From: Hyphomicrobiales bacterium
Lineage (GTDB): Bacteria; Pseudomonadota; Alphaproteobacteria; Rhizobiales; Rhizobiaceae
Length of the DNA stretch: 64,000 nucleotides
Reading direction: 5' to 3'
NCBI GenBank assembly: GCA_900469625.1
Contig: UBXV01000013.1
Coordinates: 62,001 to 126,000, forward strand
Position numbers and translations under genes: made by a program. Position 1 is the stretch's first letter. Every line of letters begins with the position of its first letter. This document shows, in pieces, positions 1 through 64,000 of the stretch. The notes under the pieces were generated by a model. It did not search any database, was not told the origin of the DNA, and saw nothing but the letters and a program-made list of their open reading frames with translations.

Positions 1-522
1 GCCAATGCCGGCGATGAAGTCTGGATCGCAGCGCGCGTCTCGGCCAAGGGCAAGGGCCGCGAAAGCGATCGCCGCTTTCGCGATCTCTGCCGCCGGCTCG
101 GCTTCGGCATGCTTGCCGTTGCCGATAGCGGCACGGTCGACGTGATTGTCGCGGCATCGGCCGCGATGCCGCGCAAGAACCTGAAAAAGCGGGCGCGGCT
201 GATCAAGGAACATCATCGGCGCAAGGGCGATCCGACACTCGGCGGCAGTACGCGGGCGCCGATCATGACCGCCTACCGCCAGCAGGCCCTTGCCTGCGCC
301 GCCGCGTTGCAGCTCGGACAGCTGCGCCCCCGCGACCTGCGCGACGCCGCGCCCGATGCCGCAAAGATCCTGCAAGGCAATGTCTACGGGTGGTTCGAAC
401 GGGTCGAACGCGGGGTCTACGCGCTGACGGACCTCGGCGCGGAAGCGCTTCGGCGCTGGCCGCAAGCTCCGGTTTCGGGTGTATCGGCGACAGAGGCCAT
501 CACACTGTGTGGCGAAAACTGA
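1..522 (+). CDS. DUF2161-family protein, C-terminal part (cut by window start)
   Basis: The frame is open from base 1, so the gene begins before the window; at least 173 residues are present. The visible part (VWIAARVSAKGKGRESDRRF, then a KKRARLIKEHHRRKGDPTLG stretch and a TRAPIMTAYRQQAL segment) looks like the DUF2161 family, proposed to be PD-(D/E)XK-type phosphodiesterases of unknown substrate. The catalytic part would lie mostly upstream and cannot be checked. The C-terminal segment (NVYGWFERVERGVYALTDLG) resembles a small winged-helix-like tail. The gene ends 19 bases before the DUF454 gene on the same strand, so the two may be co-transcribed. Family assignment is by recognition only. 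Confidence 0.7.
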   Translation, partial: ANAGDEVWIAARVSAKGKGRESDRRFRDLCRRLGFGMLAVADSGTVDVIVAASAAMPRKNLKKRARLIKEHHRRKGDPTLGGSTRAPIMTAYRQQALACAAALQLGQLRPRDLRDAAPDAAKILQGNVYGWFERVERGVYALTDLGAEALRRWPQAPVSGVSATEAITLCGEN

Positions 523-541
523 GCTGCCCCGGAGAGCAAAG

Positions 542-910
542 ATGAACCTTCCCCTTCGGCTGCTCTGTCTTGGCCTCGGCTGGCTGATGGTCGGCCTTGG
601 CGTTGCCGGTATCTTTCTGCCGATCCTGCCGACCACGCCGTTCCTGCTCTTGGCGGCAGGCCTGTTTGCCCGGGCATCGCCGCGGCTCGAACGCTGGCTG
701 CTGGAGCACCCGACCCTCGGCCCGCCCTTGCGGCTGTGGCGCGAAAGAGGCGCGATCCCCACCAGGGCAAAGAGGGTTGCGCTGGCGCTGATGGCGGCAA
801 GCTTCGCCTTCTTCTGCTTCGTCAGCCAACCGAGCGTGCCGCTCGCCGCGATCGTCGGCGGCGCGATGCTGCTGCCCGCCCTTTTCATCATCACCCGACC
901 GAGTGCCTGA
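542..910 (+). CDS. DUF454 (YbaN-like) inner-membrane protein
   Basis: 122 residues. I chose ATG at 542 because it follows a purine-rich GGAGAGCAAAG at a normal distance and begins directly with a membrane segment; a start at 479 would overlap the preceding gene. The protein has hydrophobic helices near residues 5-40, with the typical PILPTTPFLLLAAGLFARAS motif, and near residues 82-118, joined by a short cytoplasmic stretch (LERWLLEHPTLGPPLRLWRE). These features match the YbaN/DUF454 family, a small inner-membrane family of unknown biochemical role. Length is normal. It ends 40 bases from the convergent napC gene. Confidence 0.85.
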   Translation: MNLPLRLLCLGLGWLMVGLGVAGIFLPILPTTPFLLLAAGLFARASPRLERWLLEHPTLGPPLRLWRERGAIPTRAKRVALALMAASFAFFCFVSQPSVPLAAIVGGAMLLPALFIITRPSA

Positions 911-950
911 TCGATCGGGCGCCCGGCGCCCGCCTTGCGGGAGGCGACAC

Positions 951-1646
951 TTAAAGATTGCTGGCGTGCAGCTCCATCATCGCCCGGCGAAGATCGTCGA
1001 TCGGCGTCATGCCGGAGGTGGTCGTGCCTTCCAACTCCTTCGGCATCTTCCAGCCGGGGTCGATACCCTGCATGTTGGGCAGTTCATGGGCGATGCCCTT
1101 GTGACAGTCGATGCAAGTCGCCTTGCCCGACAGCAGATAGCGGGTGTGGATGGTGGCGGCGCGCTCCGTTTGCTTCTGCAGGTCCATCGCAACGGATGCG
1201 TGGCAGTTGCGGCATTCCAGGCTGTCATTAGCCTTCAGCCGCGCCCATTCGTGCTGGGCGAGTTCGAGGCGTTTTTCCAGGAATTTCGGCCGCGTACTGA
1301 TCGTGCCGAAGATCTTGCCCCAGACCTCCTTCGACGCCTGCATCTTGCGGGCGATCTTGTCCGTCCATTGGTGCGGCACGTGGCAATCGGGACAGGACGC
1401 GCGCACGCCGGACCGGTTGGAGAAGTGGATGGTGCGCGTCAGCTCCTCATAGACGTTGTCCTTCATCTCGTGACAGGAGGTGCAGAACTTCTCGGTGTTG
1501 GTGATTTCCAGCGCCGTATTGAACGCGCCCCAGAACATCACGCCGCCGACGAAACCGCCGAGCGTGAGAAATCCGAGGCTGAGCGTGCCGGCCGGCGTGC
1601 TGACCAGCCGCCACGCCCAGAGGATAAGACTTCGGATCCGCTCCAT
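951..1646 (-). CDS. napC: NapC, membrane-anchored tetraheme cytochrome c
   Basis: 231 residues. NapC takes electrons from the quinol pool in the inner membrane and passes them to the NapAB nitrate reductase in the periplasm. An N-terminal membrane anchor (about residues 18-42) is followed by four CXXCH heme sites: CTSCH near 55, CPDCH near 85, CRNCH near 145 and CIDCH near 178. This is the NapC/NirT pattern with normal length. It is the last gene of the nap operon, 4 bases downstream of napB. The run [19 protein letters not shown] is characteristic of the family. Confidence 0.96.
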
Positions 1647-1650
1647 GGGC

Positions 1651-2151
1651 TCACTCGCTTCCGGCCGGCTTGACGCCGAGTTCGCTCATATCCTTGAAAC
1701 CATTGTCCACCAGCGGGCGGACGTCCGCCTGCGGCACATGGCAAGCCGTGCAGAAATAGCGCCGGGGAGAGACGTCGGCGATCATCTGGCCGTCGCGCGT
1801 CATGTAGTGCGTCACGCTGATCATCGGCGCGCCGCTGTCCTGGGTGAACTCGCGCTTGTGGCAGGAGAGACAGCGATTGGTGTTGACCGAGAGCTGGTAG
1901 CCCTCGATCGAGTGCGGGATGATCGGCGGCTGGTCCGGATAGGCGCGCATCTTGCGTTTGTCGTCCACCACCCATTTCGGCAGGGTGGCCGCAGGGCCGG
2001 TTTCCATCTGCGGTGTGGGGCCCTCAAGCTGCGGCACCATCTGCTGGACGACCTGAGCAATCGCCGTCGTCGCGACGAACAGCGCGAGACCGATGGCAAC
2101 GGCCATCCATTCTGGTCGCCTCAGGCGACGGAGACGATCTTGACTGCGCAT
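1651..2151 (-). CDS. napB: NapB, diheme cytochrome c subunit of periplasmic nitrate reductase
   Basis: 166 residues. NapB is the small electron-transfer subunit that relays electrons from NapC to NapA in the periplasm. An N-terminal hydrophobic segment (about residues 15-32, ending in IAQ) acts as export signal. Two heme-binding motifs are present, CLSCH near residue 94 and CTACH near 134. The start overlaps the end of napA by 31 bases in another frame, which suggests translational coupling. Downstream histidines ([10 protein letters not shown]) fit axial-ligand positions of NapB. Confidence 0.95.
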
Positions 2152-4625
2152 TTTTTGAAATCCGTCTGTTTGGAGATGGGATCCGTTGCGTCGAGTGTCA
2201 CCTTGTTGATCAGCTGGCTCGCATCGAACCAGGGCACGAAGATCACGCCGGGCGGCATGCGATTGCGACCGCGCGTGTCGATGCGCGAGCGGATTTCGCC
2301 ACGTCTTGACAGGATCCGCACCTCCGCCCCCTGATTGATGCCGCGCTTGCGCGCGTCGTCGGCATTCATGAAACAGCGCGCGCCGGGAAACGCCCGGTAG
2401 AGTTCCGGAACGCGCATGGTCATCGAGCCGGAATGCCAGTGCTCGAGCACGCGCCCAGTCACCAGCCAGAGATCGAATTCATCGTCCGGCATTTCTGCCG
2501 GCGGCTCGTAGGGCACGGCGAGAATGATCGCCTTACCGTCAGGCCGGCCGTAGAATTTCACGCCTTCGCCGGCTTTCACGTAGGGATCGAAGCCCTCGCG
2601 ATAACGCCAACGCGTTTCCTTGCCGTCTACCACGGGCCAGCGCAGGCCCCGTTCCTCGTGGTAGCGATCATAGGGCGCCAGATCGTGGCCATGGCCGCGA
2701 CCAAAGGTGGCATATTCCTCGAACAGACCCTTCTGGAGATAGAAGCCGAAGGCTTCCGCCTCGTTGTTGGCGTAGTCGCCGCTGACCTCGCTCAAGGGGA
2801 AGCGATTGACCTCGCCGTTCTGGAACAGAACGTCGTGCAGGGTCTTGCCCTTGAACTCGGGGTTGGCTGCAAGGATTTCCGCCGGCCAGACCTCGTCGGT
2901 GATGAAGCGCTTGGAAAATTCCACCATCTGCCAGAGATCCGAGCGCGCTTCGCCCGGCGCCTGCACCAGCTGGTGCCAGACATGGGTGCGGCGTTCGGCA
3001 TTGCCGTAGGCACCTTCCTTTTCCACCCACATCGCCGCGGGCAGGATGAGATCGGCGCTCATCGCCGTGATCGTCGGATAGGCATCGGAGACGACGATGA
3101 AGTTTTCAGGATTGCGATAGCCCTGCCAGGTCTCGTTGCTGGTGTTGGGGCCGGCCTGGACGTTGTTGTTGACCTGCACCCAGTAGAAGCTGAGCTTGCC
3201 GTCCTTCAGCATCCGGTCCTGCTCGACGGCGTGATAGCCGGGCTTCTCCGGGATGATGCCATTGGGGATCCGCCAGATCTCCTCGGCATGCTTGCGGTGC
3301 TCGGGATTGGTCACGGTCATGTCGGCCGGCAGGCGATGGGCAAACGTCCCGACCTCGCGTGCCGTGCCACAGGCGGACGGCTGGCCGGTCAGCGAGAACG
3401 GGCTGTTGCCAGGCTCCGAAATCTTTCCGGTCAAAAGGTGGATGTTGTAGACCATCTGGTTGGCCCAGACGCCGCGCACATGCTGGTTGAAGCCCATGGT
3501 CCACAGCGACATCACCTTGCGCTGCGGATCGGCATAAAGTTCGGCGAGCTCTTCCAGGAATGCCGGGTCGACCCCGCTCAGTTCGGCCGTCTTCTTCAGG
3601 GTGTATTCCGACACGAAGGCCTTGAACGCCGCATAATCCATCGGCTCCATCTTGCCGGGATCCGACGCATTGGCCGCCTTGACCTCAAGCGGATTGTCCG
3701 GCCGCAGCCCGTAGCCGATATCGGTGACGCCGCGCATGAACGTCGTGTGCTTTTGCACGAAGTCTTCGTTCACCCTGCCCTTTTCGATGATGTAGTTGGC
3801 GATGTAGTTGAGGATGGCGAGGTCGGTGCCGGGCTTGAACACCATCGGGATGTCGGCGAGATCCATGCTGCGATGGGTGAAGGTCGACAGCACCGCCACC
3901 TTCACATGCGGCTGGCCGAGCCTTCGGTCGGCAAGCCGCGTCCACAGAATCGGGTGCATCTCCGCCATGTTCGAGCCCCAGAGCACGAAGGCATCCGCGT
4001 GCTCGAAATCGTCGTAGCAGCCCATCGGTTCGTCCATGCCGAAGGTGCGCATGAAGGCGTAGGCCGCCGACGCCATGCAATGGCGGGCGTTGGGGTCGAG
4101 GTTGTTGGAGCGGAAGCCCGCGCGCATCAGCTTGGTCGCGGCATAGCCCTCGAAGATCGTCCACTGGCCGGAGCCGAACATGCCGACGGCGGTCGGCCCC
4201 TTCTCCTTCAGCACCTTTTTGCATTGCTCGGCCATGACGTCGAAGGCTTCGTCCCAACTGACGGGCTCGAACTCGCCATCCTTGCTGTAGGCGCCGTTCG
4301 ACTTGCGCAGCATCGGCGTCTTCAGCCGGTCGGTGCCATACATGATCTTCGAAAGGAAATAGCCCTTGATGCAGTTGAGGCCGCGATTGACCTCGGCCTG
4401 CATGTCGCCATGGGTGGCGACGACCTGCCCCTCCTTGACGCCGACCATCACGCCGCAGCCGGTGCCGCAGAAACGACAGGGCGCCTTCGACCACTTGATC
4501 TCGAGCGCGCTGATGCCGCCGGGCACCGGTTGGGCGGCAGCCGGCAGCGCGATGCCGGCGGTGGCGGCGGCAATGCCCGCTGCATGTGCCTTCAGGATGT
4601 CACGCCGCGTCAGTTCGGTGGTCAT
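2121..4625 (-). CDS. napA: NapA, catalytic subunit of periplasmic nitrate reductase
   Basis: 834 residues, the usual size. NapA reduces nitrate to nitrite at a molybdenum bis-MGD centre in the periplasm. The N-terminus carries a twin-arginine signal ([12 protein letters not shown], arginines 7-8) ending near residue 31. A [4Fe-4S] site follows (C50, C53, C57, C85). The molybdenum-ligand cysteine is in [14 protein letters not shown] near residue 183. The C-terminal molybdopterin-dinucleotide-binding domain includes [20 protein letters not shown]. It lies between napD and napB and overlaps both, typical of a tightly packed napEFDABC operon. Nap in rhizobia can serve denitrification or redox balancing; the sequence does not say which. 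Confidence 0.98.
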
Positions 4626-4890
4626 CGTCCGTCACTCCCTCCGGTTCGACATGCTCGAACACCATGTTGGCTGCGACCACGCCTTCGAGCGTGGAGATCG
4701 TCGACAGGGCTTCACCAAGCATGCCGGTATTCGTTCCCTCGATCACCACGACGATCTTGCCGCCTTCGTGACCGTAAACCTCGACATTTTCCATGCGCGC
4801 CAGCGCGGCGAGCACATCGTCCTTCATCGCCGGAAGAGCGACGACGACGGCGCTTGAGACATGATAGTGCCGGGCGTGTTGCTCAGGCAT
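4600..4890 (-). CDS. napD: NapD, chaperone for NapA maturation
   Basis: 96 residues. I chose the ATG at 4890 ([13 protein letters not shown]); the frame stays open further upstream, but that stretch would lie wholly inside napF. NapD is a small cytoplasmic ferredoxin-fold chaperone that binds the NapA twin-arginine signal and delays export until the cofactor is inserted. The core [11 protein letters not shown]...[17 protein letters not shown] matches the family. It overlaps napF by 8 bases upstream and napA by 26 bases downstream. Confidence 0.93.
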
Positions 4891-5377
4891 GGACGCCCTC
4901 CTCAAGCGGTTCGGCGACCCCGATCGCAGCGACCGGACAGGTCCCGATGCAGGCGCCGCATCCGCTGCAGCTATCGGCATCGACCTCCGGCAGGAAAGGA
5001 CCGCCGGCACGCGGACGAAAGCGGATTGCCTGCTCGGGACAGGCATCGCGGCACGATTGGCAGGCGACATAGTTGCGGGCAAGACAGCCATCGCCGATGG
5101 CAACGACATGGGCGAGCCGCGTCATACTCTGGCCAGTGAACACCGGCTCCGGACAGACGCGCGCGCAATCACCGCAGAAGGTGCATTCGCCGCCGGAAAA
5201 GTCGAGCGTCGGGCGCTCATCCATGAGCGCGACGATGTGGGTGGGACAGTGCTGCACGCAGCGGCCACATCCGGTGCAGGCCGTCAGGCTTTCCACGGTA
5301 ACGCCGGGCGGCAGGACACGCCTTCGCTCAGCCTGCCGGCCGAAGAACAATCCGCGTCTGGTTGTCACCGGCCCCAT
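4883..5377 (-). CDS. napF: NapF, cytoplasmic iron-sulfur protein
   Basis: 164 residues. NapF is a cytoplasmic ferredoxin-type protein thought to help assemble the iron-sulfur centre of NapA before export. Cysteine groups are visible at 34/37/40/44, 65/68/71/75, about 98/106/109/113 and 137/140/143/147, so three or four [4Fe-4S] sites are likely. The N-terminus (TTRRGLFFGR) has the basic and aromatic pattern seen in other NapF proteins. It sits 8 bases downstream of napE and overlaps napD. Confidence 0.94.
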   Translation of the reverse strand: MGPVTTRRGLFFGRQAERRRVLPPGVTVESLTACTGCGRCVQHCPTHIVALMDERPTLDFSGGECTFCGDCARVCPEPVFTGQSMTRLAHVVAIGDGCLARNYVACQSCRDACPEQAIRFRPRAGGPFLPEVDADSCSGCGACIGTCPVAAIGVAEPLEEGVHA

Positions 5378-5385
5378 CGATCACC

Positions 5386-5610
5386 TCAATGCCCGAGTGG
5401 GCCCGGAGGGCCGAAGATCATTTGATAGAACCAGACCAGGAAGCCGTAACCGGCCACCGTACCGACGGCGACGATCGGCCAGATGCCGAAGGCGAGGACG
5501 AGAAAAGTCAGAAGTTCCTGGCGCCGGCGCGAGCGCGGCTCCCCTTCGGTCAAGTGCTGTGGAGGTACCTCTGACACGTCAGGCTCCCGGGCTCGTTGAT
5601 CCGAGAGCAT
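5386..5610 (-). CDS. napE: NapE, small inner-membrane protein of the nap operon
   Basis: 74 residues. First gene of the nap operon. The ATG at 5610 is preceded by AAGGA at a normal distance. About 30 polar residues precede one membrane helix (ELLTFLVLAFGIWPIVAVGT and on to FLVWFYQMIFGPPG), which is the NapE pattern. Its function is not established; it may interact with NapC or with assembly. A longer polar N-terminus than some homologues could mean that translation begins later, but no better start is visible. Confidence 0.9.
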   Translation of the reverse strand: MLSDQRAREPDVSEVPPQHLTEGEPRSRRRQELLTFLVLAFGIWPIVAVGTVAGYGFLVWFYQMIFGPPGPLGH

Positions 5611-6087
5611 AGTAACAATCCTTGGCAGAAAAGAAAGCGGAACAAACTATACCATAATACTCAAGTACATAAATAACATATGTCAATTCAAAGCGATAAT
5701 TACCCCGGCAATTCTAGCGGTAGTTCGCCGCGTGAGCGTCGAGATCTCACTTGGTCTTTTCGCAAATGACCATTTGAAGGGGCCGCGAAACAACGTCGAC
5801 GCGTTGATCAGGGTGTAAGCCGCGTGCGCCATGACGCGCTTCTAAGCCATTGGATTTCGCAGAAAACCGACGATTCGCGAAATGCGCCAGTGCATTCCCC
5901 AACGCGAAACCGCAGCCGCGCAATAATACTGGGTGCAGTCGAGCGCTCGGCCCGTCTTCGTAAACGACGCGCACGCCGTGCCGCGCCATCCCCACGATTG
6001 CCGGTTGACAAGCCGATGGAGATAAGGACACATATTGCATTACAAAGGGATCAATTCCTTAATAAAGGAATATACGGAGGACTTGGG
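5611..6087. promoter_or_regulatory. Intergenic region between nap operon and the acetyltransferase operon
   Basis: A 477-base gap between divergent transcription units. Bases about 5640-5715 are unusually AT-rich for this window and probably hold the nap promoter on the minus strand. Bases 6054-6071 form a perfect small hairpin (ATTCCTT-AATA-AAGGAAT) just before the GGAGG of the next gene, and a TTGACA hexamer lies at 6005-6010 without a convincing -10 partner. Open frames here (for example 5747-6040, minus) show no protein-like composition and are not called. Confidence 0.5.
5673..5686 (-). promoter_or_regulatory. Candidate Fnr/FixK/NnrR-like half-palindrome upstream of napE
   Basis: Read on the minus strand this is TTGACATATGTTAT. 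The left half TTGAC matches the TTGAC/T-N4-G/ATCAA pattern of Fnr/NnrR-type regulators exactly, but the right half (GTTAT) matches only partly. It lies 63 bases upstream of the napE start codon in the AT-rich stretch. Such regulators commonly control nap genes in alphaproteobacteria. It could equally be the -35 hexamer (TTGACA) of a sigma-70-type promoter. Weak evidence. Confidence 0.3.
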
Positions 6088-6567
6088 GTGCCGGACTTGC
6101 TTGTGAGCTTGTATTCGCCGACGCTCGCCAATCTCAAGCGGAAAACCGACACGACCGACATTCGCATTCGCCCGGCGCTGCCGCCGGAGATGCGTGTCGT
6201 CGTCGAATGGGTAAGGCAGAACTTCAGTGACAATTGGGCGAGCGAGGTTCTCGTCGCCTTCTCCCGCCAGCCGATCGCCTGCCTGATTGCGGTCGAGGAC
6301 GGCAAACTGCTGGGCTTTGCCTGCTACGACACGACAGCGCGCGGCTTCTTCGGTCCGACCGGGGTCGCCGGCGAAAGCCGTGGTCGCGGCATCGGCGTCG
6401 ATCTGCTCGTTGCGTCGCTCGAAACCATGAAGACGCTCGGCCACGCCTACGCCTTTATCGGCGATGCCGGCCCCGTCGACTTCTATGCCAAGACCATCGG
6501 CGCGGTCGCCATCCCCGCCACCGACAAGGGCATCTACGAAGGCATGCTTCGTAGCCCATCCAAATAA
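6088..6567 (+). CDS. GNAT-family N-acetyltransferase
   Basis: 159 residues from GTG at 6088. This start has a full GGAGG at 6076-6080 with 7-base spacing; the frame is open further upstream but that part is arginine-rich noise. The GNAT core is clear: an IRIRPALPPEMRVVVEWVRQ start, central strands (ACLIAVEDGKLLGFACYD), the acetyl-CoA pyrophosphate loop GESRGRGIGVDLLVASLETM and a C-terminal AYAFIGDAGPVDFYAKTIGA. It lies 24 bases upstream of the GH3 gene and so heads an operon with an oligosaccharide- or peptide-type ABC importer. Acetylation of an amino sugar or of a wall-derived amine is plausible, but the substrate cannot be read from the sequence. Confidence 0.88.
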   Translation: MPDLLVSLYSPTLANLKRKTDTTDIRIRPALPPEMRVVVEWVRQNFSDNWASEVLVAFSRQPIACLIAVEDGKLLGFACYDTTARGFFGPTGVAGESRGRGIGVDLLVASLETMKTLGHAYAFIGDAGPVDFYAKTIGAVAIPATDKGIYEGMLRSPSK

Positions 6568-6591
6568 TCATCTGAACATCGGAGCTATCCC

Positions 6592-7614
6592 ATGGCATCG
6601 ACGCCGCTCGCCCTCTTCGTCGGGCTTCCCAATCCCACACTCTCGAACGACGAGTTCGCGCTCTTTCGCGAAACCAATCCGCTCGGCCTGTTCGTCGGCC
6701 GCCGCAACCTGCGCGAACCCGGTCAGGTCAAGGTCCTGATCGAACGCTTTCGCGAGGCGGTCGGCCGTGAGGACGCGCCCGTCTTCACCGACCAGGAAGG
6801 TGGTCGCGTGCAGCATCTCGACGCCGGTCCCTGGCCGCTTTTCCGCAGCTTCGGCCAGTTTGCCGAGCTTGCCCGCCACGACCTCGATCTCGGCCGCAAG
6901 GCGCTGCGTCTGTCGTCGCAGGCCATGGGCACGATGATGACCGAACTCGGGCTGACCAGCGGCTGCTCGCCGGTTCTCGACCTCGTCTTCGAAACGACCA
7001 GCTCGGTCATCGGCGCACGCTCCTTCGGCTCGGATCCCGACTTCATCGCCGCGCTTGGTCGCGAAGTGGTCGACGGCCTGCTCGAGACCGGCAATATGCC
7101 GGTCATGAAGCACATTCCCGGCCATGGCCGCGCGACACGCGATTCCCACAAGGAACGTCCCGTCGTCGACGCATCGCGCGAAACGCTCGAAGCAACCGAT
7201 TTCAAGCCCTTCGTCGCCCTCAAGGACACGCCCTGGGCGATGGTCGCCCACGTCGTCTACTCCGCCTATGACACCGAGCTGCCGGCCTCCATCTCGCCGA
7301 CCATGCACGAGGTTATCCGCAAGGACATGGGCTACGAGGGCGTGCTGGTCTCGGACTGCATCTTCATGGAATCGCTGCGCGGCACCTTGCCGGAGCGCGT
7401 GAAGCAGGTTCTCGACGCCGGCTCCGACATCGCACTCCACAGCCACGGCGACCTGGCCGAGAGCGAGGCGGCTGCCAAGGCAGCGCGTCCGCTGACGGCA
7501 GACGCACAGAAGCGCATTGCCGCCGGCCAGAGCCGGATCGGCAAACTCAAGGTCGACGTTCGCGCCGCGCACGCCGAAGTCGAAGACATGTTCAAGAGCG
7601 TTCTCGTCGCCTGA
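6592..7614 (+). CDS. Glycoside hydrolase family 3, NagZ-type beta-N-acetylhexosaminidase
   Basis: 340 residues, about the size of single-domain NagZ. NagZ enzymes remove N-acetylglucosamine from muropeptides or chitin fragments, usually in the cytoplasm; no signal peptide is present here. Visible motifs are DQEGGRV (67-73), the acid/base loop KHIPGHG (173-179) followed by DSH (184-186), and VSDCIFME with the nucleophile aspartate at about 255. The KHxPGHG...DSH loop distinguishes NagZ-type from beta-glucosidase-type GH3. It sits between the acetyltransferase and an Opp/Dpp-type importer, which suggests cleavage of imported amino-sugar oligomers or muropeptides. This is probably not the housekeeping cell-division NagZ copy. 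Confidence 0.88.
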   Translation: MASTPLALFVGLPNPTLSNDEFALFRETNPLGLFVGRRNLREPGQVKVLIERFREAVGREDAPVFTDQEGGRVQHLDAGPWPLFRSFGQFAELARHDLDLGRKALRLSSQAMGTMMTELGLTSGCSPVLDLVFETTSSVIGARSFGSDPDFIAALGREVVDGLLETGNMPVMKHIPGHGRATRDSHKERPVVDASRETLEATDFKPFVALKDTPWAMVAHVVYSAYDTELPASISPTMHEVIRKDMGYEGVLVSDCIFMESLRGTLPERVKQVLDAGSDIALHSHGDLAESEAAAKAARPLTADAQKRIAAGQSRIGKLKVDVRAAHAEVEDMFKSVLVA

Positions 7615-7649
7615 CGAGACGCCGTTCACCAATCAAGGGGGGAGAAACC

Positions 7650-9299
7650 ATGAAAACATCCATGCTCTGGGCAGCAACCGCGCTGACCCTTTTTGCCGCG
7701 CCGGCGATGGCGCAATCGGTTCTGACGGTCAACATCGAGCCGGCCACGACCTGGGTTCGCAACTTCAACCCGTTCAACCAGACGTCGGCGCGCCAGAGCA
7801 CGCTCGACTTCGTCTATGAGCCGTTGATCGTCTTCAATCGCTTCAACGACAACAAGCCGGTCTTCCGCCTTGCCGAAAGCTTCAAGCTGTCCGACGACCT
7901 GAAGTCGATCGAGTTCAAGCTGCGCCCGAACCTGAAATGGTCCGACGGCAAGCCGCTGACGGCATCCGACGTCAAGTTCACCTACGACTATCTGAAGAAG
8001 TTCCCGGCGCTCGACTTCGTCAGCATCTGGACGTTCATCACCGGCGTCGAGGCTGTCGACGGCCAGACCGTGCGCTTCACCCTTGCTAATCCGAGCTCGC
8101 TTGCAGCCGAACAGCTGGCGCAGCTGCCGATCGTGCCTGAGCATGTCTGGAAGGATATCGCCGAGCCGGTGACCTTTGCCAACGAAACGCCCGTTGGCAG
8201 TGGCCCGATGACGGAGATCGCCCGCTTTACCGGCCAGACCTACGACCAGTGCCGCAACCCGCACTACTGGGATGCAGCGACGCTGAAGGTCGATTGCATG
8301 CGCTTCCCGCAGCTCGCCGACAACAACCAGATCCTGACCGCGACCGCGTCGGGCACGCTCGACTGGGGCGTTTCCTTCATCCCGGATATCGAGAATGTCT
8401 ACGTCGCCAAGGACCCGGAACACTTCCACTATTGGTACTCGCCGAGCAGCATGGTCGCCTTCCTGTTCAACCAGGAGACCGCCAACGAAAACAACCGCAA
8501 GGCCTTCAACGACGTGAAGTTCCGCCGCGCGGCCTCGATGGCGCTCGACCGCGGCACCATGGTCGACGTCGCCGGCTACGGCTACCCGACGCTCAACGAA
8601 GACCCGGCCGGCATGGGCGAGCTCTACAAGAGCTGGGCTGACCCGACCGTCGCGACCGATTTTGGCACCTACGGCAAGTACGACGCGGATGCATCGAAGG
8701 CGCTGCTCGACGAGGCAGGCTACGTCGACAAGGACGGCGACGGCTTCCGCGACAATCCCGACGGCAGCAAGATCTCGTTCTCGATCATCGTGCCGAGCTC
8801 CTGGACCGACTGGATCGACACCGTGACGATCGCCGTCGAGGGCCTGCAGGCCGTCGGCCTCGATGCCAAGATCGAAACGCCGGAGGAAGCGGTCTGGACC
8901 GGCAACCTCATCAACGGCACGTTCGACGCAGCGATCAACAGCCTGCCGGCATCCGCCTCGCCCTACTACCCCTACAAGCGCGCCTTCAGTTCTTCGGACA
9001 AGGGCAAGACGCGCTTCACCGCGCAGCGCTGGTTCAATGCCGACGTCGAAAAGCTTGTGACCGAGTTCACCCACACGGATGATCTCGCCAAGCAGAAGGA
9101 AGCGATGAACAAGGCACAGCGTATCGTCGCCGAAAACATGCCGATGATGCCGGTGTTCAACAATCCGAACTGGTACCAGTACAACACCAAGCGCTTCACC
9201 GGCTGGGTGTCGGCGGAGAACCCTTTCGTCAACCCGTCGATCACCCGCAACAACCCGGCGCGTCTGCTGCACCTTCTGGCGCTGCAGCCGGTCAAGTAA
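7650..9299 (+). CDS. ABC importer periplasmic binding protein, family 5 (Dpp/Opp type)
   Basis: 549 residues. The signal peptide (MKTSMLWAATALTLFAAPAMA-Q) is clear, so the protein is periplasmic. The SBP family 5 pattern is visible: a YEPLIVFNRF start, LAESFKLSDDLKSIEFKLRP and SDGKPLTASDVKFTYDYLKK. This family binds peptides, but also cello-, chito- and other oligosaccharides. The GH3 enzyme immediately upstream (35 bases) argues for an amino-sugar oligomer or muropeptide as ligand. An RBS (GGGGGGAGAAACC) precedes ATG 7650. A strong hairpin follows the stop codon before the permease genes. Confidence 0.92.
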   Translation: MKTSMLWAATALTLFAAPAMAQSVLTVNIEPATTWVRNFNPFNQTSARQSTLDFVYEPLIVFNRFNDNKPVFRLAESFKLSDDLKSIEFKLRPNLKWSDGKPLTASDVKFTYDYLKKFPALDFVSIWTFITGVEAVDGQTVRFTLANPSSLAAEQLAQLPIVPEHVWKDIAEPVTFANETPVGSGPMTEIARFTGQTYDQCRNPHYWDAATLKVDCMRFPQLADNNQILTATASGTLDWGVSFIPDIENVYVAKDPEHFHYWYSPSSMVAFLFNQETANENNRKAFNDVKFRRAASMALDRGTMVDVAGYGYPTLNEDPAGMGELYKSWADPTVATDFGTYGKYDADASKALLDEAGYVDKDGDGFRDNPDGSKISFSIIVPSSWTDWIDTVTIAVEGLQAVGLDAKIETPEEAVWTGNLINGTFDAAINSLPASASPYYPYKRAFSSSDKGKTRFTAQRWFNADVEKLVTEFTHTDDLAKQKEAMNKAQRIVAENMPMMPVFNNPNWYQYNTKRFTGWVSAENPFVNPSITRNNPARLLHLLALQPVK

Positions 9300-9312
9300 A
9301 TATCCCAGGACT

Positions 9313-9345
9313 GACGGGAGCAGCCGACGATTGGCTGCTCCCGTC
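9313..9345 (+). promoter_or_regulatory. Perfect hairpin between binding-protein and permease genes
   Basis: GACGGGAGCAGCC, a 7-base loop and GGCTGCTCCCGTC form a 13-bp perfect stem 14 bases after the stop of the binding-protein gene and 108 bases before the permease start. There is no T-run, so it looks less like a full terminator than an mRNA-stabilising or partial-termination element that would raise binding protein over permease expression. Confidence 0.7.
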
Positions 9346-9453
9346 TCCGCGCCGGCCTGCGGGAGAGTTCTCGTCCGGGGCTTGCGCCTTTTCAAAGCGT
9401 TTCTGCTGCCTCTCCTGCCGGTAACGGGATCAGGCGCAGTCGATGGAGTCCCC

Positions 9454-10431
9454 ATGGCTTTCCTGCTTCGCCGCCTATGCTTCTATCTGGCAGCCTTCGT
9501 CGCGGCGGCGACGATCAATTTCTTTCTGCCGCGGCTGATGCCGGGTGATCCCGTGCAGATCATGTTTTCGAGCGCGGGCGCAGAATTGCCGCCTGAAAGC
9601 CTGCAGGCGCTGAAACTGACCTTCGGCTTCGTCGACGGCCCGCTCTGGCAGCAGTACCTCACCTATCTCGGCAGCATCTTCAGCGGCGATCTCGGCCGCT
9701 CGATCAAGTATTTCCCGCTGGAGGTGACGACGGTTCTCGGCAATGCGCTGGTCTGGACGGTCGGCCTGATGGGCACGGCGACGATCATCAGCTTCACGCT
9801 CGGCACCTTCCTCGGCATACTCGCCGCCTGGCGGCGCGGCAGCCTATTCGACGTCATCGTTTCCGTCGGCGCGATCTTCGCGACCTCGGTTCCAGCTGTC
9901 GTCACCTCGCTGATCGTCGTCTTCTTCTTCGGCTTCACGCTCAACTGGTTCCCGACAGGCTATGCCGCCGATCCCGCGCTCGATCCGGCCTTCACGCTCG
10001 AATACATCGGCAGCGTTCTCTATCACGGCATCCTGCCGATGCTGACGCTGTGCACCGTTCTGACCGGCGGCTTCGCCGTCACCATGCGCAACAACATGAT
10101 CAACCTGCTGGGCGAGGACTATATCGTCATGGCCCGCGCCAAGGGCCTGTCCGACGGTCACGTGATGCTCTGGTATGCGGCGCGAAACGCGCTTCTGCCG
10201 ACGGTATCGAGCCTTGCCATCGCGATCGGCACGATCCTCGGCGGATCGCTGGTCACCGAAGTGGTGTTCAACTATCCGGGCCTCGGCAACATCCTCTATC
10301 AGGCGATCCTTGCCCGCGATTACCCCGTCATCCAGGGCCAGCTTCTGATCATGACTGCGACCATGCTCGTCGCCAATTTCATTGTCGACGTCAGCTATGT
10401 GTTGCTCGACCCCCGTTTGAAGAGGGCGTGA
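9454..10431 (+). CDS. ABC importer permease, DppB/OppB type
   Basis: 325 residues from ATG 9454, which follows GGAG; the frame opens at 9331 but that part overlaps the post-SBP hairpin. The start MAFLLRRLCFYLAAFVAAATINFFLPRL is the usual first helix of DppB-type permeases, followed by MPGDPV. About six membrane helices are visible. The cytoplasmic EAA-type loop is MARAKGLSDGHVMLWYAARNALLP and the C-terminus ends in the typical VLLDPRLKR. It pairs with the next gene, one base downstream of its stop. Confidence 0.92.
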   Translation: MAFLLRRLCFYLAAFVAAATINFFLPRLMPGDPVQIMFSSAGAELPPESLQALKLTFGFVDGPLWQQYLTYLGSIFSGDLGRSIKYFPLEVTTVLGNALVWTVGLMGTATIISFTLGTFLGILAAWRRGSLFDVIVSVGAIFATSVPAVVTSLIVVFFFGFTLNWFPTGYAADPALDPAFTLEYIGSVLYHGILPMLTLCTVLTGGFAVTMRNNMINLLGEDYIVMARAKGLSDGHVMLWYAARNALLPTVSSLAIAIGTILGGSLVTEVVFNYPGLGNILYQAILARDYPVIQGQLLIMTATMLVANFIVDVSYVLLDPRLKRA

Positions 10432-10432
10432 G

Positions 10433-11323
10433 ATGAAGTCCCAACCCTTCGGATTGATCCGAAACCGCAAGGCGCTGGTCGGCGTCGCCATCATCGCCTT
10501 CATTCTGATCGTGGCGATCGCGGCACCGCTGCTCACCCCCTATGATCCGGGCGCGCGCGTCGGCCGGCCACACCAGGCGCCGTCGCTCGCCCACTGGCTT
10601 GGCACCACCCGCATCGGCCAGGACGTGTTCACGCGGCTCATCTACGGTGCGCGCACGTCACTTGCCGTCGGCTTCGGCGCCGGCCTGCTCATCACCATCG
10701 TCGGCACCGCGCTCGGCATTCTCGCCGGCTATCGCGGCGGCAAGGTCGATGAGGTCATCAGCTTCTTCACCAACATGGTGCTGGTCGTTCCCAACCTGCC
10801 GCTGCTGCTCGTGCTCGCAGCCTTCATCGGCCAGGCCAGCCCCTGGGTGATCGCACTGATCCTCGGCGCGACCTCCTGGGCCTGGGGCGCACGCGTCACC
10901 CGCGCCGAGACGCTTTCGGTCAAGCAGAAGGACTATGTCAAATCGGCGGAGATGATGGGCGAACCGCGCTGGCGCATCATGACCTTCGAGATCTTCCCCA
11001 ATCTGATCTCGATCGTCGGCATCAACTTCATCGGCAGCGTCATCTTCGCGATCATTACCCAGGCGACTCTGGAGTTTCTCGGACTTGGCGACCCGAAGGT
11101 CGTCTCCTGGGGCACCATGCTCTATGCCGCCCAGAAGGCCTCGGCACTCTCGGTCGGCGCCTGGTGGGACATCCTGACGCCATGTTTCGCGCTCGCCTTC
11201 CTCGGCATCGGCCTGTCGCTGCTCAACTTTGCCGTCGACGAGATCGCCAATCCGCGGCTGCGCACCGGCAACCGCCTCGGCCGCTGGTCCGCGCTCATTC
11301 GCTCCGGGGAGGGTCGCCTGTGA
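10433..11323 (+). CDS. ABC importer permease, DppC/OppC type
   Basis: 296 residues. N-terminal helix at about residues 17-35, then the family's HWLGTTRIGQDVFTRLIYGARTSL motif at about 57-80, and a further five helices. The EAA loop is TLSVKQKDYVKSAEMMGEP. It overlaps the following ATPase gene by 4 bases (GTGA), a sign of translational coupling. Partner of the preceding DppB-type subunit. Confidence 0.92.
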   Translation: MKSQPFGLIRNRKALVGVAIIAFILIVAIAAPLLTPYDPGARVGRPHQAPSLAHWLGTTRIGQDVFTRLIYGARTSLAVGFGAGLLITIVGTALGILAGYRGGKVDEVISFFTNMVLVVPNLPLLLVLAAFIGQASPWVIALILGATSWAWGARVTRAETLSVKQKDYVKSAEMMGEPRWRIMTFEIFPNLISIVGINFIGSVIFAIITQATLEFLGLGDPKVVSWGTMLYAAQKASALSVGAWWDILTPCFALAFLGIGLSLLNFAVDEIANPRLRTGNRLGRWSALIRSGEGRL

Positions 11324-12123
11324 CCGCGCCATTGCTATCGGTGAAAAACCTGACGATCGACTATATCGGCGAGGAGAAGGATTTTCGCGCCGTCGATAAT
11401 GTCAGCTTCGACGTTGCGCCCGGCGAAGTCTTCGGCCTTGCCGGCGAATCCGGCTGCGGCAAGAGCACCATCGCCTTTGCCATCAGCCGGCTGCACAAGC
11501 CGCCGGCGCTGATCCGGCGCGAAAGCACCATCCTGCTCAACGGCAGAAACGTGCTCGACCTCGACGACAAGGCGCTGCGCGACTTTCGCTGGCGCGAGGT
11601 CGCCATGGTGTTCCAGAGCGCGATGAACTCGCTCAATCCGGTGCTGCGCATCGAGCAGCAGTTCTACGACGTCCTGAAGACGCACAAGGGCATGAGCCGT
11701 GCCGAGGCACGCGACCGCACCGCCGAAATGCTGAAGCTCGTCGATATCGCGCCGGACCGCATGCGCAACTACCCGCACCAGTTTTCCGGCGGCATGCGCC
11801 AGCGCATCGTCATCGCCATCTGCCTGGCGCTCGATCCGCGGCTGGTGGTCATGGACGAGCCGACGACGGCGCTCGACGTCGTCGTTCAGCGCGAAATCCT
11901 GCAGCGCATCAACGAACTCCGCCGCAAGCTCGGCTTTGCTGTTCTCTTCATCACCCACGATCTCGGGCTGATGGTGCAGTTCTGCGATCGCATCGGCATC
12001 ATGCTCGGCGGCAAGCTGGTCGAGCAGGGCACGGCCGACGCCATCTACCGCACGCCGGAGCACGACTATACCAAAAAGCTCTGGGCCTCCTTCCCCTCGC
12101 TGCACGGAGGCGTCCTTCGATGA
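11320..12123 (+). CDS. ABC importer ATPase, DppD/OppD type
   Basis: 267 residues from GTG 11320, overlapping the permease stop; the frame opens earlier but that part is a shadow of the permease. Walker [10 protein letters not shown] is at 42-50, the signature [12 protein letters not shown] and Walker [14 protein letters not shown] follow, and the H-loop is FITHDLG. The C-terminal [17 protein letters not shown] is the oligopeptide-type tail. It is somewhat short because the extended OppD C-terminal domain is trimmed. It overlaps the next ATPase gene by 4 bases (ATGA). Confidence 0.92.
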
Positions 12124-13028
12124 GCGCGACTTCAGCACCCATTCTGACCCTGGACAAGATCAGCAAGACCTTCGGCGGTGGGCCGGGCGCGGTGCATGCC
12201 GCTCGCTCCATATCGTTTTCGCTGCATGCCGGACGCGCGCTCGCCGTCGTCGGCGAATCCGGCAGCGGCAAGACCACCTGCGCCCGCATCGCCATGCGCG
12301 AATATGAGCCGAGCGAGGGACGCCTGCTGTTCAAGGGCAAACCCGTCGACACAGCCGGTAGCAGGGAAATCGCCGACTATCGCCGTTCGGTGCAGATGAT
12401 CTTCCAGGATCCCTTCGCCTCGCTCAATCCCGCCCACACGATCGCCTACCATTTGAAGCGTCCGTTGATGCTGCATCGCCCCGAACTGAAGGGTGCGGCG
12501 ATCGGCGAGGAGATCACGGCGCTGCTCAGGCAAGTGAAGCTCGATCCCGATATCGTCGCGCCGAAATACCCGCACGAGCTCTCGGGCGGCCAACGCCAGC
12601 GCGTCAACATCGCCCGCGCGCTCGCCGCCAAGCCCGAGGTCATCGTTGCCGACGAGCCGACCTCGATGCTCGACGTCTCGGTCAGGCTCGGCGTCCTCAA
12701 CCTCTTGAGCGAGATGAAGCGGGAGATGAACCTCGGCCTGCTCTACATCACACACGACATCGCCACGGCGCGGTATGTCGCCGAGGATATCGCTGTGATG
12801 TATGCCGGCCAGATCGTCGAGTGGGGCAACACCGGCAAGGTCATCGATAACCCTGCACACCCCTATACGAAGTTGCTGCTTTCAGCCGTGCCGGACCCCG
12901 ACATCCGCTTCGACGATCCGAAAGCGCAGGTCAGCACCTCCGAGGCTGACGAGACACGTCGCCGCTCGGCGGCAACGCAGGAGACCATCCGCGAGGTGGA
13001 ACCGGATCATTTCGTGCGCGCTGCCTGA
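12120..13028 (+). CDS. ABC importer ATPase, DppF/OppF type
   Basis: 302 residues. Walker A GESGSGKTT at 45-53, Q-loop MIFQDPFASLNP, signature LSGGQRQRVNIARALA, Walker B VIVADEPTSMLDV and an H-loop YITHDIATA. The Oligo_HPY-type tail NPAHPYTKLLLSAVPDPD is present. Last gene of the 6.9-kb operon that starts with the acetyltransferase at 6088; a strong terminator follows 21 bases later. Confidence 0.92.
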   Translation: MSATSAPILTLDKISKTFGGGPGAVHAARSISFSLHAGRALAVVGESGSGKTTCARIAMREYEPSEGRLLFKGKPVDTAGSREIADYRRSVQMIFQDPFASLNPAHTIAYHLKRPLMLHRPELKGAAIGEEITALLRQVKLDPDIVAPKYPHELSGGQRQRVNIARALAAKPEVIVADEPTSMLDVSVRLGVLNLLSEMKREMNLGLLYITHDIATARYVAEDIAVMYAGQIVEWGNTGKVIDNPAHPYTKLLLSAVPDPDIRFDDPKAQVSTSEADETRRRSAATQETIREVEPDHFVRAA

Positions 13029-13049
13029 GCCGCCCAACGTCGTCTAAAC

Positions 13050-13082
13050 AAAAAACGCCCCGCAAGCCGCGGGGCGTTTTTT
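13050..13082. terminator. Strong bidirectional Rho-independent terminator
   Basis: AAAAAACGCCCCGC, a 5-base loop and GCGGGGCGTTTTTT: an 8-bp GC stem flanked by A-run and T-run on the two sides, so it works in both directions. It separates the convergent importer operon (ends 13028) and glnII (ends 13149). Confidence 0.93.
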
Positions 13083-13148
13083 GTTGGGCGCGAAAAGCGC
13101 AACCCCGTCGATTTGGCCCGGCGCCCTCGTAAGCGCCGGGCGCCGAAA

Positions 13149-14189
13149 TCAGGCGGCTTCGCGCTTTTCGACGTCGGTCGGAACCGTGGAGATCGTCTTC
13201 AGGATCTGCGCGGCGATCTGGTAGGGGTCGCCCTTGGAGTTCGGGCGGCGGTCTTCGAGGTAGCCCCTGTAGTCGTTGTTGACGAAGCTGTGCGGAACGC
13301 GGATCGACGCACCGCGGTCAGCAACGCCGTGGCTGAACTGGTGGATCGAGGCGGTTTCGTGCTTGCCCGTCAGGCGCAGGTGGTTGTCCGGGCCGTAGAC
13401 GGCGATGTGATCGGCGCGGGCTTCGGCAAAGGCCGCCATCAGGTTTTCGAAGTACGCCTTGCCGCCGACGTCGCGCATGTAGGCGGTCGAGAAGTTGGCG
13501 TGCATGCCCGAGCCGTTCCAGTCGGTTTCGCCGAGCGGCTTGCAGTGGTATTCCACGTCGATGCCGTGCTTTTCAGTCAGGCGCTGGAGCAGGTAGCGGG
13601 CAAGCCAGATTTCGTCGGCAGCCTTGCGCGAGCCCTTGCCGAAGACCTGGAATTCCCACTGGCCCTTGGCGACCTCGGCGTTGATGCCTTCATGGTTGAT
13701 GCCGGCGGCCAGGCAGATGTCCAGATGCTCTTCGACGATCTTGCGGGCGTTATCGCCGACATTGCTGTAGCCGACGCCACAGTAATAGGGGCCCTGCGGC
13801 GCCGGGAAGCCGGCTTCCGGGAAGCCGAGCGGGCGGCCGTTCTGATAGAAGAAATACTCTTGCTCGAAGCCGAACCAGGCGCCATCGTCATCGGCGATCG
13901 AGGCGCGGGTGTTCGACGGATGCGGCGTCTTGGCATCGGGCATCATGACTTCGCAAAGAACGAGCACGCCGTTCTTGCGCTCCGGGTCCGGATAAACGGC
14001 AACCGGCTTCAGTACACAGTCCGAGCTGCTGCCTTCGGCCTGCATCGTCGAGGAGCCGTCGAAGCCCCAGTTCGGGAGCTGTTCGAGCTGCGGAAAAGCG
14101 TCGAATTCCTTGACCAGGGTCTTGCCGCGCAGGTTAGGGGTCGGCTTGTAACCGTCGAGCCAGATGTATTCGAGCTTGTACTTTGTCAT
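13149..14189 (-). CDS. glnII: Glutamine synthetase type II
   Basis: 346 residues, against about 450-470 for GSI; this is the compact eukaryotic-like GSII found in rhizobia and some actinobacteria. It makes glutamine from glutamate, ammonia and ATP in the cytoplasm. Typical stretches are YIWLDGYKPTPNLRGKT, the catalytic WGFDGSSTMQAEGSSSDCVL near residues 41-60, FGFEQEYFF, and ADRGASIRVPH near the end. There is no adenylylation-tyrosine region as in GSI. An RBS (GAGAGAACGAA) precedes the ATG. Transcription probably uses the sigma-54 promoter at 14279-14296, so expression should rise in nitrogen limitation through NtrC. Confidence 0.97.
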   Translation of the reverse strand: MTKYKLEYIWLDGYKPTPNLRGKTLVKEFDAFPQLEQLPNWGFDGSSTMQAEGSSSDCVLKPVAVYPDPERKNGVLVLCEVMMPDAKTPHPSNTRASIADDDGAWFGFEQEYFFYQNGRPLGFPEAGFPAPQGPYYCGVGYSNVGDNARKIVEEHLDICLAAGINHEGINAEVAKGQWEFQVFGKGSRKAADEIWLARYLLQRLTEKHGIDVEYHCKPLGETDWNGSGMHANFSTAYMRDVGGKAYFENLMAAFAEARADHIAVYGPDNHLRLTGKHETASIHQFSHGVADRGASIRVPHSFVNNDYRGYLEDRRPNSKGDPYQIAAQILKTISTVPTDVEKREAA

Positions 14190-14278
14190 TTCGTTCTCTC
14201 ACATGACGCCAGGAATGGCTTGGTTCCGAAGCGGCTGGGCATTCCAGATCGGCTGCCCGAAGACCGTTGATCACAAGA

Positions 14279-14296
14279 ATGCATTAATCGTGCCAG
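14279..14296 (-). promoter_or_regulatory. Sigma-54 (-24/-12) promoter of glnII
   Basis: On the minus strand: CTGGCACGATTAATGCAT. The GG and GC dinucleotides are separated by exactly 10 bases and the -24 element TGGCACG is perfect; the -12 element is ATGC rather than TTGC. A start site would fall near 14269, leaving a leader of about 80 bases to the glnII ATG. Known glnII genes of rhizobia are NtrC/sigma-54 dependent. I did not find a convincing NtrC palindrome upstream. Confidence 0.85.
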
Positions 14297-14580
14297 TTCG
14301 CATTGCCCGGTCAAAACATGAAAAATCAACGCTCGCAGCATGCCCGGCAACGGGGTCGGCGGCGGCGCAAGACTAAGGATGAAGCGAATTGCATAGAAAT
14401 TAGGCATTTCCAGCCGCACTTTGAGGCACGTTCGCGCGCAAACCGCTGCCCAGACGGCAGGTGGGCGGCAAGATGGCGGCGGCGGGGTCGCCGCGCCAGC
14501 ACTGCTGACCGTCAAGGAAGGTGCTCGAAAAACAAGCAGCCAATGGCGCACAGCCGAGAACCGACGCTGCAGAAGACGCT
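14297..14580. other. Upstream region of glnII and 3' flank of the MocR gene
   Basis: This stretch should include the activator-binding region for the glnII promoter. Short GCAC/GTGC-type words occur, but no clear NtrC dyad. No protein-like open frame was seen on either strand. Confidence 0.4.
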
Positions 14581-15978
14581 CTAGCGGACGATCTTGGCGA
14601 GCACGCGGTAGAGCCGTTCGTCGCCCGACTGGGCGACATTGAAGCGCAGAAATCCTGAAGCCGCGCCGGAATGACTGAAGACGTTTCCCGGCGCCAGAAC
14701 GACATCATGCGCAAGCGCCTTCTGCGCCAGCTCCGATGCATCGGACCCCTCCGGCAGCCGGCACCAGAGGAACATCCCGGCTTGCGGCTCGATCCACGGC
14801 TTGATCCCGACCGCGGCAAGCCGCGGCGCCGTCTCGGCCATCGCCCGGTTCAGGCGTAAGCGCAGCGCCTCCATATGCTTCCGGTAGCTGCCATCCCTAA
14901 GAAGCGTCAGCACCAGTTCGGCCGCAAGACCGGGGCCGCCGAAGGTGGTGGCGATCTTCAGATCCGTCAGCCCTTCGATCCAGCCGCGCGGCGCTGCGAT
15001 ATAGCCACAGCGCACGGAAGCCGACAGCGTCTTGGAAAAACTGCCGATCTGGACGACACGATCGAGACCATCGAAGGCCGCGAGCCGCGGTGCGGGCGTA
15101 GGCTCGAAATCGGCAAAGATGTCGTCCTCGACGATGGTCAAGCCGGCCTGTTCGGCAAGCCGCAGCAGACGATGCGCGACCACGGGAGAAAGCGTGGCGC
15201 CCGTCGGATTGTGCACGGCGGAATTGGTAATGTAGAGGCGAGGTCGATGGGCCTCCAGCACCTCGGCGAACCGGTCGAGATCCGGCCCGACGGGCGTATA
15301 GGGAACGCTGACGATGTTGACCCGGTGCGCCCGCAGCAACGCGTGGAAATTGAAGTAGCAGGGATCATCGACGATGACGGTGTCGCCGGGCTCGAGCAGA
15401 AATCGGCAAAGAAGGTCGATCGCCTGGGTTCCCGATTCGGTGAGCATGATCTGATTGGGCGACGCCTCGACACCATGTTCGGCAAGCCGTCGCGCCAGCA
15501 ATTGCCGCAGCGGCCGCAAGCCGAGCGGCGTGCCGTAATCCGCAAGGCAAGCCGCGTCGGCGCGCGCGACCGCGCGCAACGCCCGCCTGAGCGCCTGCTC
15601 CGGCATCCAGGATGCCGGCAGCCAGCCGCAGCCGGGCTTCAGCACGCCGGCATTCGTTTCCAGCGACTGCCGCGAAACCCAGAGGGGATCGACGGCGCGA
15701 TCGACGCGCGGCCCTGCCTCAACGAGCGATAGCGGCGCGAGCGGCGCCGAAACGAAGAAGCCGGAGCCAGGCCTGGAGCGGATCGCACCTTCGGCTGCAA
15801 GGCGTTCATAGGCCTCGACGACCGTCGATTTGGACACCCCCATTGTCTTGGCCAACGCCCGGATGGACGGAAGTTTGGAGCCGGGCGTCAGCGACCGCCC
15901 GGCAATCCGCTGTCGGATCGTGCCCATCACCGCTTCAAGCAGGGTTTCGCCGCTGCTTTCCGATTGCTGAAATGCCAT
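14581..15978 (-). CDS. MocR/PdxR-type regulator (GntR HTH fused to aminotransferase-like domain)
   Basis: 465 residues from ATG 15978, which has TTGGAG upstream; the frame opens at 16080 but that would run into the divergent gene's start. The winged-helix GntR domain is at about 10-78 (SKLPSIRALAKTMGVSKSTV). An aminotransferase class I-like domain follows, with NPTGATLSP near 257 and the PLP-lysine in SFSKTLSASVRCGY near 316. MocR proteins use PLP or an adduct as effector. It is divergent from a DMT transporter gene (101-base gap), which is therefore its likely target; the transported substrate is unknown. Confidence 0.93.
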   Translation of the reverse strand: MAFQQSESSGETLLEAVMGTIRQRIAGRSLTPGSKLPSIRALAKTMGVSKSTVVEAYERLAAEGAIRSRPGSGFFVSAPLAPLSLVEAGPRVDRAVDPLWVSRQSLETNAGVLKPGCGWLPASWMPEQALRRALRAVARADAACLADYGTPLGLRPLRQLLARRLAEHGVEASPNQIMLTESGTQAIDLLCRFLLEPGDTVIVDDPCYFNFHALLRAHRVNIVSVPYTPVGPDLDRFAEVLEAHRPRLYITNSAVHNPTGATLSPVVAHRLLRLAEQAGLTIVEDDIFADFEPTPAPRLAAFDGLDRVVQIGSFSKTLSASVRCGYIAAPRGWIEGLTDLKIATTFGGPGLAAELVLTLLRDGSYRKHMEALRLRLNRAMAETAPRLAAVGIKPWIEPQAGMFLWCRLPEGSDASELAQKALAHDVVLAPGNVFSHSGAASGFLRFNVAQSGDERLYRVLAKIVR

Positions 15979-16000
15979 CCGTACTGGCTCCAAATACAGA

Positions 16001-16018
16001 ACAGTTTGGCGAAACTGT
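16001..16018. promoter_or_regulatory. Inverted repeat in the MocR/DMT divergent promoter region
   Basis: ACAGTTT-GGCG-AAACTGT, 7-bp perfect arms. It lies in the 101-base gap between the divergent regulator and transporter genes, 23 bases upstream of the regulator ATG, so it is a candidate operator. MocR-type proteins often bind direct repeats, so the protein binding it could be a different one. Confidence 0.45.
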
Positions 16019-16079
16019 ACCGCATTGTCTCTGGAAGAACCATCGCGTCCAGCCGATACAGGTGAAAAAGGAGACGACA

Positions 16080-16943
16080 ATGGATAAAACGACGACCGGC
16101 TGGTTGAACGGCTTTCTCGGCGTGTTGATTTTCAGCGGCTCGCTGCCGGCCACCCGGGCCGCGGTGATGGATTTCGACCCGGTGTTCCTGACGGTGGCGC
16201 GCGCGGCGATCGCCGGCGTACTGGCGGCCTGCCTGCTCGTCGTCTTCCGCCAGCCGAAGCCGACACGCACCGATCTCGTCTCGCTGGCGATCGTCGCCTT
16301 CGGCGTCGTTCTCGGCTTTCCGCTTCTGACGGCGCTGGCGCTCAAGCATGTGACATCGGCCCATTCGATCGTCTTCGTCGGCCTGCTGCCGCTTGCAACC
16401 GCGGTCTTCGGCGTGCTTCGCGGCGGCGAACACCCGCGTCCTGCCTTCTGGCTGTTTTCCTGCCTCGGGAGCGCGCTGGTTGCCGGTTTTGCGCTGACGC
16501 AGGGTTTTTCGGCCTCCCCGGTCGGCGACCTCCTGATGCTTGCCGCCATCATCGTCTGTGGCCTCGGCTATGCCGAAGGAGCGAGCCTGTCGCGCCGGCT
16601 CGGCGGCTGGCAGGTGATCTGCTGGGCCCTGGTACTGTCGTTGCCGGTCATGCTCGGCATCGGCCTTTTCACCACGGCACCCGCCATCGCGATGATCAAC
16701 AGGAGCGCCTGGGCGGGACTGGCCTACGTCTCCGTCTTCAGCATGTTGATCGGCTTCGTCTTCTGGTATCGGGGTCTGGCGCTCGGGGGTGTTGCCGGCG
16801 TCGGCCAATTGCAGTTGCTGCAGCCGTTCTTCGGCCTGGCGCTGGCCGCAGCGCTGCTCCAGGAACCGGTAAGCGGGGCGATGCTGGCCGTCACCGGCGC
16901 CATCGTGCTCTGCGTCGCCGGCGCCAAGAAATTTGCGAAGTAG
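16080..16943 (+). CDS. EamA/DMT-family transporter
   Basis: 287 residues from ATG 16080, with AAAAAGGAG 7 bases upstream. Ten hydrophobic helices arranged as two EamA repeats are visible: the first from about LNGFLGVLIFSGSLPATRAA, the second from about DLLMLAAIIVCGLGYAEGAS to the end. The FWYRGLALGGVAGVGQLQLLQP stretch is typical of the second repeat. DMT proteins of this kind export amino acids or metabolites. Pairing with a MocR regulator suggests a compound linked to amino-acid or PLP metabolism. It ends 21 bases from the convergent LysR gene. Confidence 0.9.
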   Translation: MDKTTTGWLNGFLGVLIFSGSLPATRAAVMDFDPVFLTVARAAIAGVLAACLLVVFRQPKPTRTDLVSLAIVAFGVVLGFPLLTALALKHVTSAHSIVFVGLLPLATAVFGVLRGGEHPRPAFWLFSCLGSALVAGFALTQGFSASPVGDLLMLAAIIVCGLGYAEGASLSRRLGGWQVICWALVLSLPVMLGIGLFTTAPAIAMINRSAWAGLAYVSVFSMLIGFVFWYRGLALGGVAGVGQLQLLQPFFGLALAAALLQEPVSGAMLAVTGAIVLCVAGAKKFAK

Positions 16944-16964
16944 CGAGCCCGAGCGCAACTGTTG

Positions 16965-17858
16965 TCAGAGATGGTCGAGCTTCAATCTCTTGCTCAGGAG
17001 GTCGATGAAGGTTCGCACCTTGGCGGTGGGCGCACGGCCCTCGCGCCGCAGGATGTGGATCGGGACAGGCGCCGGTTCGAATTCCTCGAGGACAACCTCG
17101 ACCCTGCCCGCCGCGATCAGATGCTCGATCTGCCAGAGGGGCGAAAAGCCGAGCCCAAGCCCCTCGCCGACGGCAGCATAGATCGCCGCCATGGCATTGA
17201 CCCGCAAGGGACCGCCGACCTTGATCCCGCGCGGCTTGCCGTCGATCGTGAACATCCAGGTGCCCTGCCGATCATCGCCTGGGCGCGTGACGCAGTCGTG
17301 GTGCCTTAGGTCTTGCGGATGGCTCGGCCGGCCGCGCGTGGCGAAATAGGACGGCGCGCCAAAGACGACGCGGCGCAGGCCGCCGAGCCGCCTGCCCGTC
17401 AGGCTCGAGTCGGCGAGGTCGCCGATCCGCACCACCATATCGAGACTGTCCTCCGCAAGATCGACGAAGGCGTCGGAAAGGTCGAGTTCGACCTCCACCT
17501 CAGGATATCGGCGCATGTACTCGGCGACGATCGGCATCAGAAAACGCGGCGCAAACAGAGCGGGCGCGCCGATACGCAACACGCCTGAAGGCTCCAGCAG
17601 GCGCTGTGCCGCCTCCAGCCGGGCTTCATGGATTTCATCGATGGCGGGTTTCACCCGACGATAGAAGGTCTCGCCAGCCTCGCTCGGCGTCGAACGACGA
17701 GTGGTGCGGTGGATGAGTTCCACGCCAATATCGTCTTCAAGCACAGCAAGCGCCCTGCTGACAGTCTGCAGCGGCCGTTGAAGACGGTTGGCGGCCGCCG
17801 TCAGGCTGCCAAATTCGACGACGGCGACGAACGCTTCAAGATCTTCGATACGGCTCAT
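16965..17858 (-). CDS. LysR-family transcriptional regulator
   Basis: 297 residues. I use the ATG at 17858 (MSRIEDLEAFVAVVE), where LysR proteins normally start; the frame opens 15 codons earlier. The HTH lies at about 1-60 (FGSLTAAANRLQRPLQTVSRALAVLEDDIGVELIHRTTR), and the effector domain begins near 88 (GVLRIGAPALFAPRFL). It is divergent from the NmrA-like reductase gene with 117 bases between, so that gene is its probable target. The effector is unknown. Confidence 0.92.
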   Translation of the reverse strand: MSRIEDLEAFVAVVEFGSLTAAANRLQRPLQTVSRALAVLEDDIGVELIHRTTRRSTPSEAGETFYRRVKPAIDEIHEARLEAAQRLLEPSGVLRIGAPALFAPRFLMPIVAEYMRRYPEVEVELDLSDAFVDLAEDSLDMVVRIGDLADSSLTGRRLGGLRRVVFGAPSYFATRGRPSHPQDLRHHDCVTRPGDDRQGTWMFTIDGKPRGIKVGGPLRVNAMAAIYAAVGEGLGLGFSPLWQIEHLIAAGRVEVVLEEFEPAPVPIHILRREGRAPTAKVRTFIDLLSKRLKLDHL

Positions 17859-17975
17859 CTTATTATCCCACTTTTGCTGAGAATAAATCACGTTTTCGGT
17901 CAATTGTCTCCGATCTACTTAGGAAATATCCTCTACTCACAGTGCACGACACCACCGTCAGGAAGGCCGAATCGC

Positions 17976-18881
17976 ATGGCAGAGGCAGAGAAAAGAACTG
18001 CAGAGAACAGGGTACTCGTCGTGGGTGCGACCGGCCGGTTTGCCGGCCTCGTCGTGCCTGAGTTACGCCGTCGTGGTGCCACCGTTCGCGCCCTCGTCAG
18101 GGACCAGTCCAATATCGGCGCGGCGAGGGAAGCCGGTGCGCAGCAAGTGGCGGTGGGAGACCTCAGGGACCGCCAAAGCCTCGACATGGCGCTGAAAGGG
18201 ATCGATGGCGTCTTCCATATCGGGCCTGCCTTTGCACCCGACGAGGCGGCGATCGGCATCGCGATGGTCGATGCCGCGGTGCGCGCGGGCGTCCGAAAGT
18301 TCGTCTTTTCCTCCGTCATCCAGCCGAGCAATACGCGGCTGAAGAACCACGCAGCCAAGATACCGGTCGAGGACGCGCTCTATTCGTCCAGCCTGGAATA
18401 CACCGTGCTGCATCCGGCAAACTTCATGCAGAATATCCACTCCGCCTGGCCGGGGATTGTCGAGAGCGGCGTCTTTGCCGAACCTTTTCCGAAAACCGCG
18501 CGTCTGGCGCGTGTCGATTACCGCGACGTGGCTGAGGTGGCGGCGATCGCCTTGACGGAAGACCGCCTCGCCTTCGCCACCCTCGAACTCTGCGCCGAAG
18601 GTCGTCACAACCGGCTGGAGATTGCCGCGATGATATCAGCAGCGCTTGGACGCCCCATCGAAGCGGGCGAGATCAGTTTCCACGAATGGGCTGCTCCGGC
18701 ACGCGCCATATACACCGAACAGCAACTTGGCCTGCTCGCCAAGGTTCACGAGCACTACGCCACCGTCGGTCTCGGTGGAAACAGCCTCGCCCTCAGGGCC
18801 GCACTCGAGCGCGAACCGCGAACCATGCAGGCCTTCATCAACGACCTTGCAACCAACACCCGAACCCGGCTCGACGCCTGA
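17976..18881 (+). CDS. NmrA-like NAD(P)-binding protein (atypical SDR)
   Basis: 301 residues from ATG 17976, which follows AGGAAGG; the longer frame would overlap the LysR gene. The Rossmann motif VLVVGATGRFAGLVVPELRRRG is at about 13-34, with VGDLRD and FVFSSVIQP following. The tyrosine-lysine pair of classical SDRs is absent, which is usual for NmrA/HSCARG-type redox sensors and quinone reductases. It is probably co-transcribed with the DUF2798 gene 23 bases downstream and controlled by the divergent LysR. Confidence 0.87.
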   Translation: MAEAEKRTAENRVLVVGATGRFAGLVVPELRRRGATVRALVRDQSNIGAAREAGAQQVAVGDLRDRQSLDMALKGIDGVFHIGPAFAPDEAAIGIAMVDAAVRAGVRKFVFSSVIQPSNTRLKNHAAKIPVEDALYSSSLEYTVLHPANFMQNIHSAWPGIVESGVFAEPFPKTARLARVDYRDVAEVAAIALTEDRLAFATLELCAEGRHNRLEIAAMISAALGRPIEAGEISFHEWAAPARAIYTEQQLGLLAKVHEHYATVGLGGNSLALRAALEREPRTMQAFINDLATNTRTRLDA

Positions 18882-18904
18882 AACCCAGAACAGGAGCTCA
18901 CGCT

Positions 18905-19153
18905 ATGCGCAAAAAGTTGCCGCCTCGCTACAATACCATCGCCATGCCTCTGGTGCTCTCGGTGTTGATGTCCTGCCTGGTCTCAGGCGTCTCGACTGCC
19001 GCCAGTGCCGGGTTCGGGGCCGATATGCCATCCCTGTGGCTGAAAGCCTGGGGTATCTCCTGGCTGGTGGCGTTTCCAAGCTTGCTGCTGGTGCTGCCAC
19101 TGGTGCGCGTCATCGTCGGCGCGTTGGTGCAGGCACCGCAGACCCGCCCGTGA
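18905..19153 (+). CDS. DUF2798 small inner-membrane protein
   Basis: 82 residues. Two membrane helices are evident (about 13-33 and 46-72). The motif PLVLSVLMSCLVSGVSTA plus WLKAWGISWLVAFPSLLLV matches the DUF2798 family, whose role is unknown. ATG 18905 is preceded by AGGAG. It likely forms an operon with the upstream NmrA-like gene. Confidence 0.85.
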   Translation: MRKKLPPRYNTIAMPLVLSVLMSCLVSGVSTAASAGFGADMPSLWLKAWGISWLVAFPSLLLVLPLVRVIVGALVQAPQTRP

Positions 19154-19215
19154 ATCTTGCCCGCCGAACGCATGCTGGCAACACCCTTTAGAAGCCGCGA
19201 TATTCCAATCACGAC

Positions 19216-19228
19216 AATACCAGTTTAA
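19216..19228. promoter_or_regulatory. Candidate GntR operator, copy 1
   Basis: AATACCAGTTTAA, 51 bases upstream of the gntR start. The same 13 bases recur at 20024-20036, before nanE. Identical sites in front of the regulator gene and of the catabolic genes suggest autoregulation plus operon control by the encoded GntR protein. Confidence 0.6.
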
Positions 19229-19278
19229 CACCGGATAAAAATATTGCATAAGGGAGACAACGCAAGGCAGGTGTCTCC

Positions 19279-20025
19279 ATGAGCGATCAGGCAACTCTCG
19301 ACTTTCTGTTGCAAACCATGTCCGGCGAGAGCGGCGAGCCGCTCTACCGCCGGCTTGGCGACGCCATCAAGACGGCGATCGGTGCCTCCGTCATCCGGCA
19401 TGGCGCAGTGATCCCGAGTGAACGGGATCTGAGCGACGGCTTGGCGATCTCGCGGGTAACCGTCAGGAAGGCCATCGAGGGCCTTGTCGCCGAGGGGCTT
19501 CTGGACCGGCGGCAGGGCGCCAAGACCATCGTATCGTCGCGTGTCGAAAAATCTCTGGCGACGATGACGAGCTTTTCCGAGGATATGCGATCGCGCGGCC
19601 TGGAACCGGGCTGTGTCTGGATCTCCCGCGAAATCAGCCGCCCGTCACCGGCCGAGATGATGGCGCTCGGCATTCCCGTCAGCGAAAAAATCGTGCGGCT
19701 GCGGCGCCTGCGCACTGCCGACAATACGCCGATCGCGATCGAAACGGCGGCATTGCCGGCCCGTTTCGTGCCGCATCCGGAGGCGATCGGCGCTTCGCTC
19801 TACGAGTACCTGGCAGCCCATGGCGCCCTTCCGGTGAGGGCGCTGCAGCGCATGCAGGCAAAACCGGCAAGCGAGGAGGAGCGCCGCCTGCTCGCCACTC
19901 CCGAAGGCACCAGCCTGCTGATCATGGAGCGCCGCTGCTTCCTTGCCGATGGCCAGATCGTCGAATTCACCCAGACCAAATATCGCGGCGACGTCTACGA
20001 CTTCGTCATCGAGCTGATGCGATAA
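19279..20025 (+). CDS. GntR-family regulator, HutC/UTRA subfamily
   Basis: 248 residues. The winged-helix domain is at about 20-85 (GAVIPSERDLSDGLAISRVTVRKAIEGLVAEGLLDRRQG), followed by a UTRA effector domain (ATMTSFSEDMRSRGLEP to FTQTKYRGDVYDFVIELMR). UTRA regulators often sense phosphorylated sugars. It lies directly before nanE and nanK, so an amino-sugar phosphate such as ManNAc-6-P or GlcNAc-6-P is the expected effector. One of two identical candidate operators overlaps its stop codon. Confidence 0.92.
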   Translation: MSDQATLDFLLQTMSGESGEPLYRRLGDAIKTAIGASVIRHGAVIPSERDLSDGLAISRVTVRKAIEGLVAEGLLDRRQGAKTIVSSRVEKSLATMTSFSEDMRSRGLEPGCVWISREISRPSPAEMMALGIPVSEKIVRLRRLRTADNTPIAIETAALPARFVPHPEAIGASLYEYLAAHGALPVRALQRMQAKPASEEERRLLATPEGTSLLIMERRCFLADGQIVEFTQTKYRGDVYDFVIELMR

Positions 20026-20036
20026 TACCAGTTTAA
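20024..20036. promoter_or_regulatory. Candidate GntR operator, copy 2
   Basis: AATACCAGTTTAA, identical to 19216-19228. It begins inside the stop codon of the gntR gene and lies about 160 bases before the nanE start, consistent with a separate promoter for the nan operon. Confidence 0.6.
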
Positions 20037-20197
20037 TTCCTGTTGCAATCTGGTCTTGCCCTGCTACCGTAATGGCCGGATCGGGTCGCAGCGCTGCCGG
20101 GCAGAGCAAGCCAAGGGCGACGGCGCGGCCGAAAAGCAAGTGCGTGCGGGCAGTGGCGATGTCGCCACAGACCTCGGCCCGCGCCAGAGGAGCCGGC

Positions 20198-20884
20198 GTG
20201 ACTTTCGAAATCCAGAGCCTGAAGAATGGACTGATCGTGTCCTGCCAGCCCGTCAAGGGCGGTGTCATGGACAATGCGGCCATGGTCGTCGGCTTCGCTC
20301 TCGCGGCGCTCGATGGCGGTGCTGCGGCGCTGCGGATCGAATCCGCCGACTATGTGCGCGCCGTTCGTCAGGCGACGCATCGGCCGATCATCGGCCTGGT
20401 CAAGCGCGACCTGACGACATCGCCGGTCCGCATCACGCCGCTGATCGAGGATGTTGACGCGCTGACCGCCGCCGGCGCCGACATCATCGCCTATGACGCG
20501 ACAAAGCGCACGCGGCCGGTGGAGACGGCGCGCCTGATCGAACGTATCCATGCGGCGGGAAAAATCGCCATGGCAGACTGCTCCATCATCGGTGACGCCG
20601 AACAGGCCTTGCGCGAAGGCGCCGATATCATCGGCTCGACACTCGCCGGCTATACCGGACCGGTCGAACCGACCGAGCCGGATTTCGCGCTCATCGCCGC
20701 CATGAGAAAATTGACGCCCCTCGTCGTGGCGGAGGGCTGCGTGCGCACGCCGGAGCAGGCATCTCAGGCGCTGAGGGCCGGCGCGTTTACGGTCGTCGTC
20801 GGCTCGGCCATCACCCGGCCCGAACACGTAACGTCCTGGTTTCGCGCAGCACTCGACGAAACGCTGGCCTCGACCGGAGCGTGA
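20198..20884 (+). CDS. nanE: N-acetylmannosamine-6-phosphate 2-epimerase
   Basis: 228 residues from GTG 20198, with AGAGGA 7 bases upstream; the frame opens earlier (20072) but that part is unlike NanE. NanE converts ManNAc-6-P to GlcNAc-6-P in the cytoplasm. The family opening KNGLIVSCQPVKGGVMD is present, then GLVKRD, ADIIAYDATKR, MADCSI, GSTLAGYT and the phosphate-binding end VAEGCVRTPEQASQAL...VVVGSAITRPEHV of a TIM barrel. Its stop overlaps the start of the kinase gene by 4 bases. Confidence 0.93.
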   Translation: MTFEIQSLKNGLIVSCQPVKGGVMDNAAMVVGFALAALDGGAAALRIESADYVRAVRQATHRPIIGLVKRDLTTSPVRITPLIEDVDALTAAGADIIAYDATKRTRPVETARLIERIHAAGKIAMADCSIIGDAEQALREGADIIGSTLAGYTGPVEPTEPDFALIAAMRKLTPLVVAEGCVRTPEQASQALRAGAFTVVVGSAITRPEHVTSWFRAALDETLASTGA

Positions 20885-21747
20885 CGGTGATGGCGGAGGT
20901 CCAACACACTCTTGCAATCGACCTCGGCGGCACGAAGATGCTGGCTGCGCTTGTGCGCGGGCGTACCGTCGTCGAAACGCACAGGATGGCGACGCCGCGT
21001 GAGGGAAATCCCACCATCTGGCTCCAGAGCCTGTTCGACGCCATCGCCGCCTGGAAGGAACGCTATGGCAGGGTCGGCATCGCCGTCACCGGCATCGTCG
21101 ACGATGGCCATTGGTCCGCGCTCAATCGCAACACGCTCGACATCCCCGATCGTTTCCCGCTGACCGACACGGTCACCGCACTTTCCGGCGCGCCCGTGTT
21201 TGCCGCCAATGATGCGCAGGCGGCGGCCTGGGGCGAATTCGTCTTTGGCGCCGGCCGGCACGAAGACATGGTGTTCCTGACCGTTTCGACCGGCATCGGC
21301 GGCGGCATCGTCGTCAACGGTCGCCTGCTCGGCGGCCTTGCCGGGCATTTCGGTCAGTTTCGCCTCGACGAGAGCGGGGCTGACACGCTCGAGGACCAGG
21401 TTTCCGGCCATTGGATCGCCGCTGAGGCGAGATCGCATCATCCGGGTGCTACGGCACGCGAGGTCTTTGCCGCGGCGGACGCCGGACAGACCTGGGCGCT
21501 CGGCATCGTCGAGACCTCGGCGCGCCGGACAGCACTTCTCTGCCGCAACGTGCAAATGGCGCTCGATCCGAAGCGCATCGTCATCGGCGGCAGTATCGGG
21601 CTGGCGCCGGGCTACATACCAGCCATGGAGGCCGCCTTCGGCGCGCTTTCGCCGCGGCTCAAACCATCGATCCACGCCGCCGAACTCGGGGAAAACGCCG
21701 GCGTGGTTGGCATCGCAGATCTTGCAGAGCGTCAACAACAACTTTGA
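20881..21747 (+). CDS. nanK: ROK-family kinase, probable N-acetylmannosamine kinase (no zinc motif)
   Basis: 288 residues from GTG 20881. The ATP-binding motif LAIDLGGTKMLAALV is near residues 11-25, followed by VTGIVDDG, NDAQAAAWGE (catalytic Asp in the ND pair) and STGIGGGIVVNGRLLGG. ROK kinases normally have a GH...CXCGXXGCXE zinc site. Here the GH is kept (LAGHFGQFRLDESGADTLED) but all cysteines of the site are missing and the loop is shorter. Coupling to nanE indicates ManNAc phosphorylation. The missing zinc site does not look like decay, because the frame and the other motifs are intact. Confidence 0.85.
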   Translation: MTVMAEVQHTLAIDLGGTKMLAALVRGRTVVETHRMATPREGNPTIWLQSLFDAIAAWKERYGRVGIAVTGIVDDGHWSALNRNTLDIPDRFPLTDTVTALSGAPVFAANDAQAAAWGEFVFGAGRHEDMVFLTVSTGIGGGIVVNGRLLGGLAGHFGQFRLDESGADTLEDQVSGHWIAAEARSHHPGATAREVFAAADAGQTWALGIVETSARRTALLCRNVQMALDPKRIVIGGSIGLAPGYIPAMEAAFGALSPRLKPSIHAAELGENAGVVGIADLAERQQQL

Positions 21748-21760
21748 GGGAGAACCAAAG

Positions 21761-23089
21761 ATGACACTTGCGACCATGAAACGAGGAGCGCTGCTGGCAG
21801 CCGGTATTGCCAGCCTGCTGGCAAGCCCTGCGCTGGCCGAAGTCACCGTGCTCGGCTGGCCCGGCGGCCCGGAGGAAGTGGCGCTGCGCGCCGCCGCCGA
21901 CACCTACAATGCCAAGTCCGACGTTGCCGAGAAGGACAAGGTCGAGCTCCTGTTCTTCAACCGCGACGGCTTCTGGGACAAGCTGCAGGCCGACCTTGCC
22001 GCCGGTTCGAAGGCGTTCGACCTCAACCTGCTCGCCACCTATTCGATCGGCCGCTATGCGCCGTTCATGGAGCCGGTCGAACTGTCGGGCGAGGCCAAGG
22101 CCGTCTACGGCGATTCCGTGCTGTCGACGATGCAGTATGAAGGCAAGCAGTATGGCGTGCCGACCGACCTGTCGCTGCACTTCATGTATTTCCGAAAGGA
22201 CCTCATCGACACCCTGATGAAGGACGATGCGGCCAAGGCGAAATATGCGGAGATCTCGGAAAAGTACCTCGGCAAGAAGCTCGAGCCGAAGGCGCCGGAC
22301 GAATGGAGCTGGGACGACTACGCCGCAACGGCGCTCTATTTCACGCAGGCCGTCAATCCTGACAGCCCGACCCGCTACGGCACCGTGCTGCAGCTGAAGA
22401 ACCTCTTGTTCAACATCATGATCTGGCAGTCCGTGCCGCGCGCCTATGGCGCCAACTGGATGGACGACAGCGGCAAGATCACCGTCAATTCCGACGCCTA
22501 TCGCAAGGGCCTCGAAATCTACAAGCTGCTCTACGACAACGGTGCGACGCCGCGCGATTCGCTGTCCTACGAGTTTGCGGAAGCAAATGCCGCCTTTGCT
22601 TCCGGCCAGGTAGCTGCCATGCTGCAATGGAATGCCGCCGCCGGCGACCTGACGAGCAAGGAAAAGTCTCCGGCCGTAGCGGAAGTGACCGACACGGTTG
22701 CCCCGCCCGCCGGGCCTGAAGGACGTTTCACCCATATTCACGGCCTCGGCTTCGGCCTCAACAAGAATGCCGAGAACAAGGAAGGCGCGGCCCAGTTCCT
22801 GAAATGGCTGTCTTCCAAGGAAGCGGCGTTGATCTATGCGAAGAACAATGGCGCACCGGCACTGACGCCGGAAGTGGTCGCCGAAGTCGCCGAAGCACGG
22901 CCGGACCTGGTCAAGCTCGGTGAGTTCGCCGGCAAGTACGGCTATGTCATGAACGGCGGCACGTCAGCCAAGGCGCTTTCGGTCTACGAACTTCAGGCCA
23001 AGGAGTTCACCGGCTACTGGTCCGGTCAGCAATCGATCGACGATGCGCTGGCAAACACCGAAAAGGGCATGGCCGAGCTGCTGAAGTAA
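21761..23089 (+). CDS. ABC importer solute-binding protein, family 1 (CUT1 sugar type)
   Basis: 442 residues from ATG 21761, 13 bases after nanK, with GAGGGAGA upstream. The signal peptide (MKRGALLAAGIASLLASPALA) sends it to the periplasm. The SBP_bac_1 pattern is present: TVLGWPGGPEEVALRAAADTYN, YEGKQYGVPTDLSLHFMYFRKD, NAAFASGQVAAMLQWNAA. Operon position after nanE-nanK implies a substrate such as N-acetylmannosamine, sialic acid or another N-acetylated sugar. Two hairpins follow before the permease gene. Confidence 0.92.
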   Translation: MTLATMKRGALLAAGIASLLASPALAEVTVLGWPGGPEEVALRAAADTYNAKSDVAEKDKVELLFFNRDGFWDKLQADLAAGSKAFDLNLLATYSIGRYAPFMEPVELSGEAKAVYGDSVLSTMQYEGKQYGVPTDLSLHFMYFRKDLIDTLMKDDAAKAKYAEISEKYLGKKLEPKAPDEWSWDDYAATALYFTQAVNPDSPTRYGTVLQLKNLLFNIMIWQSVPRAYGANWMDDSGKITVNSDAYRKGLEIYKLLYDNGATPRDSLSYEFAEANAAFASGQVAAMLQWNAAAGDLTSKEKSPAVAEVTDTVAPPAGPEGRFTHIHGLGFGLNKNAENKEGAAQFLKWLSSKEAALIYAKNNGAPALTPEVVAEVAEARPDLVKLGEFAGKYGYVMNGGTSAKALSVYELQAKEFTGYWSGQQSIDDALANTEKGMAELLK

Positions 23090-23095
23090 GCGATG

Positions 23096-23128
23096 ATGAC
23101 CGGCGGCGGCCTGTCCGCCGCCGGTCAT
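23096..23128 (+). promoter_or_regulatory. Perfect 14-bp hairpin after the binding-protein gene
   Basis: ATGACCGGCGGCGG, a 5-base loop and CCGCCGCCGGTCAT, beginning 6 bases after the stop codon at 23089. There is no T-run. It is likely an mRNA 3'-end stabiliser or partial terminator that lets binding protein exceed permease. Confidence 0.72.
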
Positions 23129-23170
23129 GTCGACATTCGCCACGGCCATGCGACGTGGGCGCCAGGAGCC

Positions 23171-23190
23171 GCCAACCCCGCGGGGTTGGC
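23171..23190 (+). repeat. Perfect 20-base palindrome before the permease start
   Basis: GCCAACCCCGCGGGGTTGGC, a loop-less palindrome that can form a second hairpin 43 bases after the first one. If the permease began at ATG 23192, this hairpin would cover its ribosome-binding region. Confidence 0.65.
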
Positions 23191-23224
23191 GATGTTCAAG
23201 ACATGCCAGATGCAGATCGGTTCG

Positions 23225-24112
23225 ATGACGAAAGCCCAGCAACGTCCCCTTGTCCAGGAATTCAGGCTGCTCGCCACGCCGGTCGTGGTGTTCCTCTTGG
23301 TCTTTCTCGGCTTTCCCGCGATCGTTAACCTGATCTATTCGGTCTCCGAGGTCTCGTTCGAGACATTGCGCCAACCGGAACTTTCCGGTTTCAAGAACTT
23401 TGCCGCCGTATGGAGCGACGGTGCCTTCTGGCAGGCCAGCTGGTTCTCGTTCCGCTTCGGTCTGCTGACCGCCGTGCTCGAATGCGCGCTTGGGCTTTTC
23501 CTCGCCATTTTCCTGTCGCCGCTGATCGAGCGGCGGAGCTGGCTGATGGCGATCCTGATGCTGCCCTTGATGGTGGCGCCGGCGCTGGTGGGGCTGATGT
23601 ACCGGCTTGTGCTGCACGAATTCGTCGGGCCGGTGCCATACTATCTCTGGACCTACTTTGGCGCGAGCCTGTCGTTCCTTGGCCCGGGCTCCGCCTTTTG
23701 GACGCTCGTCGTCGTCGAGACGCTGCAGTGGACACCCTTTGCGCTGTTGCTGTTCTACATGGCCTACCAGGCGATCCCCTCCGAGATCGCCGAAGCCTCG
23801 GCCATGGATGGCGCCAGGAGCCATCACCGGCTCTGGTATATCGAACTGCCTTTGATGCTGCCGACGATCGTCGTCGCGCTCCTCATCCGCTTCATCGACG
23901 GCTTCCGCGTGTTCGACAACGTCTACGTGTTGACCGGCAGCGGCCCCGGCGGCTCGACCGCGTCGCTGTCGATCTACATCTACGAGGCGTTTTTCAAGCA
24001 GGGCGCCATCGGCAAGGCGGTGGCTGCCTCGGTGATCCTGTTCGTCGTCTCCTTCGCGGTGCTCTACGGCCTCAATTTCATCGCCAGCCGCCGGAAGGGA
24101 GCCAACCGATGA
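23225..24112 (+). CDS. ABC importer permease, MalF/UgpA type
   Basis: 295 residues from ATG 23225. The frame is open from 23093, but the early part encodes the two hairpins; ATG 23192 is an alternative. Six membrane helices begin near residue 18 (LATPVVVFLLVFLGFPAIVNL). The EAA loop is EIAEASAMDGARSHHRLWYIELPLM. Partner of the next permease, which it overlaps by 4 bases (ATGA). Confidence 0.9.
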   Translation: MTKAQQRPLVQEFRLLATPVVVFLLVFLGFPAIVNLIYSVSEVSFETLRQPELSGFKNFAAVWSDGAFWQASWFSFRFGLLTAVLECALGLFLAIFLSPLIERRSWLMAILMLPLMVAPALVGLMYRLVLHEFVGPVPYYLWTYFGASLSFLGPGSAFWTLVVVETLQWTPFALLLFYMAYQAIPSEIAEASAMDGARSHHRLWYIELPLMLPTIVVALLIRFIDGFRVFDNVYVLTGSGPGGSTASLSIYIYEAFFKQGAIGKAVAASVILFVVSFAVLYGLNFIASRRKGANR

Positions 24113-24930
24113 TGACCACACTCCGCTGGCTGGTGTTCGGCATCGCCGCCTTCGCCATGAACTTCCCGATCCTGGTGACGCTTTCGACCTCGTTCAAGAG
24201 CGCTCGTGAACTGTCGACCAATCCCGGTCTCTGGGTACAGGCGCCGACGCTCGACAATTATCTTGCGGTGTTCCAGGTGACGGATCGCCTCAACATCTTC
24301 CTCTATCTGTTCAACAGTCTTTCGGTGGCCCTGATTGGCACCGTGCTTGCCGTGGCGCTGGCGCTTCCCGCGGCCTATGCGATTGCCCGCGGCCGCCTCG
24401 GCGAGCGCACACTGCTGCCGTTCATCGTCAACCTGCGCGCCGTGCCGCTCATCATCTTCGCGATCCCCCTCTACATGATGTTCCAGTGGCTGGCGCTGCT
24501 CGACACCCGTCTGGGTCTCGGGCTGATCCTTTCCATCGTCAACCTGCCGCTGGCTCTGGTCATCCTCGTCAACGCCATCCGCGACCTGCCGGGAGAGCTC
24601 GACGAGGCGGCGCTGATGGATGGCGCCAGCCGGACGCAGATCCTCTTCAGGGTCATTGCCCCGGTCTGCCGTCCGGCCATCGTCACCAGCCTGATCTTCG
24701 GCTTCATCACCGCCTGGAACGAGTTCCTGTTCGGCCTGATGCTGACGACGTCGAAGGCCGTGCCGATCACCGTCGGCGCCTCGTTCTTCTTCGCCGCCAG
24801 CGGTGGCGGCGTGCAGTGGGGTGTGGCATCCGCCGTGATGGTCGTCGGCGCGCTTCCGCCGGTTCTGCTCGGCCTCATCATGTATCGCCAGATCAGCGGC
24901 TCGATGACGGCAGGCGCGGTCAAGGGCTGA
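24109..24930 (+). CDS. ABC importer permease, MalG/UgpE type
   Basis: 273 residues. N-terminal helix (LRWLVFGIAAFAMNFPILV) then the usual STSFKSARELSTNP segment, LDNYLAVF and five more helices. The EAA motif is ELDEAALMDGASRTQILFRVIAP near residue 163. Ends 20 bases before the ATPase gene. Second membrane subunit of the amino-sugar importer. Confidence 0.92.
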   Translation: MMTTLRWLVFGIAAFAMNFPILVTLSTSFKSARELSTNPGLWVQAPTLDNYLAVFQVTDRLNIFLYLFNSLSVALIGTVLAVALALPAAYAIARGRLGERTLLPFIVNLRAVPLIIFAIPLYMMFQWLALLDTRLGLGLILSIVNLPLALVILVNAIRDLPGELDEAALMDGASRTQILFRVIAPVCRPAIVTSLIFGFITAWNEFLFGLMLTTSKAVPITVGASFFFAASGGGVQWGVASAVMVVGALPPVLLGLIMYRQISGSMTAGAVKG

Positions 24931-24950
24931 CCCATTTTTCGGAGACAACC

Positions 24951-26015
24951 ATGGCACCGATTTCGCTTAAAAAGGCCGGCAAGCAGTACGGCAACCTCGA
25001 GATCATCCGGGAGCTCGATCTCGACATCGCCGACGGCGAATTCGTCGTCATCGTCGGCCCGTCAGGCTGTGGAAAATCCACGCTGCTGCGCATGATCGCC
25101 GGGCTCGAAGAGACCACCTCCGGTCAGATCCTCATCGACGGGCGCGACGTGACCGCCGCCTCCCCGGTCGAACGCAAGCTCGCCATGGTGTTCCAGTCCT
25201 ACGCGCTCTATCCGCACATGACCGTTCGCCGCAACATGGGCTTCGGCCTGACGCTTGCGAAACTGCCAGCCGAGCGGATCAGGGAAAAAGTCGAGGCTGC
25301 GGCCGAGACGCTGAAGCTCACGCACCTGCTCGAACGCTATCCAAAGGAGCTGTCCGGTGGCCAGCGCCAGCGTGTGGCGATCGGAAGGGCGATCGTGCGC
25401 GAACCGGTCGGCTTCCTCTTCGACGAACCTCTCTCCAACCTCGACGCGGCGCTGCGCGTTGACATGCGGCTCGAAATCGCCAGGCTGCACCGAACCCTCG
25501 GCGCAACGATGATCTATGTCACCCATGACCAGGTGGAGGCGATGACGCTTGCCGACCGGATCGTGGTGATGAAGGAGGGTCGCATCATGCAGCAGGGCAC
25601 GCCGCAGGCGCTTTATGAAACACCGGCAAACCTGTTCGTCGCCCAGTTCATCGGCAGCCCGAAGATGAATCTCCTGCCTTGCCTGCCCGGTGCAGGCGGC
25701 CTCGACCTATCCGGCGAAGGCAGCATCCAGTTGCCGTTGTCCGGCCGGGCAGCGCCCGCCCATCTCGGCGCCCGACCCGAACATCTGTCGCTGGTCTCGC
25801 CCGACAGCGGTCATTGCCGCGGCACCATCGAGGTCAGCGAGTATCTCGGTGGCACGACCAGCGTCTTCGTGCGCGCCGGCAAGCTCGGGCTGATCAATGT
25901 CAGCGCGCCCGCCGACACGCCCTATCGCCTCGGCGAGACTGTCGGCATTCATATCGACGTGGCTCGGTCATCGCTGTTCGATGACGCAGGCAAGGCGATC
26001 GCGGCGAGCCGGTAG
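24951..26015 (+). CDS. ABC importer ATPase, MalK/UgpC type
   Basis: 354 residues from ATG 24951 (GGAG upstream). Walker A GPSGCGKST near 37-45, Q-loop VFQSYALYPHMTV, signature LSGGQRQRVAIGRAIV, Walker B FLFDEPLSNLDA and H-loop YVTHDQVEAM. The C-terminal regulatory TOBE region (GARPEHLSLVSPDSGHCRGT) is present as in MalK. Completes the gntR-nanEK-ABC cluster. It ends only 19 bases from the convergent dipeptidase gene, and no clear terminator is visible between them. Confidence 0.93.
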   Translation: MAPISLKKAGKQYGNLEIIRELDLDIADGEFVVIVGPSGCGKSTLLRMIAGLEETTSGQILIDGRDVTAASPVERKLAMVFQSYALYPHMTVRRNMGFGLTLAKLPAERIREKVEAAAETLKLTHLLERYPKELSGGQRQRVAIGRAIVREPVGFLFDEPLSNLDAALRVDMRLEIARLHRTLGATMIYVTHDQVEAMTLADRIVVMKEGRIMQQGTPQALYETPANLFVAQFIGSPKMNLLPCLPGAGGLDLSGEGSIQLPLSGRAAPAHLGARPEHLSLVSPDSGHCRGTIEVSEYLGGTTSVFVRAGKLGLINVSAPADTPYRLGETVGIHIDVARSSLFDDAGKAIAASR

Positions 26016-26034
26016 GCGCGCCGCGCAATCTGCC

Positions 26035-27093
26035 TCAGCCGCCCCAGGTCGTTTCCAGCACGCGGATCCAGTTGCCGTGGCAGATCTTCGCCAGCGCTGC
26101 CTCGTCGTAGCCGCGCTTGCGCAAGATGTCGACGAGCAGCGGCAGATCGGCAGCATCTCGCATCGACGTGGGGATGGTCGTGCCGTCGAAATCCGAGCCG
26201 AGCGCGACATGGTCGAGTCCGATGCGGTTGACGATGTAGTCGATATGATCGGCCAGGAGATCCAGGCTGGTGTCCGGGTTCCGGATGCCGTCCGAGCGCA
26301 GGAACAGCACGCCGAAATTGATGCCGGCGAGGCCGCCGGTATCCCGGATGGCGTCAAGCTGGCGATCCGTGACATTGCGGCTGTGCGGGCAAAGCGCATG
26401 CACGTTCGAATGGGAGGCGACCAGCGGCGCGTTCGAAAGCGCGGCAATGTCCCAGAACCCCTGCTCGTTCATGTGCGACAGGTCGACCATGATCTTCAGC
26501 TCGTTGCAGGCACGGATCAGGTCCTTGCCGCTCTCCGTCAGGCCCGGGCCGATATCCGGCGACGAGGGGAAACGGAACGGCACGCCATAGGCAAAGATGT
26601 TCGGCCGGCTCCAGACGGGACCAAGCGTGCGCAGGCCGGCGGCATGCAGCACATAGAGCGCATCGAGATCGGCGGCGAAAGCTTCCACGCCTTCGATATG
26701 CAGCACCGAGGCGAAGACACCGTCCGCGATCGCCTGGCGGATGTCGGCGGCGGAGCGGCAGATCTTCAACCGGCCGGCCGCCTGTCGCTCAAGGCGCATC
26801 AGCAGGCTTGCCATGCCGAGCGTGCTCTTCAGCGCATCCTGTTGTTCGGGCGTCGCAAAATCGCCGTTGGCATCCTTCTGCGCGCTTGGGGAGGAGACGT
26901 AGACGGCGCAAAGACCACCGGCAAGCCCACCCTCCTTGGCCTTCACGAGATCGATATGGCCGGAGCTGCCGCCGTCTATGAACAGCGCTTCTGCGTCCGG
27001 CTGCTGCGAATGCCAAAGGCGCGACAACACATCGTTATGCCCATCGAAGACCGGAATTTTTGCCTGTGTTGCCAATTGGGGACCGCCTTTCAA
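26035..27093 (-). CDS. Membrane-dipeptidase family (M19) zinc dipeptidase
   Basis: 352 residues from a TTG at 27093; start uncertain. M19 enzymes hydrolyse dipeptides and accept a D-residue at the C-terminal position, unlike most peptidases. Zinc-site motifs are visible: FDGHNDVLSR near 16-25, HIEGVEAF near 132, VDLSHMNEQGFWD near 203, ASHSNVHALCPHSRN near 226 and GSDFDGT near 300. No signal peptide, so it is probably cytoplasmic. It is divergent from the Dpp-type operon at 27362, with 268 bases shared upstream, and so probably belongs to the same dipeptide-use island. Confidence 0.9.
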   Translation of the reverse strand: MKGGPQLATQAKIPVFDGHNDVLSRLWHSQQPDAEALFIDGGSSGHIDLVKAKEGGLAGGLCAVYVSSPSAQKDANGDFATPEQQDALKSTLGMASLLMRLERQAAGRLKICRSAADIRQAIADGVFASVLHIEGVEAFAADLDALYVLHAAGLRTLGPVWSRPNIFAYGVPFRFPSSPDIGPGLTESGKDLIRACNELKIMVDLSHMNEQGFWDIAALSNAPLVASHSNVHALCPHSRNVTDRQLDAIRDTGGLAGINFGVLFLRSDGIRNPDTSLDLLADHIDYIVNRIGLDHVALGSDFDGTTIPTSMRDAADLPLLVDILRKRGYDEAALAKICHGNWIRVLETTWGG

Positions 27094-27361
27094 CCTGTTT
27101 TCCGGCCGAGACGGCCGGCTGCGTGCGACTCATTGCATCGTCGCGCGGGAACATAACCATCCGACAGCCCTAGGGGAAAGCCATCTGTCGGCGCAAATGC
27201 AAACCATGCATAGGCCTTGCCGAAATCGGAATTGGTCGCGCCCGGCCGTGTTGTGCTTAATCCGGGCCCTAACGAGGGAACACGGCTGGCGGTGCGGCAA
27301 ATGGAGCGCCCGCCGCGACGGCCGTCCGCATGACATCAAGACCGAGAAGGGGATATTTCCG
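27094..27361. promoter_or_regulatory. Divergent promoter region of dipeptidase and dipeptide-importer genes
   Basis: 268 bases between a minus-strand M19 gene and a plus-strand importer operon. It probably holds promoters for both, and a regulator site, possibly for the LysR at 34083. I saw no convincing -35/-10 pair or long palindrome, and the open frames here are not protein-like. Confidence 0.4.
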
Positions 27362-28960
27362 ATGATTTCCAGACGCAACCTGTTGATCGGCGGCGCAGCC
27401 GTGCCGTTTTTGTCCTATGTCAGCCTGGTGCCGGCCTTTGCCGAAACACCGAAGGACATCCTGGTTGTCGCCCAGCAGCTCGACAACATGACGAGCCTCG
27501 ACCCGCACGAGAGCTTTGAAGCGGTCGGCAGCGAAATCTGCGGCAATATCTACCAGAAGCTGGTTCACCCCAATCTCGACGACGCCAACAAGGTCGACCC
27601 GACGCTCGCCGAATCCTGGGAAGCGGATGCCGACAGCAAGGTGTTCACCTTCAAGCTGCGCGCCGGCGCCGCCTTTGCAAGCGGTGCACCGGTGACGGCT
27701 GAAGATGCGGCCTTCTCGCTGCAGCGCGCGATCAAGATGAACAAGGGCCCGGCCTTCATCATCGCCCAGTTCGGCTTCACGCCCGAAAATGTCGAGGAGC
27801 GGATCGTCGCCGTCGACGGCTCGACGCTTCGCCTCACGCTGGAACAGCCAGCCTCGCTCGCCTTCCTGCTCTACTGCCTCTCGGCCAATGTCGGCAGCAT
27901 TGTCGAAAAGAAGGTTGCGCTCGAAAACGAAGTCGACGGCGACCTCGGCAATGCCTGGCTGCAGAAGAACACCGCCGGCTCCGGCGAATTCGCGCTGCAG
28001 TCCTGGAAGCCGAGCGAAAGCGTCGCGCTGACCGTCAACCCGAACGGCCCCTACAAGGGCAACATCAAGCGCATCATCCTGCGCCATGTCGCCGACCCGT
28101 CCTCGCAGCTCCTGATGCTGCAGAAGGGCGACATCGATATCGCCCGCAACTTGAGCTCCGAGCAGCTGCGCACGCTACAGGGCGACCAGAACTTCACCCT
28201 CGTTCGCAAGGCGGTCGCCTCGCTGGTGCTGGTTTCGCTCAACCAGAAGCAGCCGAACCTCGCCAAGCCCCAGGTCTGGCAGGCGATCAAGCATGCGCTC
28301 GACTACAAGGGCATGCAGGAAAACATCGTTCCGCTCACCCACAAGATCCACCAGAGCTTCCTGCCCGAAGGCTATCCCGGCGTCGTCAACGACACGCCGT
28401 TCGTCAAGGACGTGGCCAAGGCCAAGGCGCTGATGGCAGAGGCGGGCCTCGAAGCCGGCTTCGACATCGTCATGGATCACTATTCGGCGCAGCCCTATCC
28501 GGATCTGGCCCAGGCAATCCAGGCGAACCTCGCCGAAATCGGCATCCGCGTGCAGCTGCAGGCCGCCGAAAACCGGCAGGTGCTGACGAAGATGCGCGCC
28601 CGTGAACATCAGATGGCGCTCTCGGCCTGGGGTTCGGACTATTTCGACCCGCACGCCAATGCCGACGTGTTCTGCATCAACCACGACAATTCCGACGATG
28701 CCAAGTCGCGTCCGTTCCTGTGGCGCTCGTCCTGGCAGGATGAAGACATGGCCAAGAAAGCCGAAGCCGCCCGCGACGAGAAAGACCCGGCAAAGCGCAT
28801 CGCGCTTTACGAGGAGCTGCAGCGCGCCCACATGGAGCACAGCCCCTTCATCTTCATGTTGCAGGCGACGACCACGGCCGCCTGCGGCAAGACTGTAACC
28901 GGCATCCGGCTCGGCACGCTCTCGGACGCCCACTCCTATGCAGAGGCGTCCAAGGCTTGA
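27362..28960 (+). CDS. ABC importer periplasmic binding protein, family 5 (dipeptide type)
   Basis: 532 residues from ATG 27362. The N-terminus (MISRRNLLIGGAAVPFLSYV) looks like a twin-arginine export signal cleaved after AFA near residue 26. SBP_bac_5 features: LDPHESFEAVGSEICGNIYQKLVHPN, LAESWEADADSKVFTFKLR and VTAEDAAFSLQRAIKMN. The stop overlaps the next start (TTGA). The neighbouring M19 dipeptidase and D-aminopeptidase suggest short peptides, perhaps with D-residues, as ligands. Unlike the other binding-protein genes here, no hairpin separates it from the permease. Confidence 0.92.
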   Translation: MISRRNLLIGGAAVPFLSYVSLVPAFAETPKDILVVAQQLDNMTSLDPHESFEAVGSEICGNIYQKLVHPNLDDANKVDPTLAESWEADADSKVFTFKLRAGAAFASGAPVTAEDAAFSLQRAIKMNKGPAFIIAQFGFTPENVEERIVAVDGSTLRLTLEQPASLAFLLYCLSANVGSIVEKKVALENEVDGDLGNAWLQKNTAGSGEFALQSWKPSESVALTVNPNGPYKGNIKRIILRHVADPSSQLLMLQKGDIDIARNLSSEQLRTLQGDQNFTLVRKAVASLVLVSLNQKQPNLAKPQVWQAIKHALDYKGMQENIVPLTHKIHQSFLPEGYPGVVNDTPFVKDVAKAKALMAEAGLEAGFDIVMDHYSAQPYPDLAQAIQANLAEIGIRVQLQAAENRQVLTKMRAREHQMALSAWGSDYFDPHANADVFCINHDNSDDAKSRPFLWRSSWQDEDMAKKAEAARDEKDPAKRIALYEELQRAHMEHSPFIFMLQATTTAACGKTVTGIRLGTLSDAHSYAEASKA

Positions 28961-29970
28961 ACAAGCGTATCCGAAGCTTTTCCGCCACGGCGAGCAGCGT
29001 CTTCCTGACGCTGCTCGGCCTGACGATCGTCACCTTCATGATCGGCCGCGTCATGCCCGTCGACCCGGTGATTGCCGCGGTCGGCGACAACGCCTCCGAG
29101 GCGGTGATCGCGCGCGCCCGCATCGAGATGGGCCTCGACCAGCCGCTGATCGTGCAGTTCTTCCGTTATCTCTGGCAGCTGCTGCACGGCGATCTCGGAA
29201 TGTCGATCCTGACGCGCAACCCGGTTTCGACCGACATTGCCCGGTTCTTCCCGGCGACGCTCGAACTGGCGACGGCGGCGCTGATCCTGTCGGCGGCAAT
29301 CGGCATTCCGCTCGGCGTCTGGGCGGCCGTCCGCCAGGGCAAGTTCATCGATCAGGCGATCCGTGTGGTGTGCCTTGCGGGTCATTCCGTTCCGGTGTTC
29401 ATGCTGTCGCTGATCTCGCTCCTGATCTTCTACGCCACGCTCGGCCTGGCGCCGGGACCCGGCCGTCAGGACATCATTTTCGACGGCATGATCGACCCGG
29501 TCACCGGCCTTCTGACGATCGACACGCTGATTGCCGGCGACTGGGATGCCTTCTGGGACGCCGTCGCGCACATGGCGCAGCCGGTCTGTATCCTTGCCTA
29601 TTTCAGCATGGCCTACATCACCCGCATGACCCGGGCCTTCATGGTCGACGCGCTCAAGGGCGAGTTCGTCATCACCGCCCGCGCCAAGGGACTGTCGGCC
29701 TCAACGGTCATCTGGAGCCACGCCTTCCCCACCGTTGCCGTGCAACTGGTGACGGTACTGGCGCTTACCTATGCCGGACTTCTCGAGGGCGCCGTCGTCA
29801 CCGAAACGGTGTTCAGCTGGCCGGGCCTCGGTCAATACCTGACGGTGTCGCTGATGAACGCCGACATGAACCCGGTGGTCGGCGCGACGCTTCTGATCGG
29901 CCTCATCTATGTCGGCCTCAACCTCATCGCCGACCTTCTCTATCGTGTACTGGATCCCCGCGTCCGATGA
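28957..29970 (+). CDS. ABC importer permease, DppB type
   Basis: 337 residues from TTG 28957, overlapping the binding-protein stop by 4 bases; no better ATG lies near. Family hallmarks: LTIVTFMIGRVMPVDPV, GLDQPLIVQFFRYLWQLLHGDLG, SVPVFMLSLISL, the EAA-type MVDALKGEFVITARAKGLSAS and the ending YRVLDPRVR. About six helices. Overlaps the DppC gene (ATGA). Confidence 0.93.
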   Translation: MNKRIRSFSATASSVFLTLLGLTIVTFMIGRVMPVDPVIAAVGDNASEAVIARARIEMGLDQPLIVQFFRYLWQLLHGDLGMSILTRNPVSTDIARFFPATLELATAALILSAAIGIPLGVWAAVRQGKFIDQAIRVVCLAGHSVPVFMLSLISLLIFYATLGLAPGPGRQDIIFDGMIDPVTGLLTIDTLIAGDWDAFWDAVAHMAQPVCILAYFSMAYITRMTRAFMVDALKGEFVITARAKGLSASTVIWSHAFPTVAVQLVTVLALTYAGLLEGAVVTETVFSWPGLGQYLTVSLMNADMNPVVGATLLIGLIYVGLNLIADLLYRVLDPRVR

Positions 29971-30869
29971 TGCTTACGACCTTCAGAAACTGGGCGCTGG
30001 ATGAAACGCCCGCCTCCCGCACCCAGGCCTCCTGGGGCCACCGCTATCGGATCTGGCTGAAGCTCAGGTCCAATCCGCTGGCGATGATCGGGCTTGCGAT
30101 CATCCTCGTCTTTTCGCTGCTGGCAGCGCTTGCCCCGGTGCTGGCGCCGCACGATCCGGCGATCCAGAACCTCGCCAACCGGCTTGCCGCACCGAGTGCC
30201 GTCCATTGGCTCGGCACCGACGAGCTTGGCCGTGACATCTTCTCGCGCATCCTCTTTGGCGGTCGCGTGACGCTTGGCATGGTCGTTTCGGTCGTCGTTC
30301 TCGTTGCCCCGATCGGCCTTGCCGTCGGCTGCATCGCCGGCTATTTCGGCGGCGTTGTCGATACCGTGCTGATGCGCGTCACCGACGTCTTCCTCGCCTT
30401 CCCACGCCTGATCCTCGCGCTTGCCTTCGTCGCGGCGCTGAAGCCCGGCGTCGAAAGCGCTGTTCTCGCCATCGCGCTCACCGCCTGGCCGCCCTATGCG
30501 CGCCTTGCCCGGGCCGAAACCATGACGGTGCGCCGCAGCGACTTCATCGCCGCCTGCCGACTGACCGGCGCCTCGCCCTGGCGCATCATCATGCGCCATG
30601 CCGCGCCGCTCTGCGTGCCGAGCCTGGTCGTGCGCATCACGCTCGACATGAGCTCGATCATCATCACCGCCGCAAGCCTCGGCTTCCTAGGCATGGGCGC
30701 GCAGCCGCCGTCGCCCGAATGGGGCGCGATGATCGCCACTGCCAAGCGCTTCATCTTCGACCAGTGGTGGGTTGCAACCGTGCCCGGCGTAGCGATCTTC
30801 CTGGTGTCGCTCGCCTTCAACTTCCTCGGCGATGGATTGCGCGACGTGCTCGATCCGAAGGGAGACTGA
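29967..30869 (+). CDS. ABC importer permease, DppC type
   Basis: 300 residues from ATG 29967. The N-terminal cytoplasmic stretch of about 35 residues is longer than average, then LAMIGLAIILVFSLLAALAPVLAPHDP, HWLGTDELGRDIFSRILFGGRVTL and the EAA loop TMTVRRSDFIAACRLTGASPW. Ends in the family pattern NFLGDGLRDVLDPKG. Followed 3 bases later by the ATPase gene. Confidence 0.93.
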   Translation: MMLTTFRNWALDETPASRTQASWGHRYRIWLKLRSNPLAMIGLAIILVFSLLAALAPVLAPHDPAIQNLANRLAAPSAVHWLGTDELGRDIFSRILFGGRVTLGMVVSVVVLVAPIGLAVGCIAGYFGGVVDTVLMRVTDVFLAFPRLILALAFVAALKPGVESAVLAIALTAWPPYARLARAETMTVRRSDFIAACRLTGASPWRIIMRHAAPLCVPSLVVRITLDMSSIIITAASLGFLGMGAQPPSPEWGAMIATAKRFIFDQWWVATVPGVAIFLVSLAFNFLGDGLRDVLDPKGD

Positions 30870-30872
30870 GCC

Positions 30873-31703
30873 ATGCTGGTTGATATCCAGAACCTTCGCA
30901 TCGCCTTCGAGAACCGTTCATCCCGCTTCGAGGCCGTGCGCGGCGTCTCGCTTTCGCTCGGTGCGGAAAAACTCGGCATCGTCGGCGAGAGCGGCTCCGG
31001 CAAGAGCCTGACGGCGCGGGCGCTGATGAAGCTCCTGCCCGCCAATGCCGCCATATCAGCCGATCGGCTCTCGTTCGACGGCATCGACGTGCTCGCCGCC
31101 TCCGAAAGACAGATGCGCCAGATCCGCGGCAAGCGGGCGGGCTTCATCCTGCAGGACCCGAAATACTCGCTGAACCCGGTGATGAACATCGGCCGGCAGG
31201 TGTCCGAAGCCTGGCGCGCCCACAAGGGCGGCAGCAAGAAACAGGCGCTCGAGGCGGCGATCCACCTTCTCGACCAGGTGAAGATCCGCAATCCGCGCGA
31301 AGTCGCCGCCGCCTACCCGCACGAGGTCTCCGGCGGCATGGGCCAGAGGGTCATGATCGCGATGATGCTGGCACCCGATCCGGAACTGCTGATCGCCGAC
31401 GAACCGACGAGCGCACTCGATGCCACCGTACAGGCGGAAATCCTGCGGCTGATCGAGGAACTGGTGTCGGAGCGCAACATGGGCCTCATTCTCATCAGTC
31501 ACGACCTGCCGCTCGTCTCGCATTTTTGCGACCGCGTCGCGGTGATGTATTCCGGCCGGGTCATGGAAGAGTTGAAAGCCTCCGAACTGCTGAACGCGCA
31601 GCACCCCTACACCAAAGGCCTCCTCAACTGCATGCCCTCCCTTACGCATCCCAGGGACCGGCTGCCTGTTCTCAACCGCGATGCATCGTGGCTTACCGCA
31701 TGA
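30873..31703 (+). CDS. ABC importer ATPase, DppD type
   Basis: 276 residues. Walker [11 protein letters not shown] near 38-47, Q-loop [13 protein letters not shown], signature [16 protein letters not shown], Walker [14 protein letters not shown] and H-loop LISHDLPL. The motif before Walker A lacks the usual leader glycine-rich turn but is otherwise regular. The Oligo_HPY tail [22 protein letters not shown] is present. Stop overlaps the next ATG by 4 bases. Confidence 0.93.
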
Positions 31704-32440
31704 TCGACGTTGAAAATCTCCGCATCAGGTTCGGCGACCGTGAGGTCGTCAAAGGTGTCTCGTTTTCGGTGAAGAAAGGCGACAGCTTCGGCATCGTCGG
31801 CGAAAGCGGCTCGGGCAAGTCCACCATCCTCAGGGCCATGGCCGGGCTCAACGAAAGCTGGGAAGGCCGCATCGCTTTCGGTGGCGAGCCGGCCGCGCTG
31901 AAACGTCCGCCGGGCTTCTTCCGCCGGGTGCAGATGGTGTTCCAGGACCCTTACGGCTCACTGCATCCGCGCCAGACGGTCGACCGCATTCTCAGCGAAT
32001 TGCCGCTGGTGCACGGCATGGACAATATCGACAAGCGCATCGTTCAGGCGCTCTCCGACGTCGCCCTGCCGCAGGCCGCCCGTTTCCGCTTTCCACACCA
32101 GCTTTCCGGTGGCCAGCGCCAGCGCGTGGCGATTGCGCGCGCACTGATCGCCGATCCGCAGGTGCTGCTGCTCGACGAACCGACGAGCGCGCTCGACGTC
32201 TCGGTTCAGGCGGAAATCCTCAATCTGCTATGCGACCTTCGCGAGGCGCGCGGCCTCACCTACATTCTCGTCAGCCACAATCTCGCGGTCATCGCCCATC
32301 TCTGCGGTCAGGTCGGCGTCATGTTGAACGGCGAAATGGTGGAGCAACTGAGTGCGCAGGATCTGCGGGCAGGCAAGACAAGCCACGCCCACACGACGGA
32401 ACTGCGCACGCTGAGCGTCGGGCTGGAAGAGCCCGCCTGA
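31700..32440 (+). CDS. ABC importer ATPase, DppF type (short)
   Basis: 246 residues from ATG 31700, overlapping the previous stop; the frame opens at 31526 but that is a shadow. Walker [11 protein letters not shown]-loop MVFQDPYGSLHPRQT, signature LSGGQRQRVAIARALI, Walker [13 protein letters not shown]. At 246 residues it lacks most of the C-terminal oligopeptide extension (DppF is usually above 300), which is common in short homologues. Followed 40 bases later by the D-aminopeptidase gene. Confidence 0.92.
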   Translation: MIDVENLRIRFGDREVVKGVSFSVKKGDSFGIVGESGSGKSTILRAMAGLNESWEGRIAFGGEPAALKRPPGFFRRVQMVFQDPYGSLHPRQTVDRILSELPLVHGMDNIDKRIVQALSDVALPQAARFRFPHQLSGGQRQRVAIARALIADPQVLLLDEPTSALDVSVQAEILNLLCDLREARGLTYILVSHNLAVIAHLCGQVGVMLNGEMVEQLSAQDLRAGKTSHAHTTELRTLSVGLEEPA

Positions 32441-32480
32441 CCTCGGCCCTGTCGTGGCAACAAGCACAATGGAAGACACC

Positions 32481-33995
32481 ATGCCGGCACATCTCGATTG
32501 GCACGCAGCATCCTCCACCGCAAAGGCATTTGCCGAGCAGTGGGCAGACAACGAACCGGGCGGCGCGATCATCGGCTTCGACGACAGCGGCATCCGCTTT
32601 TCGCACGCGCGCGGCGTCGAGAGCCTGTCGACGCTCACGCCGTTTTCGGCCGACAGCGTCGTGCGTTATGCCTCCGTCACCAAGCATTTCTTCTGCGCCA
32701 TGGTTCTTCGCCACGACGACATCATCAAGCTCGACGACCGGCTTGGCCAGCACCTGCCGGAACTCGTCTCGCCGCTTGCCGACGTGACGGTCGGCCAGGC
32801 GCTCGACATGAGCGGCGGCCTGCCGGACACGCGCGAATGCCTGTCGCTGCTCGGGCTTTCCGTCTACACCGAAACGGAAGCCGCACCGCTGCTTGCGTTT
32901 CTGGCACGGGTGCAGCGGCTGAATTTCGATGCCGGCCACGAGGTTTCCTATTCCAACACCGGCTATCGCCTGGTCGAGGCGGCCCTGGAGCGTCGCGGCT
33001 TCGCCTTCGACGACTTCATCCAGAACGATGTCGCCGGGCCTCTTAGCGCAGCGTTCAAGGCGCCCGACGTCTGGAACGATCCGGTCGCAGGGCTGGTGCC
33101 GGGCTATTGGCACAACGGCAAGCGCTGGCAACTCTCGGCAGCCGGCCTGCATATCTCCGCCTCCGGAAGCCTGACGGGGAGCGCCAACGCGCTGACGACC
33201 TGGCTGCAGGCGTTGATGCGCCGGACGGGCCATTTCGATGGGGTCCTCGAAAAGCTGCAGGCGAGACGCGCCCTCGCAGACGGGCGGCCGAGCGGCTACA
33301 GCCTCGGCCTGCGCCTTTCGACGCTTGGAGCCCGCAACTTCGTTGGCCACGGCGGTTCTCATCCGGGCTACAAGACCTACTTCCTCATCGACCCCGAAAG
33401 CCGCTCGGGCTTCGTCGTCGTCTCCAACCGCGAGGACACGAACGGCAACAAGATCGCGCTTGAAAGCAAGGCAGCTCTAACGGGCCTGCCGCTGCCGACG
33501 CCGGCAACCGGCATTCCCGACGGCCTCTATGTCACCGAACAGGGCCCCTGGTGGCTGGAGATCAAGGGCAGCACCTGCACCTATCTCGATGCCGACGACA
33601 CGCTTTACGACGATGGAGACGGTTGGGTTTCCTCGCGCTCAGCCTCCTCGCCGATGCGTTTGCGGCAGGAGGGATCGGCGCTTGTCGGCGAGGCCGGTCA
33701 TGCGGCACGGCGCTTCCTGCCCGTTGCCGGCGAACAATCGGTATCCGCCGGGCTTGCCGGGACATGGCGGTCCACGGAAGGTGCTGAGTTCGAAGTCCGC
33801 GACGGCGCGGTGGTCATGGGGGTCGGCCCTGTGCGCGACGTCATGCCGCTCATGGCACTCGGCAACGGCCGCTACCTTTTCACCCTTCATGACGGCCCGT
33901 GGACGAAACGCGTCTGCCTTCACGTGCTCGGCGACGACAGGGTCGAACTCGTGCTCAATCGCGCCCGCATGATGGAATATGTCCGCCGCACCTGA
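32481..33995 (+). CDS. dap: D-aminopeptidase (DAP-type, beta-lactamase fold, family S12)
   Basis: 504 residues from ATG 32481 (GGAAG just upstream); GTG 32454 and ATG 32469 are alternatives. DAP of Ochrobactrum anthropi releases N-terminal D-amino acids from peptides. Here the catalytic motifs fall almost at the same numbers: S65-V-T-K68, Y157-S-N and H290-G-G, against S62, K65, Y153 and H287 reported for that enzyme. An N-terminal penicillin-binding-protein-like domain to about 330 is followed by two C-terminal beta-barrel domains (IPDGLYVTEQGPWWLEI; SAGLAGTWRSTEGAEFEVRD). No signal peptide. It follows the Dpp-type importer in what looks like one operon. Confidence 0.88.
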   Translation: MPAHLDWHAASSTAKAFAEQWADNEPGGAIIGFDDSGIRFSHARGVESLSTLTPFSADSVVRYASVTKHFFCAMVLRHDDIIKLDDRLGQHLPELVSPLADVTVGQALDMSGGLPDTRECLSLLGLSVYTETEAAPLLAFLARVQRLNFDAGHEVSYSNTGYRLVEAALERRGFAFDDFIQNDVAGPLSAAFKAPDVWNDPVAGLVPGYWHNGKRWQLSAAGLHISASGSLTGSANALTTWLQALMRRTGHFDGVLEKLQARRALADGRPSGYSLGLRLSTLGARNFVGHGGSHPGYKTYFLIDPESRSGFVVVSNREDTNGNKIALESKAALTGLPLPTPATGIPDGLYVTEQGPWWLEIKGSTCTYLDADDTLYDDGDGWVSSRSASSPMRLRQEGSALVGEAGHAARRFLPVAGEQSVSAGLAGTWRSTEGAEFEVRDGAVVMGVGPVRDVMPLMALGNGRYLFTLHDGPWTKRVCLHVLGDDRVELVLNRARMMEYVRRT

Positions 33996-34082
33996 TTTTC
34001 CTTGAAGCCTGTCGAACTGCGCCTAAAAGAGGTCAGGTTACCGCTGCAGTGCGGAAATGGACGTTTTTCAGGAGTGCATGCT

Positions 34083-34985
34083 TTGGAAATCAAGTGGCTC
34101 GAAGACTTTCTGGCACTGGCGAGCACGCTCAATTTCTCCAAGGCAGCCGACGAGCGGAACGTGACACAATCCGCCTTCAGCCGCCGGATCAAGCAACTCG
34201 AGGCCTGGGTCGGCGCGAGCCTCGTCGACCGCGCCACCTACCCTTCGCGGCTGACCGAAGCGGGTCAGAAATTTGTGCCGGTGGCGCAGGAGACGCTGCA
34301 GCACCTTTATCAATCCCGACGCAACCTGCAGAAGGAAGAGGGCTCGGACGCCAAGACGATCAAGGTGACGGCGCTGCACACGCTCTCCTTCACCTTCTTT
34401 CCCGACTGGATGAACCGGATCAACAGGAAGGCTGGCCCGATATTCTCCAGGCTGCGCCCGGATTCCGGCAGCATGGAAGAAAACCTCAACTCGCTGGTCG
34501 ACGGTTCGTGCGATTTCCTGCTGACCTATGCCCACACCCAGGTGCCGCTGCTGCTCGACCCCCAGGCGTTCGAGCACCGCCTGCTCGGCCATGAAAAGAT
34601 CATTCCGGTTTCGGCACCCAACGAAAACGGGTCGGCCGCGCACCTCCTGGAAGGCGGCACCAAGCCCTTTCCCCATATCAGCTACGAAAAGTCATCGTTC
34701 TTCGGGCAATTGCTGGGAGAGCTTGTCGGCGCCGACCTGCCGGCGTTCCAGCGGGTGCATGAAGGCAGCATGTCCGTCGGCCTGAAGGCGATGGCTGAGG
34801 CCGGCTGGGGCATCGCCTGGGTGCCGGAAAGCCTGATGGTGGCCGAGCTTGCCTCCGGCGCACTCGTGCGCGCCGCCGACCCACGCTGGGATATCAGCGT
34901 GGAAATCCGGCTCTACCGCGCCAAGGACAATCGACGCCCGGTCGTCGGGCGCATCTGGCAGTCGCAGGAGACGGTTGCCGCCTGA
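34083..34985 (+). CDS. LysR-family transcriptional regulator
   Basis: 300 residues from TTG 34083 (LEIKWLEDFLALAS), with AGGAG 8-9 bases upstream; in other rhizobia this group begins with MEIKWLEDF. HTH at about 1-60 (LNFSKAADERNVTQSAFSRRIKQLEAWVGASLVDR), effector domain from about 93. It follows the D-aminopeptidase gene on the same strand and probably regulates the peptide-use island. A hairpin that may end its transcript lies 9 bases downstream. Confidence 0.9.
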   Translation: MEIKWLEDFLALASTLNFSKAADERNVTQSAFSRRIKQLEAWVGASLVDRATYPSRLTEAGQKFVPVAQETLQHLYQSRRNLQKEEGSDAKTIKVTALHTLSFTFFPDWMNRINRKAGPIFSRLRPDSGSMEENLNSLVDGSCDFLLTYAHTQVPLLLDPQAFEHRLLGHEKIIPVSAPNENGSAAHLLEGGTKPFPHISYEKSSFFGQLLGELVGADLPAFQRVHEGSMSVGLKAMAEAGWGIAWVPESLMVAELASGALVRAADPRWDISVEIRLYRAKDNRRPVVGRIWQSQETVAA

Positions 34986-34994
34986 GGGAAGAGA

Positions 34995-35023
34995 TGAAGC
35001 GGATCCCGTCAGGATGCGCTTCA
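34995..35023. terminator. Candidate terminator hairpin between lysR and the aminotransferase gene
   Basis: TGAAGCGGATCC, a 5-base loop and GGATGCGCTTCA: a 12-bp stem with one mismatch, placed between convergent genes ending at 34985 and 35043. No T-run, so termination would be weak or Rho-aided. Confidence 0.5.
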
Positions 35024-35042
35024 CGCCTTCGTCCTGTCAGCA

Positions 35043-35909
35043 CTAGATCGCCGTGCGGCGGGCATTTTCCAGATAAAGTTCGCGCAACCGCCGGACCATC
35101 GGCCCAGGCTTGCCGTCGCCGACCGGCTTGCCGTCGATGCGCGTCACCGGCACGACGAAGTTTGATGCGCTCGTCAGAGCGGCCTCGCGGGCGGAAAGCG
35201 CCTCGTCCAGCGTAAACGGCCGCTCTTCGACCGTCAGCCCCTGCTCGCGCGCCAATTCCAGCGCGGCAAGCCGGGTGCAACCAGGCAGCGTGGCATTGCT
35301 GTTGCCGCGGGTCACGATCCGGCCGTCGTCGGTGACGATGTAGGCGGTCGAAGACGCGCCCTCCGTCACGAAGCCGTCCTCGATCATCCACGCTTCGTCA
35401 CATCCCTCGGCCTTGGCGATGCGCTTTGCCATCACCTGTGGTAAGAGACACACGCTCTTGATATCGCGTCGCGCCCAGCGCTGGTCGGGGACCGACTTGA
35501 CGGACACGCCCTTGTCGACGGCAGCCACATGCTCCAGCGTCTTGACCTGGGTGAAGAGCAGCAGCGTCGGCTTGATATCACCTGAAAACAGGAAGTTGCG
35601 ATCTTCGGCGCCCCGCGTCAGCTGCAGGTAGACGACGCCCTCGGTGAGGTTGTTGTCGCGCACCAGCCGGCGCTCGATCTCGACGATCTCGGCAACCGAG
35701 ACCGGAAGCGGCACGTCGATCTCGCGGGCGGAGCGCTCAAGCCGCGCCATGTGCAGGGCGCTGTCGATGAGCTTGCCTTCGAGCACGGCGGTGACTTCGT
35801 AGATGCCGTCTCCGAACAGGAAACCGCGGTCGAAGACCGAAAGTTGCGCCGCATGTTCGGAAACGAACTCGCCGTTCAGGTAAACGATACGGCCGGTCGG
35901 GTTGGGCAT
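35043..35909 (-). CDS. dat: D-amino-acid aminotransferase (class IV)
   Basis: 288 residues from ATG 35909 (GGAG upstream); the frame stays open further upstream but that is a shadow of the next gene. Class IV transaminase signs: RIVYLNGEFV start, SVFDRGFLFGDGIYEVTAV near 24-42, PLP-lysine K151 in ARRDIKSVCLLPQVMAKRIA, and VTEGASSTAYIV with the cofactor-contacting glutamate near 183. The spacing and the DRGFLFGDGIYEV motif fit D-amino-acid transaminase (D-alanine + 2-oxoglutarate) better than the branched-chain enzyme. It is the second gene after the DmpA-like peptidase (25-base gap), consistent with use of D-amino acids released from peptides. Confidence 0.87.
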   Translation of the reverse strand: MPNPTGRIVYLNGEFVSEHAAQLSVFDRGFLFGDGIYEVTAVLEGKLIDSALHMARLERSAREIDVPLPVSVAEIVEIERRLVRDNNLTEGVVYLQLTRGAEDRNFLFSGDIKPTLLLFTQVKTLEHVAAVDKGVSVKSVPDQRWARRDIKSVCLLPQVMAKRIAKAEGCDEAWMIEDGFVTEGASSTAYIVTDDGRIVTRGNSNATLPGCTRLAALELAREQGLTVEERPFTLDEALSAREAALTSASNFVVPVTRIDGKPVGDGKPGPMVRRLRELYLENARRTAI

Positions 35910-35934
35910 GGGAACTCCGTCTGAGGGAAGAAAA

Positions 35935-36990
35935 TTAGACTTTGAGGGCTGCAAGCCGGTCGAGCGAAATCGCCTTGACCGAACTCGGCTTACCCGTGGC
36001 GGCGTTGAAGCCGCCCATGGAACGTGCGGCGACCAGCGAATTGAGGATCGCTTCTTCGGCGGCCTCGATCGTCGCTTCGAAGAGCGGCGACACCAGGTCG
36101 TTCGGCAGGTCGGGATAGCTGGCAATCTCGGCCCGCCTCGCCCGCGTGCGACGGACGGCGTCAGCGGTCGAGAATGCCAAGGCATAATCGCCGGACCCGT
36201 TGCTGAGCGCGGCGCCGGTGCGCGACAGCCCGCCAAAGGCGCGCTCGGCCAGCCGTTTCAGGTTGCGGGCCGACAACGGCGCGTCGGTGGCAACGACGAT
36301 GACGATCGAGCCATCGCGATCATGTCCCGACGGCGCATCGTAAGGCTGGCCGCAGACCAGCAGCCTGCCGCCATAATTGGACTGGACCAACATGCCGACG
36401 GTAAAGGTCTCGCCCGCCGCCTTGACCCGCCGCGAACTGGTGCCTATCCCGCCCTTGAGGCCGAAGGCGACGGTGCCGGTGCCGGCGCCGACAGCGCCCT
36501 CTTCGACCGGACCGGGCCTGGCCGCGGCAAGCGCCATGCCGATCTCTTCGACCGTCGGGCGGCCGGCGCGGATATCGTTCAATCGGCTGTCATTGGTTTC
36601 GCCGACCACCGCATTCAGCGACACGACCTTTTCGTTGCCCGGCTGCGCCAGCGTAAAGCGGTTGATCGCCTCGATCGCCCGCCCGGTCGCCAGCGTATTG
36701 GTCAGCACGACAGGGGTTTCGAGCTCGCCCAGTTCGGCGACCTGGGTGGATCCGACGAACTTGCCGAAGCCGTTGAGCACCGCGAGCGCCGCCGGCACCT
36801 TGTCCTGGAACAGATTGCCCGGATGGGGAAGGATGGCGGTGGCGCCGGTGCGGATGCCGTCGCCCTCGACGAGGGTCGCGTGACCGACGGCCACGCCCTC
36901 AACGTCGGTGATCGCGTTCAACTCACCGGTTTCATACACGCCCGGCCGAAAGCCCAGGTCTCGAAGTCGCAGGCGTTGATCGTCTGTCAT
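35935..36990 (-). CDS. DmpA-type P1 family (S58) aminopeptidase
   Basis: 351 residues from ATG 36990; the frame opens 16 codons earlier. DmpA (L-aminopeptidase D-Ala-esterase/amidase of Ochrobactrum) is an N-terminal-nucleophile hydrolase that cuts itself between Gly and Ser. The matching site here is HDRDGSIVIVVATDAPLS, with Gly227-Ser228. Other family stretches are ITDVEGVAVGHATLVEG, GATAILPHPGNLF, EAINRFTLAQPGN, VVGETNDSRLNDI and GAVGAGTGTVAFGLKGGIGTSSR. No signal peptide. It forms an operon with the aminotransferase downstream. The family also includes beta-aminopeptidases, so the exact substrate is open. Confidence 0.9.
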   Translation of the reverse strand: MTDDQRLRLRDLGFRPGVYETGELNAITDVEGVAVGHATLVEGDGIRTGATAILPHPGNLFQDKVPAALAVLNGFGKFVGSTQVAELGELETPVVLTNTLATGRAIEAINRFTLAQPGNEKVVSLNAVVGETNDSRLNDIRAGRPTVEEIGMALAAARPGPVEEGAVGAGTGTVAFGLKGGIGTSSRRVKAAGETFTVGMLVQSNYGGRLLVCGQPYDAPSGHDRDGSIVIVVATDAPLSARNLKRLAERAFGGLSRTGAALSNGSGDYALAFSTADAVRRTRARRAEIASYPDLPNDLVSPLFEATIEAAEEAILNSLVAARSMGGFNAATGKPSSVKAISLDRLAALKV

Positions 36991-37309
36991 GGGTTTCCCG
37001 TTGCCGCCCTGTCCGCCACTCAAGGTCGCAACAGGCATTTCGTCGGAAGGACCCTACCCTTGCCGCCGACAAAACGGCATCGCAAAAATGGAATAGTTTT
37101 ATGAGAAGCCTGCAACGCCCGCCGTTTTCGACGGTGTGTCTGCCCGGGCACCGGCAACTGCGATCTCGCGCGGAGGAAATACGGCATCCGCCGTATTTCT
37201 CGACGGCGCCCATGCCTCTAGCCTTGCGCCATCCGCGCCGTGAATCTCCGTTATCTTTCAATGCCCTGCGCCACGGAAGCGCCACCGCGTCGGGTCTTGA
37301 GGACCTGTC
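36991..37309. promoter_or_regulatory. Divergent region between dmpA-like gene and the S8 autotransporter
   Basis: 319 bases that should hold promoters for both directions. The only outstanding feature is a perfect inverted repeat at 37176-37199. No sigma-54 type promoter or protein-like frame seen. Confidence 0.45.
37176..37199. repeat. 10-bp inverted repeat, possible operator or hairpin
   Basis: GAAATACGGC-ATCC-GCCGTATTTC, perfect arms, about 111 bases upstream of the autotransporter start and 186 bases upstream of the dmpA-like start. Could be an operator or a transcript hairpin. Confidence 0.45.
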
Positions 37310-40120
37310 TTGAAGAAGAACCGCCAAACAGCCATTCGCGTTGCCGCATTTATGTTGTCGACCGCGCTGCCCTCCCTGTCGCTCGCACAGGCCGTCGGCG
37401 ACCCTCAAGATCCGCAGACATGGCGGACGCCGGAGTTCAACGCCCAGTGGGGATTGGCCGCGGTTCATGCGGAATACGCCTACACGCTCGGTTACGATGG
37501 CAGCGGGATCAAGGTCGGCGTGGTCGACACCGGACTGGACATCACTCACCCGGAGTTCGCTGGACGCTACGGGGAAGGCGTGACCTACGATCCATCAAAA
37601 CCGTGGTACCTCGACCTGGACGGCCACGGCACCGCGGTTGCTTCCATCATCGCCGCCAATCGTGATGGGGTCGGCATGCACGGCATTGCTCCTGGTGCCT
37701 CAATCGTTCAGGTGGGCGCCTTCCATGAGCTTGGATACATCGATGACCGCGCGGCCGAATACGGCATTCGCAAGCTCGTCGATCAGGGCGTCAAAATCAT
37801 CAACAACAGCTACGGCTTGGGCTCGATTCTGGAATTTACGGCCGCGGATTTCGAGGCGTGGCGGCCAGGAGACCTGGCTACCTACCGCTACGCGGTCGCG
37901 CACGATGCGCTGATCATATTCGGTGCAGCCAACGATGGGGCGGCCCAGCCTTCGTGGCACGCCGGTCTTCCGTATCTTTTTCCGGAGCTGGAACGGGGGT
38001 GGCTGGCGGTGGTGGCAACAGGTCCTTCGGACATGCCGTATTGGTCGAACGGTTGCGGGGTGGCCATGAACTGGTGCCTCGCGGCGCCCGGCGGCGCAGA
38101 CGCCGAACGATGGAACGCGGAAAAAGGGGAATGGGAGTGGGTCAACCCGCAGGACAACATCATGGTGGCCGCGACCGGCGGTGGATATGTCAGAGAGTTC
38201 GGCACATCGCTCGCAGCGCCTTTCGTCGCAGGCGCGGCGGCGTTGGTCGCACAGGCTTTCCCCTATATGACCATGGACCAGGTGAGGCAGGTGCTGCTGG
38301 GCACAGCGACCGACTACGGCAACCCCGGCGTGGACGCTATTTTCGGCTATGGCATGGTCAGCGCCGGCTGGGCGGTGCGCGGCCCGGGCAAATTCGACTG
38401 GGGTGATTTTCAGGCGGCGATCGAGGACGGGCAGAGCGTCTGGTCGAACGACATCACCGGCGCGGGAGGGCTGATCAAGTCGGGCGAGGGCGTCCTGATC
38501 TTGGCAGGCGACAGCACATACCAGGGCGCAACGTCTGTTAACGGCGGCGTTCTCGCCATTGGCGGCAGCATCGCCTCCAACACCTTTATCGAGTGGAACG
38601 GCACGCTTTCCGGCAACGGTGTCATCCATGGCGATGTGGACAATGCCGGCGCGGTAATCGCCGGTTTTGGGTACGTCGGCGGCACTCTCACCGTCAACGG
38701 CGATTATCGGCAGCGTGAAGGCTCCGGACTGCTCGTTCATCTTGAAGCGCCGCAGGGCACAAGCCGCCTCGACGTTGTTGGCGAGGCTGTCATCGAGGGA
38801 GGCGAGGTCGCCGTGCGGATCGCGCCGGGCAGCTACAAGGGCGACAGCCGCCACACGATCCTGTCTGCGCTTGGCGGCGTCAGCGGTCGTTTCGCAGAAG
38901 ACTGCGGTTGCTACGCCTTTCTCGACCTGTCGCTTTCCTATGATCCTGAGAACGTCTATCTCGATGTCGTCCGCAACGACCTGGCGTTCGCAAGCGTTGC
39001 GGCCACCCGCAACGGTGTCGCGGCTGCCACAGCCGTCGAGAGCCTGGGGATCGGCGGGCTGCTTCACGATCTCGCCGTGACGCTGGACGGCGACGCGGCG
39101 GCCGAACTGTTCGGGCAGTTGCCAGGCGAAGTCTACGGCGCGACCGTGAGCGGCCTGATGGAGAGCAGCCAGCTCGTCGGCAACCAGATGAACGACCGGC
39201 TGCGTTCGGCCTTTGAAACCGTCGGCGCCGACGCCCTGCCTGTGACAACCGGTGCCAATGGCACCGACAGTATCACGACGGCATCGATCGCGGTGGAGCG
39301 TTATGGTGCCTGGAGCTCGGCCTTCGGCTCCTGGGGTGACATCGACGGCGACGGCAACGCAGCCGCGCTGTCGCGCTCCACTGGCGGTTTCATCGCCGGG
39401 ATCGATGGCATGGCCAGCGAAGATTGGCGGCTCGGCTTCCTTGCCGGCTACAGTCATTCCAACATCGAGGTCGACGACCTCAAGTCATCGACCTCGAGCG
39501 ACAATTATCATCTCGGCATCTATGGCGGTCGAGCCTGGGAGGCCTTGTCGTTCCGCTCCGGTCTTGCCTACACCTGGAGCGAGATCGACAGCCGTCGCGT
39601 CGTCGCATCGCCGGCTCTGACCGACAGCCTGACGGGCGATTACAGCGCCGGCACGGCACAGTTGTTCGGCGAACTTGGTTACGGCATGGCCGCCGGAAAC
39701 ATCGCCTTCGAGCCCTTCGCAAACCTCGCTTTCGTCAACGTCGACAGCAGCGACTTTTCAGAGAAAGGCGGCGCCGCGGCGCTTTCCGTTCGCGGTAGCG
39801 CGCACGACATGACATTCACCACGCTCGGCCTGCGCGCCTCGACCGATTTCGACTTCGGCGACGCAAAGGCGACAGCGCGCGGCCTCATCGGCTGGCGACA
39901 CGCCCTTGGCGATGTCACGCCCGGTGTCGCCCAGGCGCTCTCGGGCAGCGAAGCCTTCTCGGTCACCAGCGCGCCGCTTGCCCGCGACAACGTCGTTCTG
40001 GAGGCCGGCGTCGAGGTCGCCATCACCCGAGAAGCGACGCTCGGCATCTCCTATCAGGGCCAGATCGCATCGACCGCAAGGGATCACGGCGTCAGGGCCG
40101 ATCTCGCCATCCGCTTCTGA
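37310..40120 (+). CDS. Autotransporter with subtilisin-like (S8) serine protease passenger
   Basis: 936 residues from TTG 37310, with GAGGA 6 bases upstream. A signal peptide (to about SLAQA, residue 28) leads to the periplasm. The S8 domain spans about 45-355, with triad Asp73 (GVVDTGLDITH), His106 (DGHGTAVAS) and Ser300 (GTSLAAPFVAG). A passenger-associated repeat and beta-helix follow (GGLIKSGEGVLILAGDSTYQ, near 380-410), then a linker. The C-terminal beta-barrel occupies about the last 280 residues and ends ...DLAIRF with a terminal Phe. This is a type Va autotransporter that should place a protease on, or release it from, the cell surface. Its barrel closely resembles that of the EEP autotransporter at 59283-62582. 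Confidence 0.93.
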   Translation: MKKNRQTAIRVAAFMLSTALPSLSLAQAVGDPQDPQTWRTPEFNAQWGLAAVHAEYAYTLGYDGSGIKVGVVDTGLDITHPEFAGRYGEGVTYDPSKPWYLDLDGHGTAVASIIAANRDGVGMHGIAPGASIVQVGAFHELGYIDDRAAEYGIRKLVDQGVKIINNSYGLGSILEFTAADFEAWRPGDLATYRYAVAHDALIIFGAANDGAAQPSWHAGLPYLFPELERGWLAVVATGPSDMPYWSNGCGVAMNWCLAAPGGADAERWNAEKGEWEWVNPQDNIMVAATGGGYVREFGTSLAAPFVAGAAALVAQAFPYMTMDQVRQVLLGTATDYGNPGVDAIFGYGMVSAGWAVRGPGKFDWGDFQAAIEDGQSVWSNDITGAGGLIKSGEGVLILAGDSTYQGATSVNGGVLAIGGSIASNTFIEWNGTLSGNGVIHGDVDNAGAVIAGFGYVGGTLTVNGDYRQREGSGLLVHLEAPQGTSRLDVVGEAVIEGGEVAVRIAPGSYKGDSRHTILSALGGVSGRFAEDCGCYAFLDLSLSYDPENVYLDVVRNDLAFASVAATRNGVAAATAVESLGIGGLLHDLAVTLDGDAAAELFGQLPGEVYGATVSGLMESSQLVGNQMNDRLRSAFETVGADALPVTTGANGTDSITTASIAVERYGAWSSAFGSWGDIDGDGNAAALSRSTGGFIAGIDGMASEDWRLGFLAGYSHSNIEVDDLKSSTSSDNYHLGIYGGRAWEALSFRSGLAYTWSEIDSRRVVASPALTDSLTGDYSAGTAQLFGELGYGMAAGNIAFEPFANLAFVNVDSSDFSEKGGAAALSVRGSAHDMTFTTLGLRASTDFDFGDAKATARGLIGWRHALGDVTPGVAQALSGSEAFSVTSAPLARDNVVLEAGVEVAITREATLGISYQGQIASTARDHGVRADLAIRF

Positions 40121-40166
40121 TATCGTTGCGGCAGGGATCACGCCTACGCCGTGCCGGCGAACCGGA

Positions 40167-41204
40167 TCAATTCAGCGGCAGACGGCGCTGCTGCCAGGAC
40201 GCCTTCGGAACGATCCCGCCGATGGCGTAGCTGAACGACACGACCTCGACCGTATCAAGGTTGACCTTGCACTTGAAGTTGACGTCGTGCCAGTCGCCCT
40301 TGCTGCGGTAGGCGCCGCCGCTCGCATCGATCTGGTCCTTGCCGATAAAGCCGCCTGACGGGCCGAAAGGCACCAGCATATCGGGAAAATCCTCCGGTCG
40401 CTGGTTGCGGATCTGCTCCAGCGCCTCGATGCTGCAGAGCTGCAGGATGCGCTTCTTCACCGGCAGTTGGCCCATCGCCTGCTTGACGCGCGGGTCGGCG
40501 ATCGATTTTGCCGAGAACAGCTCCTTCGCCTCAACGAAGCGGTCTGCCGGCAGCTTGGCCTTTGCCTCGGCCTTGCCTTCGGTTGCATCGGCCTTTTTCC
40601 TGTCATCGACTGGTTTGCGCGCTGGCACCGGATCGGTCTTCGGCACCGATTTTTCGGCTTGTCTCTCAGCACTCGCCTTGTTTTCGGCGGTGCGCTTGTC
40701 GCCATTGGCGGCACTTGAAAGAACGGCGAGTTGCTCAGGCGTTGGCTTTTCGGCCTCGGGCCGCGCCCGCGCCTTCGCCTCTTCCTTCGCAGCCTTCTCC
40801 GCAGCCGCCGCAGCTGCGGCGGCGGCCTTCTCGGCCTCGTCTGTCACGTCTTTCTTTTCAGCCTTGGCGGTCGGCGGAAGGTCGGCGGCCGTGGCCTTCT
40901 GCTCCGTCTTGGCTGCGGCCGATTCGAAGGCCTGCGGCTGCTGTCGGGCAGGTGCCGGCTGAGGCTTTGGCTGCTCCTTCTTGGGTTGCTCTTTCTTTGG
41001 CTGTGCCTGCTCTTTTGTCTTTTCCTGCTGCTTTGGCTGCGGCGGCGGTACGATTTCGACGTTGACGCTCTCTTCACCCGGAGGCTTGGGCGTTTCCTCC
41101 GGCAAGCGAAACAGCAAGAGAACGATCACAAGCAGGTGCAGCCCCACCGAAACCGGCGCACCCCATCGGATCTTCTCCCACCATTTTTCGGAAAACAGCT
41201 GCAT
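40167..41204 (-). CDS. DUF930 protein with TonB-like N-terminus and long charged linker
   Basis: 345 residues. A short cytoplasmic start is followed by one membrane helix (about 18-34, VGLHLLVIVLLLFRLP), then a Pro/Lys/Gln/Glu-rich stretch (about 38-105) and an Ala/Glu/Lys-rich stretch (about 105-230), as in TonB/TolA-type proteins. The C-terminal globular part (about 225-345: RVKQAMGQLPVKKRILQLCS, RPEDFPDMLVPFG, KGDWHDVNFKC, VSFSYAIGG) is DUF930. Role unknown; the shape suggests a periplasm-spanning protein. It converges with the S8 autotransporter gene (46-base gap). Low-complexity sequence makes the middle unreliable for homology. Confidence 0.85.
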   Translation of the reverse strand: MQLFSEKWWEKIRWGAPVSVGLHLLVIVLLLFRLPEETPKPPGEESVNVEIVPPPQPKQQEKTKEQAQPKKEQPKKEQPKPQPAPARQQPQAFESAAAKTEQKATAADLPPTAKAEKKDVTDEAEKAAAAAAAAAEKAAKEEAKARARPEAEKPTPEQLAVLSSAANGDKRTAENKASAERQAEKSVPKTDPVPARKPVDDRKKADATEGKAEAKAKLPADRFVEAKELFSAKSIADPRVKQAMGQLPVKKRILQLCSIEALEQIRNQRPEDFPDMLVPFGPSGGFIGKDQIDASGGAYRSKGDWHDVNFKCKVNLDTVEVVSFSYAIGGIVPKASWQQRRLPLN

Positions 41205-41236
41205 CGGTTACGAGATAATGGACCACGGGGATGGAC

Positions 41237-41271
41237 GCTAGAGCGCTTCATTTCTAAACGGAAGCGATTCT
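41237..41271. repeat. Degenerate rhizobial-type palindromic repeat
   Basis: AGAGCGCTTC...GGAAGCGATTCT: imperfect inverted arms around TAAAC. The layout resembles the short palindromic intergenic repeats common in rhizobial genomes and shares the AGAGC start with the clearer copy at 53587. It lies in the 282-base gap 41205-41486, which otherwise shows no features. Confidence 0.35.
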
Positions 41272-41486
41272 GTTGGCTCCAAACGGCCGTTCCACACGAA
41301 GGATGGGCGCAAGGCTATGCGCTCCAGCGCTCAAGCCATCCGACACAGGGGCGGCCGAAATTCCTTCCGGCAAAATGCATCCGCTTAGAAAAGAAGCGCT
41401 CTTGGTGTCGCCAGACTCTGGCGAAATTATTGCATGGCCGGGCTCGGCGATTGAAAATAGCCTGACGGCGCGCGCGAGAGGTCAAG

Positions 41487-41765
41487 GTGGAGATTGGACA
41501 GTTGCTCTTCATTTTCCTGGTCGGCGTGCCGGTCATGGCGCTCGCGATGATCTGCTCTGTCTGGCTCATCTGCGTCGTCAGGCGGCCAACCCTCGGGGTC
41601 ATTGGATTGGCAATCGTCGGTTGGACGTATTTTGGCGCGGAGGGCCTGGCTCTGTTGCTCTTCGTTCCCGGCATCCTGGCCTGTATTGCTGCGTCGAGAG
41701 GACCGGGCAGGACCTTCGCCGCGAGAATGCGGAGACCAATGCCGTCTGCGTCGCACCGGGACTAA
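41487..41765 (+). CDS. Small two-helix membrane protein, unknown function
   Basis: 92 residues from GTG 41487, preceded by GAGAGGTCAAG. Two strongly hydrophobic segments (about 5-30 and 36-65: LLFIFLVGVPVMALAMICSV; GVIGLAIVGWTYFGAEGLAL) and a basic C-terminal tail. Not recognised as a named family. Composition and RBS support a real gene, but only moderately. Confidence 0.5.
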   Translation: MEIGQLLFIFLVGVPVMALAMICSVWLICVVRRPTLGVIGLAIVGWTYFGAEGLALLLFVPGILACIAASRGPGRTFAARMRRPMPSASHRD

Positions 41766-41974
41766 CTGGCTTCGTCCGATCTGGCGTCCGTTTCGCATCT
41801 GCGCTGCCATTGCCGCCATTTTCCACTCAGATCAGAAATTTCTTCTCGCAACGGCGCGGATTCAGCACGTTCATCCCTATTCTATAATTTCTATAGATTT
41901 AAAACTTAACTTAGTTGCGGCCCTGGGTTTGAGGGGCGGCGCGACGAACGAACATCATGGCCAGGAGCCTCTTC
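41766..41974. promoter_or_regulatory. Upstream region of the Aap-like operon
   Basis: 209 bases. Bases about 41875-41920 are AT-rich (TATTCTATAATTTCTATAGA), the most likely promoter zone for the amino-acid importer genes. No operator could be recognised. Confidence 0.4.
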
Positions 41975-43018
41975 ATGCAGCGCAATTCCACTCGAAGCCG
42001 ATTTTTCACAAAAGCATTTGCAGTAACTGCTGCCCTCACCGCCGCACTGGTCGCGTCGTCGGCGCTTGCCGGCGAAACCCTCGACAAGATCAAGGCGCGT
42101 GGCCTCATCAAGGTAGGCGTCGGCACGACGCCCGGCTTCTTCACGCCGGATAGCAGCGGCCGCTGGCAGGGCTTCTTCGTCGATTTCGGCCGCGCGCTCG
42201 CCGTCACCGTCTTCAACGATGCCGAGAAGGTCGAGTTCACCAACTCCTCGCCGCAGCAGCGGCTTCCCGCCTTGCAGTCGGGCGAATTCGACATCCTGCT
42301 CTCGGGCGTGACCCAGACGGTCACCAGAGCGTTCAAGCTCGGCTTCCACTTCGGCCCCGTGGTCTTCTATGATGGCCAGGGCCTGCTGGTGCGCAAGGAC
42401 CTCGGCGTCGCCAAGGGCGAGGAGCTCGACGGCGCGACGATCGGCGTACAGAGCGGGACAACGGGCGAGCTCAATATCGCCGACTTCTTCCGCAAGACCG
42501 GCAAGACCTTCACGCCCGTCACCATCGAGGAGACCGGCGAATTCCTGAAGGCGCTCGATTCGGGCCGCGTCGACGCACTCACCCAGGACGCCACGGACCT
42601 TGCCGCCAAGCGCACGCAGCTTTCCAAGCCCGACGACTACGTGCTTCTGCCCGAGCGCCTGTCGAAGGAACCGCTGGCACCGGCCATCCGCGCCGGCGAC
42701 GACAAGTGGCTCGAAATCGTCAACTGGACCGTCTACGCCACGATCCAGGCCGAAGAATTCGGCATTACCCAGAAGAACGTCGACAGCTTCCTCACCAGCG
42801 AAGACCCGGGCATCAAGCGCTTCCTCGGCGTCGATCCGTCGCTTGGCGAGGCCATCGGGCTCGATCCGAAGTTTGCCTACAACATCGTCAAGGCGGTCGG
42901 AAACTACGGCGAGATCTTCGATCGCAACGTCGGAAAGGGCACGCCGCTCAACTTCGACCGCGGCTACAACCAGCCCTGGACCGCCGGCGGCCTTCTCTAT
43001 TCGCCGCCGTTCCGTTGA
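41975..43018 (+). CDS. AapJ-like amino-acid binding protein (SBP family 3)
   Basis: 347 residues from ATG 41975, which has AGGAG at 8-base spacing; ATG 41957 lacks an RBS. The signal peptide ends near ALAGETL. Family 3 hallmarks: LDKIKARGLIKVGVGTTPGFF, SGRWQGFFVDFGRALAVTVF, LQSGEFDILLSGVTQTVTR and IGVQSGTTGELNIADFF. This matches the general L-amino-acid binding protein AapJ of rhizobia in size and pattern, but divergences suggest a paralogue. It heads an operon with the two permease genes. Confidence 0.9.
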   Translation: MQRNSTRSRFFTKAFAVTAALTAALVASSALAGETLDKIKARGLIKVGVGTTPGFFTPDSSGRWQGFFVDFGRALAVTVFNDAEKVEFTNSSPQQRLPALQSGEFDILLSGVTQTVTRAFKLGFHFGPVVFYDGQGLLVRKDLGVAKGEELDGATIGVQSGTTGELNIADFFRKTGKTFTPVTIEETGEFLKALDSGRVDALTQDATDLAAKRTQLSKPDDYVLLPERLSKEPLAPAIRAGDDKWLEIVNWTVYATIQAEEFGITQKNVDSFLTSEDPGIKRFLGVDPSLGEAIGLDPKFAYNIVKAVGNYGEIFDRNVGKGTPLNFDRGYNQPWTAGGLLYSPPFR

Positions 43019-43037
43019 GCCGTTGCCGGTATCTCAG

Positions 43038-44228
43038 ATGACGCCAATCAACCAACCGGGCCCAGTCGGGCCCGGATTTCCCTCGCGCCTGCGCACCTGG
43101 CTCGGTCCCTTTCCCTTTCAACAGGTCTTGCTGTTTGCGGGTGTGCTTGCGATCTTTGCACTCTTCGGCGCAAACACCGCCGACCGCATGCAGCGCATGG
43201 GTCTCACGCCCGGGTTCGACTTTCTCTTTCATCAGGCAAATTTCGAAATCGGCGAGAGCGTGCTGGCCTATTCGGCCGGCGACACCTATGCCCGCGCGCT
43301 TGCGGCCGGCCTTGCCAACACCGTCAAGATCGCCGTCGTTGGCTGCGTGCTGGCCACGATCCTCGGCGTTACCCTCGGCATAGCCCGGCTGTCCGGCAAC
43401 CTGCTATTGGCGACCTTCGTGCATGGCTATGTCGAATTGCTGCGCAACACGCCGCTGTTGCTGCAGCTCTTCCTCTGGAGCGCGATCATCCACGCGCTGC
43501 CGCCGCCACGGGGCGCCTACGCTTTCCTTGACAGCGTCTATCTCAGCAATCGCGGCGTCTACGTCCCGTCCGTTTCGCTGCACGGCCTCTCATGGGCGAT
43601 CTGGCTACCGACGATCCTGCTCACCGCCTATGCGTCGCTATCGCTCGCTCGGCGCCTTCTGACGGGTGCTGCGTTCTACATGCCGAAAGCAGCCGTGAGC
43701 GTGCTCGGCTCGCTGGTCATCTGCACCTTCGCGCTCACGTCTTTCGGCCTTGCGGCCACCGTCGATCTCCCGGCCAAGGGCGGCTTCAACATCAAGGGTG
43801 GGCTGTCGCTGACACCGGAGTTCTTCGCGCTTCTGATCGGTCTCGTCGTCAATGCATCCGCCTCGATTTCGGAGATCGTGCGCAGTGGCATCCAGTCGGT
43901 AAAACCCGGCCAATGGGAGGCCGCGCGCGCCCTCGGCATGAGCCCCGCGCAGATCCTGCGCCTGATCGTTCTGCCGCAGGCGTTGCGTGTCATCACGCCA
44001 CTGATGATCTCGAGCTTCCTTGACCTCACCAAGAATTCCAGTCTCGCCGTCGCTATCGGCTACCCCGACATCGTCAGCGTCGCCAACACCACCGCCAACA
44101 CCACCGGCCAGGCGCTCGAAGCGATCTGCATCATCGCTGCGGTCTACCTGACCTTGAGCCTCTCGGTTTCAGCCTTGATGAACATTTACAACCGCCGCGT
44201 CGTGCTTCGCGGGGAGGCGCGGCGATGA
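43038..44228 (+). CDS. AapQ-like amino-acid ABC permease
   Basis: 396 residues from ATG 43038. About eight hydrophobic segments, longer than usual HisM/GlnP permeases, as in AapQ. The first periplasmic loop has NTADRMQRMGLTPGFDFLFHQANFEIGESV, a clear AapQ mark. The EAA-type loop is QSVKPGQWEAARALGMSPAQILRLIVLPQALR. It overlaps the next gene by 4 bases (ATGA). Forms a heteromeric pore with the AapM-like subunit. Confidence 0.92.
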   Translation: MTPINQPGPVGPGFPSRLRTWLGPFPFQQVLLFAGVLAIFALFGANTADRMQRMGLTPGFDFLFHQANFEIGESVLAYSAGDTYARALAAGLANTVKIAVVGCVLATILGVTLGIARLSGNLLLATFVHGYVELLRNTPLLLQLFLWSAIIHALPPPRGAYAFLDSVYLSNRGVYVPSVSLHGLSWAIWLPTILLTAYASLSLARRLLTGAAFYMPKAAVSVLGSLVICTFALTSFGLAATVDLPAKGGFNIKGGLSLTPEFFALLIGLVVNASASISEIVRSGIQSVKPGQWEAARALGMSPAQILRLIVLPQALRVITPLMISSFLDLTKNSSLAVAIGYPDIVSVANTTANTTGQALEAICIIAAVYLTLSLSVSALMNIYNRRVVLRGEARR

Positions 44229-45298
44229 GCCATATCGAACTGCCGCCGCCAACGGCACCCGACTGGCACCGCTGGCGAAGCGGCCTCTTCGGCGGCTGGG
44301 GCAACAGCCTCGTCACGCTTGCCGCCATCGGCGTTTTTGTGTGGCTTCTGCAGCCCTTGCTCCGCTGGGCCGTTTTCGACGCCGTATGGACGGGCACGGC
44401 AACGGATTGTGCCGTCGACGGCGCGGGCGCGTGCTGGGCCTTCATCGGTGCCAAGCTGCGCTTCATCCTCTTCGCGTTCTATCCGCCCGACCTGCAATGG
44501 CGTCCCGCCCTTGTCGTCGCGGTGGTGCTTGCCATGCTGGTCCTGTCGGCGCTGCCCCGCTTCTGGAGCTTGCGGCTGGTGCCGTTGTGGATCGCAGCGC
44601 TGATCTTGAGCTGGCTGCTGATGGCCGGAACGCTGACGCCGCCAGAGGTATCGACCAACAATTGGGGTGGCTTGCCGATCACTCTGGTGGTCTCGATCGC
44701 CGGTCTTGCCCTTGCGTTTCCAATCGCACTGCTGCTGGCGCTTGCCCGACAATCGCAGATGGGCATCGTCAGGACGCTCGCGATCGCCTTCATCGAGACT
44801 CTACGCGGCGTGCCGATGATCGCCGTGCTTTATGTGGCGATGTTGATCGTTCCCCTAGCCTTGCCGAGCGGGGCCGCCATCGACAAGCTGCTGCGGGCAC
44901 AGATCGGCGTCACGCTGTTCTTTTCGGCCTATCTCGCCGAAGTCATTCGCGCAGGGCTGCAGGTCGTGCCGCTGGGGCAGCGCGAAGCAGCCCTTTCTCT
45001 CGGCCTTGGCTATGTCCAGACGATCCGCCTCGTCGTCCTTCCCCAGGCGCTTCGGGCCGTCATCCCGGCCATCGTCAACCTGTCGATCGGCATCGTGCTG
45101 AACACGTCGCTGCTGGCGGTGATCGGCATCTACGACCTTTTGAACGCGGCGCGGACGTCGGCGACGGATCCGACCTGGCTCGGCTTCTACACGGAAGCCT
45201 ATGTCTTTGCTGCCCTCACCTATTTCACCATCTGCTTTACCGGCTCGCGCTACAGCATCTGGCTCGAGAAGCGGCTCGATGCCGCCGCTCGCCATTGA
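44225..45298 (+). CDS. AapM-like amino-acid ABC permease
   Basis: 357 residues. N-terminal segment (GLFGGWGNSLVTLAAIGVFVWLLQPLLRW) and then LPPEVSTNNWGGLPITLVVSI-type features of AapM; EAA loop QVVPLGQREAALSLGLGYVQTIRLVVLPQALR. About seven helices. No aapP-like ATPase gene follows, although aapP normally comes next; the following gene encodes a flavoprotein. An ATPase from elsewhere must energise this importer if it is active. Confidence 0.91.
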   Translation: MSHIELPPPTAPDWHRWRSGLFGGWGNSLVTLAAIGVFVWLLQPLLRWAVFDAVWTGTATDCAVDGAGACWAFIGAKLRFILFAFYPPDLQWRPALVVAVVLAMLVLSALPRFWSLRLVPLWIAALILSWLLMAGTLTPPEVSTNNWGGLPITLVVSIAGLALAFPIALLLALARQSQMGIVRTLAIAFIETLRGVPMIAVLYVAMLIVPLALPSGAAIDKLLRAQIGVTLFFSAYLAEVIRAGLQVVPLGQREAALSLGLGYVQTIRLVVLPQALRAVIPAIVNLSIGIVLNTSLLAVIGIYDLLNAARTSATDPTWLGFYTEAYVFAALTYFTICFTGSRYSIWLEKRLDAAARH

Positions 45299-45379
45299 GG
45301 CGAACGTTGACTTCGCCTTGCGCGAGACGCCTTGGCGCGCCAAAAGTGGCGGCAACGGAATCGGATGCCGGGCGGGCGC

Positions 45380-46603
45380 ATGAAACGAAGCGAAATTGCG
45401 ATCATCGGCGGCGGGCCGAGCGGGCTGATGGCGGCGGAGATCCTGTCCTTGCAGGGTCATTCGGTGACGGTCTATGACAGCATGCCGACCGTTGCGCGCA
45501 AGTTCCTGCTCGCCGGCAAGTCCGGGCTCAACATCACCCATTCCGAAGATTTCCAACGTTTTGCCGACCGTTTCGGCGCCGCGTCGAAGCCTTTGCGAAC
45601 GGCACTCGATGCGTTCACGCCCACCGACGTGCGCGCCTGGGCGGACAATCTCGGCACGGAAACCTTCGTCGGCTCGTCCGGACGCGTCTTTCCAAAGGCG
45701 ATGAAAGCCTCGCCGCTGCTGCGCGCCTGGATCAAACGACTGGAAGCGCAAGGGGTGCGGATCCTGACGCGGCACCGGTGGCTGGGGTTTGACGGCCAGG
45801 CCCTTGCGTTCGAGACCCCGGATGGACGCAAAAGCGTCCATAGCGACGCCACGCTGCTCGCACTTGGCGGCGCCAGCTATCCGCGGCTCGGGTCCGTTGC
45901 GGGCTGGCTTGCGGCTCTCAAGGGCAAGGACGTCGATATCGCCGATTTCCGCCCGGCAAACTGCGGTTTCGACGTCGCCTGGAGCGACCCGTTCCGGGAG
46001 CGTTTTGCCGGCGAGGCGCTGAAGTCCGTGACGGCAAAGTCGGCCGCTGGCACGTTTCCCGGCGAGTTCGTCATCTCACGGCACGGCATCGAGGGCAGCC
46101 TCGTCTATGCGCATGCGGCGGCGTTGCGCGACCGCCTGGCAACGCAGGGAGCCGCAGCACTGACGATCGATCTCGCGCCCGGGAGGTCCAGCGAACGATT
46201 GGCCAAGGACCTGGCGCGCCAGGACGGCAAGGCGAGTTTTTCCAATCGGCTGCGCAAGGGTGCTGGACTGGAAGGCGTGAAGTCGGCGCTGTTGCGCGAG
46301 ATCGCCCCCGATGCGGCACGCGCCGAACCGCAGGCCCTTGCCGACCTCGTCAAGGCCTTGCCGATATCGGTTCTTCGCCCCCGCCCGATCACCGAGGCTA
46401 TTTCTTCGGCCGGCGGCATACGCTGGAGCGCTGTCGATGAGAGCTACATGCTGAAGGCGCTTCCGGGTGTTTTCGTCGCCGGCGAGATGATCGATTGGGA
46501 GGCGCCGACCGGCGGTTACCTGCTGACAGCCTGTTTCGCCACGGGCCGCGCTGCTGCGCGCGGTATGGACGCCTGGCTGCAACAATCGCAAAACGGCGGC
46601 TAG
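45380..46603 (+). CDS. FAD-dependent oxidoreductase, HI0933/BaiN family (TIGR03862-like)
   Basis: 407 residues from ATG 45380; the frame opens 16 codons earlier. The dinucleotide-binding motif IAIIGGGPSGLMAAEILSLQG is at about 6-26. KFLLAGKSGLNITHSED and SSGRVFPKAMKASPLLRAW are signatures of the HI0933-like flavoproteins, and the C-terminal VFVAGEMIDWEAPTGGYLLTACFATGRAAA holds the second FAD contact. Substrate unknown; this family includes reductases of unsaturated compounds. A strong terminator follows. Confidence 0.9.
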   Translation: MKRSEIAIIGGGPSGLMAAEILSLQGHSVTVYDSMPTVARKFLLAGKSGLNITHSEDFQRFADRFGAASKPLRTALDAFTPTDVRAWADNLGTETFVGSSGRVFPKAMKASPLLRAWIKRLEAQGVRILTRHRWLGFDGQALAFETPDGRKSVHSDATLLALGGASYPRLGSVAGWLAALKGKDVDIADFRPANCGFDVAWSDPFRERFAGEALKSVTAKSAAGTFPGEFVISRHGIEGSLVYAHAAALRDRLATQGAAALTIDLAPGRSSERLAKDLARQDGKASFSNRLRKGAGLEGVKSALLREIAPDAARAEPQALADLVKALPISVLRPRPITEAISSAGGIRWSAVDESYMLKALPGVFVAGEMIDWEAPTGGYLLTACFATGRAAARGMDAWLQQSQNGG

Positions 46604-46614
46604 GGGCGAAAGAC

Positions 46615-46658
46615 AAACGCGAGACGCCGGCAACTGCGGTTGCCGGCGTCTCGCGTTT
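46615..46658. terminator. Strong bidirectional terminator hairpin
   Basis: AAACGCGAGACGCCGGCAAC, a TGCG loop, and its perfect 20-base complement, ending GCGTTT. It separates the flavoprotein gene (ends 46603) from the convergent ABC exporter gene (ends 46681). The T-run is only three bases, but the stem is very strong. Confidence 0.85.
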
Positions 46659-46680
46659 CAGCCTTTTGCATGACCCGACG

Positions 46681-48495
46681 TCAACTGTCGTTGAGCACCA
46701 GACCCTTGGTCAGCTCCAGTGCCTGCCGTTCGAACAGGCCGCGGTAGATGCCGCCGTCGAGGCGGATCAGCGCCTCATGCGTGCCCTCTTCCGCAATCCG
46801 GCCATGGCTGAACACCAGCAGCCGGTCGAGCGCGCGCACGGTCGACAGCCGGTGCGCGATCACCAGCGTCGTGCGCCCGAGCATCAACCGCTCCATCGCT
46901 TCCTGGATCAGCACCTCCGATTCTGAATCGAGGCTCGACGTAGCCTCGTCAAGGATCAGGATCGGCGCATCCGCGAGAAACGCCCGGGCAATCGCGATGC
47001 GCTGGCGCTCGCCCCCCGACAGCTTGACGCCACGTTCGCCCACCAGCGTGCCATAACCTTTCGGCAGGCCGGTGATGAAATCGTGGGCGCTGGCAAGCTT
47101 TGCCGCCTTCTCGATCTCGGCCTGCGTCGCCGTCGGCCTGGCATAGGCGATGTTTTCCGCAAGCGAGCGGTGGAACAGGATCGGTTCCTGCTGCACGATC
47201 GCGATCTGCTGGCGCAACGTCGCCTGGGCAACCCCGGAAATATCCTGACCGTCGATCCGGATCTGCCCCGACTTCAGGTCATGCAGGCGCTGGATCAGCT
47301 TGACGAAGGTCGTCTTGCCCGAACCGGAATGACCGACAAGCCCGACGCGTTGTCCCGCCGGGATCGTGACCGAAAACCGATCGTAGAGCGGCTTGCGATG
47401 GGCGCCATAGTGGAAGGTCACATCGTTGAACTCGATGCGGCCGTCGGTGATGCGGATCGGCTTTGCATCGGCCTTGTCTTCGATACCGAGCGGCTGGGCG
47501 TGGATATCGACCAGTTCCTCCATGTCGTTGACGGACCGCTGCAGGTTGCGGATGTGCATGCCCACTTCACGCAGGTACCCCTGCAGGATGAAGAAGGAGG
47601 TCAGCACGAAGGTGATATCGCCGGCCGTTGCCTGTCCCTTGGACCAGAGAAACAGCGCAAAGCCGATGACGGCGGCCCTGAGAACCAGCAGCAGCGCCCC
47701 TTGAGTGGTGCCGTTCACCGTGCCGCGCACCCAGGTGCGGCTCGTGCGGTCCCGCCACTTGGCGATCACCTTGACGAGGCGCGCATCCTCGCGCGCTTCC
47801 GCCCCGAAACCCTTGACGACATTGTTGCAGCTGACTGCGTCGGCGAGCGAGCCGCCGAGCTTGGTGTCCCAGCTGTTGGCAAGACGCGCCATCGGCGCGA
47901 CATAGCCGAGCGACAGAACAACCGTCGCCGCAATGAAGATGAGCGAGCCCACACCGATGATCACACCCATCATCGGCCAGTACCAGGCCATCAGCGCCGT
48001 CGAGCCGACCAGCATGATGACGGAGGGAAACAGCGCGATCAGCAACGTGTCGTTCAAAAGGTCGAGCGCCCACATGCCGCGTGTCACCTTGCGGACCGTT
48101 GAGCCGGCAAAGCTGTTGGCATGCCAGTCGGACGAGAACCGCTGAATGCGGAAGAAGGCCGCCGACGCGATATCGGACATCATCTTCAACGTCAGGTCGA
48201 CGACACCCATGAAGGTGAAGTGGCGGAAGACGATGGCGCCGAGCGACAGCGCCGTCATCGTCCAGAACGCGGCAAGGGCCGCATCCCAGGCCACCTGATC
48301 GGAAGCAGCACCGGTGACGACCGCGTCGACCAATCGGCCGGAATAAAGCGGCGTCAAGACGTCGGCGATCGTCGACAGCATGACGGCGCCGAGGATGAAG
48401 GACAGGCGAAGCGGCTGGCGCTTCCAATGGACCCAGGTGAAACCGAGAACGCTGCGGAACGCACCGCCGCGCAATGCAAAACGAGTAAAAGCCAT
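46681..48495 (-). CDS. ABC exporter, fused permease-ATPase half-transporter
   Basis: 604 residues. N-terminal six-helix exporter domain (about 30-320, with LSFILGAVMLSTIADVLTPLYSGRLVDAVV) followed by the ATPase domain (about 350-590): Walker A VGHSGSGKTTFVKLI, signature KLSGGERQRIAIARAFL, Walker B ILILDEATSSLDSESE and H-loop VIAHRLSTV. It probably forms a homodimer in the inner membrane that exports lipids or other hydrophobic compounds. Substrate cannot be told from the sequence. Monocistronic, with a 502-base gap upstream. Confidence 0.9.
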   Translation of the reverse strand: MAFTRFALRGGAFRSVLGFTWVHWKRQPLRLSFILGAVMLSTIADVLTPLYSGRLVDAVVTGAASDQVAWDAALAAFWTMTALSLGAIVFRHFTFMGVVDLTLKMMSDIASAAFFRIQRFSSDWHANSFAGSTVRKVTRGMWALDLLNDTLLIALFPSVIMLVGSTALMAWYWPMMGVIIGVGSLIFIAATVVLSLGYVAPMARLANSWDTKLGGSLADAVSCNNVVKGFGAEAREDARLVKVIAKWRDRTSRTWVRGTVNGTTQGALLLVLRAAVIGFALFLWSKGQATAGDITFVLTSFFILQGYLREVGMHIRNLQRSVNDMEELVDIHAQPLGIEDKADAKPIRITDGRIEFNDVTFHYGAHRKPLYDRFSVTIPAGQRVGLVGHSGSGKTTFVKLIQRLHDLKSGQIRIDGQDISGVAQATLRQQIAIVQQEPILFHRSLAENIAYARPTATQAEIEKAAKLASAHDFITGLPKGYGTLVGERGVKLSGGERQRIAIARAFLADAPILILDEATSSLDSESEVLIQEAMERLMLGRTTLVIAHRLSTVRALDRLLVFSHGRIAEEGTHEALIRLDGGIYRGLFERQALELTKGLVLNDS

Positions 48496-48997
48496 AATGA
48501 TTGCCCAATGCCCGGAGCATTGGCCTCAAAATTGTAGTCGATGAAACATGCCGAAAATGGGAACTTTTTTCCGATCGGCATCCATGGATTGGTCGCTTCC
48601 GCGTGAAGGGAAGACCAAAGCCAGCGAAACAGGCACTGACTTGAAACAGCTAAAGAGCGAGGCTCTCCAGCGTCGTTGTCAGAACTGCACGCCGCCCCGT
48701 AGGGAGAAAGAATAAGCTGGCATCTGAAACCTCCCTGATCTGTTGCCGGAAGTCGGGTTATAGGCGAATCGCCCGCAACCGCCAAGCGAGGAAATCTAGC
48801 CGTACCGCCAAACCGCAACCGGTGCGGCCCGATTGCAACAGTGTATGGCGACCAGACGGGGTTTACGGCGACACGCACTTGGTAGACAAGTAGGCCGTCG
48901 GCCGATGGCGGGATCAACCCGGCGGGACGCCGACAAAGAGGGAGGGACCGCGCCCGTTTTGTTGGGAACGAGCTGGCGCCGGCCGTGGTGACGTGAA
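48496..48997. other. Gap upstream of the sensing operon; no gene recognised
   Basis: 502 bases. Must hold the promoter of the minus-strand exporter and of the plus-strand sensing operon. I found no sigma-54 motif, no copy of the tandem element seen at 53688, and no long palindrome. Open frames (for example 48354-48917, minus) have no family resemblance or RBS. Confidence 0.4.
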
Positions 48998-50347
48998 GTG
49001 CTGAAGTTCCGTTTCGTTTTTCTTGCGGCGTTGCAGCTGCTGGCTTTCGCCGGCTTCGCGATGCTCGTCACCGGCGCGCAAGCGGCCGAAAAGCAGGAAC
49101 TGGTGATCGTCACCTCCTACCCGCCATCGTTCTTCGAGCCGTTCCGGCGGGCATTCGAGACCGCCAACCCCGATATCCGCCTGGCGATCATTCAGCGCAA
49201 CACAGCCAGTGCGACGCGCTTCGTGATCGAGAAGGCCGATGTGCCGGCCGACATCTTCTGGGCCTCGGCCGCAGACGCATTCGAACTCCTGAAGCGCAGC
49301 GGCGAATTGCGGCCGATCGCGCCGCGCCACACGGGCGCTGCCGAAAAGGTGTTCGGCTACCCCGTCAACGATCCGCAGGGCTATTATCTGGGCTTTGCGC
49401 TCTCCGGATATGGTTTCGTCTACAACCAGTCCTACCTTGCCCAGAACAAGCTGCCCGTGCCGCAGGGCTGGCAGGACCTTCTGCACCCTGTCTATTCCGG
49501 CCAGATCGGCATCACCACGCCGTCGCGATCGGGCACCACCCATCTGATCGTCGAGGCGCTGCTGCAGACCTATGGCTGGGAAAAGGGCTGGGCAATGCTG
49601 TCGCAGCTCGGCGGCAACCTGTCGACCGTCACCGCGCGCAGTTTCGGTGTCGCCTCAGGCGTCGCCCAGAGGCGCTTCGGCATCGGCATCACCATCGACT
49701 TCCTCGCCAATGCGCCCGAATTCGCCGACGCGGGCAACGTCTTCATCCTGCCGCCCGACACGGTGTTCGTGCCGGCGAGCATCGCGATCCTGTCGCGGGC
49801 GCGCAATGTTCCCGCCGCCGAACGCTTCGTCGATTTCGTTTTGTCCGAAGAAGGACAGAAGGTGCTGTTGCTTCCGGCCGTCTCCCGCATTCCGGTCAAC
49901 CCGGATCTCAACAAGGGCCTGCTGCCCGAGGAGAGCGGCGACGGGCTGTTGAAATACAGCGGCTTCGACGCGGCTCTGTCGGCGCGCCGTTATGGTCTCG
50001 TCAATCTGATCTTCGACGATTATATCGTGCGCCGCCGGGCGACGCTTGCCCGGCTCTGGAAGAGGGTGACGGATCTGGAAGCGATCGAGATCGAGGACGC
50101 GCAGCAGCGCAGCATGCTGGCAAGAGCCCGGCGCCTGCTCGCCACCCCGCCGCTTTCGGCAAGCGAAGTGGAAAACGCCGACGATGCGCTGAAGGCCGAG
50201 TGGCCGCGCAGCATTGCCCGCTCGCCCAAGCACACCGCGCTGACGCAGAGGCTGCGCGCCACGATCGAGCGCAATCTGGCAACGGCGGAAATGCTCCTGT
50301 CCCCGGTCGCACGACCAGCAGCAGAGCTGACGCCATGGCGGCAATGA
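48998..50347 (+). CDS. PgtC-like periplasmic binding protein of a sensing system
   Basis: 449 residues from GTG 48998; start moderately sure (weak RBS). Signal peptide about 1-30. It belongs to the same binding-protein group as the transport protein at 53851: both have YPVNDxxGYYxGFAxSGYG and PSRSGTTHLxxExxLQ. A C-terminal extension of about 100 residues is rich in charged helices. Its gene is coupled to a sensor-kinase gene, overlapping it by 13 bases, exactly the layout of Salmonella pgtC-pgtB-pgtA, where PgtC works in signal perception for phosphoglycerate uptake. I infer that it binds a ligand outside and signals to the kinase rather than serving transport. Confidence 0.8.
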   Translation: MLKFRFVFLAALQLLAFAGFAMLVTGAQAAEKQELVIVTSYPPSFFEPFRRAFETANPDIRLAIIQRNTASATRFVIEKADVPADIFWASAADAFELLKRSGELRPIAPRHTGAAEKVFGYPVNDPQGYYLGFALSGYGFVYNQSYLAQNKLPVPQGWQDLLHPVYSGQIGITTPSRSGTTHLIVEALLQTYGWEKGWAMLSQLGGNLSTVTARSFGVASGVAQRRFGIGITIDFLANAPEFADAGNVFILPPDTVFVPASIAILSRARNVPAAERFVDFVLSEEGQKVLLLPAVSRIPVNPDLNKGLLPEESGDGLLKYSGFDAALSARRYGLVNLIFDDYIVRRRATLARLWKRVTDLEAIEIEDAQQRSMLARARRLLATPPLSASEVENADDALKAEWPRSIARSPKHTALTQRLRATIERNLATAEMLLSPVARPAAELTPWRQ

Positions 50348-52251
50348 TGCAGCAGTCGACGGCGGCTGCACCCAGTGCGCGTCCCTGGCGCTTCGGCATC
50401 GGCGCGCGCCTTGTCCTCGCCTTCGTCGCGATCGTCGGGCTCGCCGTCGGCGCCTGCCTTGTCGGCTGGCTGTCCTATGAGCGGCTGTCGGGAGAGCTGT
50501 CGCGCATTGCCGAAGACCAGATGCCGCAGCTCGCCTTCGCCTCGCGGTTGTCGAAGGCGGGCGCCGACATCGGCTCGGTCACGACGGTGCTCGCCGGCGC
50601 CGAAACCCGTGCCGAATATAACGAGATCCGCAGCAGCTACGCAGCGCGCCTCACCACCTTGCGCGCCCTGCTCAAGGAAAACGACACGAAATCGGATGCG
50701 ACCGAGCTCCTGCCGCTTGCCGAAGCGATCGGCGAGAACCTCGACAAGATCGACCTTGCGGCCGGCAAACGCTTCACGCTCAGGGAGGCCATGCGTTCCG
50801 ACATCGACGAGTTGCGCTGGGTTCAGGCGGACCTGCTCGAGGAAGCCGACCCGCTCGTCGACGATATCCGCTTCAACATCGAGGCGGAAACCCGCAACGG
50901 AGACGGGGCGGCAGCGCTCGCCGAGCAGCAGAAGAGCGAGGCGTTGCTGACGGCCGTATCGCAGGCAAATCTCGCTACCGGTCTGATCGGCCGGCTCGTC
51001 AACGCCACCACGCAGGAGGAGATCCAGGAAACCAACGCGTTTCTCGGCGACAGTGCCGACGAACTGGCAAGCCGGATCGCCAGCCTGGAAAACTGGCCCG
51101 ACAGCATTACGGTCCGACAGCTGGCAAACCGCATTCTCGACCAGTCCGCGGTCGCGACAGGCATTCCCAATCGCAAACGCTCGGAGATGATCGAGGCGGA
51201 GAAACTCTCGGAGCTTGCCAGCCAGAACGGGCGGCTTGTGGACGATCTTGCGCGCCGGATCGAAACCGAGGTCGTGGCGATCGAGGCCAGCGCCGCAGCG
51301 GCAGCCAAACGCGCCGCCGCAGCAATTGAAACCGGGCGCAGCCTGCTGGTCGCCATCGCCATCCTCTCAGTGCTTTTGGCAAGCGCGATCGGCTTCTTTT
51401 ATGTCTACCGCAACCTGCTCGCCCGCATCCGGCTTCTTTCGGCCGCTGCCGGCGCGATCAGCAGCGGGCGTCCGGCAACGGCGATCCCGGCAGCCGAGGC
51501 GGACGAACTCGGCGATCTCGCCCACGCGCTGGTGCTCTTCCGCCAGACACGCGACGAACTGATCCAGTCGGCAAAACTCGCCGCCCTCGGCCAGATGGCG
51601 GCCGGCATCGGTCATGAGCTCAACCAGCCGCTGGCCGCCCTCCGGGCGCATATCCACAGCGCGACGACGCTGATCGGTCGCGGCAAGGGGGACCAGGCGG
51701 TCGGCAATCTCGACAAGATGAAGGGACTGACCGGGCGCATGGCCGACCAGATCAGCCATATAAGACGCTTCGCCCGCCGTCCGGACGCGCAGCTGCGGCC
51801 CGTCGACCTGACGGCTGCCGTGCGCGATGCGCTGAGCCTGCTGGAACATCGCTTCGACGAGGAAGCGGTCGAATTGCAACTGAGCCTGCCCGGCAATGCC
51901 CCCGTGATGGTCATGGCCGAACCCGTGCGGCTCGAACAGGTGGCGGTCAATCTTCTCGGCAATGCGCTCGACGCGATCAGGGACAGGCCCGAGCGGCGCG
52001 TCAGCGCAACCATCGAACAGACCGGCGCCGAAGCGCGGCTGATCATCGGCGACACCGGCGAAGGCATCGCCGCCCACGACGTTGGTGCGGTCTTCGATCC
52101 GTTCTTCACCACCAAGCCCGTCGGCTCCGGCCTCGGGCTCGGGCTTTCCATTTCCTACAACATCATCAAGGACTTCGGCGGCGAGATCACGATCCTTGAA
52201 ACCGGTGCGCACGGAACGCAGTTCCTCGTATCCCTGAAAGGCCCGCAATGA
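50335..52251 (+). CDS. PgtB-like membrane sensor histidine kinase
   Basis: 638 residues from ATG 50335. First membrane helix about 23-46, a long periplasmic part of about 285 residues that is mostly helical, second helix about 336-358, a HAMP-like segment (RNLLARIRLLSAAAGAISSG) and then the kinase core. The phosphorylated histidine is H427 in AAGIGHELNQPLAALRAH. Nucleotide-binding boxes: NLLGNALDAI, IGDTGEGIAAHD, FFTTKPVGSGLGLGLSIS. The GHELNQPLAALRAH form groups it with DctB-type kinases, which pair with sigma-54 activators. Overlaps the regulator gene by 4 bases. Confidence 0.9.
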   Translation: MAAMMQQSTAAAPSARPWRFGIGARLVLAFVAIVGLAVGACLVGWLSYERLSGELSRIAEDQMPQLAFASRLSKAGADIGSVTTVLAGAETRAEYNEIRSSYAARLTTLRALLKENDTKSDATELLPLAEAIGENLDKIDLAAGKRFTLREAMRSDIDELRWVQADLLEEADPLVDDIRFNIEAETRNGDGAAALAEQQKSEALLTAVSQANLATGLIGRLVNATTQEEIQETNAFLGDSADELASRIASLENWPDSITVRQLANRILDQSAVATGIPNRKRSEMIEAEKLSELASQNGRLVDDLARRIETEVVAIEASAAAAAKRAAAAIETGRSLLVAIAILSVLLASAIGFFYVYRNLLARIRLLSAAAGAISSGRPATAIPAAEADELGDLAHALVLFRQTRDELIQSAKLAALGQMAAGIGHELNQPLAALRAHIHSATTLIGRGKGDQAVGNLDKMKGLTGRMADQISHIRRFARRPDAQLRPVDLTAAVRDALSLLEHRFDEEAVELQLSLPGNAPVMVMAEPVRLEQVAVNLLGNALDAIRDRPERRVSATIEQTGAEARLIIGDTGEGIAAHDVGAVFDPFFTTKPVGSGLGLGLSISYNIIKDFGGEITILETGAHGTQFLVSLKGPQ

Positions 52252-53588
52252 CGGTGGACCCGGATATCATCCTGATCGACGACGATGCCAGCGTGCTTGA
52301 AGCCTGCTGCCAGGTGCTTGAACTCGAGGACTTCAGCGTCGCGCCGCATGGTTCGGTGACATCAGCGCTAGCGGGCCTGCGCGCCGACAGCCGCGCCGTC
52401 ATCGTCTCCGACGTGCGCATGCCGGACCATGACGGCTTCGATCTGGTTGCCGCCGTGCGCAAGATCGACCAGGATATTCCGATCATCCTGATGTCGGGCC
52501 ATGGCGACGTGCCGATGGCGCTTCGTGCGATGCGCGACGGGGCTTGGGATTTCCTCGAAAAGCCCGCCGACCCGGTCCATCTCATCGAGACCGTTCGCCG
52601 CGCCCGCGACCATCGGCGCCTGCTTCTCGAAAACCGGCGGCTGCGGCTGTCGGTGGACGACGATGGCTGGGAAACGCGGCTGATCGGGCATTCCGCCCCC
52701 ATTGTTGCGCTGCGCGAAAAGCTGAAGCGCATTGCGGCAGCAGCGACCGACGCCCTCATCATCGGCGAGACCGGCACCGGCAAGGAAGTGACGGCGCGCG
52801 CGCTCCACGACTTCAGCGGCCGCAAGGGGCGGTTCGTCGCGGTCAATTGCGGCGCCATTCCCGAAACGATGCTTGAATCCGAACTCTTCGGGCATGAGGC
52901 CGGCGCCTTTACCGGCGCGCGCGAAAAACGCATCGGCAAGATCGAATACGCCGATGGCGGTACGCTGTTCCTGGACGAGATCGAATCGATGCCGCTCGCC
53001 GCGCAGGTGCGGCTGCTGCGCGTGCTGCAGGAGCGCGTCATCGAAAGGCTCGGCTCCAATGTCGAGCTGCCGGTCGACATGCGCGTCGTGGCGGCAACCA
53101 AGGCGGATCTGCATGCGGCAGCCCGGAAGGGCGATTTTCGCGAAGACCTGGCCTACCGTCTCGACATCGCCCGCGTGGAGCTGCCGCCGCTTTCCCAACG
53201 CAAGGGCGACGTCGGCCTCCTGTTCCAGCACTTCCTCGGGCTCGCCGCCAAAAGGCAGGGCCGCACGCCGCCGCGGGTGAGCGCCGAACTGCTGGCCGAA
53301 CTCGATGGCAGGCCATGGCCGGGCAACGTGCGCGAGTTGCGCAACGTCGCCGAGCGCTTCGTGCTCGGGCTGGAGGATCGCGACGATGGCGACCGGCCAA
53401 CGGCGAGCGGCGAGACGCTGGAGGTACAGATGGATCGGCTGGAGCGCGCCATCCTGCTGGACAGTCTCGCCCGAAACGACGGCCGCATCGGCGCGACCGC
53501 GGATGCGCTCGGTATCTCCCGCAAGACGCTCTACCTCAAGATGCGCAAGTTCGACATCGCCGCCCAGACCGATGGCGACGCCGGCTAG
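52248..53588 (+). CDS. PgtA/DctD-like sigma-54-dependent response regulator
   Basis: 446 residues. Receiver domain about 5-120 with phospho-acceptor D55 (IVSDVRMPDHDGFDL) and conserved K105. AAA+ domain with Walker A GETGTGKE at 173-180, the sigma-54-contact loop GAFTGA at 219-224 and Walker B GGTLFLDEI. C-terminal Fis-type HTH (LARNDGRIGATADALGISRKTLYLKMRKF). It should bind the tandem repeats at 53688-53739 and activate the sigma-54 promoter at 53781, directly downstream of its own gene. Confidence 0.93.
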   Translation: MTVDPDIILIDDDASVLEACCQVLELEDFSVAPHGSVTSALAGLRADSRAVIVSDVRMPDHDGFDLVAAVRKIDQDIPIILMSGHGDVPMALRAMRDGAWDFLEKPADPVHLIETVRRARDHRRLLLENRRLRLSVDDDGWETRLIGHSAPIVALREKLKRIAAAATDALIIGETGTGKEVTARALHDFSGRKGRFVAVNCGAIPETMLESELFGHEAGAFTGAREKRIGKIEYADGGTLFLDEIESMPLAAQVRLLRVLQERVIERLGSNVELPVDMRVVAATKADLHAAARKGDFREDLAYRLDIARVELPPLSQRKGDVGLLFQHFLGLAAKRQGRTPPRVSAELLAELDGRPWPGNVRELRNVAERFVLGLEDRDDGDRPTASGETLEVQMDRLERAILLDSLARNDGRIGATADALGISRKTLYLKMRKFDIAAQTDGDAG

Positions 53589-53687
53589 AGCATTTCCAGG
53601 AAAAGTGCGGAGCGGTTTTCCGTCAGGAAATGCGTAAAGACAGAGACACAGAGCGTTTCTGTGTTTCCGCCAAAACGGAAATGCTCT
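53587..53687. repeat. Rhizobial palindromic intergenic repeat
   Basis: Begins at the stop codon of the response-regulator gene. Outer arms AGAGCATTTCC (53587-53597) and GGAAATGCTCT (53677-53687) are perfect inverted repeats; inside lie further inverted words such as GGAAAA/TTTTCC and AGAGCGTTTC. The word order matches mosaic intergenic repeats I recognise from rhizobial genomes. It may also act as a transcript end for the regulator operon. Confidence 0.75.
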
Positions 53688-53739
53688 GATGTTACCGGTT
53701 TGACCCCGCCCCCTGGGGCAGATGTTACCGTTTTTACCC
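53688..53739 (+). promoter_or_regulatory. Tandem enhancer-like repeats (two copies)
   Basis: Copy 1 GATGTTACCGGTTTGACCCC at 53688-53707; copy 2 GATGTTACCGTTTTTACCC at 53721-53739. The starts are 33 bases apart, about three helical turns, so both sites face the same side of the DNA. They lie 42-93 bases upstream of the sigma-54 promoter, a usual place for activator sites. The encoded DctD-like regulator is the obvious candidate protein. Confidence 0.75.
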
Positions 53740-53780
53740 ATTCCGCCGAAAAGATCGCTGGTATCCGGGGATTCTCAAAC

Positions 53781-53796
53781 TGGCACGGCGCTTGCT
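53781..53796 (+). promoter_or_regulatory. Sigma-54 (-24/-12) promoter of the importer operon
   Basis: TGGCACGGCGCTTGCT matches the consensus TGGCACG-N4-TTGCW at every position. The start site would fall near 53808, about 43 bases before the ATG of the binding-protein gene. Downstream of two enhancer-like repeats and of the gene for a sigma-54 activator. Confidence 0.93.
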
Positions 53797-53850
53797 CCCA
53801 TTGGGTCGGACACCAGACAAGCGGTGTCCCTATTGGGAGGAGATACCTAT

Positions 53851-55170
53851 ATGTTGAAGACCATTGCTGCGGCGATGCTGATGTCGGCTGCCTTCGTTGT
53901 GACGGTTCACGCCCAGGACGGCGGAAAAGTCACGATCGTCACGTCGTTTTCCAAGGACGTGACCGATCCGTTCAAGGCCGGTTTCGAGGCCGCAAATCCC
54001 GGCTTTACCCTTGATGTCCAGAACAAGAGCACCAGCTCGGGCGTCAAGTACATCGACGAGACCAAGGTGAACAACCAGGTCGATCTGTTCTGGGCATCGG
54101 CGCCCGACGCGTTCGACAGCCTGAAGAGCCGCGAACTTCTGGCCAAGTTCACGCCTTCGGTCACCGGCCTGCCCGAAAAGGTCGGCTCCTACCCCGTCAA
54201 CGACAAGGACGGCTACTACTTCGGCTTTGCCGCGTCCGGTTACGGCATCATGTCGAACGACCGTTATCTTGAGGCCAACGACCTGCCGAAGCCGGTCGAG
54301 TGGAGCGACCTGACCAAGCCGGAATACCATGACCACATCGCGATCGCAGCACCCTCGCGTTCGGGCACGACCCATCTGACGATCGAGACTATCCTGCAGG
54401 GCGAAGGCTGGGACAAGGGCTGGGCGACGCTGAAGGGCATCGGCGGCAACCTGCAGCAAGTGACCGAGCGCTCCTTCGGCGTTCCTGACGCCGTCAACTC
54501 CGGCCAGACCGGCATCGGCATCGTCATCGACTTCTTCGCCTTCTCGGCGCAGGCAAGCGGCTTCCCTGTTTCCTTTGCCTATCCGTCGGTCACAACAGTC
54601 GTTCCGGCCAACATCGGCATCGTTGCCAATGCACCGAACCAGGCTGGCGCCGAAGCCTTCGTCAACTACCTGCTTTCGGAAAAGGGCCAGGCCGTCCTGC
54701 TCGAGCCGGCGATCCGTCGCCTGCCGATCAACCCTGCCCTCTACGAAAAGGCGCCTGAAGGCTTCCCGAACCCCTTCAAGGACCCGCGCTTCCAGTCGAT
54801 GATCACGTTTGACAGCGACGTTTCGAAGAAGCGCACCGATGTCGTCGATACGCTCTACGATCAGCTGATCTCGTTCCAGCTCGACAACATCAAGGGCGCG
54901 ACCAAGGCGATCCACGAAGCGGAAAAGGCCGTTGCCGCCAACGAGCAGGCAGCCGCCCGCGCACTGTTGACGGAAGCCCACGCGCTGATCGCCGCCATGC
55001 CGATCACGGCGGAAGAAGCGGCCAGCCAGCAGGTCCGCGACGCCTTTACCGGCGGCGAGGAAAAGACCGCCCGCCAGGCCGAGCTCGAGCAGAAGTGGGC
55101 TGCCTTTGCGAGCGAGAAGTACGCCGCTGCCAAGGCCAAGGCCGAAGAGGCGCTCGCCCTCGTCGACTAA
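53851..55170 (+). CDS. ABC importer binding protein, AfuA-like (probable phosphate-ester or sugar-phosphate ligand)
   Basis: 439 residues from ATG 53851 with GGGAGGAG upstream. Signal peptide ends at VHAQD near 22. It resembles proteins often called iron(III)-binding (AfuA/FbpA), but AfuA proteins of enteric and Pasteurella relatives bind sugar phosphates. Paralogue of the protein at 48998. The C-terminal 120 residues form an Ala/Glu-rich helical tail (KAIHEAEKAVAANEQAAARA) shared with that paralogue. Control by a sigma-54 promoter and the PgtBA-like pair suggests induction by the ligand. A hairpin follows the stop codon. Confidence 0.87.
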   Translation: MLKTIAAAMLMSAAFVVTVHAQDGGKVTIVTSFSKDVTDPFKAGFEAANPGFTLDVQNKSTSSGVKYIDETKVNNQVDLFWASAPDAFDSLKSRELLAKFTPSVTGLPEKVGSYPVNDKDGYYFGFAASGYGIMSNDRYLEANDLPKPVEWSDLTKPEYHDHIAIAAPSRSGTTHLTIETILQGEGWDKGWATLKGIGGNLQQVTERSFGVPDAVNSGQTGIGIVIDFFAFSAQASGFPVSFAYPSVTTVVPANIGIVANAPNQAGAEAFVNYLLSEKGQAVLLEPAIRRLPINPALYEKAPEGFPNPFKDPRFQSMITFDSDVSKKRTDVVDTLYDQLISFQLDNIKGATKAIHEAEKAVAANEQAAARALLTEAHALIAAMPITAEEAASQQVRDAFTGGEEKTARQAELEQKWAAFASEKYAAAKAKAEEALALVD

Positions 55171-55183
55171 CACCGGCTCAAGA

Positions 55184-55208
55184 GGCCGCCTGCTATCCGC
55201 GGGCGGCC
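55184..55208 (+). promoter_or_regulatory. Hairpin between binding-protein and permease genes
   Basis: GGCCGCCTGC-TATCC-GCGGGCGGCC, a 10-bp stem with one T-G wobble, 14 bases after the stop of the binding-protein gene and 175 bases before the permease start. Third case in this window of a hairpin at this place in an ABC operon. Confidence 0.65.
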
Positions 55209-55382
55209 ATTCCCGAAAACATTTGCCTTCGCCAAGCCTGACGCGCCTGCCTGGCGGCTCTTGCGGACCGAACCGGTCCGGGAGCCATCGTGCAGCAGCG
55301 AGCGTTGCTGCGCCCTCGCGATCCTGAAGCGCGGGGCGAGCAAGGCGCATCAGGCTTGTCGATCACAATCCGGAGTCCGCCC

Positions 55383-57092
55383 ATGGCGCTCGTTCAATCC
55401 ATTCCCATAAGACGCGTCTCGGCCAAGCCCGGACAGATCTTCGCAATCGCGCTGATCGCGCTTTTCCTTGCAATCTTCCTGATCATCCCGGCCGGAACGG
55501 TCATCTACACCGCCTTCACCGAGAAGGGCACCGGCGCGCTGACGATCGTGAACTTCGTCGATTTCTTCAACACGGACCTGTTCCGGCGCTCGTTCTTCAA
55601 TTCCGTCTACGTCTCCGGCATGTCGGTCGTCTGGGCGACCGCCATCGCGCTCCCGCTGGCGGTCCTGACCACCCGCTTCGATTTCCGTGGCTCGCTGATC
55701 ATCCAGACGCTCGGTTTCGTGCCGCTGATCATGCCGCCCTTCGTCGGAGCGGTCGCCATGCAGCTGCTCTTCGGCCGCAACGGCACCGTCAACCTGATCC
55801 TCAACGACTGGTTCGGCATCCGCATTCCCTTCATGGAAGGGCTGAACGGCGTGATCTTCGTGCAGTCGCTGCACTATTTCCCCTTCATCCTCATCAACCT
55901 GTCGACCAGCCTGCGCAACATCGACCGCTCGATGGAGGAAGCCGCCCAGAACCTCGGCTCGTCGGGCGTCCGGCTGTTTCGCCGCATCGTCTTCCCGCTG
56001 GCCATGCCCGGCTACCTCGCCGGCGCCTCACTGGTCTTCGTCAAGGTTTTCGACGACCTGGCGACACCGCTGCTTCTCAACGTCAAGGACATGCTGGCGC
56101 CGCAGGCTTACCTGCGCGTTACCTCGGTCGGCCTCACCGATCCCATGGGTTATGTCATCTCGGTCATCCTGATCGCGGTCTCGATCTTCGCCATGTGGCT
56201 GTCAGCCGTCGCCATGCGCGGCAAGGATTATTCGACGACGCAGCGCGGTGGCGGTGGCCTTTCCCGTCGCAAGCTCAGCCGCGGCGAAAGCGTCATTGCC
56301 TATGGCGTCGTCGGCCTGATCCTGCTGCTCGTGCTGTCGCCGCATATCGGCCTTTTGCTGCTGTCGCTTGCGACCGTCTGGTCGTTCAGCCCGCTTCCCG
56401 ATGCCTATACGGTCGCCCATTACGGCCGCGTCTTCGGCGAGAGTTCGCTCTACATCAAGAACACGCTGATCTATGCCAGCCTTGCCGGCCTGATCGACGT
56501 GGTCATCGGCGGCGCGATTGCCTATCTCGTGCTGCGCACCAAGGTCGTCGGCCGCCGCTGGCTCGACTGGGCAGCAACGGCAGCACTCGCCATCCCCGGC
56601 GTCGTGCTCGGCATCGGCTATCTCAGGACGTTCTACGGCATCACGCTGCCCGACGGTACGCCGCTTGCAACCCTCTGGGTGATGGTGGTGCTTGCGCTTG
56701 CCATCCGCCGGCTGCCCTATGCGCTCAGGGCCTGCTACGCTGCCCTGCAGCAGGTGTCGGAATCGCTGGAGGAGGCGGCCGAAAACCTCGGCGCCACCAA
56801 GCAGCGGACGATCCGGCGCATCGTGTTGCCGCTGATGACTGGCGGCCTGCTCGCCGGCTTCGTTACCAGCTTCTCGACGGCCGCCGTCGAGCTGTCGGCA
56901 ACCCTGATGCTGATCCAGAGCAACTCGGACGCACCGATCGCCTACGGGCTCTACGTCTTCATGCAATCGCCGGCGGGTCGTGGCCCGGGCGCTGCCCTCG
57001 GCGTCATCGCCGTGATCATGGTCGCGCTCTGCACCCTGCTCTCGCACTACGTCATCGAGCGTCGCCAGAAGGCGCTCGGCGTGACGAAATAG
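55383..57092 (+). CDS. ABC importer permease, two-domain FbpB/AfuB type
   Basis: 569 residues from ATG 55383. About twelve helices in two homologous halves (about 25-275 and 315-560). Each half has an EAA loop: SMEEAAQNLGSSGVRLFRRI and SLEEAAENLGATKQRTIRRI. A fused permease of this form pairs with one ATPase homodimer. The frame opens at 55290, but those 31 codons lie in the spacer after the hairpin. Partner of the ATPase 19 bases downstream. Confidence 0.93.
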   Translation: MALVQSIPIRRVSAKPGQIFAIALIALFLAIFLIIPAGTVIYTAFTEKGTGALTIVNFVDFFNTDLFRRSFFNSVYVSGMSVVWATAIALPLAVLTTRFDFRGSLIIQTLGFVPLIMPPFVGAVAMQLLFGRNGTVNLILNDWFGIRIPFMEGLNGVIFVQSLHYFPFILINLSTSLRNIDRSMEEAAQNLGSSGVRLFRRIVFPLAMPGYLAGASLVFVKVFDDLATPLLLNVKDMLAPQAYLRVTSVGLTDPMGYVISVILIAVSIFAMWLSAVAMRGKDYSTTQRGGGGLSRRKLSRGESVIAYGVVGLILLLVLSPHIGLLLLSLATVWSFSPLPDAYTVAHYGRVFGESSLYIKNTLIYASLAGLIDVVIGGAIAYLVLRTKVVGRRWLDWAATAALAIPGVVLGIGYLRTFYGITLPDGTPLATLWVMVVLALAIRRLPYALRACYAALQQVSESLEEAAENLGATKQRTIRRIVLPLMTGGLLAGFVTSFSTAAVELSATLMLIQSNSDAPIAYGLYVFMQSPAGRGPGAALGVIAVIMVALCTLLSHYVIERRQKALGVTK

Positions 57093-57111
57093 AATTTCGG
57101 GAGGAACAATC

Positions 57112-58212
57112 ATGACTGTCAACATCAACAGCACGGCACTCGCTGCCAGCCCCGCGAAGGCGATCAGCATCAGCGACGTCAATCTGTACTACGGCGCCCT
57201 TCACGTGCTGAAGGACATCAACCTCGAGATACAGCCGGGCGAATTCTTCGCCTTTCTCGGACCGTCCGGCTGCGGCAAGACCACGCTTCTCCGGCTGATC
57301 GCCGGCTTCAATGAAGCCCGGCAGGGCAAGGTCGTGATCGGCGGGCAGGACGTGCTCGACATGCCGCCATGGAAGCGGGACATCGGCATGGTGTTCCAGT
57401 CCTATGCACTCTGGCCGCACATGACGGTTGCCGCCAATGTCGCCTTCGGACTGGAGGAACGTCGCCTGCCCCGTGCGGAGGTCGAGCGTCGGGTTCAGGC
57501 CGCCCTCGAGCTGGTCGGATTGAAACATCTCGCCGACCGTCGCCCGTCGCAGCTGTCCGGCGGGCAGCAGCAGCGCGTGGCCTTGGCGCGCACCATCGCC
57601 ATCGAACCGAAGGTGCTTCTGCTGGACGAACCGCTTTCCAACCTCGACGCCAAGATGCGCGTCGAGGTCCGCCGCGAGCTGCGCGACCTGCAGCAGCGAC
57701 TGAAGCTGACGACGATCTTCGTTACCCACGACCAGGAAGAGGCCAATACCGTCTGCGATCGCATCGCCGTTTTCAACGAAGGGCGCATCCAGCAGGTCGG
57801 CACACCGATGGGGCTCTACGAAAAGCCCGCCAACCTGTTCGTCGCCAACTTCCTCGGTACGGCCAATATCCTCGACGGCACCGTTTCCGGTTCCGGCGCG
57901 CAGCGCAGCTTCGAGGTGAAGGGCGCAGGCTCCATCCCGATCCCGGAGGGCGCGTCAGTGCCTGCGGGCGCAAAGCTGGTCTTCCGGCCGCAATATGCGA
58001 CGTTGGGCACGCTGGAGCCGGGCGCCGTCGCCCTTACCGGCACAATCGCCCATCGCGAGTTCCTCGGCGCCACCGTGCGTTATGGGGTGCAGGTCGGCAC
58101 GGCGACCGTGCTGATCGATGCGCCGTTCCACTCGGGCGAAACCCTGCTTGAAACAGGTGCCACGACGACGCTCGGCCTCAAGCCGTCTTCGGCGCTCTGG
58201 CTTTCCGAATAA
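57112..58212 (+). CDS. ABC importer ATPase, FbpC/PotA type
   Basis: 366 residues from ATG 57112 with GGGAGGA upstream. Walker A GPSGCGKTT near 53-61, Q-loop VFQSYALWPHMTV, signature LSGGQQQRVALARTIA, Walker B LLLDEPLSNLDA, H-loop FVTHDQEEA and a C-terminal TOBE domain (LVFRPQYATLGTLEPGAVAL). Completes the importer. A hairpin (58221-58248) follows 8 bases later. Confidence 0.93.
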   Translation: MTVNINSTALAASPAKAISISDVNLYYGALHVLKDINLEIQPGEFFAFLGPSGCGKTTLLRLIAGFNEARQGKVVIGGQDVLDMPPWKRDIGMVFQSYALWPHMTVAANVAFGLEERRLPRAEVERRVQAALELVGLKHLADRRPSQLSGGQQQRVALARTIAIEPKVLLLDEPLSNLDAKMRVEVRRELRDLQQRLKLTTIFVTHDQEEANTVCDRIAVFNEGRIQQVGTPMGLYEKPANLFVANFLGTANILDGTVSGSGAQRSFEVKGAGSIPIPEGASVPAGAKLVFRPQYATLGTLEPGAVALTGTIAHREFLGATVRYGVQVGTATVLIDAPFHSGETLLETGATTTLGLKPSSALWLSE

Positions 58213-58220
58213 TCGAGCAG

Positions 58221-58248
58221 TCACCCGCCGGCCATTTCCGGCGGGTGA
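58221..58248 (+). terminator. Hairpin after the ATPase gene
   Basis: TCACCCGCCGG, a 6-base loop and CCGGCGGGTGA, 11-bp perfect stem. It has no T-run, so it may be a weak terminator or a 3'-end stabiliser between the importer and the phosphatase gene 48 bases further on. Confidence 0.6.
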
Positions 58249-58296
58249 CCCACCTTCGTCAATTCCGGCCCGAGGCCGCAGTCTTTCGAGCATGCC

Positions 58297-58956
58297 ATGA
58301 CATCCCCCCTGCCAAACATCATCCTCATCCGCCACGGCGAAACCCAGTGGAACGTCGCTGGCCGGCTGCAAGGCCGAAAGGACACGCCGCTGACCGCAAA
58401 CGGCGTGCGCCAGGCGCTCGCAGTCGGCCTCAGGCTGGCGGAAAGAATTGCCACCGAGACGAAGCTCGCGTTTTGGGTCAGCCCGCTCGGGCGCGCACGC
58501 CAGACGGCCTCGATTCTCGCAGACATCTGGTCCGTCCCCTTCGAGGAGTTTACCCACGACCAGGCGCTGGTGGAGCGGTCCTACGGCTCCTGGGAGGGCC
58601 GCGCCCACGACGAGATCGAGCGGGATCTGCCGGATGAATACGAGTCTCAGAACGCCGAGCCCTGGGACTACGCCATGCCCGGCGGCGAAAGCCGCACGAT
58701 GCTCGACGCCCGGCTGATCGCCTGGCTCGCGACGCTCGATCGCGACAAGACCCATGTGGTCGTCACCCATAGCGGCTGCGTGCGCGCCCTGCGTGGTATC
58801 TATACCAAGGCATCCCGCGCGGAGATCCTTGCCTACCGCGAACCGCAGACGGCGTCCTTCCTGCTGTCATCAGGCAATGAGACCATGATCGGCATTCCGC
58901 TCACCATCCTGCGCGCGCTCGGCTGCGAAGGCGAGGGTCGGACTGTCTGGATCTGA
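58297..58956 (+). CDS. Histidine phosphatase (phosphoglycerate-mutase-like) family protein
   Basis: 219 residues. The catalytic motif LIRHGETQWNVAGRLQGRKD holds the phospho-histidine (RHG, about H13). WVSPLGRARQTASIL, ERSYGSWEGRA and VVTHSGCVRALRG carry the remaining arginine, glutamate and second histidine. Cytoplasmic, of GpmB/CobC size. It is 84 bases downstream of the importer ATPase on the same strand. If the importer takes up phosphate esters, this enzyme could dephosphorylate them inside the cell. Alternatively it is an unrelated housekeeping phosphatase. Confidence 0.87.
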   Translation: MTSPLPNIILIRHGETQWNVAGRLQGRKDTPLTANGVRQALAVGLRLAERIATETKLAFWVSPLGRARQTASILADIWSVPFEEFTHDQALVERSYGSWEGRAHDEIERDLPDEYESQNAEPWDYAMPGGESRTMLDARLIAWLATLDRDKTHVVVTHSGCVRALRGIYTKASRAEILAYREPQTASFLLSSGNETMIGIPLTILRALGCEGEGRTVWI

Positions 58957-59282
58957 ACGGCACGGGCAATACGAGCAAATCTCGCCGCGATGGCGGGGGT
59001 TGTTGTAGCCCGTGTCCGCCCTTATCCGGCAGCGGCAGTCACGAGGATCCCCCTCTTTCCTATGCCTGTCACAGGGATCTAGACGGCCCAAGTCCTTGGG
59101 CCAAAAGGATTTTTACCTGACGGGCGTCAGGTCACTGGATTCCGGCACGAGGCCGGAATGAGGGAGACCGCATGCGCCCCTCACACAGACACCGTCAAAC
59201 CTTAGATCCTGGAAACGAACCCCGCCACGGCGGGGTTCGCCTTCGCGTATAGTGGAGACGGCATCCCCAGCCGCGATCGGTT
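58957..59282. repeat. Intergenic cluster of inverted repeats
   Basis: 326 bases without a gene. Four perfect hairpins in a row: GGCCCAAG-TC-CTTGGGCC (59085-59102), ACCTGAC-GGGC-GTCAGGT (59115-59132), ATTCCGGC-ACGAG-GCCGGAAT (59139-59159) and CGAACCCCGC-CACG-GCGGGGTTCG (59216-59239). The words around the third hairpin (GGATTCCGGC...GGAATGAGGGAG) resemble a common rhizobial intergenic element. The cluster probably ends transcription from both sides (phosphatase gene, plus; EEP autotransporter gene, minus). Confidence 0.6.
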
Positions 59283-62200
59283 CTAGAACCGAACCTTCAG
59301 CCGTGCGTTGACGCCGTGATCGGACACGCCCGACCCGACCTGGCCGGAATAATTCACGCCCAGCGTCGCTGAAGGTGCGATGTTGAAATCGACACCAGCT
59401 TCGACAATGGCCGCGTCCCTGGCGATCGGCGCGCCTGCAACGGTGAAGGCATCGCCACCCGAAAAGGCCAGGGCCGAGGTCGGGATGACGTCGCCGAAGG
59501 CATGCCGCCAGCCGACCGTGCCGCGCATCGTCGCCACCGTTTCGCCGAAGGCGACGTCGCGCGAAGCCCGCAGACCGATGGTCGTGAAGGTCGCATCGCT
59601 GTGATCCGCTGCACCTCCAAGTGCTGCGGCGCCGCCACCCTCCTTGAACGCATCCGTATCGAGGTTGAGGTAAGCCAGATTGGCGAAACCTTCGAAGCCG
59701 AAGGGACCGGCTTCCATCGCATAGCTCGCTTCCCCGAAGAGCTGCGCGGTCCGCGCGTCATAGACAGCCGACAGGGCATCTTCGAAACCGGGGAAAAGCA
59801 CGCTTCTCGACGTTTCGATCCGGTGCCAGCTATGGGTTGCTCCCGCCGTCAGCGACAACGCGCCGATCTGCGTGCCGGCGTGAACGCCGATATGGTAGTT
59901 CTCGCTGTCGCCGGAGGAGCGGCGATCGGCAGCATCGAAGTTCGAGCGGCTATAGCCGCCTGCAAGGCCGAGACGCCACGTGTCGCCGACGAGGCCGTCC
60001 ATGCCGGCGAGGAAGCCGCTGGTATTGCGATCGAAGGCCGCGGCATTGTCATTGCCATCCGTGTCGCCCCAGGTGCCGAAGGCCTGGCTCCAGAAAGCGA
60101 AGCGGTCCGTATCCGGCGCTACGCTTTCAATGCCGCCCTCGCCATAGGCAAGCACCGGCGTCGTCTTGCCATGGTCGTCGCCGAAGGCCGAGCGGATGCG
60201 ATTGATGGCAACATCCCGCAGCAACAGACCGTCCTGCAGCAGCATGCCCTTCACCGAGCTGTGGATTTCGCCGGAGAGCTGGTCGAAGGCCAGGGGAGCT
60301 GCCGTCTTGTCGAGATTGATGACCGCCGCATAGGCGGCATTGGCAAAGCCGAGGCTGTCTGCGCCGGCCGCTGCGGCTTTCTGGTTGGCCGTGACCGCGA
60401 CATCGTCGAAGCGGATGTCGTTGCGGCTGAGTGTGAGGGTGACGTCATTGGCGCCATAGGCAAGCGTCGGGTCGAGGAACGCGAGGCTGGAGGCGACGTC
60501 GGCGAACGTTCCCGACACACCGCCATCCGCCGACAGGATCTTGTAGGCCGTCTGTGGCGCGTAGGCGTTGCCGCTCGCCAAGGCCAGCACGGAACCGCCA
60601 TTGAGGATCGCCTTGCCGGTCGCCGCGATCCGGTCGCTCTCGCCCTTTTCGTTGGCCTCGACATGATAGGCCGAGCCGGCAGCGAAGGTGATGTCGCCGG
60701 TGACGTTCAGCGTGCCGATCGAGTTACCAGGCGCAATCACGCCGCCGTTTGCGACCGTCAGACTGCCGAAGGAGCCGACACCGCCGATGGTACCACCGGT
60801 CTCGACGACGAGCTTGGAGGACGACGCGATCGAGCCCTGGACCGACAGCAGGCCGGATTTGACCACGGTCTCGCCGGTGTAGGTGTTCTGGCCGGAAAGA
60901 ACCAAAGCGCCCGCACCGAGCTTGGTCAGGCTTCCCGCCCCGGTGATCGCCCGCTCGATCGCCAGGACATTCTGCGCATCGGCAATGTCGAACGAACCGC
61001 CTGCGCCTTCGAGCACCACGTCACGGTTGAGCAGGTGCATGTCCCGCCCGGTGACCCTGAGCCCGCCGCCGTCGAGCCGCAGCTTGGCGTCGGCATTGCC
61101 GAGTGCCGCATCCTCATTGACGATCACCGTGCCGCCGTCGGCAACACGCGTCTCGCCGATGAAGGAATGGTCGTCGATGCAATAGTCGCGGATCGCCTGC
61201 TGGAAGCGCGGGTCGGCGCTGGCGCAGTCGAGCAAGGTCTTCTTTTCCGTGTCGGTCAGTCCGGCAAGGATCGGCAGGCCGTTCTCGTCGGAGATCTGTC
61301 CGAGATAGACATCGTTGCGCATGTTGTTGCGGCTGAGGACGAATTCCTTGCCCTTCTCGGCGAAGGTGGAAGCCTTCTCGCCCCAGACGACACGCGTCTT
61401 GGCGGCTGCCGACCCGGGATCGGTGTAGGTTTCGAGCACCGGCCCCACCCAGCGCAGCGTGTGGGCGACGGGCTCGTGGTCGGACAGCGGCGTCTTCGAA
61501 CCGTCTGGGTTGGTCACGTAGCTGACATCGGTGATGACGCCGGAATAGGGATCGTTCGGGTCGTCGTTGATCGTCCACCACTTGCCGAACGGTCGCGATG
61601 CCAGGAAATGGTCGATCTTGACGCGGTGCCAGCTCGCCCAGACGTTGGTCGCGTCTTCGCCGTGGGATGGCCACGTCACGCTGCCGTCGTTCAGGCCGTG
61701 CGGGGTAAACTGTTCGCGCTCACTCGGAAGCTGTAGCAGCTGGTACTGTTTCTTCAGGATGTTCATCGTCTGCGGCAGGTTGCCAGCGACAGGATACATC
61801 TCGTCGGCAAAAAGCCCGGTGGGCACGGTCGAAGCGTTGATAGCCGATGCGGACTTGCCCTTCCATTGCGCGATATAGGCATCGAGGGCCTGCTGGTCCT
61901 TCGCATATTCGCGCAGCAGGCCGAGATAGAAGGTGTTGCTCGGGCTCTTTACATAGGTCTTCAGCAACAGCTCCTGCTGGCTGATCGAATGCAGGCCGCG
62001 CTCAGAGACGTCGCCGGCGTTGAAGTCGCCGGTTAGGATCACTGGCCGGGTCTCGCCCTTGGCCCACTTGTTCAGGCCCTTGGCCTCCTCGATGCGGTTG
62101 GTGGCCGGGTCGTAGTAGTTGAGATGCGTGGTGCCGACCACGGTCTGCGGCTTGCTGACCGTCGGGTCGACGACGGTAAAGGTCGCGATGTCGCCAAGCG

Positions 62201-62582
62201 TGTTGACGCCGTAGGTGCCGGGCAGCCGCGAAAACACCCCGACATCTCCGTCCTGGCGCGTGCCGTAGGTGCCGAGCCCTGCGTTTTTCAGGATGCCTGG
62301 AATGTCGCGGGCATAGGTGCTGTTGGCCCTGAATTCCTGGAAGGTCAGGATGTCGTAGTTACCCTTGATGAAGAAATCCGACATCACGCTCGGATTGGCC
62401 TTGAACCGATCCAGCCAGGTGTTGAGCGTCAGGATCTTCATGCTGTCGTCCGCAGCCCCGGCACTTGCCGCCGAAAGGGCAAGGCTGGTGCCGCACAGAA
62501 GAAGCGCCGTCGCCAGGCGTAGCGGCTGCCGCAGGCGCGCGAAAGCCGCCACCCCGCGGATGTCATGTCCACGTTGTCTCAT
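59283..62582 (-). CDS. Autotransporter with EEP (endonuclease/exonuclease/phosphatase) passenger domain
   Basis: 1099 residues from ATG 62582 (GGAG 8 bases upstream). Signal peptide with long basic N-region, ending near ASAGA (43). The EEP domain spans about 48-378 with all active-site motifs: LTLNTW (N54), FQEF (E83), TTHLN (H153), TGDFNAG (D186, N188), RVKIDHF (D324, H325) and LSDHEPV (D368, H369). A cysteine pair near 460-475 and a beta-helix with the autotransporter repeat KLGAGALVLSGQNTYTGETV near 553-572 follow. The barrel is about the last 270 residues, ending KVRF. EEP enzymes cut phosphodiesters (DNA, RNA, lipids) or phosphomonoesters; here the enzyme would act at the cell surface. 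Substrate unknown. The barrel and linker closely resemble those of the S8 autotransporter. Confidence 0.92.
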   Translation of the reverse strand: MRQRGHDIRGVAAFARLRQPLRLATALLLCGTSLALSAASAGAADDSMKILTLNTWLDRFKANPSVMSDFFIKGNYDILTFQEFRANSTYARDIPGILKNAGLGTYGTRQDGDVGVFSRLPGTYGVNTLGDIATFTVVDPTVSKPQTVVGTTHLNYYDPATNRIEEAKGLNKWAKGETRPVILTGDFNAGDVSERGLHSISQQELLLKTYVKSPSNTFYLGLLREYAKDQQALDAYIAQWKGKSASAINASTVPTGLFADEMYPVAGNLPQTMNILKKQYQLLQLPSEREQFTPHGLNDGSVTWPSHGEDATNVWASWHRVKIDHFLASRPFGKWWTINDDPNDPYSGVITDVSYVTNPDGSKTPLSDHEPVAHTLRWVGPVLETYTDPGSAAAKTRVVWGEKASTFAEKGKEFVLSRNNMRNDVYLGQISDENGLPILAGLTDTEKKTLLDCASADPRFQQAIRDYCIDDHSFIGETRVADGGTVIVNEDAALGNADAKLRLDGGGLRVTGRDMHLLNRDVVLEGAGGSFDIADAQNVLAIERAITGAGSLTKLGAGALVLSGQNTYTGETVVKSGLLSVQGSIASSSKLVVETGGTIGGVGSFGSLTVANGGVIAPGNSIGTLNVTGDITFAAGSAYHVEANEKGESDRIAATGKAILNGGSVLALASGNAYAPQTAYKILSADGGVSGTFADVASSLAFLDPTLAYGANDVTLTLSRNDIRFDDVAVTANQKAAAAGADSLGFANAAYAAVINLDKTAAPLAFDQLSGEIHSSVKGMLLQDGLLLRDVAINRIRSAFGDDHGKTTPVLAYGEGGIESVAPDTDRFAFWSQAFGTWGDTDGNDNAAAFDRNTSGFLAGMDGLVGDTWRLGLAGGYSRSNFDAADRRSSGDSENYHIGVHAGTQIGALSLTAGATHSWHRIETSRSVLFPGFEDALSAVYDARTAQLFGEASYAMEAGPFGFEGFANLAYLNLDTDAFKEGGGAAALGGAADHSDATFTTIGLRASRDVAFGETVATMRGTVGWRHAFGDVIPTSALAFSGGDAFTVAGAPIARDAAIVEAGVDFNIAPSATLGVNYSGQVGSGVSDHGVNARLKVRF

Positions 62583-62821
62583 CGTTTGACTCCAAATGTC
62601 GCGATATGCTCACGCGCTGTCACAAAGCCTTCATCGCGATGCTGTTGATGACAGGCGCGCTTGCCGGAAAGTACGATTTGGACCATTACCGACGTTGAAT
62701 GTCAGTTTTGCAACATTTTAGCGGGCGCGATAAAATTTCACACAATGGACATGTCGTTCCACAATTCTTTACGGAACGACAGCCGGCACAATGCTAGCAA
62801 GACGGGATCGGAACTTTCGGG
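62583..62821. promoter_or_regulatory. Divergent promoter region, EEP autotransporter and DeoR regulator
   Basis: 239 bases, AT-rich for this window around 62690-62770. Contains a perfect 9-bp inverted repeat (62752-62781). Likely holds both promoters. No sigma-54 motif seen. Confidence 0.5.
62752..62781. promoter_or_regulatory. Inverted repeat, candidate DeoR operator
   Basis: TGTCGTTCC, a 12-base spacer and GGAACGACA. The arms are perfect. It ends 40 bases before the deoR-type start and lies 170 bases upstream of the autotransporter start, so it could serve autoregulation and control of the divergent gene. Confidence 0.5.
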
Positions 62822-63613
62822 ATGACGGTGATGGACGAGCAGACGGCCGGTGGCGAAGACAAGAAGACGCGGCGTCAAATGCGGCTTCTCAGTCACCTCG
62901 AAAAGAACCATTACATTTCGATCGAGGAAATCACCGTCATGTTCGGCGTGACGACGCAGACCGCGCGGCGCGACATCATGGCGCTCGAGCAGGACGGGCG
63001 GGTTCGCCGCCTGCATGGCGGCGCGACCATCGCCACACCGGTGGATCCGGCCATCTACCGCCAGCGGCGCGTCGACAACGCCGCGCTGAAGGAAAGGATC
63101 GGCCAGCTCACGGCCGATCTGGTGCCGGATGGCGCAGCCGTTTTCCTCGATACCGGCACCACCTGCGAAGCGGTCGCTCGCGCCCTGCTCAAACGCCGCG
63201 ACCTGCGGGTCGTTACCTATAGCCTGCGCGTGGCGACGACGCTCAGCGAGAGCAGCAACTTCGCGGTGGCTGTGCCCGGCGGCTTCGTCCGGCAGGTCGA
63301 CGCCGGCGTCTTTCGCGAAGAGACCGCCGATTACATCCGCAAGTTCAAGTTCGACATCGCCATCATCTCGGTCAGCGGCATCGACCAGGACGGCGATATC
63401 GGCGACGACGATCACGCCGAGGTCGCGGCCGTCTCCGCGGCAATGAAGCAGGCCGAACGCATCATCCTTGCCGTCGACAGCAGCAAGTTTTCAAGGCGCG
63501 CACTCGTGCGCCTGGCGTCTCTCGCCGATATCGACGCGCTGGTCACAGACAGCCTGCCGGACGCCGGCATCGTTGCGCTGCTGGAAAGGCACGGCGTGGC
63601 CATTCACCACTAG
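62822..63613 (+). CDS. DeoR/GlpR-family transcriptional regulator
   Basis: 263 residues from ATG 62822 (ATG 62831 also possible). HTH at about 15-70 (RRQMRLLSHLEKNHYISIEEITVMFGVTTQTARRDIMALEQDGRVRRLHGGA), the typical DeoR pattern, followed by the sugar-phosphate-binding DeoRC domain with VFLDTGTTCEAVARAL, SLRVATTLSE and VDSSKFSRRALVRLASL. DeoR regulators usually respond to phosphorylated sugars or glycerol-3-phosphate. Divergent from the EEP autotransporter gene, which it may control. Confidence 0.92.
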   Translation: MTVMDEQTAGGEDKKTRRQMRLLSHLEKNHYISIEEITVMFGVTTQTARRDIMALEQDGRVRRLHGGATIATPVDPAIYRQRRVDNAALKERIGQLTADLVPDGAAVFLDTGTTCEAVARALLKRRDLRVVTYSLRVATTLSESSNFAVAVPGGFVRQVDAGVFREETADYIRKFKFDIAIISVSGIDQDGDIGDDDHAEVAAVSAAMKQAERIILAVDSSKFSRRALVRLASLADIDALVTDSLPDAGIVALLERHGVAIHH

Positions 63614-63633
63614 CCGCAGGGGAACACCGCCCG

Positions 63634-64000
63634 TCAGACGATTGCCAGTCCCGACGAGCAAACCGTTATGTTGCGCCCCCGCGCCTTGGCGTCGAGCAGG
63701 GCCGCATCGGCCCGCGTCAGGAGCGTCGCCACCGTGCCCTCGCGCGGCGACGAGGCGATACCGATCGAGACCGATACGGAACCGAGGATGCGGCCGCGAT
63801 GGGAAAGCGGCGTCGTGCCGATCTTTTCGCGCAGCCGCTCGGCGAATTCGAACCCCGCCGCCTCGCTCATATCCGGCAGGAGCATGGTGAATTCTTCGCC
63901 ACCGAAACGATAGGTCGTTGCGAGGTCCCCCGCCGCGTCCAGCATGATCTGGGCGACGTATTGCATCACGACGTCGCCGGCATCGTGCCCAAACTCGTCG
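63634..64000 (-). CDS. GGDEF diguanylate cyclase domain protein, C-terminal part (cut by window end)
   Basis: About 122 residues visible; the N-terminus lies beyond the window. DEFGHDAGDVVMQYVAQIM leads to the active-site loop RFGGEEFTMLLPDM (GGEEF, the active form) and then SVSVSIGIASSPREGTVATLLTRADAALLDAKARGRN, the standard end of the domain. The product is cyclic-di-GMP. Sensory domains cannot be seen here. It converges with the DeoR gene (20-base gap). Confidence 0.92.
   Translation of the reverse strand, partial: DEFGHDAGDVVMQYVAQIMLDAAGDLATTYRFGGEEFTMLLPDMSEAAGFEFAERLREKIGTTPLSHRGRILGSVSVSIGIASSPREGTVATLLTRADAALLDAKARGRNITVCSSGLAIV

Follow-up and report, generated by a model that had tools for sequence, protein, structure and literature searches.

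In Salmonella, PgtC, PgtB and PgtA control PgtP, the carrier for 3-phosphoglycerate, as described in the available part of PMC11077982. For the binding protein AfuA of the AfuABC importer, mutation of each of His205, Asp206 and Glu229 abolished binding (PMC4546632, available part), and P5PA, which shares the fold, is a binding protein for pyridoxal phosphate (PMC8427247, available part). In Staphylococcus, according to a partial account, HptA-HptS-HptR also places a phosphate-ester carrier under two-component control that responds to the substrate outside the cell. HptA is a sensor of the solute-binding protein (SBP) type, and the kinase TorS likewise works with a binding protein, TorT.

Gene cluster and its conservation

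The window analysed here, i.e., the whole stretch of 64,000 nucleotides, stems from a soil bacterium and contains a seven-gene cluster in exactly the order given by the sequence-only reading: binding protein (SBP1), sensor kinase (HK), sigma-54 response regulator (RR), second binding protein (SBP2), fused permease, ATPase and histidine phosphatase (Table 1). With the ATG start that we chose for HK, the gene overlaps the end of SBP1 by 13 bases, and the HK/RR junction is an ATGA overlap. We regard the cluster, with a probability of roughly 60%, as a self-contained sense-import-dephosphorylate operon, in which a regulated ABC importer takes up small phospho-carboxylates, phosphoglycerate or PEP for instance.

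Table 1. Features of the cluster, whose seven genes, all on the + strand, span positions 48998–58956 of the window.
Feature	Position	Strand	Details
SBP1, sensing binding protein, PgtC-like	48998..50347	+	SBP_bac_6; GTG start; Sec-type N-terminus by eye
HK, sensor histidine kinase, PgtB-like, TorS-like helical sensor region	50335..52251	+	HAMP/HisKA/HATPase_c
RR, NtrC-type sigma-54 response regulator with GAFTGA, PgtA-like	52248..53588	+	Response_reg + Sigma54_activat + HTH_8
Upstream box 1, GTTACC-N4-TGACCC, candidate RR site	53691..53706	+	
Upstream box 2, GTTACC-N4-TTACCC, 33 bp from box 1	53724..53739	+	
Sigma-54 promoter TGGCACGGCGCTTGCT, 12/12 match	53781..53796	+	genome-wide pattern search
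SBP2, transport binding protein	53851..55170	+	SBP_bac_6; 42% to SBP1
Strong RNA hairpin directly 3' of SBP2	55184..55208	+	-24.9 kcal/mol over the 60-nt stretch, z -3.45
Fused permease, two BPD_transp_1 stretches	55383..57092	+	
ABC ATPase	57112..58212	+	ABC_tran + TOBE_2
Histidine phosphatase, branch 1, RHGE motif, THSG motif further downstream	58297..58956	+	His_Phos_1

In the mechanism that we propose, SBP1 would bind a small phosphorylated carboxylate in the periplasm, most likely phosphoglycerate, PEP or phosphoglycolate, and would dock on the TorS-like helical bundle of HK, which in turn would phosphorylate RR. Binding of RR to the two tandem GTTACC-N4-TGACCC boxes would switch on the -24/-12 promoter before SBP2 by activating sigma-54 RNA polymerase there. 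The ester would then be imported by SBP2, the fused permease and the ATPase, and the histidine phosphatase may release phosphate from it in the cytoplasm.

The comparison of gene order that the sequence-only reading had proposed spoke for the cluster: 10 of 15 genomes of the same genus retain the seven-gene order, including one (G015) in which SBP1 is split by an apparent frameshift, and the order recurs in one genome from a different genus of the family (G022; proteins 30–71% identical) and in other families. In 43 of 80 named loci with the permease, the regulators adjoin the importer; 41 of the 80 have the six core genes and 26 have all seven. In 37, some of them on short contigs, the importer stands without regulators in the locus. 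One locus in which the matches to SBP2, permease and phosphatase are split (L128) was counted as regulated and as carrying the phosphatase. Proteins were excluded when their sequence had stops, X or an odd length or when there was more than one match, with 75, 41, 41 and 41 being kept, and the alignments A3, A4, A5 and A7 comprise 40, 25, 23 and 17 chosen sequences rather than the full sets. Judged from the sequences compared, the gene order is conserved beyond chance.

Sensor genes in comparison with the Pgt, Tor and Hpt systems

The likeness of the regulators to PgtCBA, as claimed beforehand, was confirmed, with identities of 30–32% to annotated PgtC, PgtB and PgtA and E values of 3e-44, 4e-42 and 3e-66. 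SBP1, which falls in the sensor group of the binding-protein tree, is 30% identical to plasmid-encoded PgtC from E. coli over 381 positions, SBP2 is 30% identical to PgtC over 387 positions, and HK is 30% identical to PgtB over 535 positions. HK and RR, at 215.7 and 288.7 bits, fell short of the NCBIfam equivalog thresholds of PgtB (1000) and PgtA (650), and no PgtP antiporter is linked at the locus, where the ABC importer stands. A search for PgtB at an E value of 1e-100 or better in 398 genomes of the phylum gave 0 matches, only the E. coli control being found, and pgt genes were not found in the two stretches of UTI89 examined. As in the Pgt system, an SBP-type sensor, a kinase and an NtrC-type regulator are encoded together, and the conserved SBP positions are common to both. 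The presumed target here, however, is an ABC importer that has an SBP of its own and a sigma-54 promoter, and the regulator keeps GAFTGA, whereas the target of the Pgt regulators is an MFS antiporter.

For HK alone, the match to the TorS sensor domain remained below the Pfam cut-off. The best 50 matches listed in a whole-kinase Foldseek search were to kinase cores or to kinases other than TorS. A profile search of the PDB with the sensor region was therefore made, and there TorS came first (E value 6e-4). TorS_sensor_domain was matched by 13 of 17 members of the HK family, and the sensor region is all-helical in the predicted model. The helical-bundle sensor is common to HK and TorS, but TorS is the hybrid kinase of the TMAO system, whereas HK is devoid of a receiver domain. 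HptA-HptS-HptR differs from the present system in its lineage and in controlling UhpT.

Binding-site residues, partner genes and substrate

The predicted model of SBP2 (pLDDT 90.3) has VcA0625, a G6P-binding protein, and AfuA as its nearest solved folds, followed by P5PA; in this search, identities were 22% to AfuA and 20% to P5PA. A structure search with an autotransporter N-terminal part gave no useful match. SBP2 residues R170, S171, G172, T173, H175, R207, S208 and D227 are invariant in 40/40 aligned importer proteins, as are the matching positions in 25/25 aligned sensors, and PgtC retains them except for G172, which is Asp. S171-G172-T173 align with the phosphate-shell residues Ser148-Gly149-Thr150 of AfuA (40/40).

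Of the phosphoglycerate-mutase-like phosphatase described earlier, the phosphatase part stood and the mutase part did not. The protein is a histidine phosphatase of branch 1 (His_Phos_1 with RHG motif and a second His), and it scored below the cut-off of every phosphoglycerate-mutase (dPGM) model listed in NCBIfam. Such a phosphatase was found in 28 of the 43 regulated loci (27 called by similarity, that of L130 by family scan) versus 1 of the 37 others; none was detected in the remaining 15 regulated loci (Bosea, Ancylobacter, Devosia, others). The Mesorhizobium and Microvirga phosphatases are just 35–38% identical.

Taken together, the phosphate-shell residues, the co-occurrence of the phosphatase and the fold neighbours make it likely that the substrate is a phosphate ester, in line with the class named by the sequence-only reading. 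Its assignment to the C2–C3 phospho-carboxylates is evenly balanced.

Partner genes vary between lineages. In Pseudochrobactrum, a pyruvate kinase gene is next in line after the cassette, this link to the ABC form being confined to one genus. In Vibrio fluvialis and Plesiomonas, pyruvate kinase genes are neighbours of PgtP-like MFS carriers that occur together with PgtC/A relatives. Phosphoglycolate-phosphatase-type genes join the cassette in Microvirga, Chelatococcus and a Lysobacteraceae MAG. These pyruvate kinase and phosphoglycolate-phosphatase-type neighbours speak for the phospho-carboxylate reading. A PNPOx-family gene adjoins it in Paracoccus denitrificans, and the downstream gene set of Ancylobacter includes a sugar-acid-kinase-type protein, so that ligands may differ between lineages. 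In four loci without regulators, a ThiD-like kinase gene, labelled by sequence reading, is divergent from SBP2; the neighbours listed for the regulator-less loci offered no consistent substrate clue.

The PNPOx-family and ThiD-like genes, along with the binding of pyridoxal phosphate by P5PA (PMC8427247, available part), would fit an importer for another phosphorylated compound, i.e., pyridoxal phosphate, a phosphorylated sugar acid or lineage-specific esters. We consider this unlikely, since the conserved positions are identical across all aligned sequences and, by our matching of residue numbers, the P5PA ring contact His203 is replaced by Ile in SBP2, at the position of AfuA His205. What SBP2 has in common with P5PA is the fold and the phosphate shell.

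A hexose-phosphate importer of the AfuABC kind under a borrowed Pgt-like regulator, for which the nearest solved folds (VcA0625 and AfuA) and the conserved phosphate-shell SGT might be adduced, is quite improbable. Of the AfuA sugar contacts His205, Asp206 and Glu229, each essential there according to the available part of PMC4546632, only Asp206 is kept in SBP2 (Asp227), with Ile226 replacing His205 and a gap beside Val250 replacing Glu229, again by our matching of residue numbers. Position 226 is Ile and position 250 is Val, Ile or Leu in 40/40 sequences. Moreover, SBP2 is nearer to PgtC (30%) than to AfuA (22%), and although both systems have the SBP fold and an ABC importer, SBP2 is longer (439 residues versus 321 in the AfuA chain), and its C-terminal part is helical. 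The earlier designation of the importer as AfuABC-like was abandoned on these grounds.

Import of ferric iron is highly improbable. Four of the public records examined label the importer an iron transporter ('iron ABC transporter permease'), and FbpA and FutA are members of the fold family of SBP2. However, the Tyr-Tyr pair with which ferric binding protein binds iron, and its counterpart in FutA1, align with Phe228-Phe229 of SBP2, Phe228 being invariant (40/40), and the phosphatase partners and the kinship with PgtC also argue against iron. With two AfuA sugar contacts and the ferric Tyr pair missing, the importer is neither an AfuABC nor an iron importer by those tests. A 2-aminoethylphosphonate importer (PhnS2/U2/T2), among the best NCBIfam names, was rejected at 113, 153 and 382 bits against cut-offs of 393, 593 and 458.

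Should the phospho-carboxylate reading be true, the cassette would provide regulated high-affinity scavenging of phosphorylated C2–C3 acids in a large alphaproteobacterial group.

Promoter, upstream boxes and regulation

The exact pattern TGGCACGNNNNTTGCW occurs 4 times in the 6.54-Mb genome versus 2 times for the reversed control, and one of the four -24/-12 matches sits 54 bases 5' of the SBP2 ATG. Promoter scoring covered 72 of the 80 named loci; six were short of upstream DNA (L097, L109, L118, L120, L124, L133), and two had no scored SBP2 (L096, L126). A match of at least 10/12 was found in 41/41 scored loci with the regulators upstream, which, the loci being mutually related, are not 41 independent events. 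It was also present in the one scored locus with the regulators downstream (1/1) and in 1 of 30 without regulators in the locus. In this exception (L067), SBP1-HK-RR lie ~11 kb upstream of the promoter. The reverse-strand control gave 0/72.

In a second sample, from the class, 16 of the 17 further genomes that gave a match were examined, G222 being left out; two of the 16 loci lie on contigs equal in length to those of L102 and L129, were judged to repeat these and were not counted. The promoter was present in 1/1 locus with regulators and in 0/13 without, absence of regulators referring to the examined stretch.

At least one box was found in 43 of 44 promoter regions and at least two in 29, by a relaxed pattern that had itself been derived from these regions and was used without shuffle control. 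In the genome of the window, the exact box has three matches, two at this locus and the third inside a coding frame; allowing one mismatch gave 17 sites genome-wide versus 28 for the reversed pattern, and thus no enrichment of the box. Box positions step by ~11 bp between lineages, as noted post hoc.

RR and its target combine a receiver, an AAA+ domain with GAFTGA, a Fis-type HTH and a -24/-12 promoter. The promoter and upstream boxes accompany the regulator genes, and the response regulator almost certainly controls the importer, as the sequence-only reading held. That the two are mere neighbours, with the regulator controlling something else, is scarcely credible despite the 37 regulator-less importer loci, given that promoter and boxes track the regulators and that the genome has no second pair of exact boxes. 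With promoter, candidate operator and sensor all defined, the locus is ready for an induction assay.

PgtA in E. coli, Klebsiella and Providencia records is without GAFTGA, the loop that contacts sigma-54, and five gammaproteobacterial upstream regions that were checked had neither a 10/12 promoter site nor a box. Tentatively, we propose that the cassette encodes an ATP-driven importer dedicated to phosphoglycerate, PEP or phosphoglycolate, having paralogous sensing and transport SBPs for the same ligand and a sigma-54 promoter. Enterobacterial PgtABC would then be a derived, sigma-54-independent offshoot that changed its carrier to PgtP. To our knowledge, there is no example of a dedicated ATP-driven importer for these three compounds. 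Neither a description of this cassette nor a paper combining GAFTGA and PgtA was found among the papers listed in literature searches, which covered few subscription journals, and pgtA, AfuA and phosphoglycerate are unmentioned in the main text of a sigma-54 regulon paper (PMC12316311).

Separately, it was observed that the regulator of Paracoccus is without the GAFTGA loop and its importer without a sigma-54 promoter; together with enteric PgtA, this lineage offers a test of how an NtrC-type activator leaves sigma-54.

Gene set, order and occurrence

The cassette comprises seven genes on the forward strand, and a domain search revealed domain content matching their named functions. The reading frames of the sensing binding protein (SBP1), the TorS-type sensor kinase (HK) and the sigma-54 response regulator (RR) each run a few bases into one another, an arrangement typical of translational coupling; a 262-bp gap follows, and then the transport binding protein (SBP2), fused permease and ABC ATPase of the importer, and a histidine phosphatase. 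The genome is 6.54 Mb in size; at this locus, its closest named relatives are Ensifer/Sinorhizobium records, among them Ensifer adhaerens.

The sequence-only reading had proposed a complete sensing, import and dephosphorylation unit at this place, and the gene set it described proved to be real and conserved. A close SBP1 relative (77–93% identity) was found in 10 of 15 same-genus genomes, all ten having the seven genes in identical order, and the same order was found in G022, a genome of a different genus in the same family, at 30–71% protein identity. In genome G015, SBP1 is broken by an apparent frameshift, with the order otherwise kept. In the same-genus genome G013, only a remnant of SBP1 was found (first 75 residues, 73%), with the left neighbours unchanged and followed by an apparent siderophore-type ABC importer, as judged from ORFs; this genome has probably had its cassette replaced.

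Gene order was compared in 80 named loci, each holding a permease of at least 73% identity. The regulators (SBP1, HK and RR) lie beside the importer in 43 of these, upstream in 41 and downstream in two (Devosia); in the remaining 37, the locus has an importer but no regulators. Taxa in which the regulated form occurs include Rhizobium, Shinella, Aminobacter, Mesorhizobium, Pseudochrobactrum, Aureimonas, Microvirga, Chelatococcus, Ancylobacter, Bosea and Devosia, and one Lysobacteraceae MAG. In Rhizobium sp. RCAM05350 (L128), matches to SBP2, permease and phosphatase are each split, reflecting either a frameshifted copy or assembly errors. The importer was also seen at 50–64% identity in two very small alphaproteobacterial genomes of about 1.2 Mb (L185 and L186, from G735 and G608), presumably SAR11-sized, with regulators absent from the stretch read. 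A strong hairpin follows SBP2 (z = −3.45), and this position gave z < −2 in 37 of 75 loci with simple shuffles; it could protect the SBP2 mRNA.

Sigma-54 promoter, upstream boxes and regulator loop

Control of the importer by the regulator, as proposed from the sequence alone, is well supported by the co-occurrence of promoter and regulator genes. In the gap before SBP2, 54 bases ahead of the ATG, TGGCACGGCGCTTGCT is a complete match to the −24/−12 consensus applied; genome-wide, there are four sites with this exact pattern versus two for a reversed control. The 320 bp preceding SBP2 were scored in 72 of the 80 named loci at a threshold of at least 10 of 12 matches. A site was found in 41/41 loci with upstream regulators, 1/1 scored locus with downstream regulators and 1/30 scored loci without regulators in the locus, the loci being related and not independent events; on the reverse strand of these regions, it was found in 0/72. 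The sole promoter-bearing locus among the 30, L067 (Aminobacter ciceronei), has SBP1-HK-RR on the same contig, about 11 kb from the RR end to the promoter. At E 1e-40 or better, the genomes of three other loci that have no adjacent regulators (L085, L106 and L125) gave one match each, at 38–42% identity; since this is the level expected for SBP2 itself, no second SBP1 was found there. In a second sample from the class (387 genomes searched, 16 loci read, two repeats taken out), the sole regulated locus has an 11/12 site, and 0/13 unregulated loci have one, repeats excluded.

The promoter is preceded by a conserved box, in its fullest form GATGTTACC-N4-TGACCCAT, which is commonly doubled with copies 31–34 bp apart. 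A relaxed pattern was present at least once in 43/44 promoter regions and at least twice in 29/44. The exact pattern GTTACCNNNNTKACCC has three sites in the genome, two ahead of SBP2 and the third within a coding frame reading like an AraC-type regulator; with one mismatch allowed, the box is not enriched in the genome (17 versus 28 for the reversed control). Across L057–L130, box-to-promoter spacings appear to cluster near 58, 71, 81, 91, 103, 113 and 124 bp, varying by lineage and stepping by about one helical turn.

RR contains GAFTGA, the loop that contacts sigma-54. In 41 named loci, the loop reads GAFTGA (38), GSFTGA (2) or GAFTNA (1). Five further regulators were compared, those of PgtA type from E. 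coli, Klebsiella and Providencia and the relatives in V. fluvialis and Plesiomonas: GAFTGA was found in 0/5, and neither a 10/12 promoter site nor a box was found in the five upstream regions checked. The cassette, having both loop and promoter, differs in this from enterobacterial PgtABC. The promoter before SBP2 is missing in 3/3 Paracoccus loci: in P. denitrificans and P. zhejiangensis, the regulators lack the loop as well, and P. pantotrophus has no promoter. Maritalea groups with Paracoccus in the tree, yet retains loop and promoter. On the simplest reading of these sequences, sigma-54 dependence would be ancestral and would have been lost together with the promoter more than once, the direction being inferred. 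Maritalea and Paracoccus form a natural pair for this loss.

Coordinates of features in the window and in compared loci
Feature	Record	Position	Strand	Remark
Seven-gene cassette	window	48998-58956	+	
Exact box	window	53691-53706	+	exact GTTACCNNNNTKACCC match
Exact box	window	53724-53739	+	exact GTTACCNNNNTKACCC match
Promoter	window	53781-53796		before SBP2
Hairpin	window	55184-55208		after SBP2
Autotransporter	window	59283-62582	-	convergent neighbour
SBP1 remnant	L054 (G013)	6653-6877		
Natural pair, Maritalea	L143	8775-8940		
Natural pair, Paracoccus	L141, L150, L151	upstream of 8950		
Second ABC importer	L141	1-4214		Paracoccus denitrificans

Binding proteins, ligand site and partner genes

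Compared with annotated pgtC, pgtB and pgtA products of an E. coli plasmid, SBP1, HK and RR showed 30% (381 aligned positions), 30% (535) and 32% (443) identity, respectively, and SBP2 likewise 30% to PgtC (387). A tree of 54 binding proteins, which carries long-branch warnings, placed the importer proteins in one group (support 100/99), sensors of ABC-type systems with Azospirillum in a second (88/85) and PgtC in a third (97/84). By itself, HK matched the TorS sensor domain sub-threshold in Pfam, and 13/17 members of its family matched it (best E 5.6e-12); against solved structures, the family profile ranked TorS first (positions 23-275 of 304, E 6e-4).

The predicted SBP2 model (pLDDT 90.3) has as closest folds VcA0625, titled a G6P-binding protein, the hexose-phosphate binding protein AfuA and the pyridoxal-phosphate binding protein P5PA. 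The phosphate-holding residues of the latter two include a Ser-Gly-Thr, according to an excerpt of PMC8427247; this triplet corresponds to Ser171-Gly172-Thr173 of SBP2. For AfuA, mutation of each of His205, Asp206 and Glu229 abolished sugar-phosphate binding, as stated in part of PMC4546632, the residue numbers of which we matched to the chain. Asp206 is retained in SBP2; in sequence alignments, His205 lies opposite Ile226 and Glu229 opposite a gap next to Val250. The name AfuABC-like, given to the importer in the sequence-only reading, should therefore be changed to PgtC-related with an AfuA fold, not AfuABC, the His205/Glu229 contacts being replaced. The tyrosine pair of ferric binding proteins lies opposite Phe228-Phe229. 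Arg170, His175 and Arg207 are invariant in 40/40 importer binding proteins aligned, as are the matching positions in 25/25 sensors, and are present in PgtC as well. Because these positions are common to both, the sequences suggest one ligand type for sensor and importer alike. In the alignment, Arg207 takes the place of a residue adjoining the AfuA phosphate site and may bind a carboxylate or phosphate.

Downstream of the ATPase, a histidine phosphatase is encoded in 28/43 regulated loci (27 detected by similarity, L130 by family scan) versus 1/37 others, this one being L067; it was not detected in 15/43 regulated loci, mostly of Bosea, Ancylobacter and Devosia. The cassette's phosphatase lies below the cut-off of every phosphoglycerate-mutase model listed, and its best solved-structure match is 1ebb/1h2e, titled just 'phosphatase' and presumably PhoE. 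HAD-phosphatase genes located after the ATPase form a homology cluster that spans eight loci, 7/8 regulated (Microvirga, Chelatococcus and the Lysobacteraceae MAG); the two regulated ones scanned (L081, L130) scored above the NCBIfam phosphoglycolate-phosphatase cut-off TIGR01449, and the unregulated L082 below it. In Pseudochrobactrum, pyruvate kinase is the next gene (51-bp spacing in L069). Vibrio fluvialis and Plesiomonas have relatives of PgtC and PgtA placed opposite an MFS carrier (28% to PgtP), and a pyruvate kinase gene comes after this carrier. In Salmonella, PgtC/B/A control the carrier PgtP. Its substrates are 2-/3-phosphoglycerate and PEP, as given in a portion of PMC10715179. These partner genes and substrates favour a C2-C3 phospho-carboxylate as ligand. 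Two observations count against a single ligand: Paracoccus denitrificans has a PNPOx-family gene, and in Ancylobacter the genes downstream include one for a sugar-acid-kinase-type protein (our label for Pfam SBD_N/NBD_C).

In Paracoccus denitrificans, a second ABC importer lies directly before the cassette, with genes for an inositol-monophosphatase, an RpiR-type regulator and an AphA acid phosphatase. The autotransporter adjoining the cassette combines a beta-barrel with an endonuclease/exonuclease/phosphatase-type domain at its N-terminus (Pfam E 2.8e-11); it could be a surface enzyme releasing phosphate esters for the importer, and the association, also present in L061–L063, was seen only in Ensifer.
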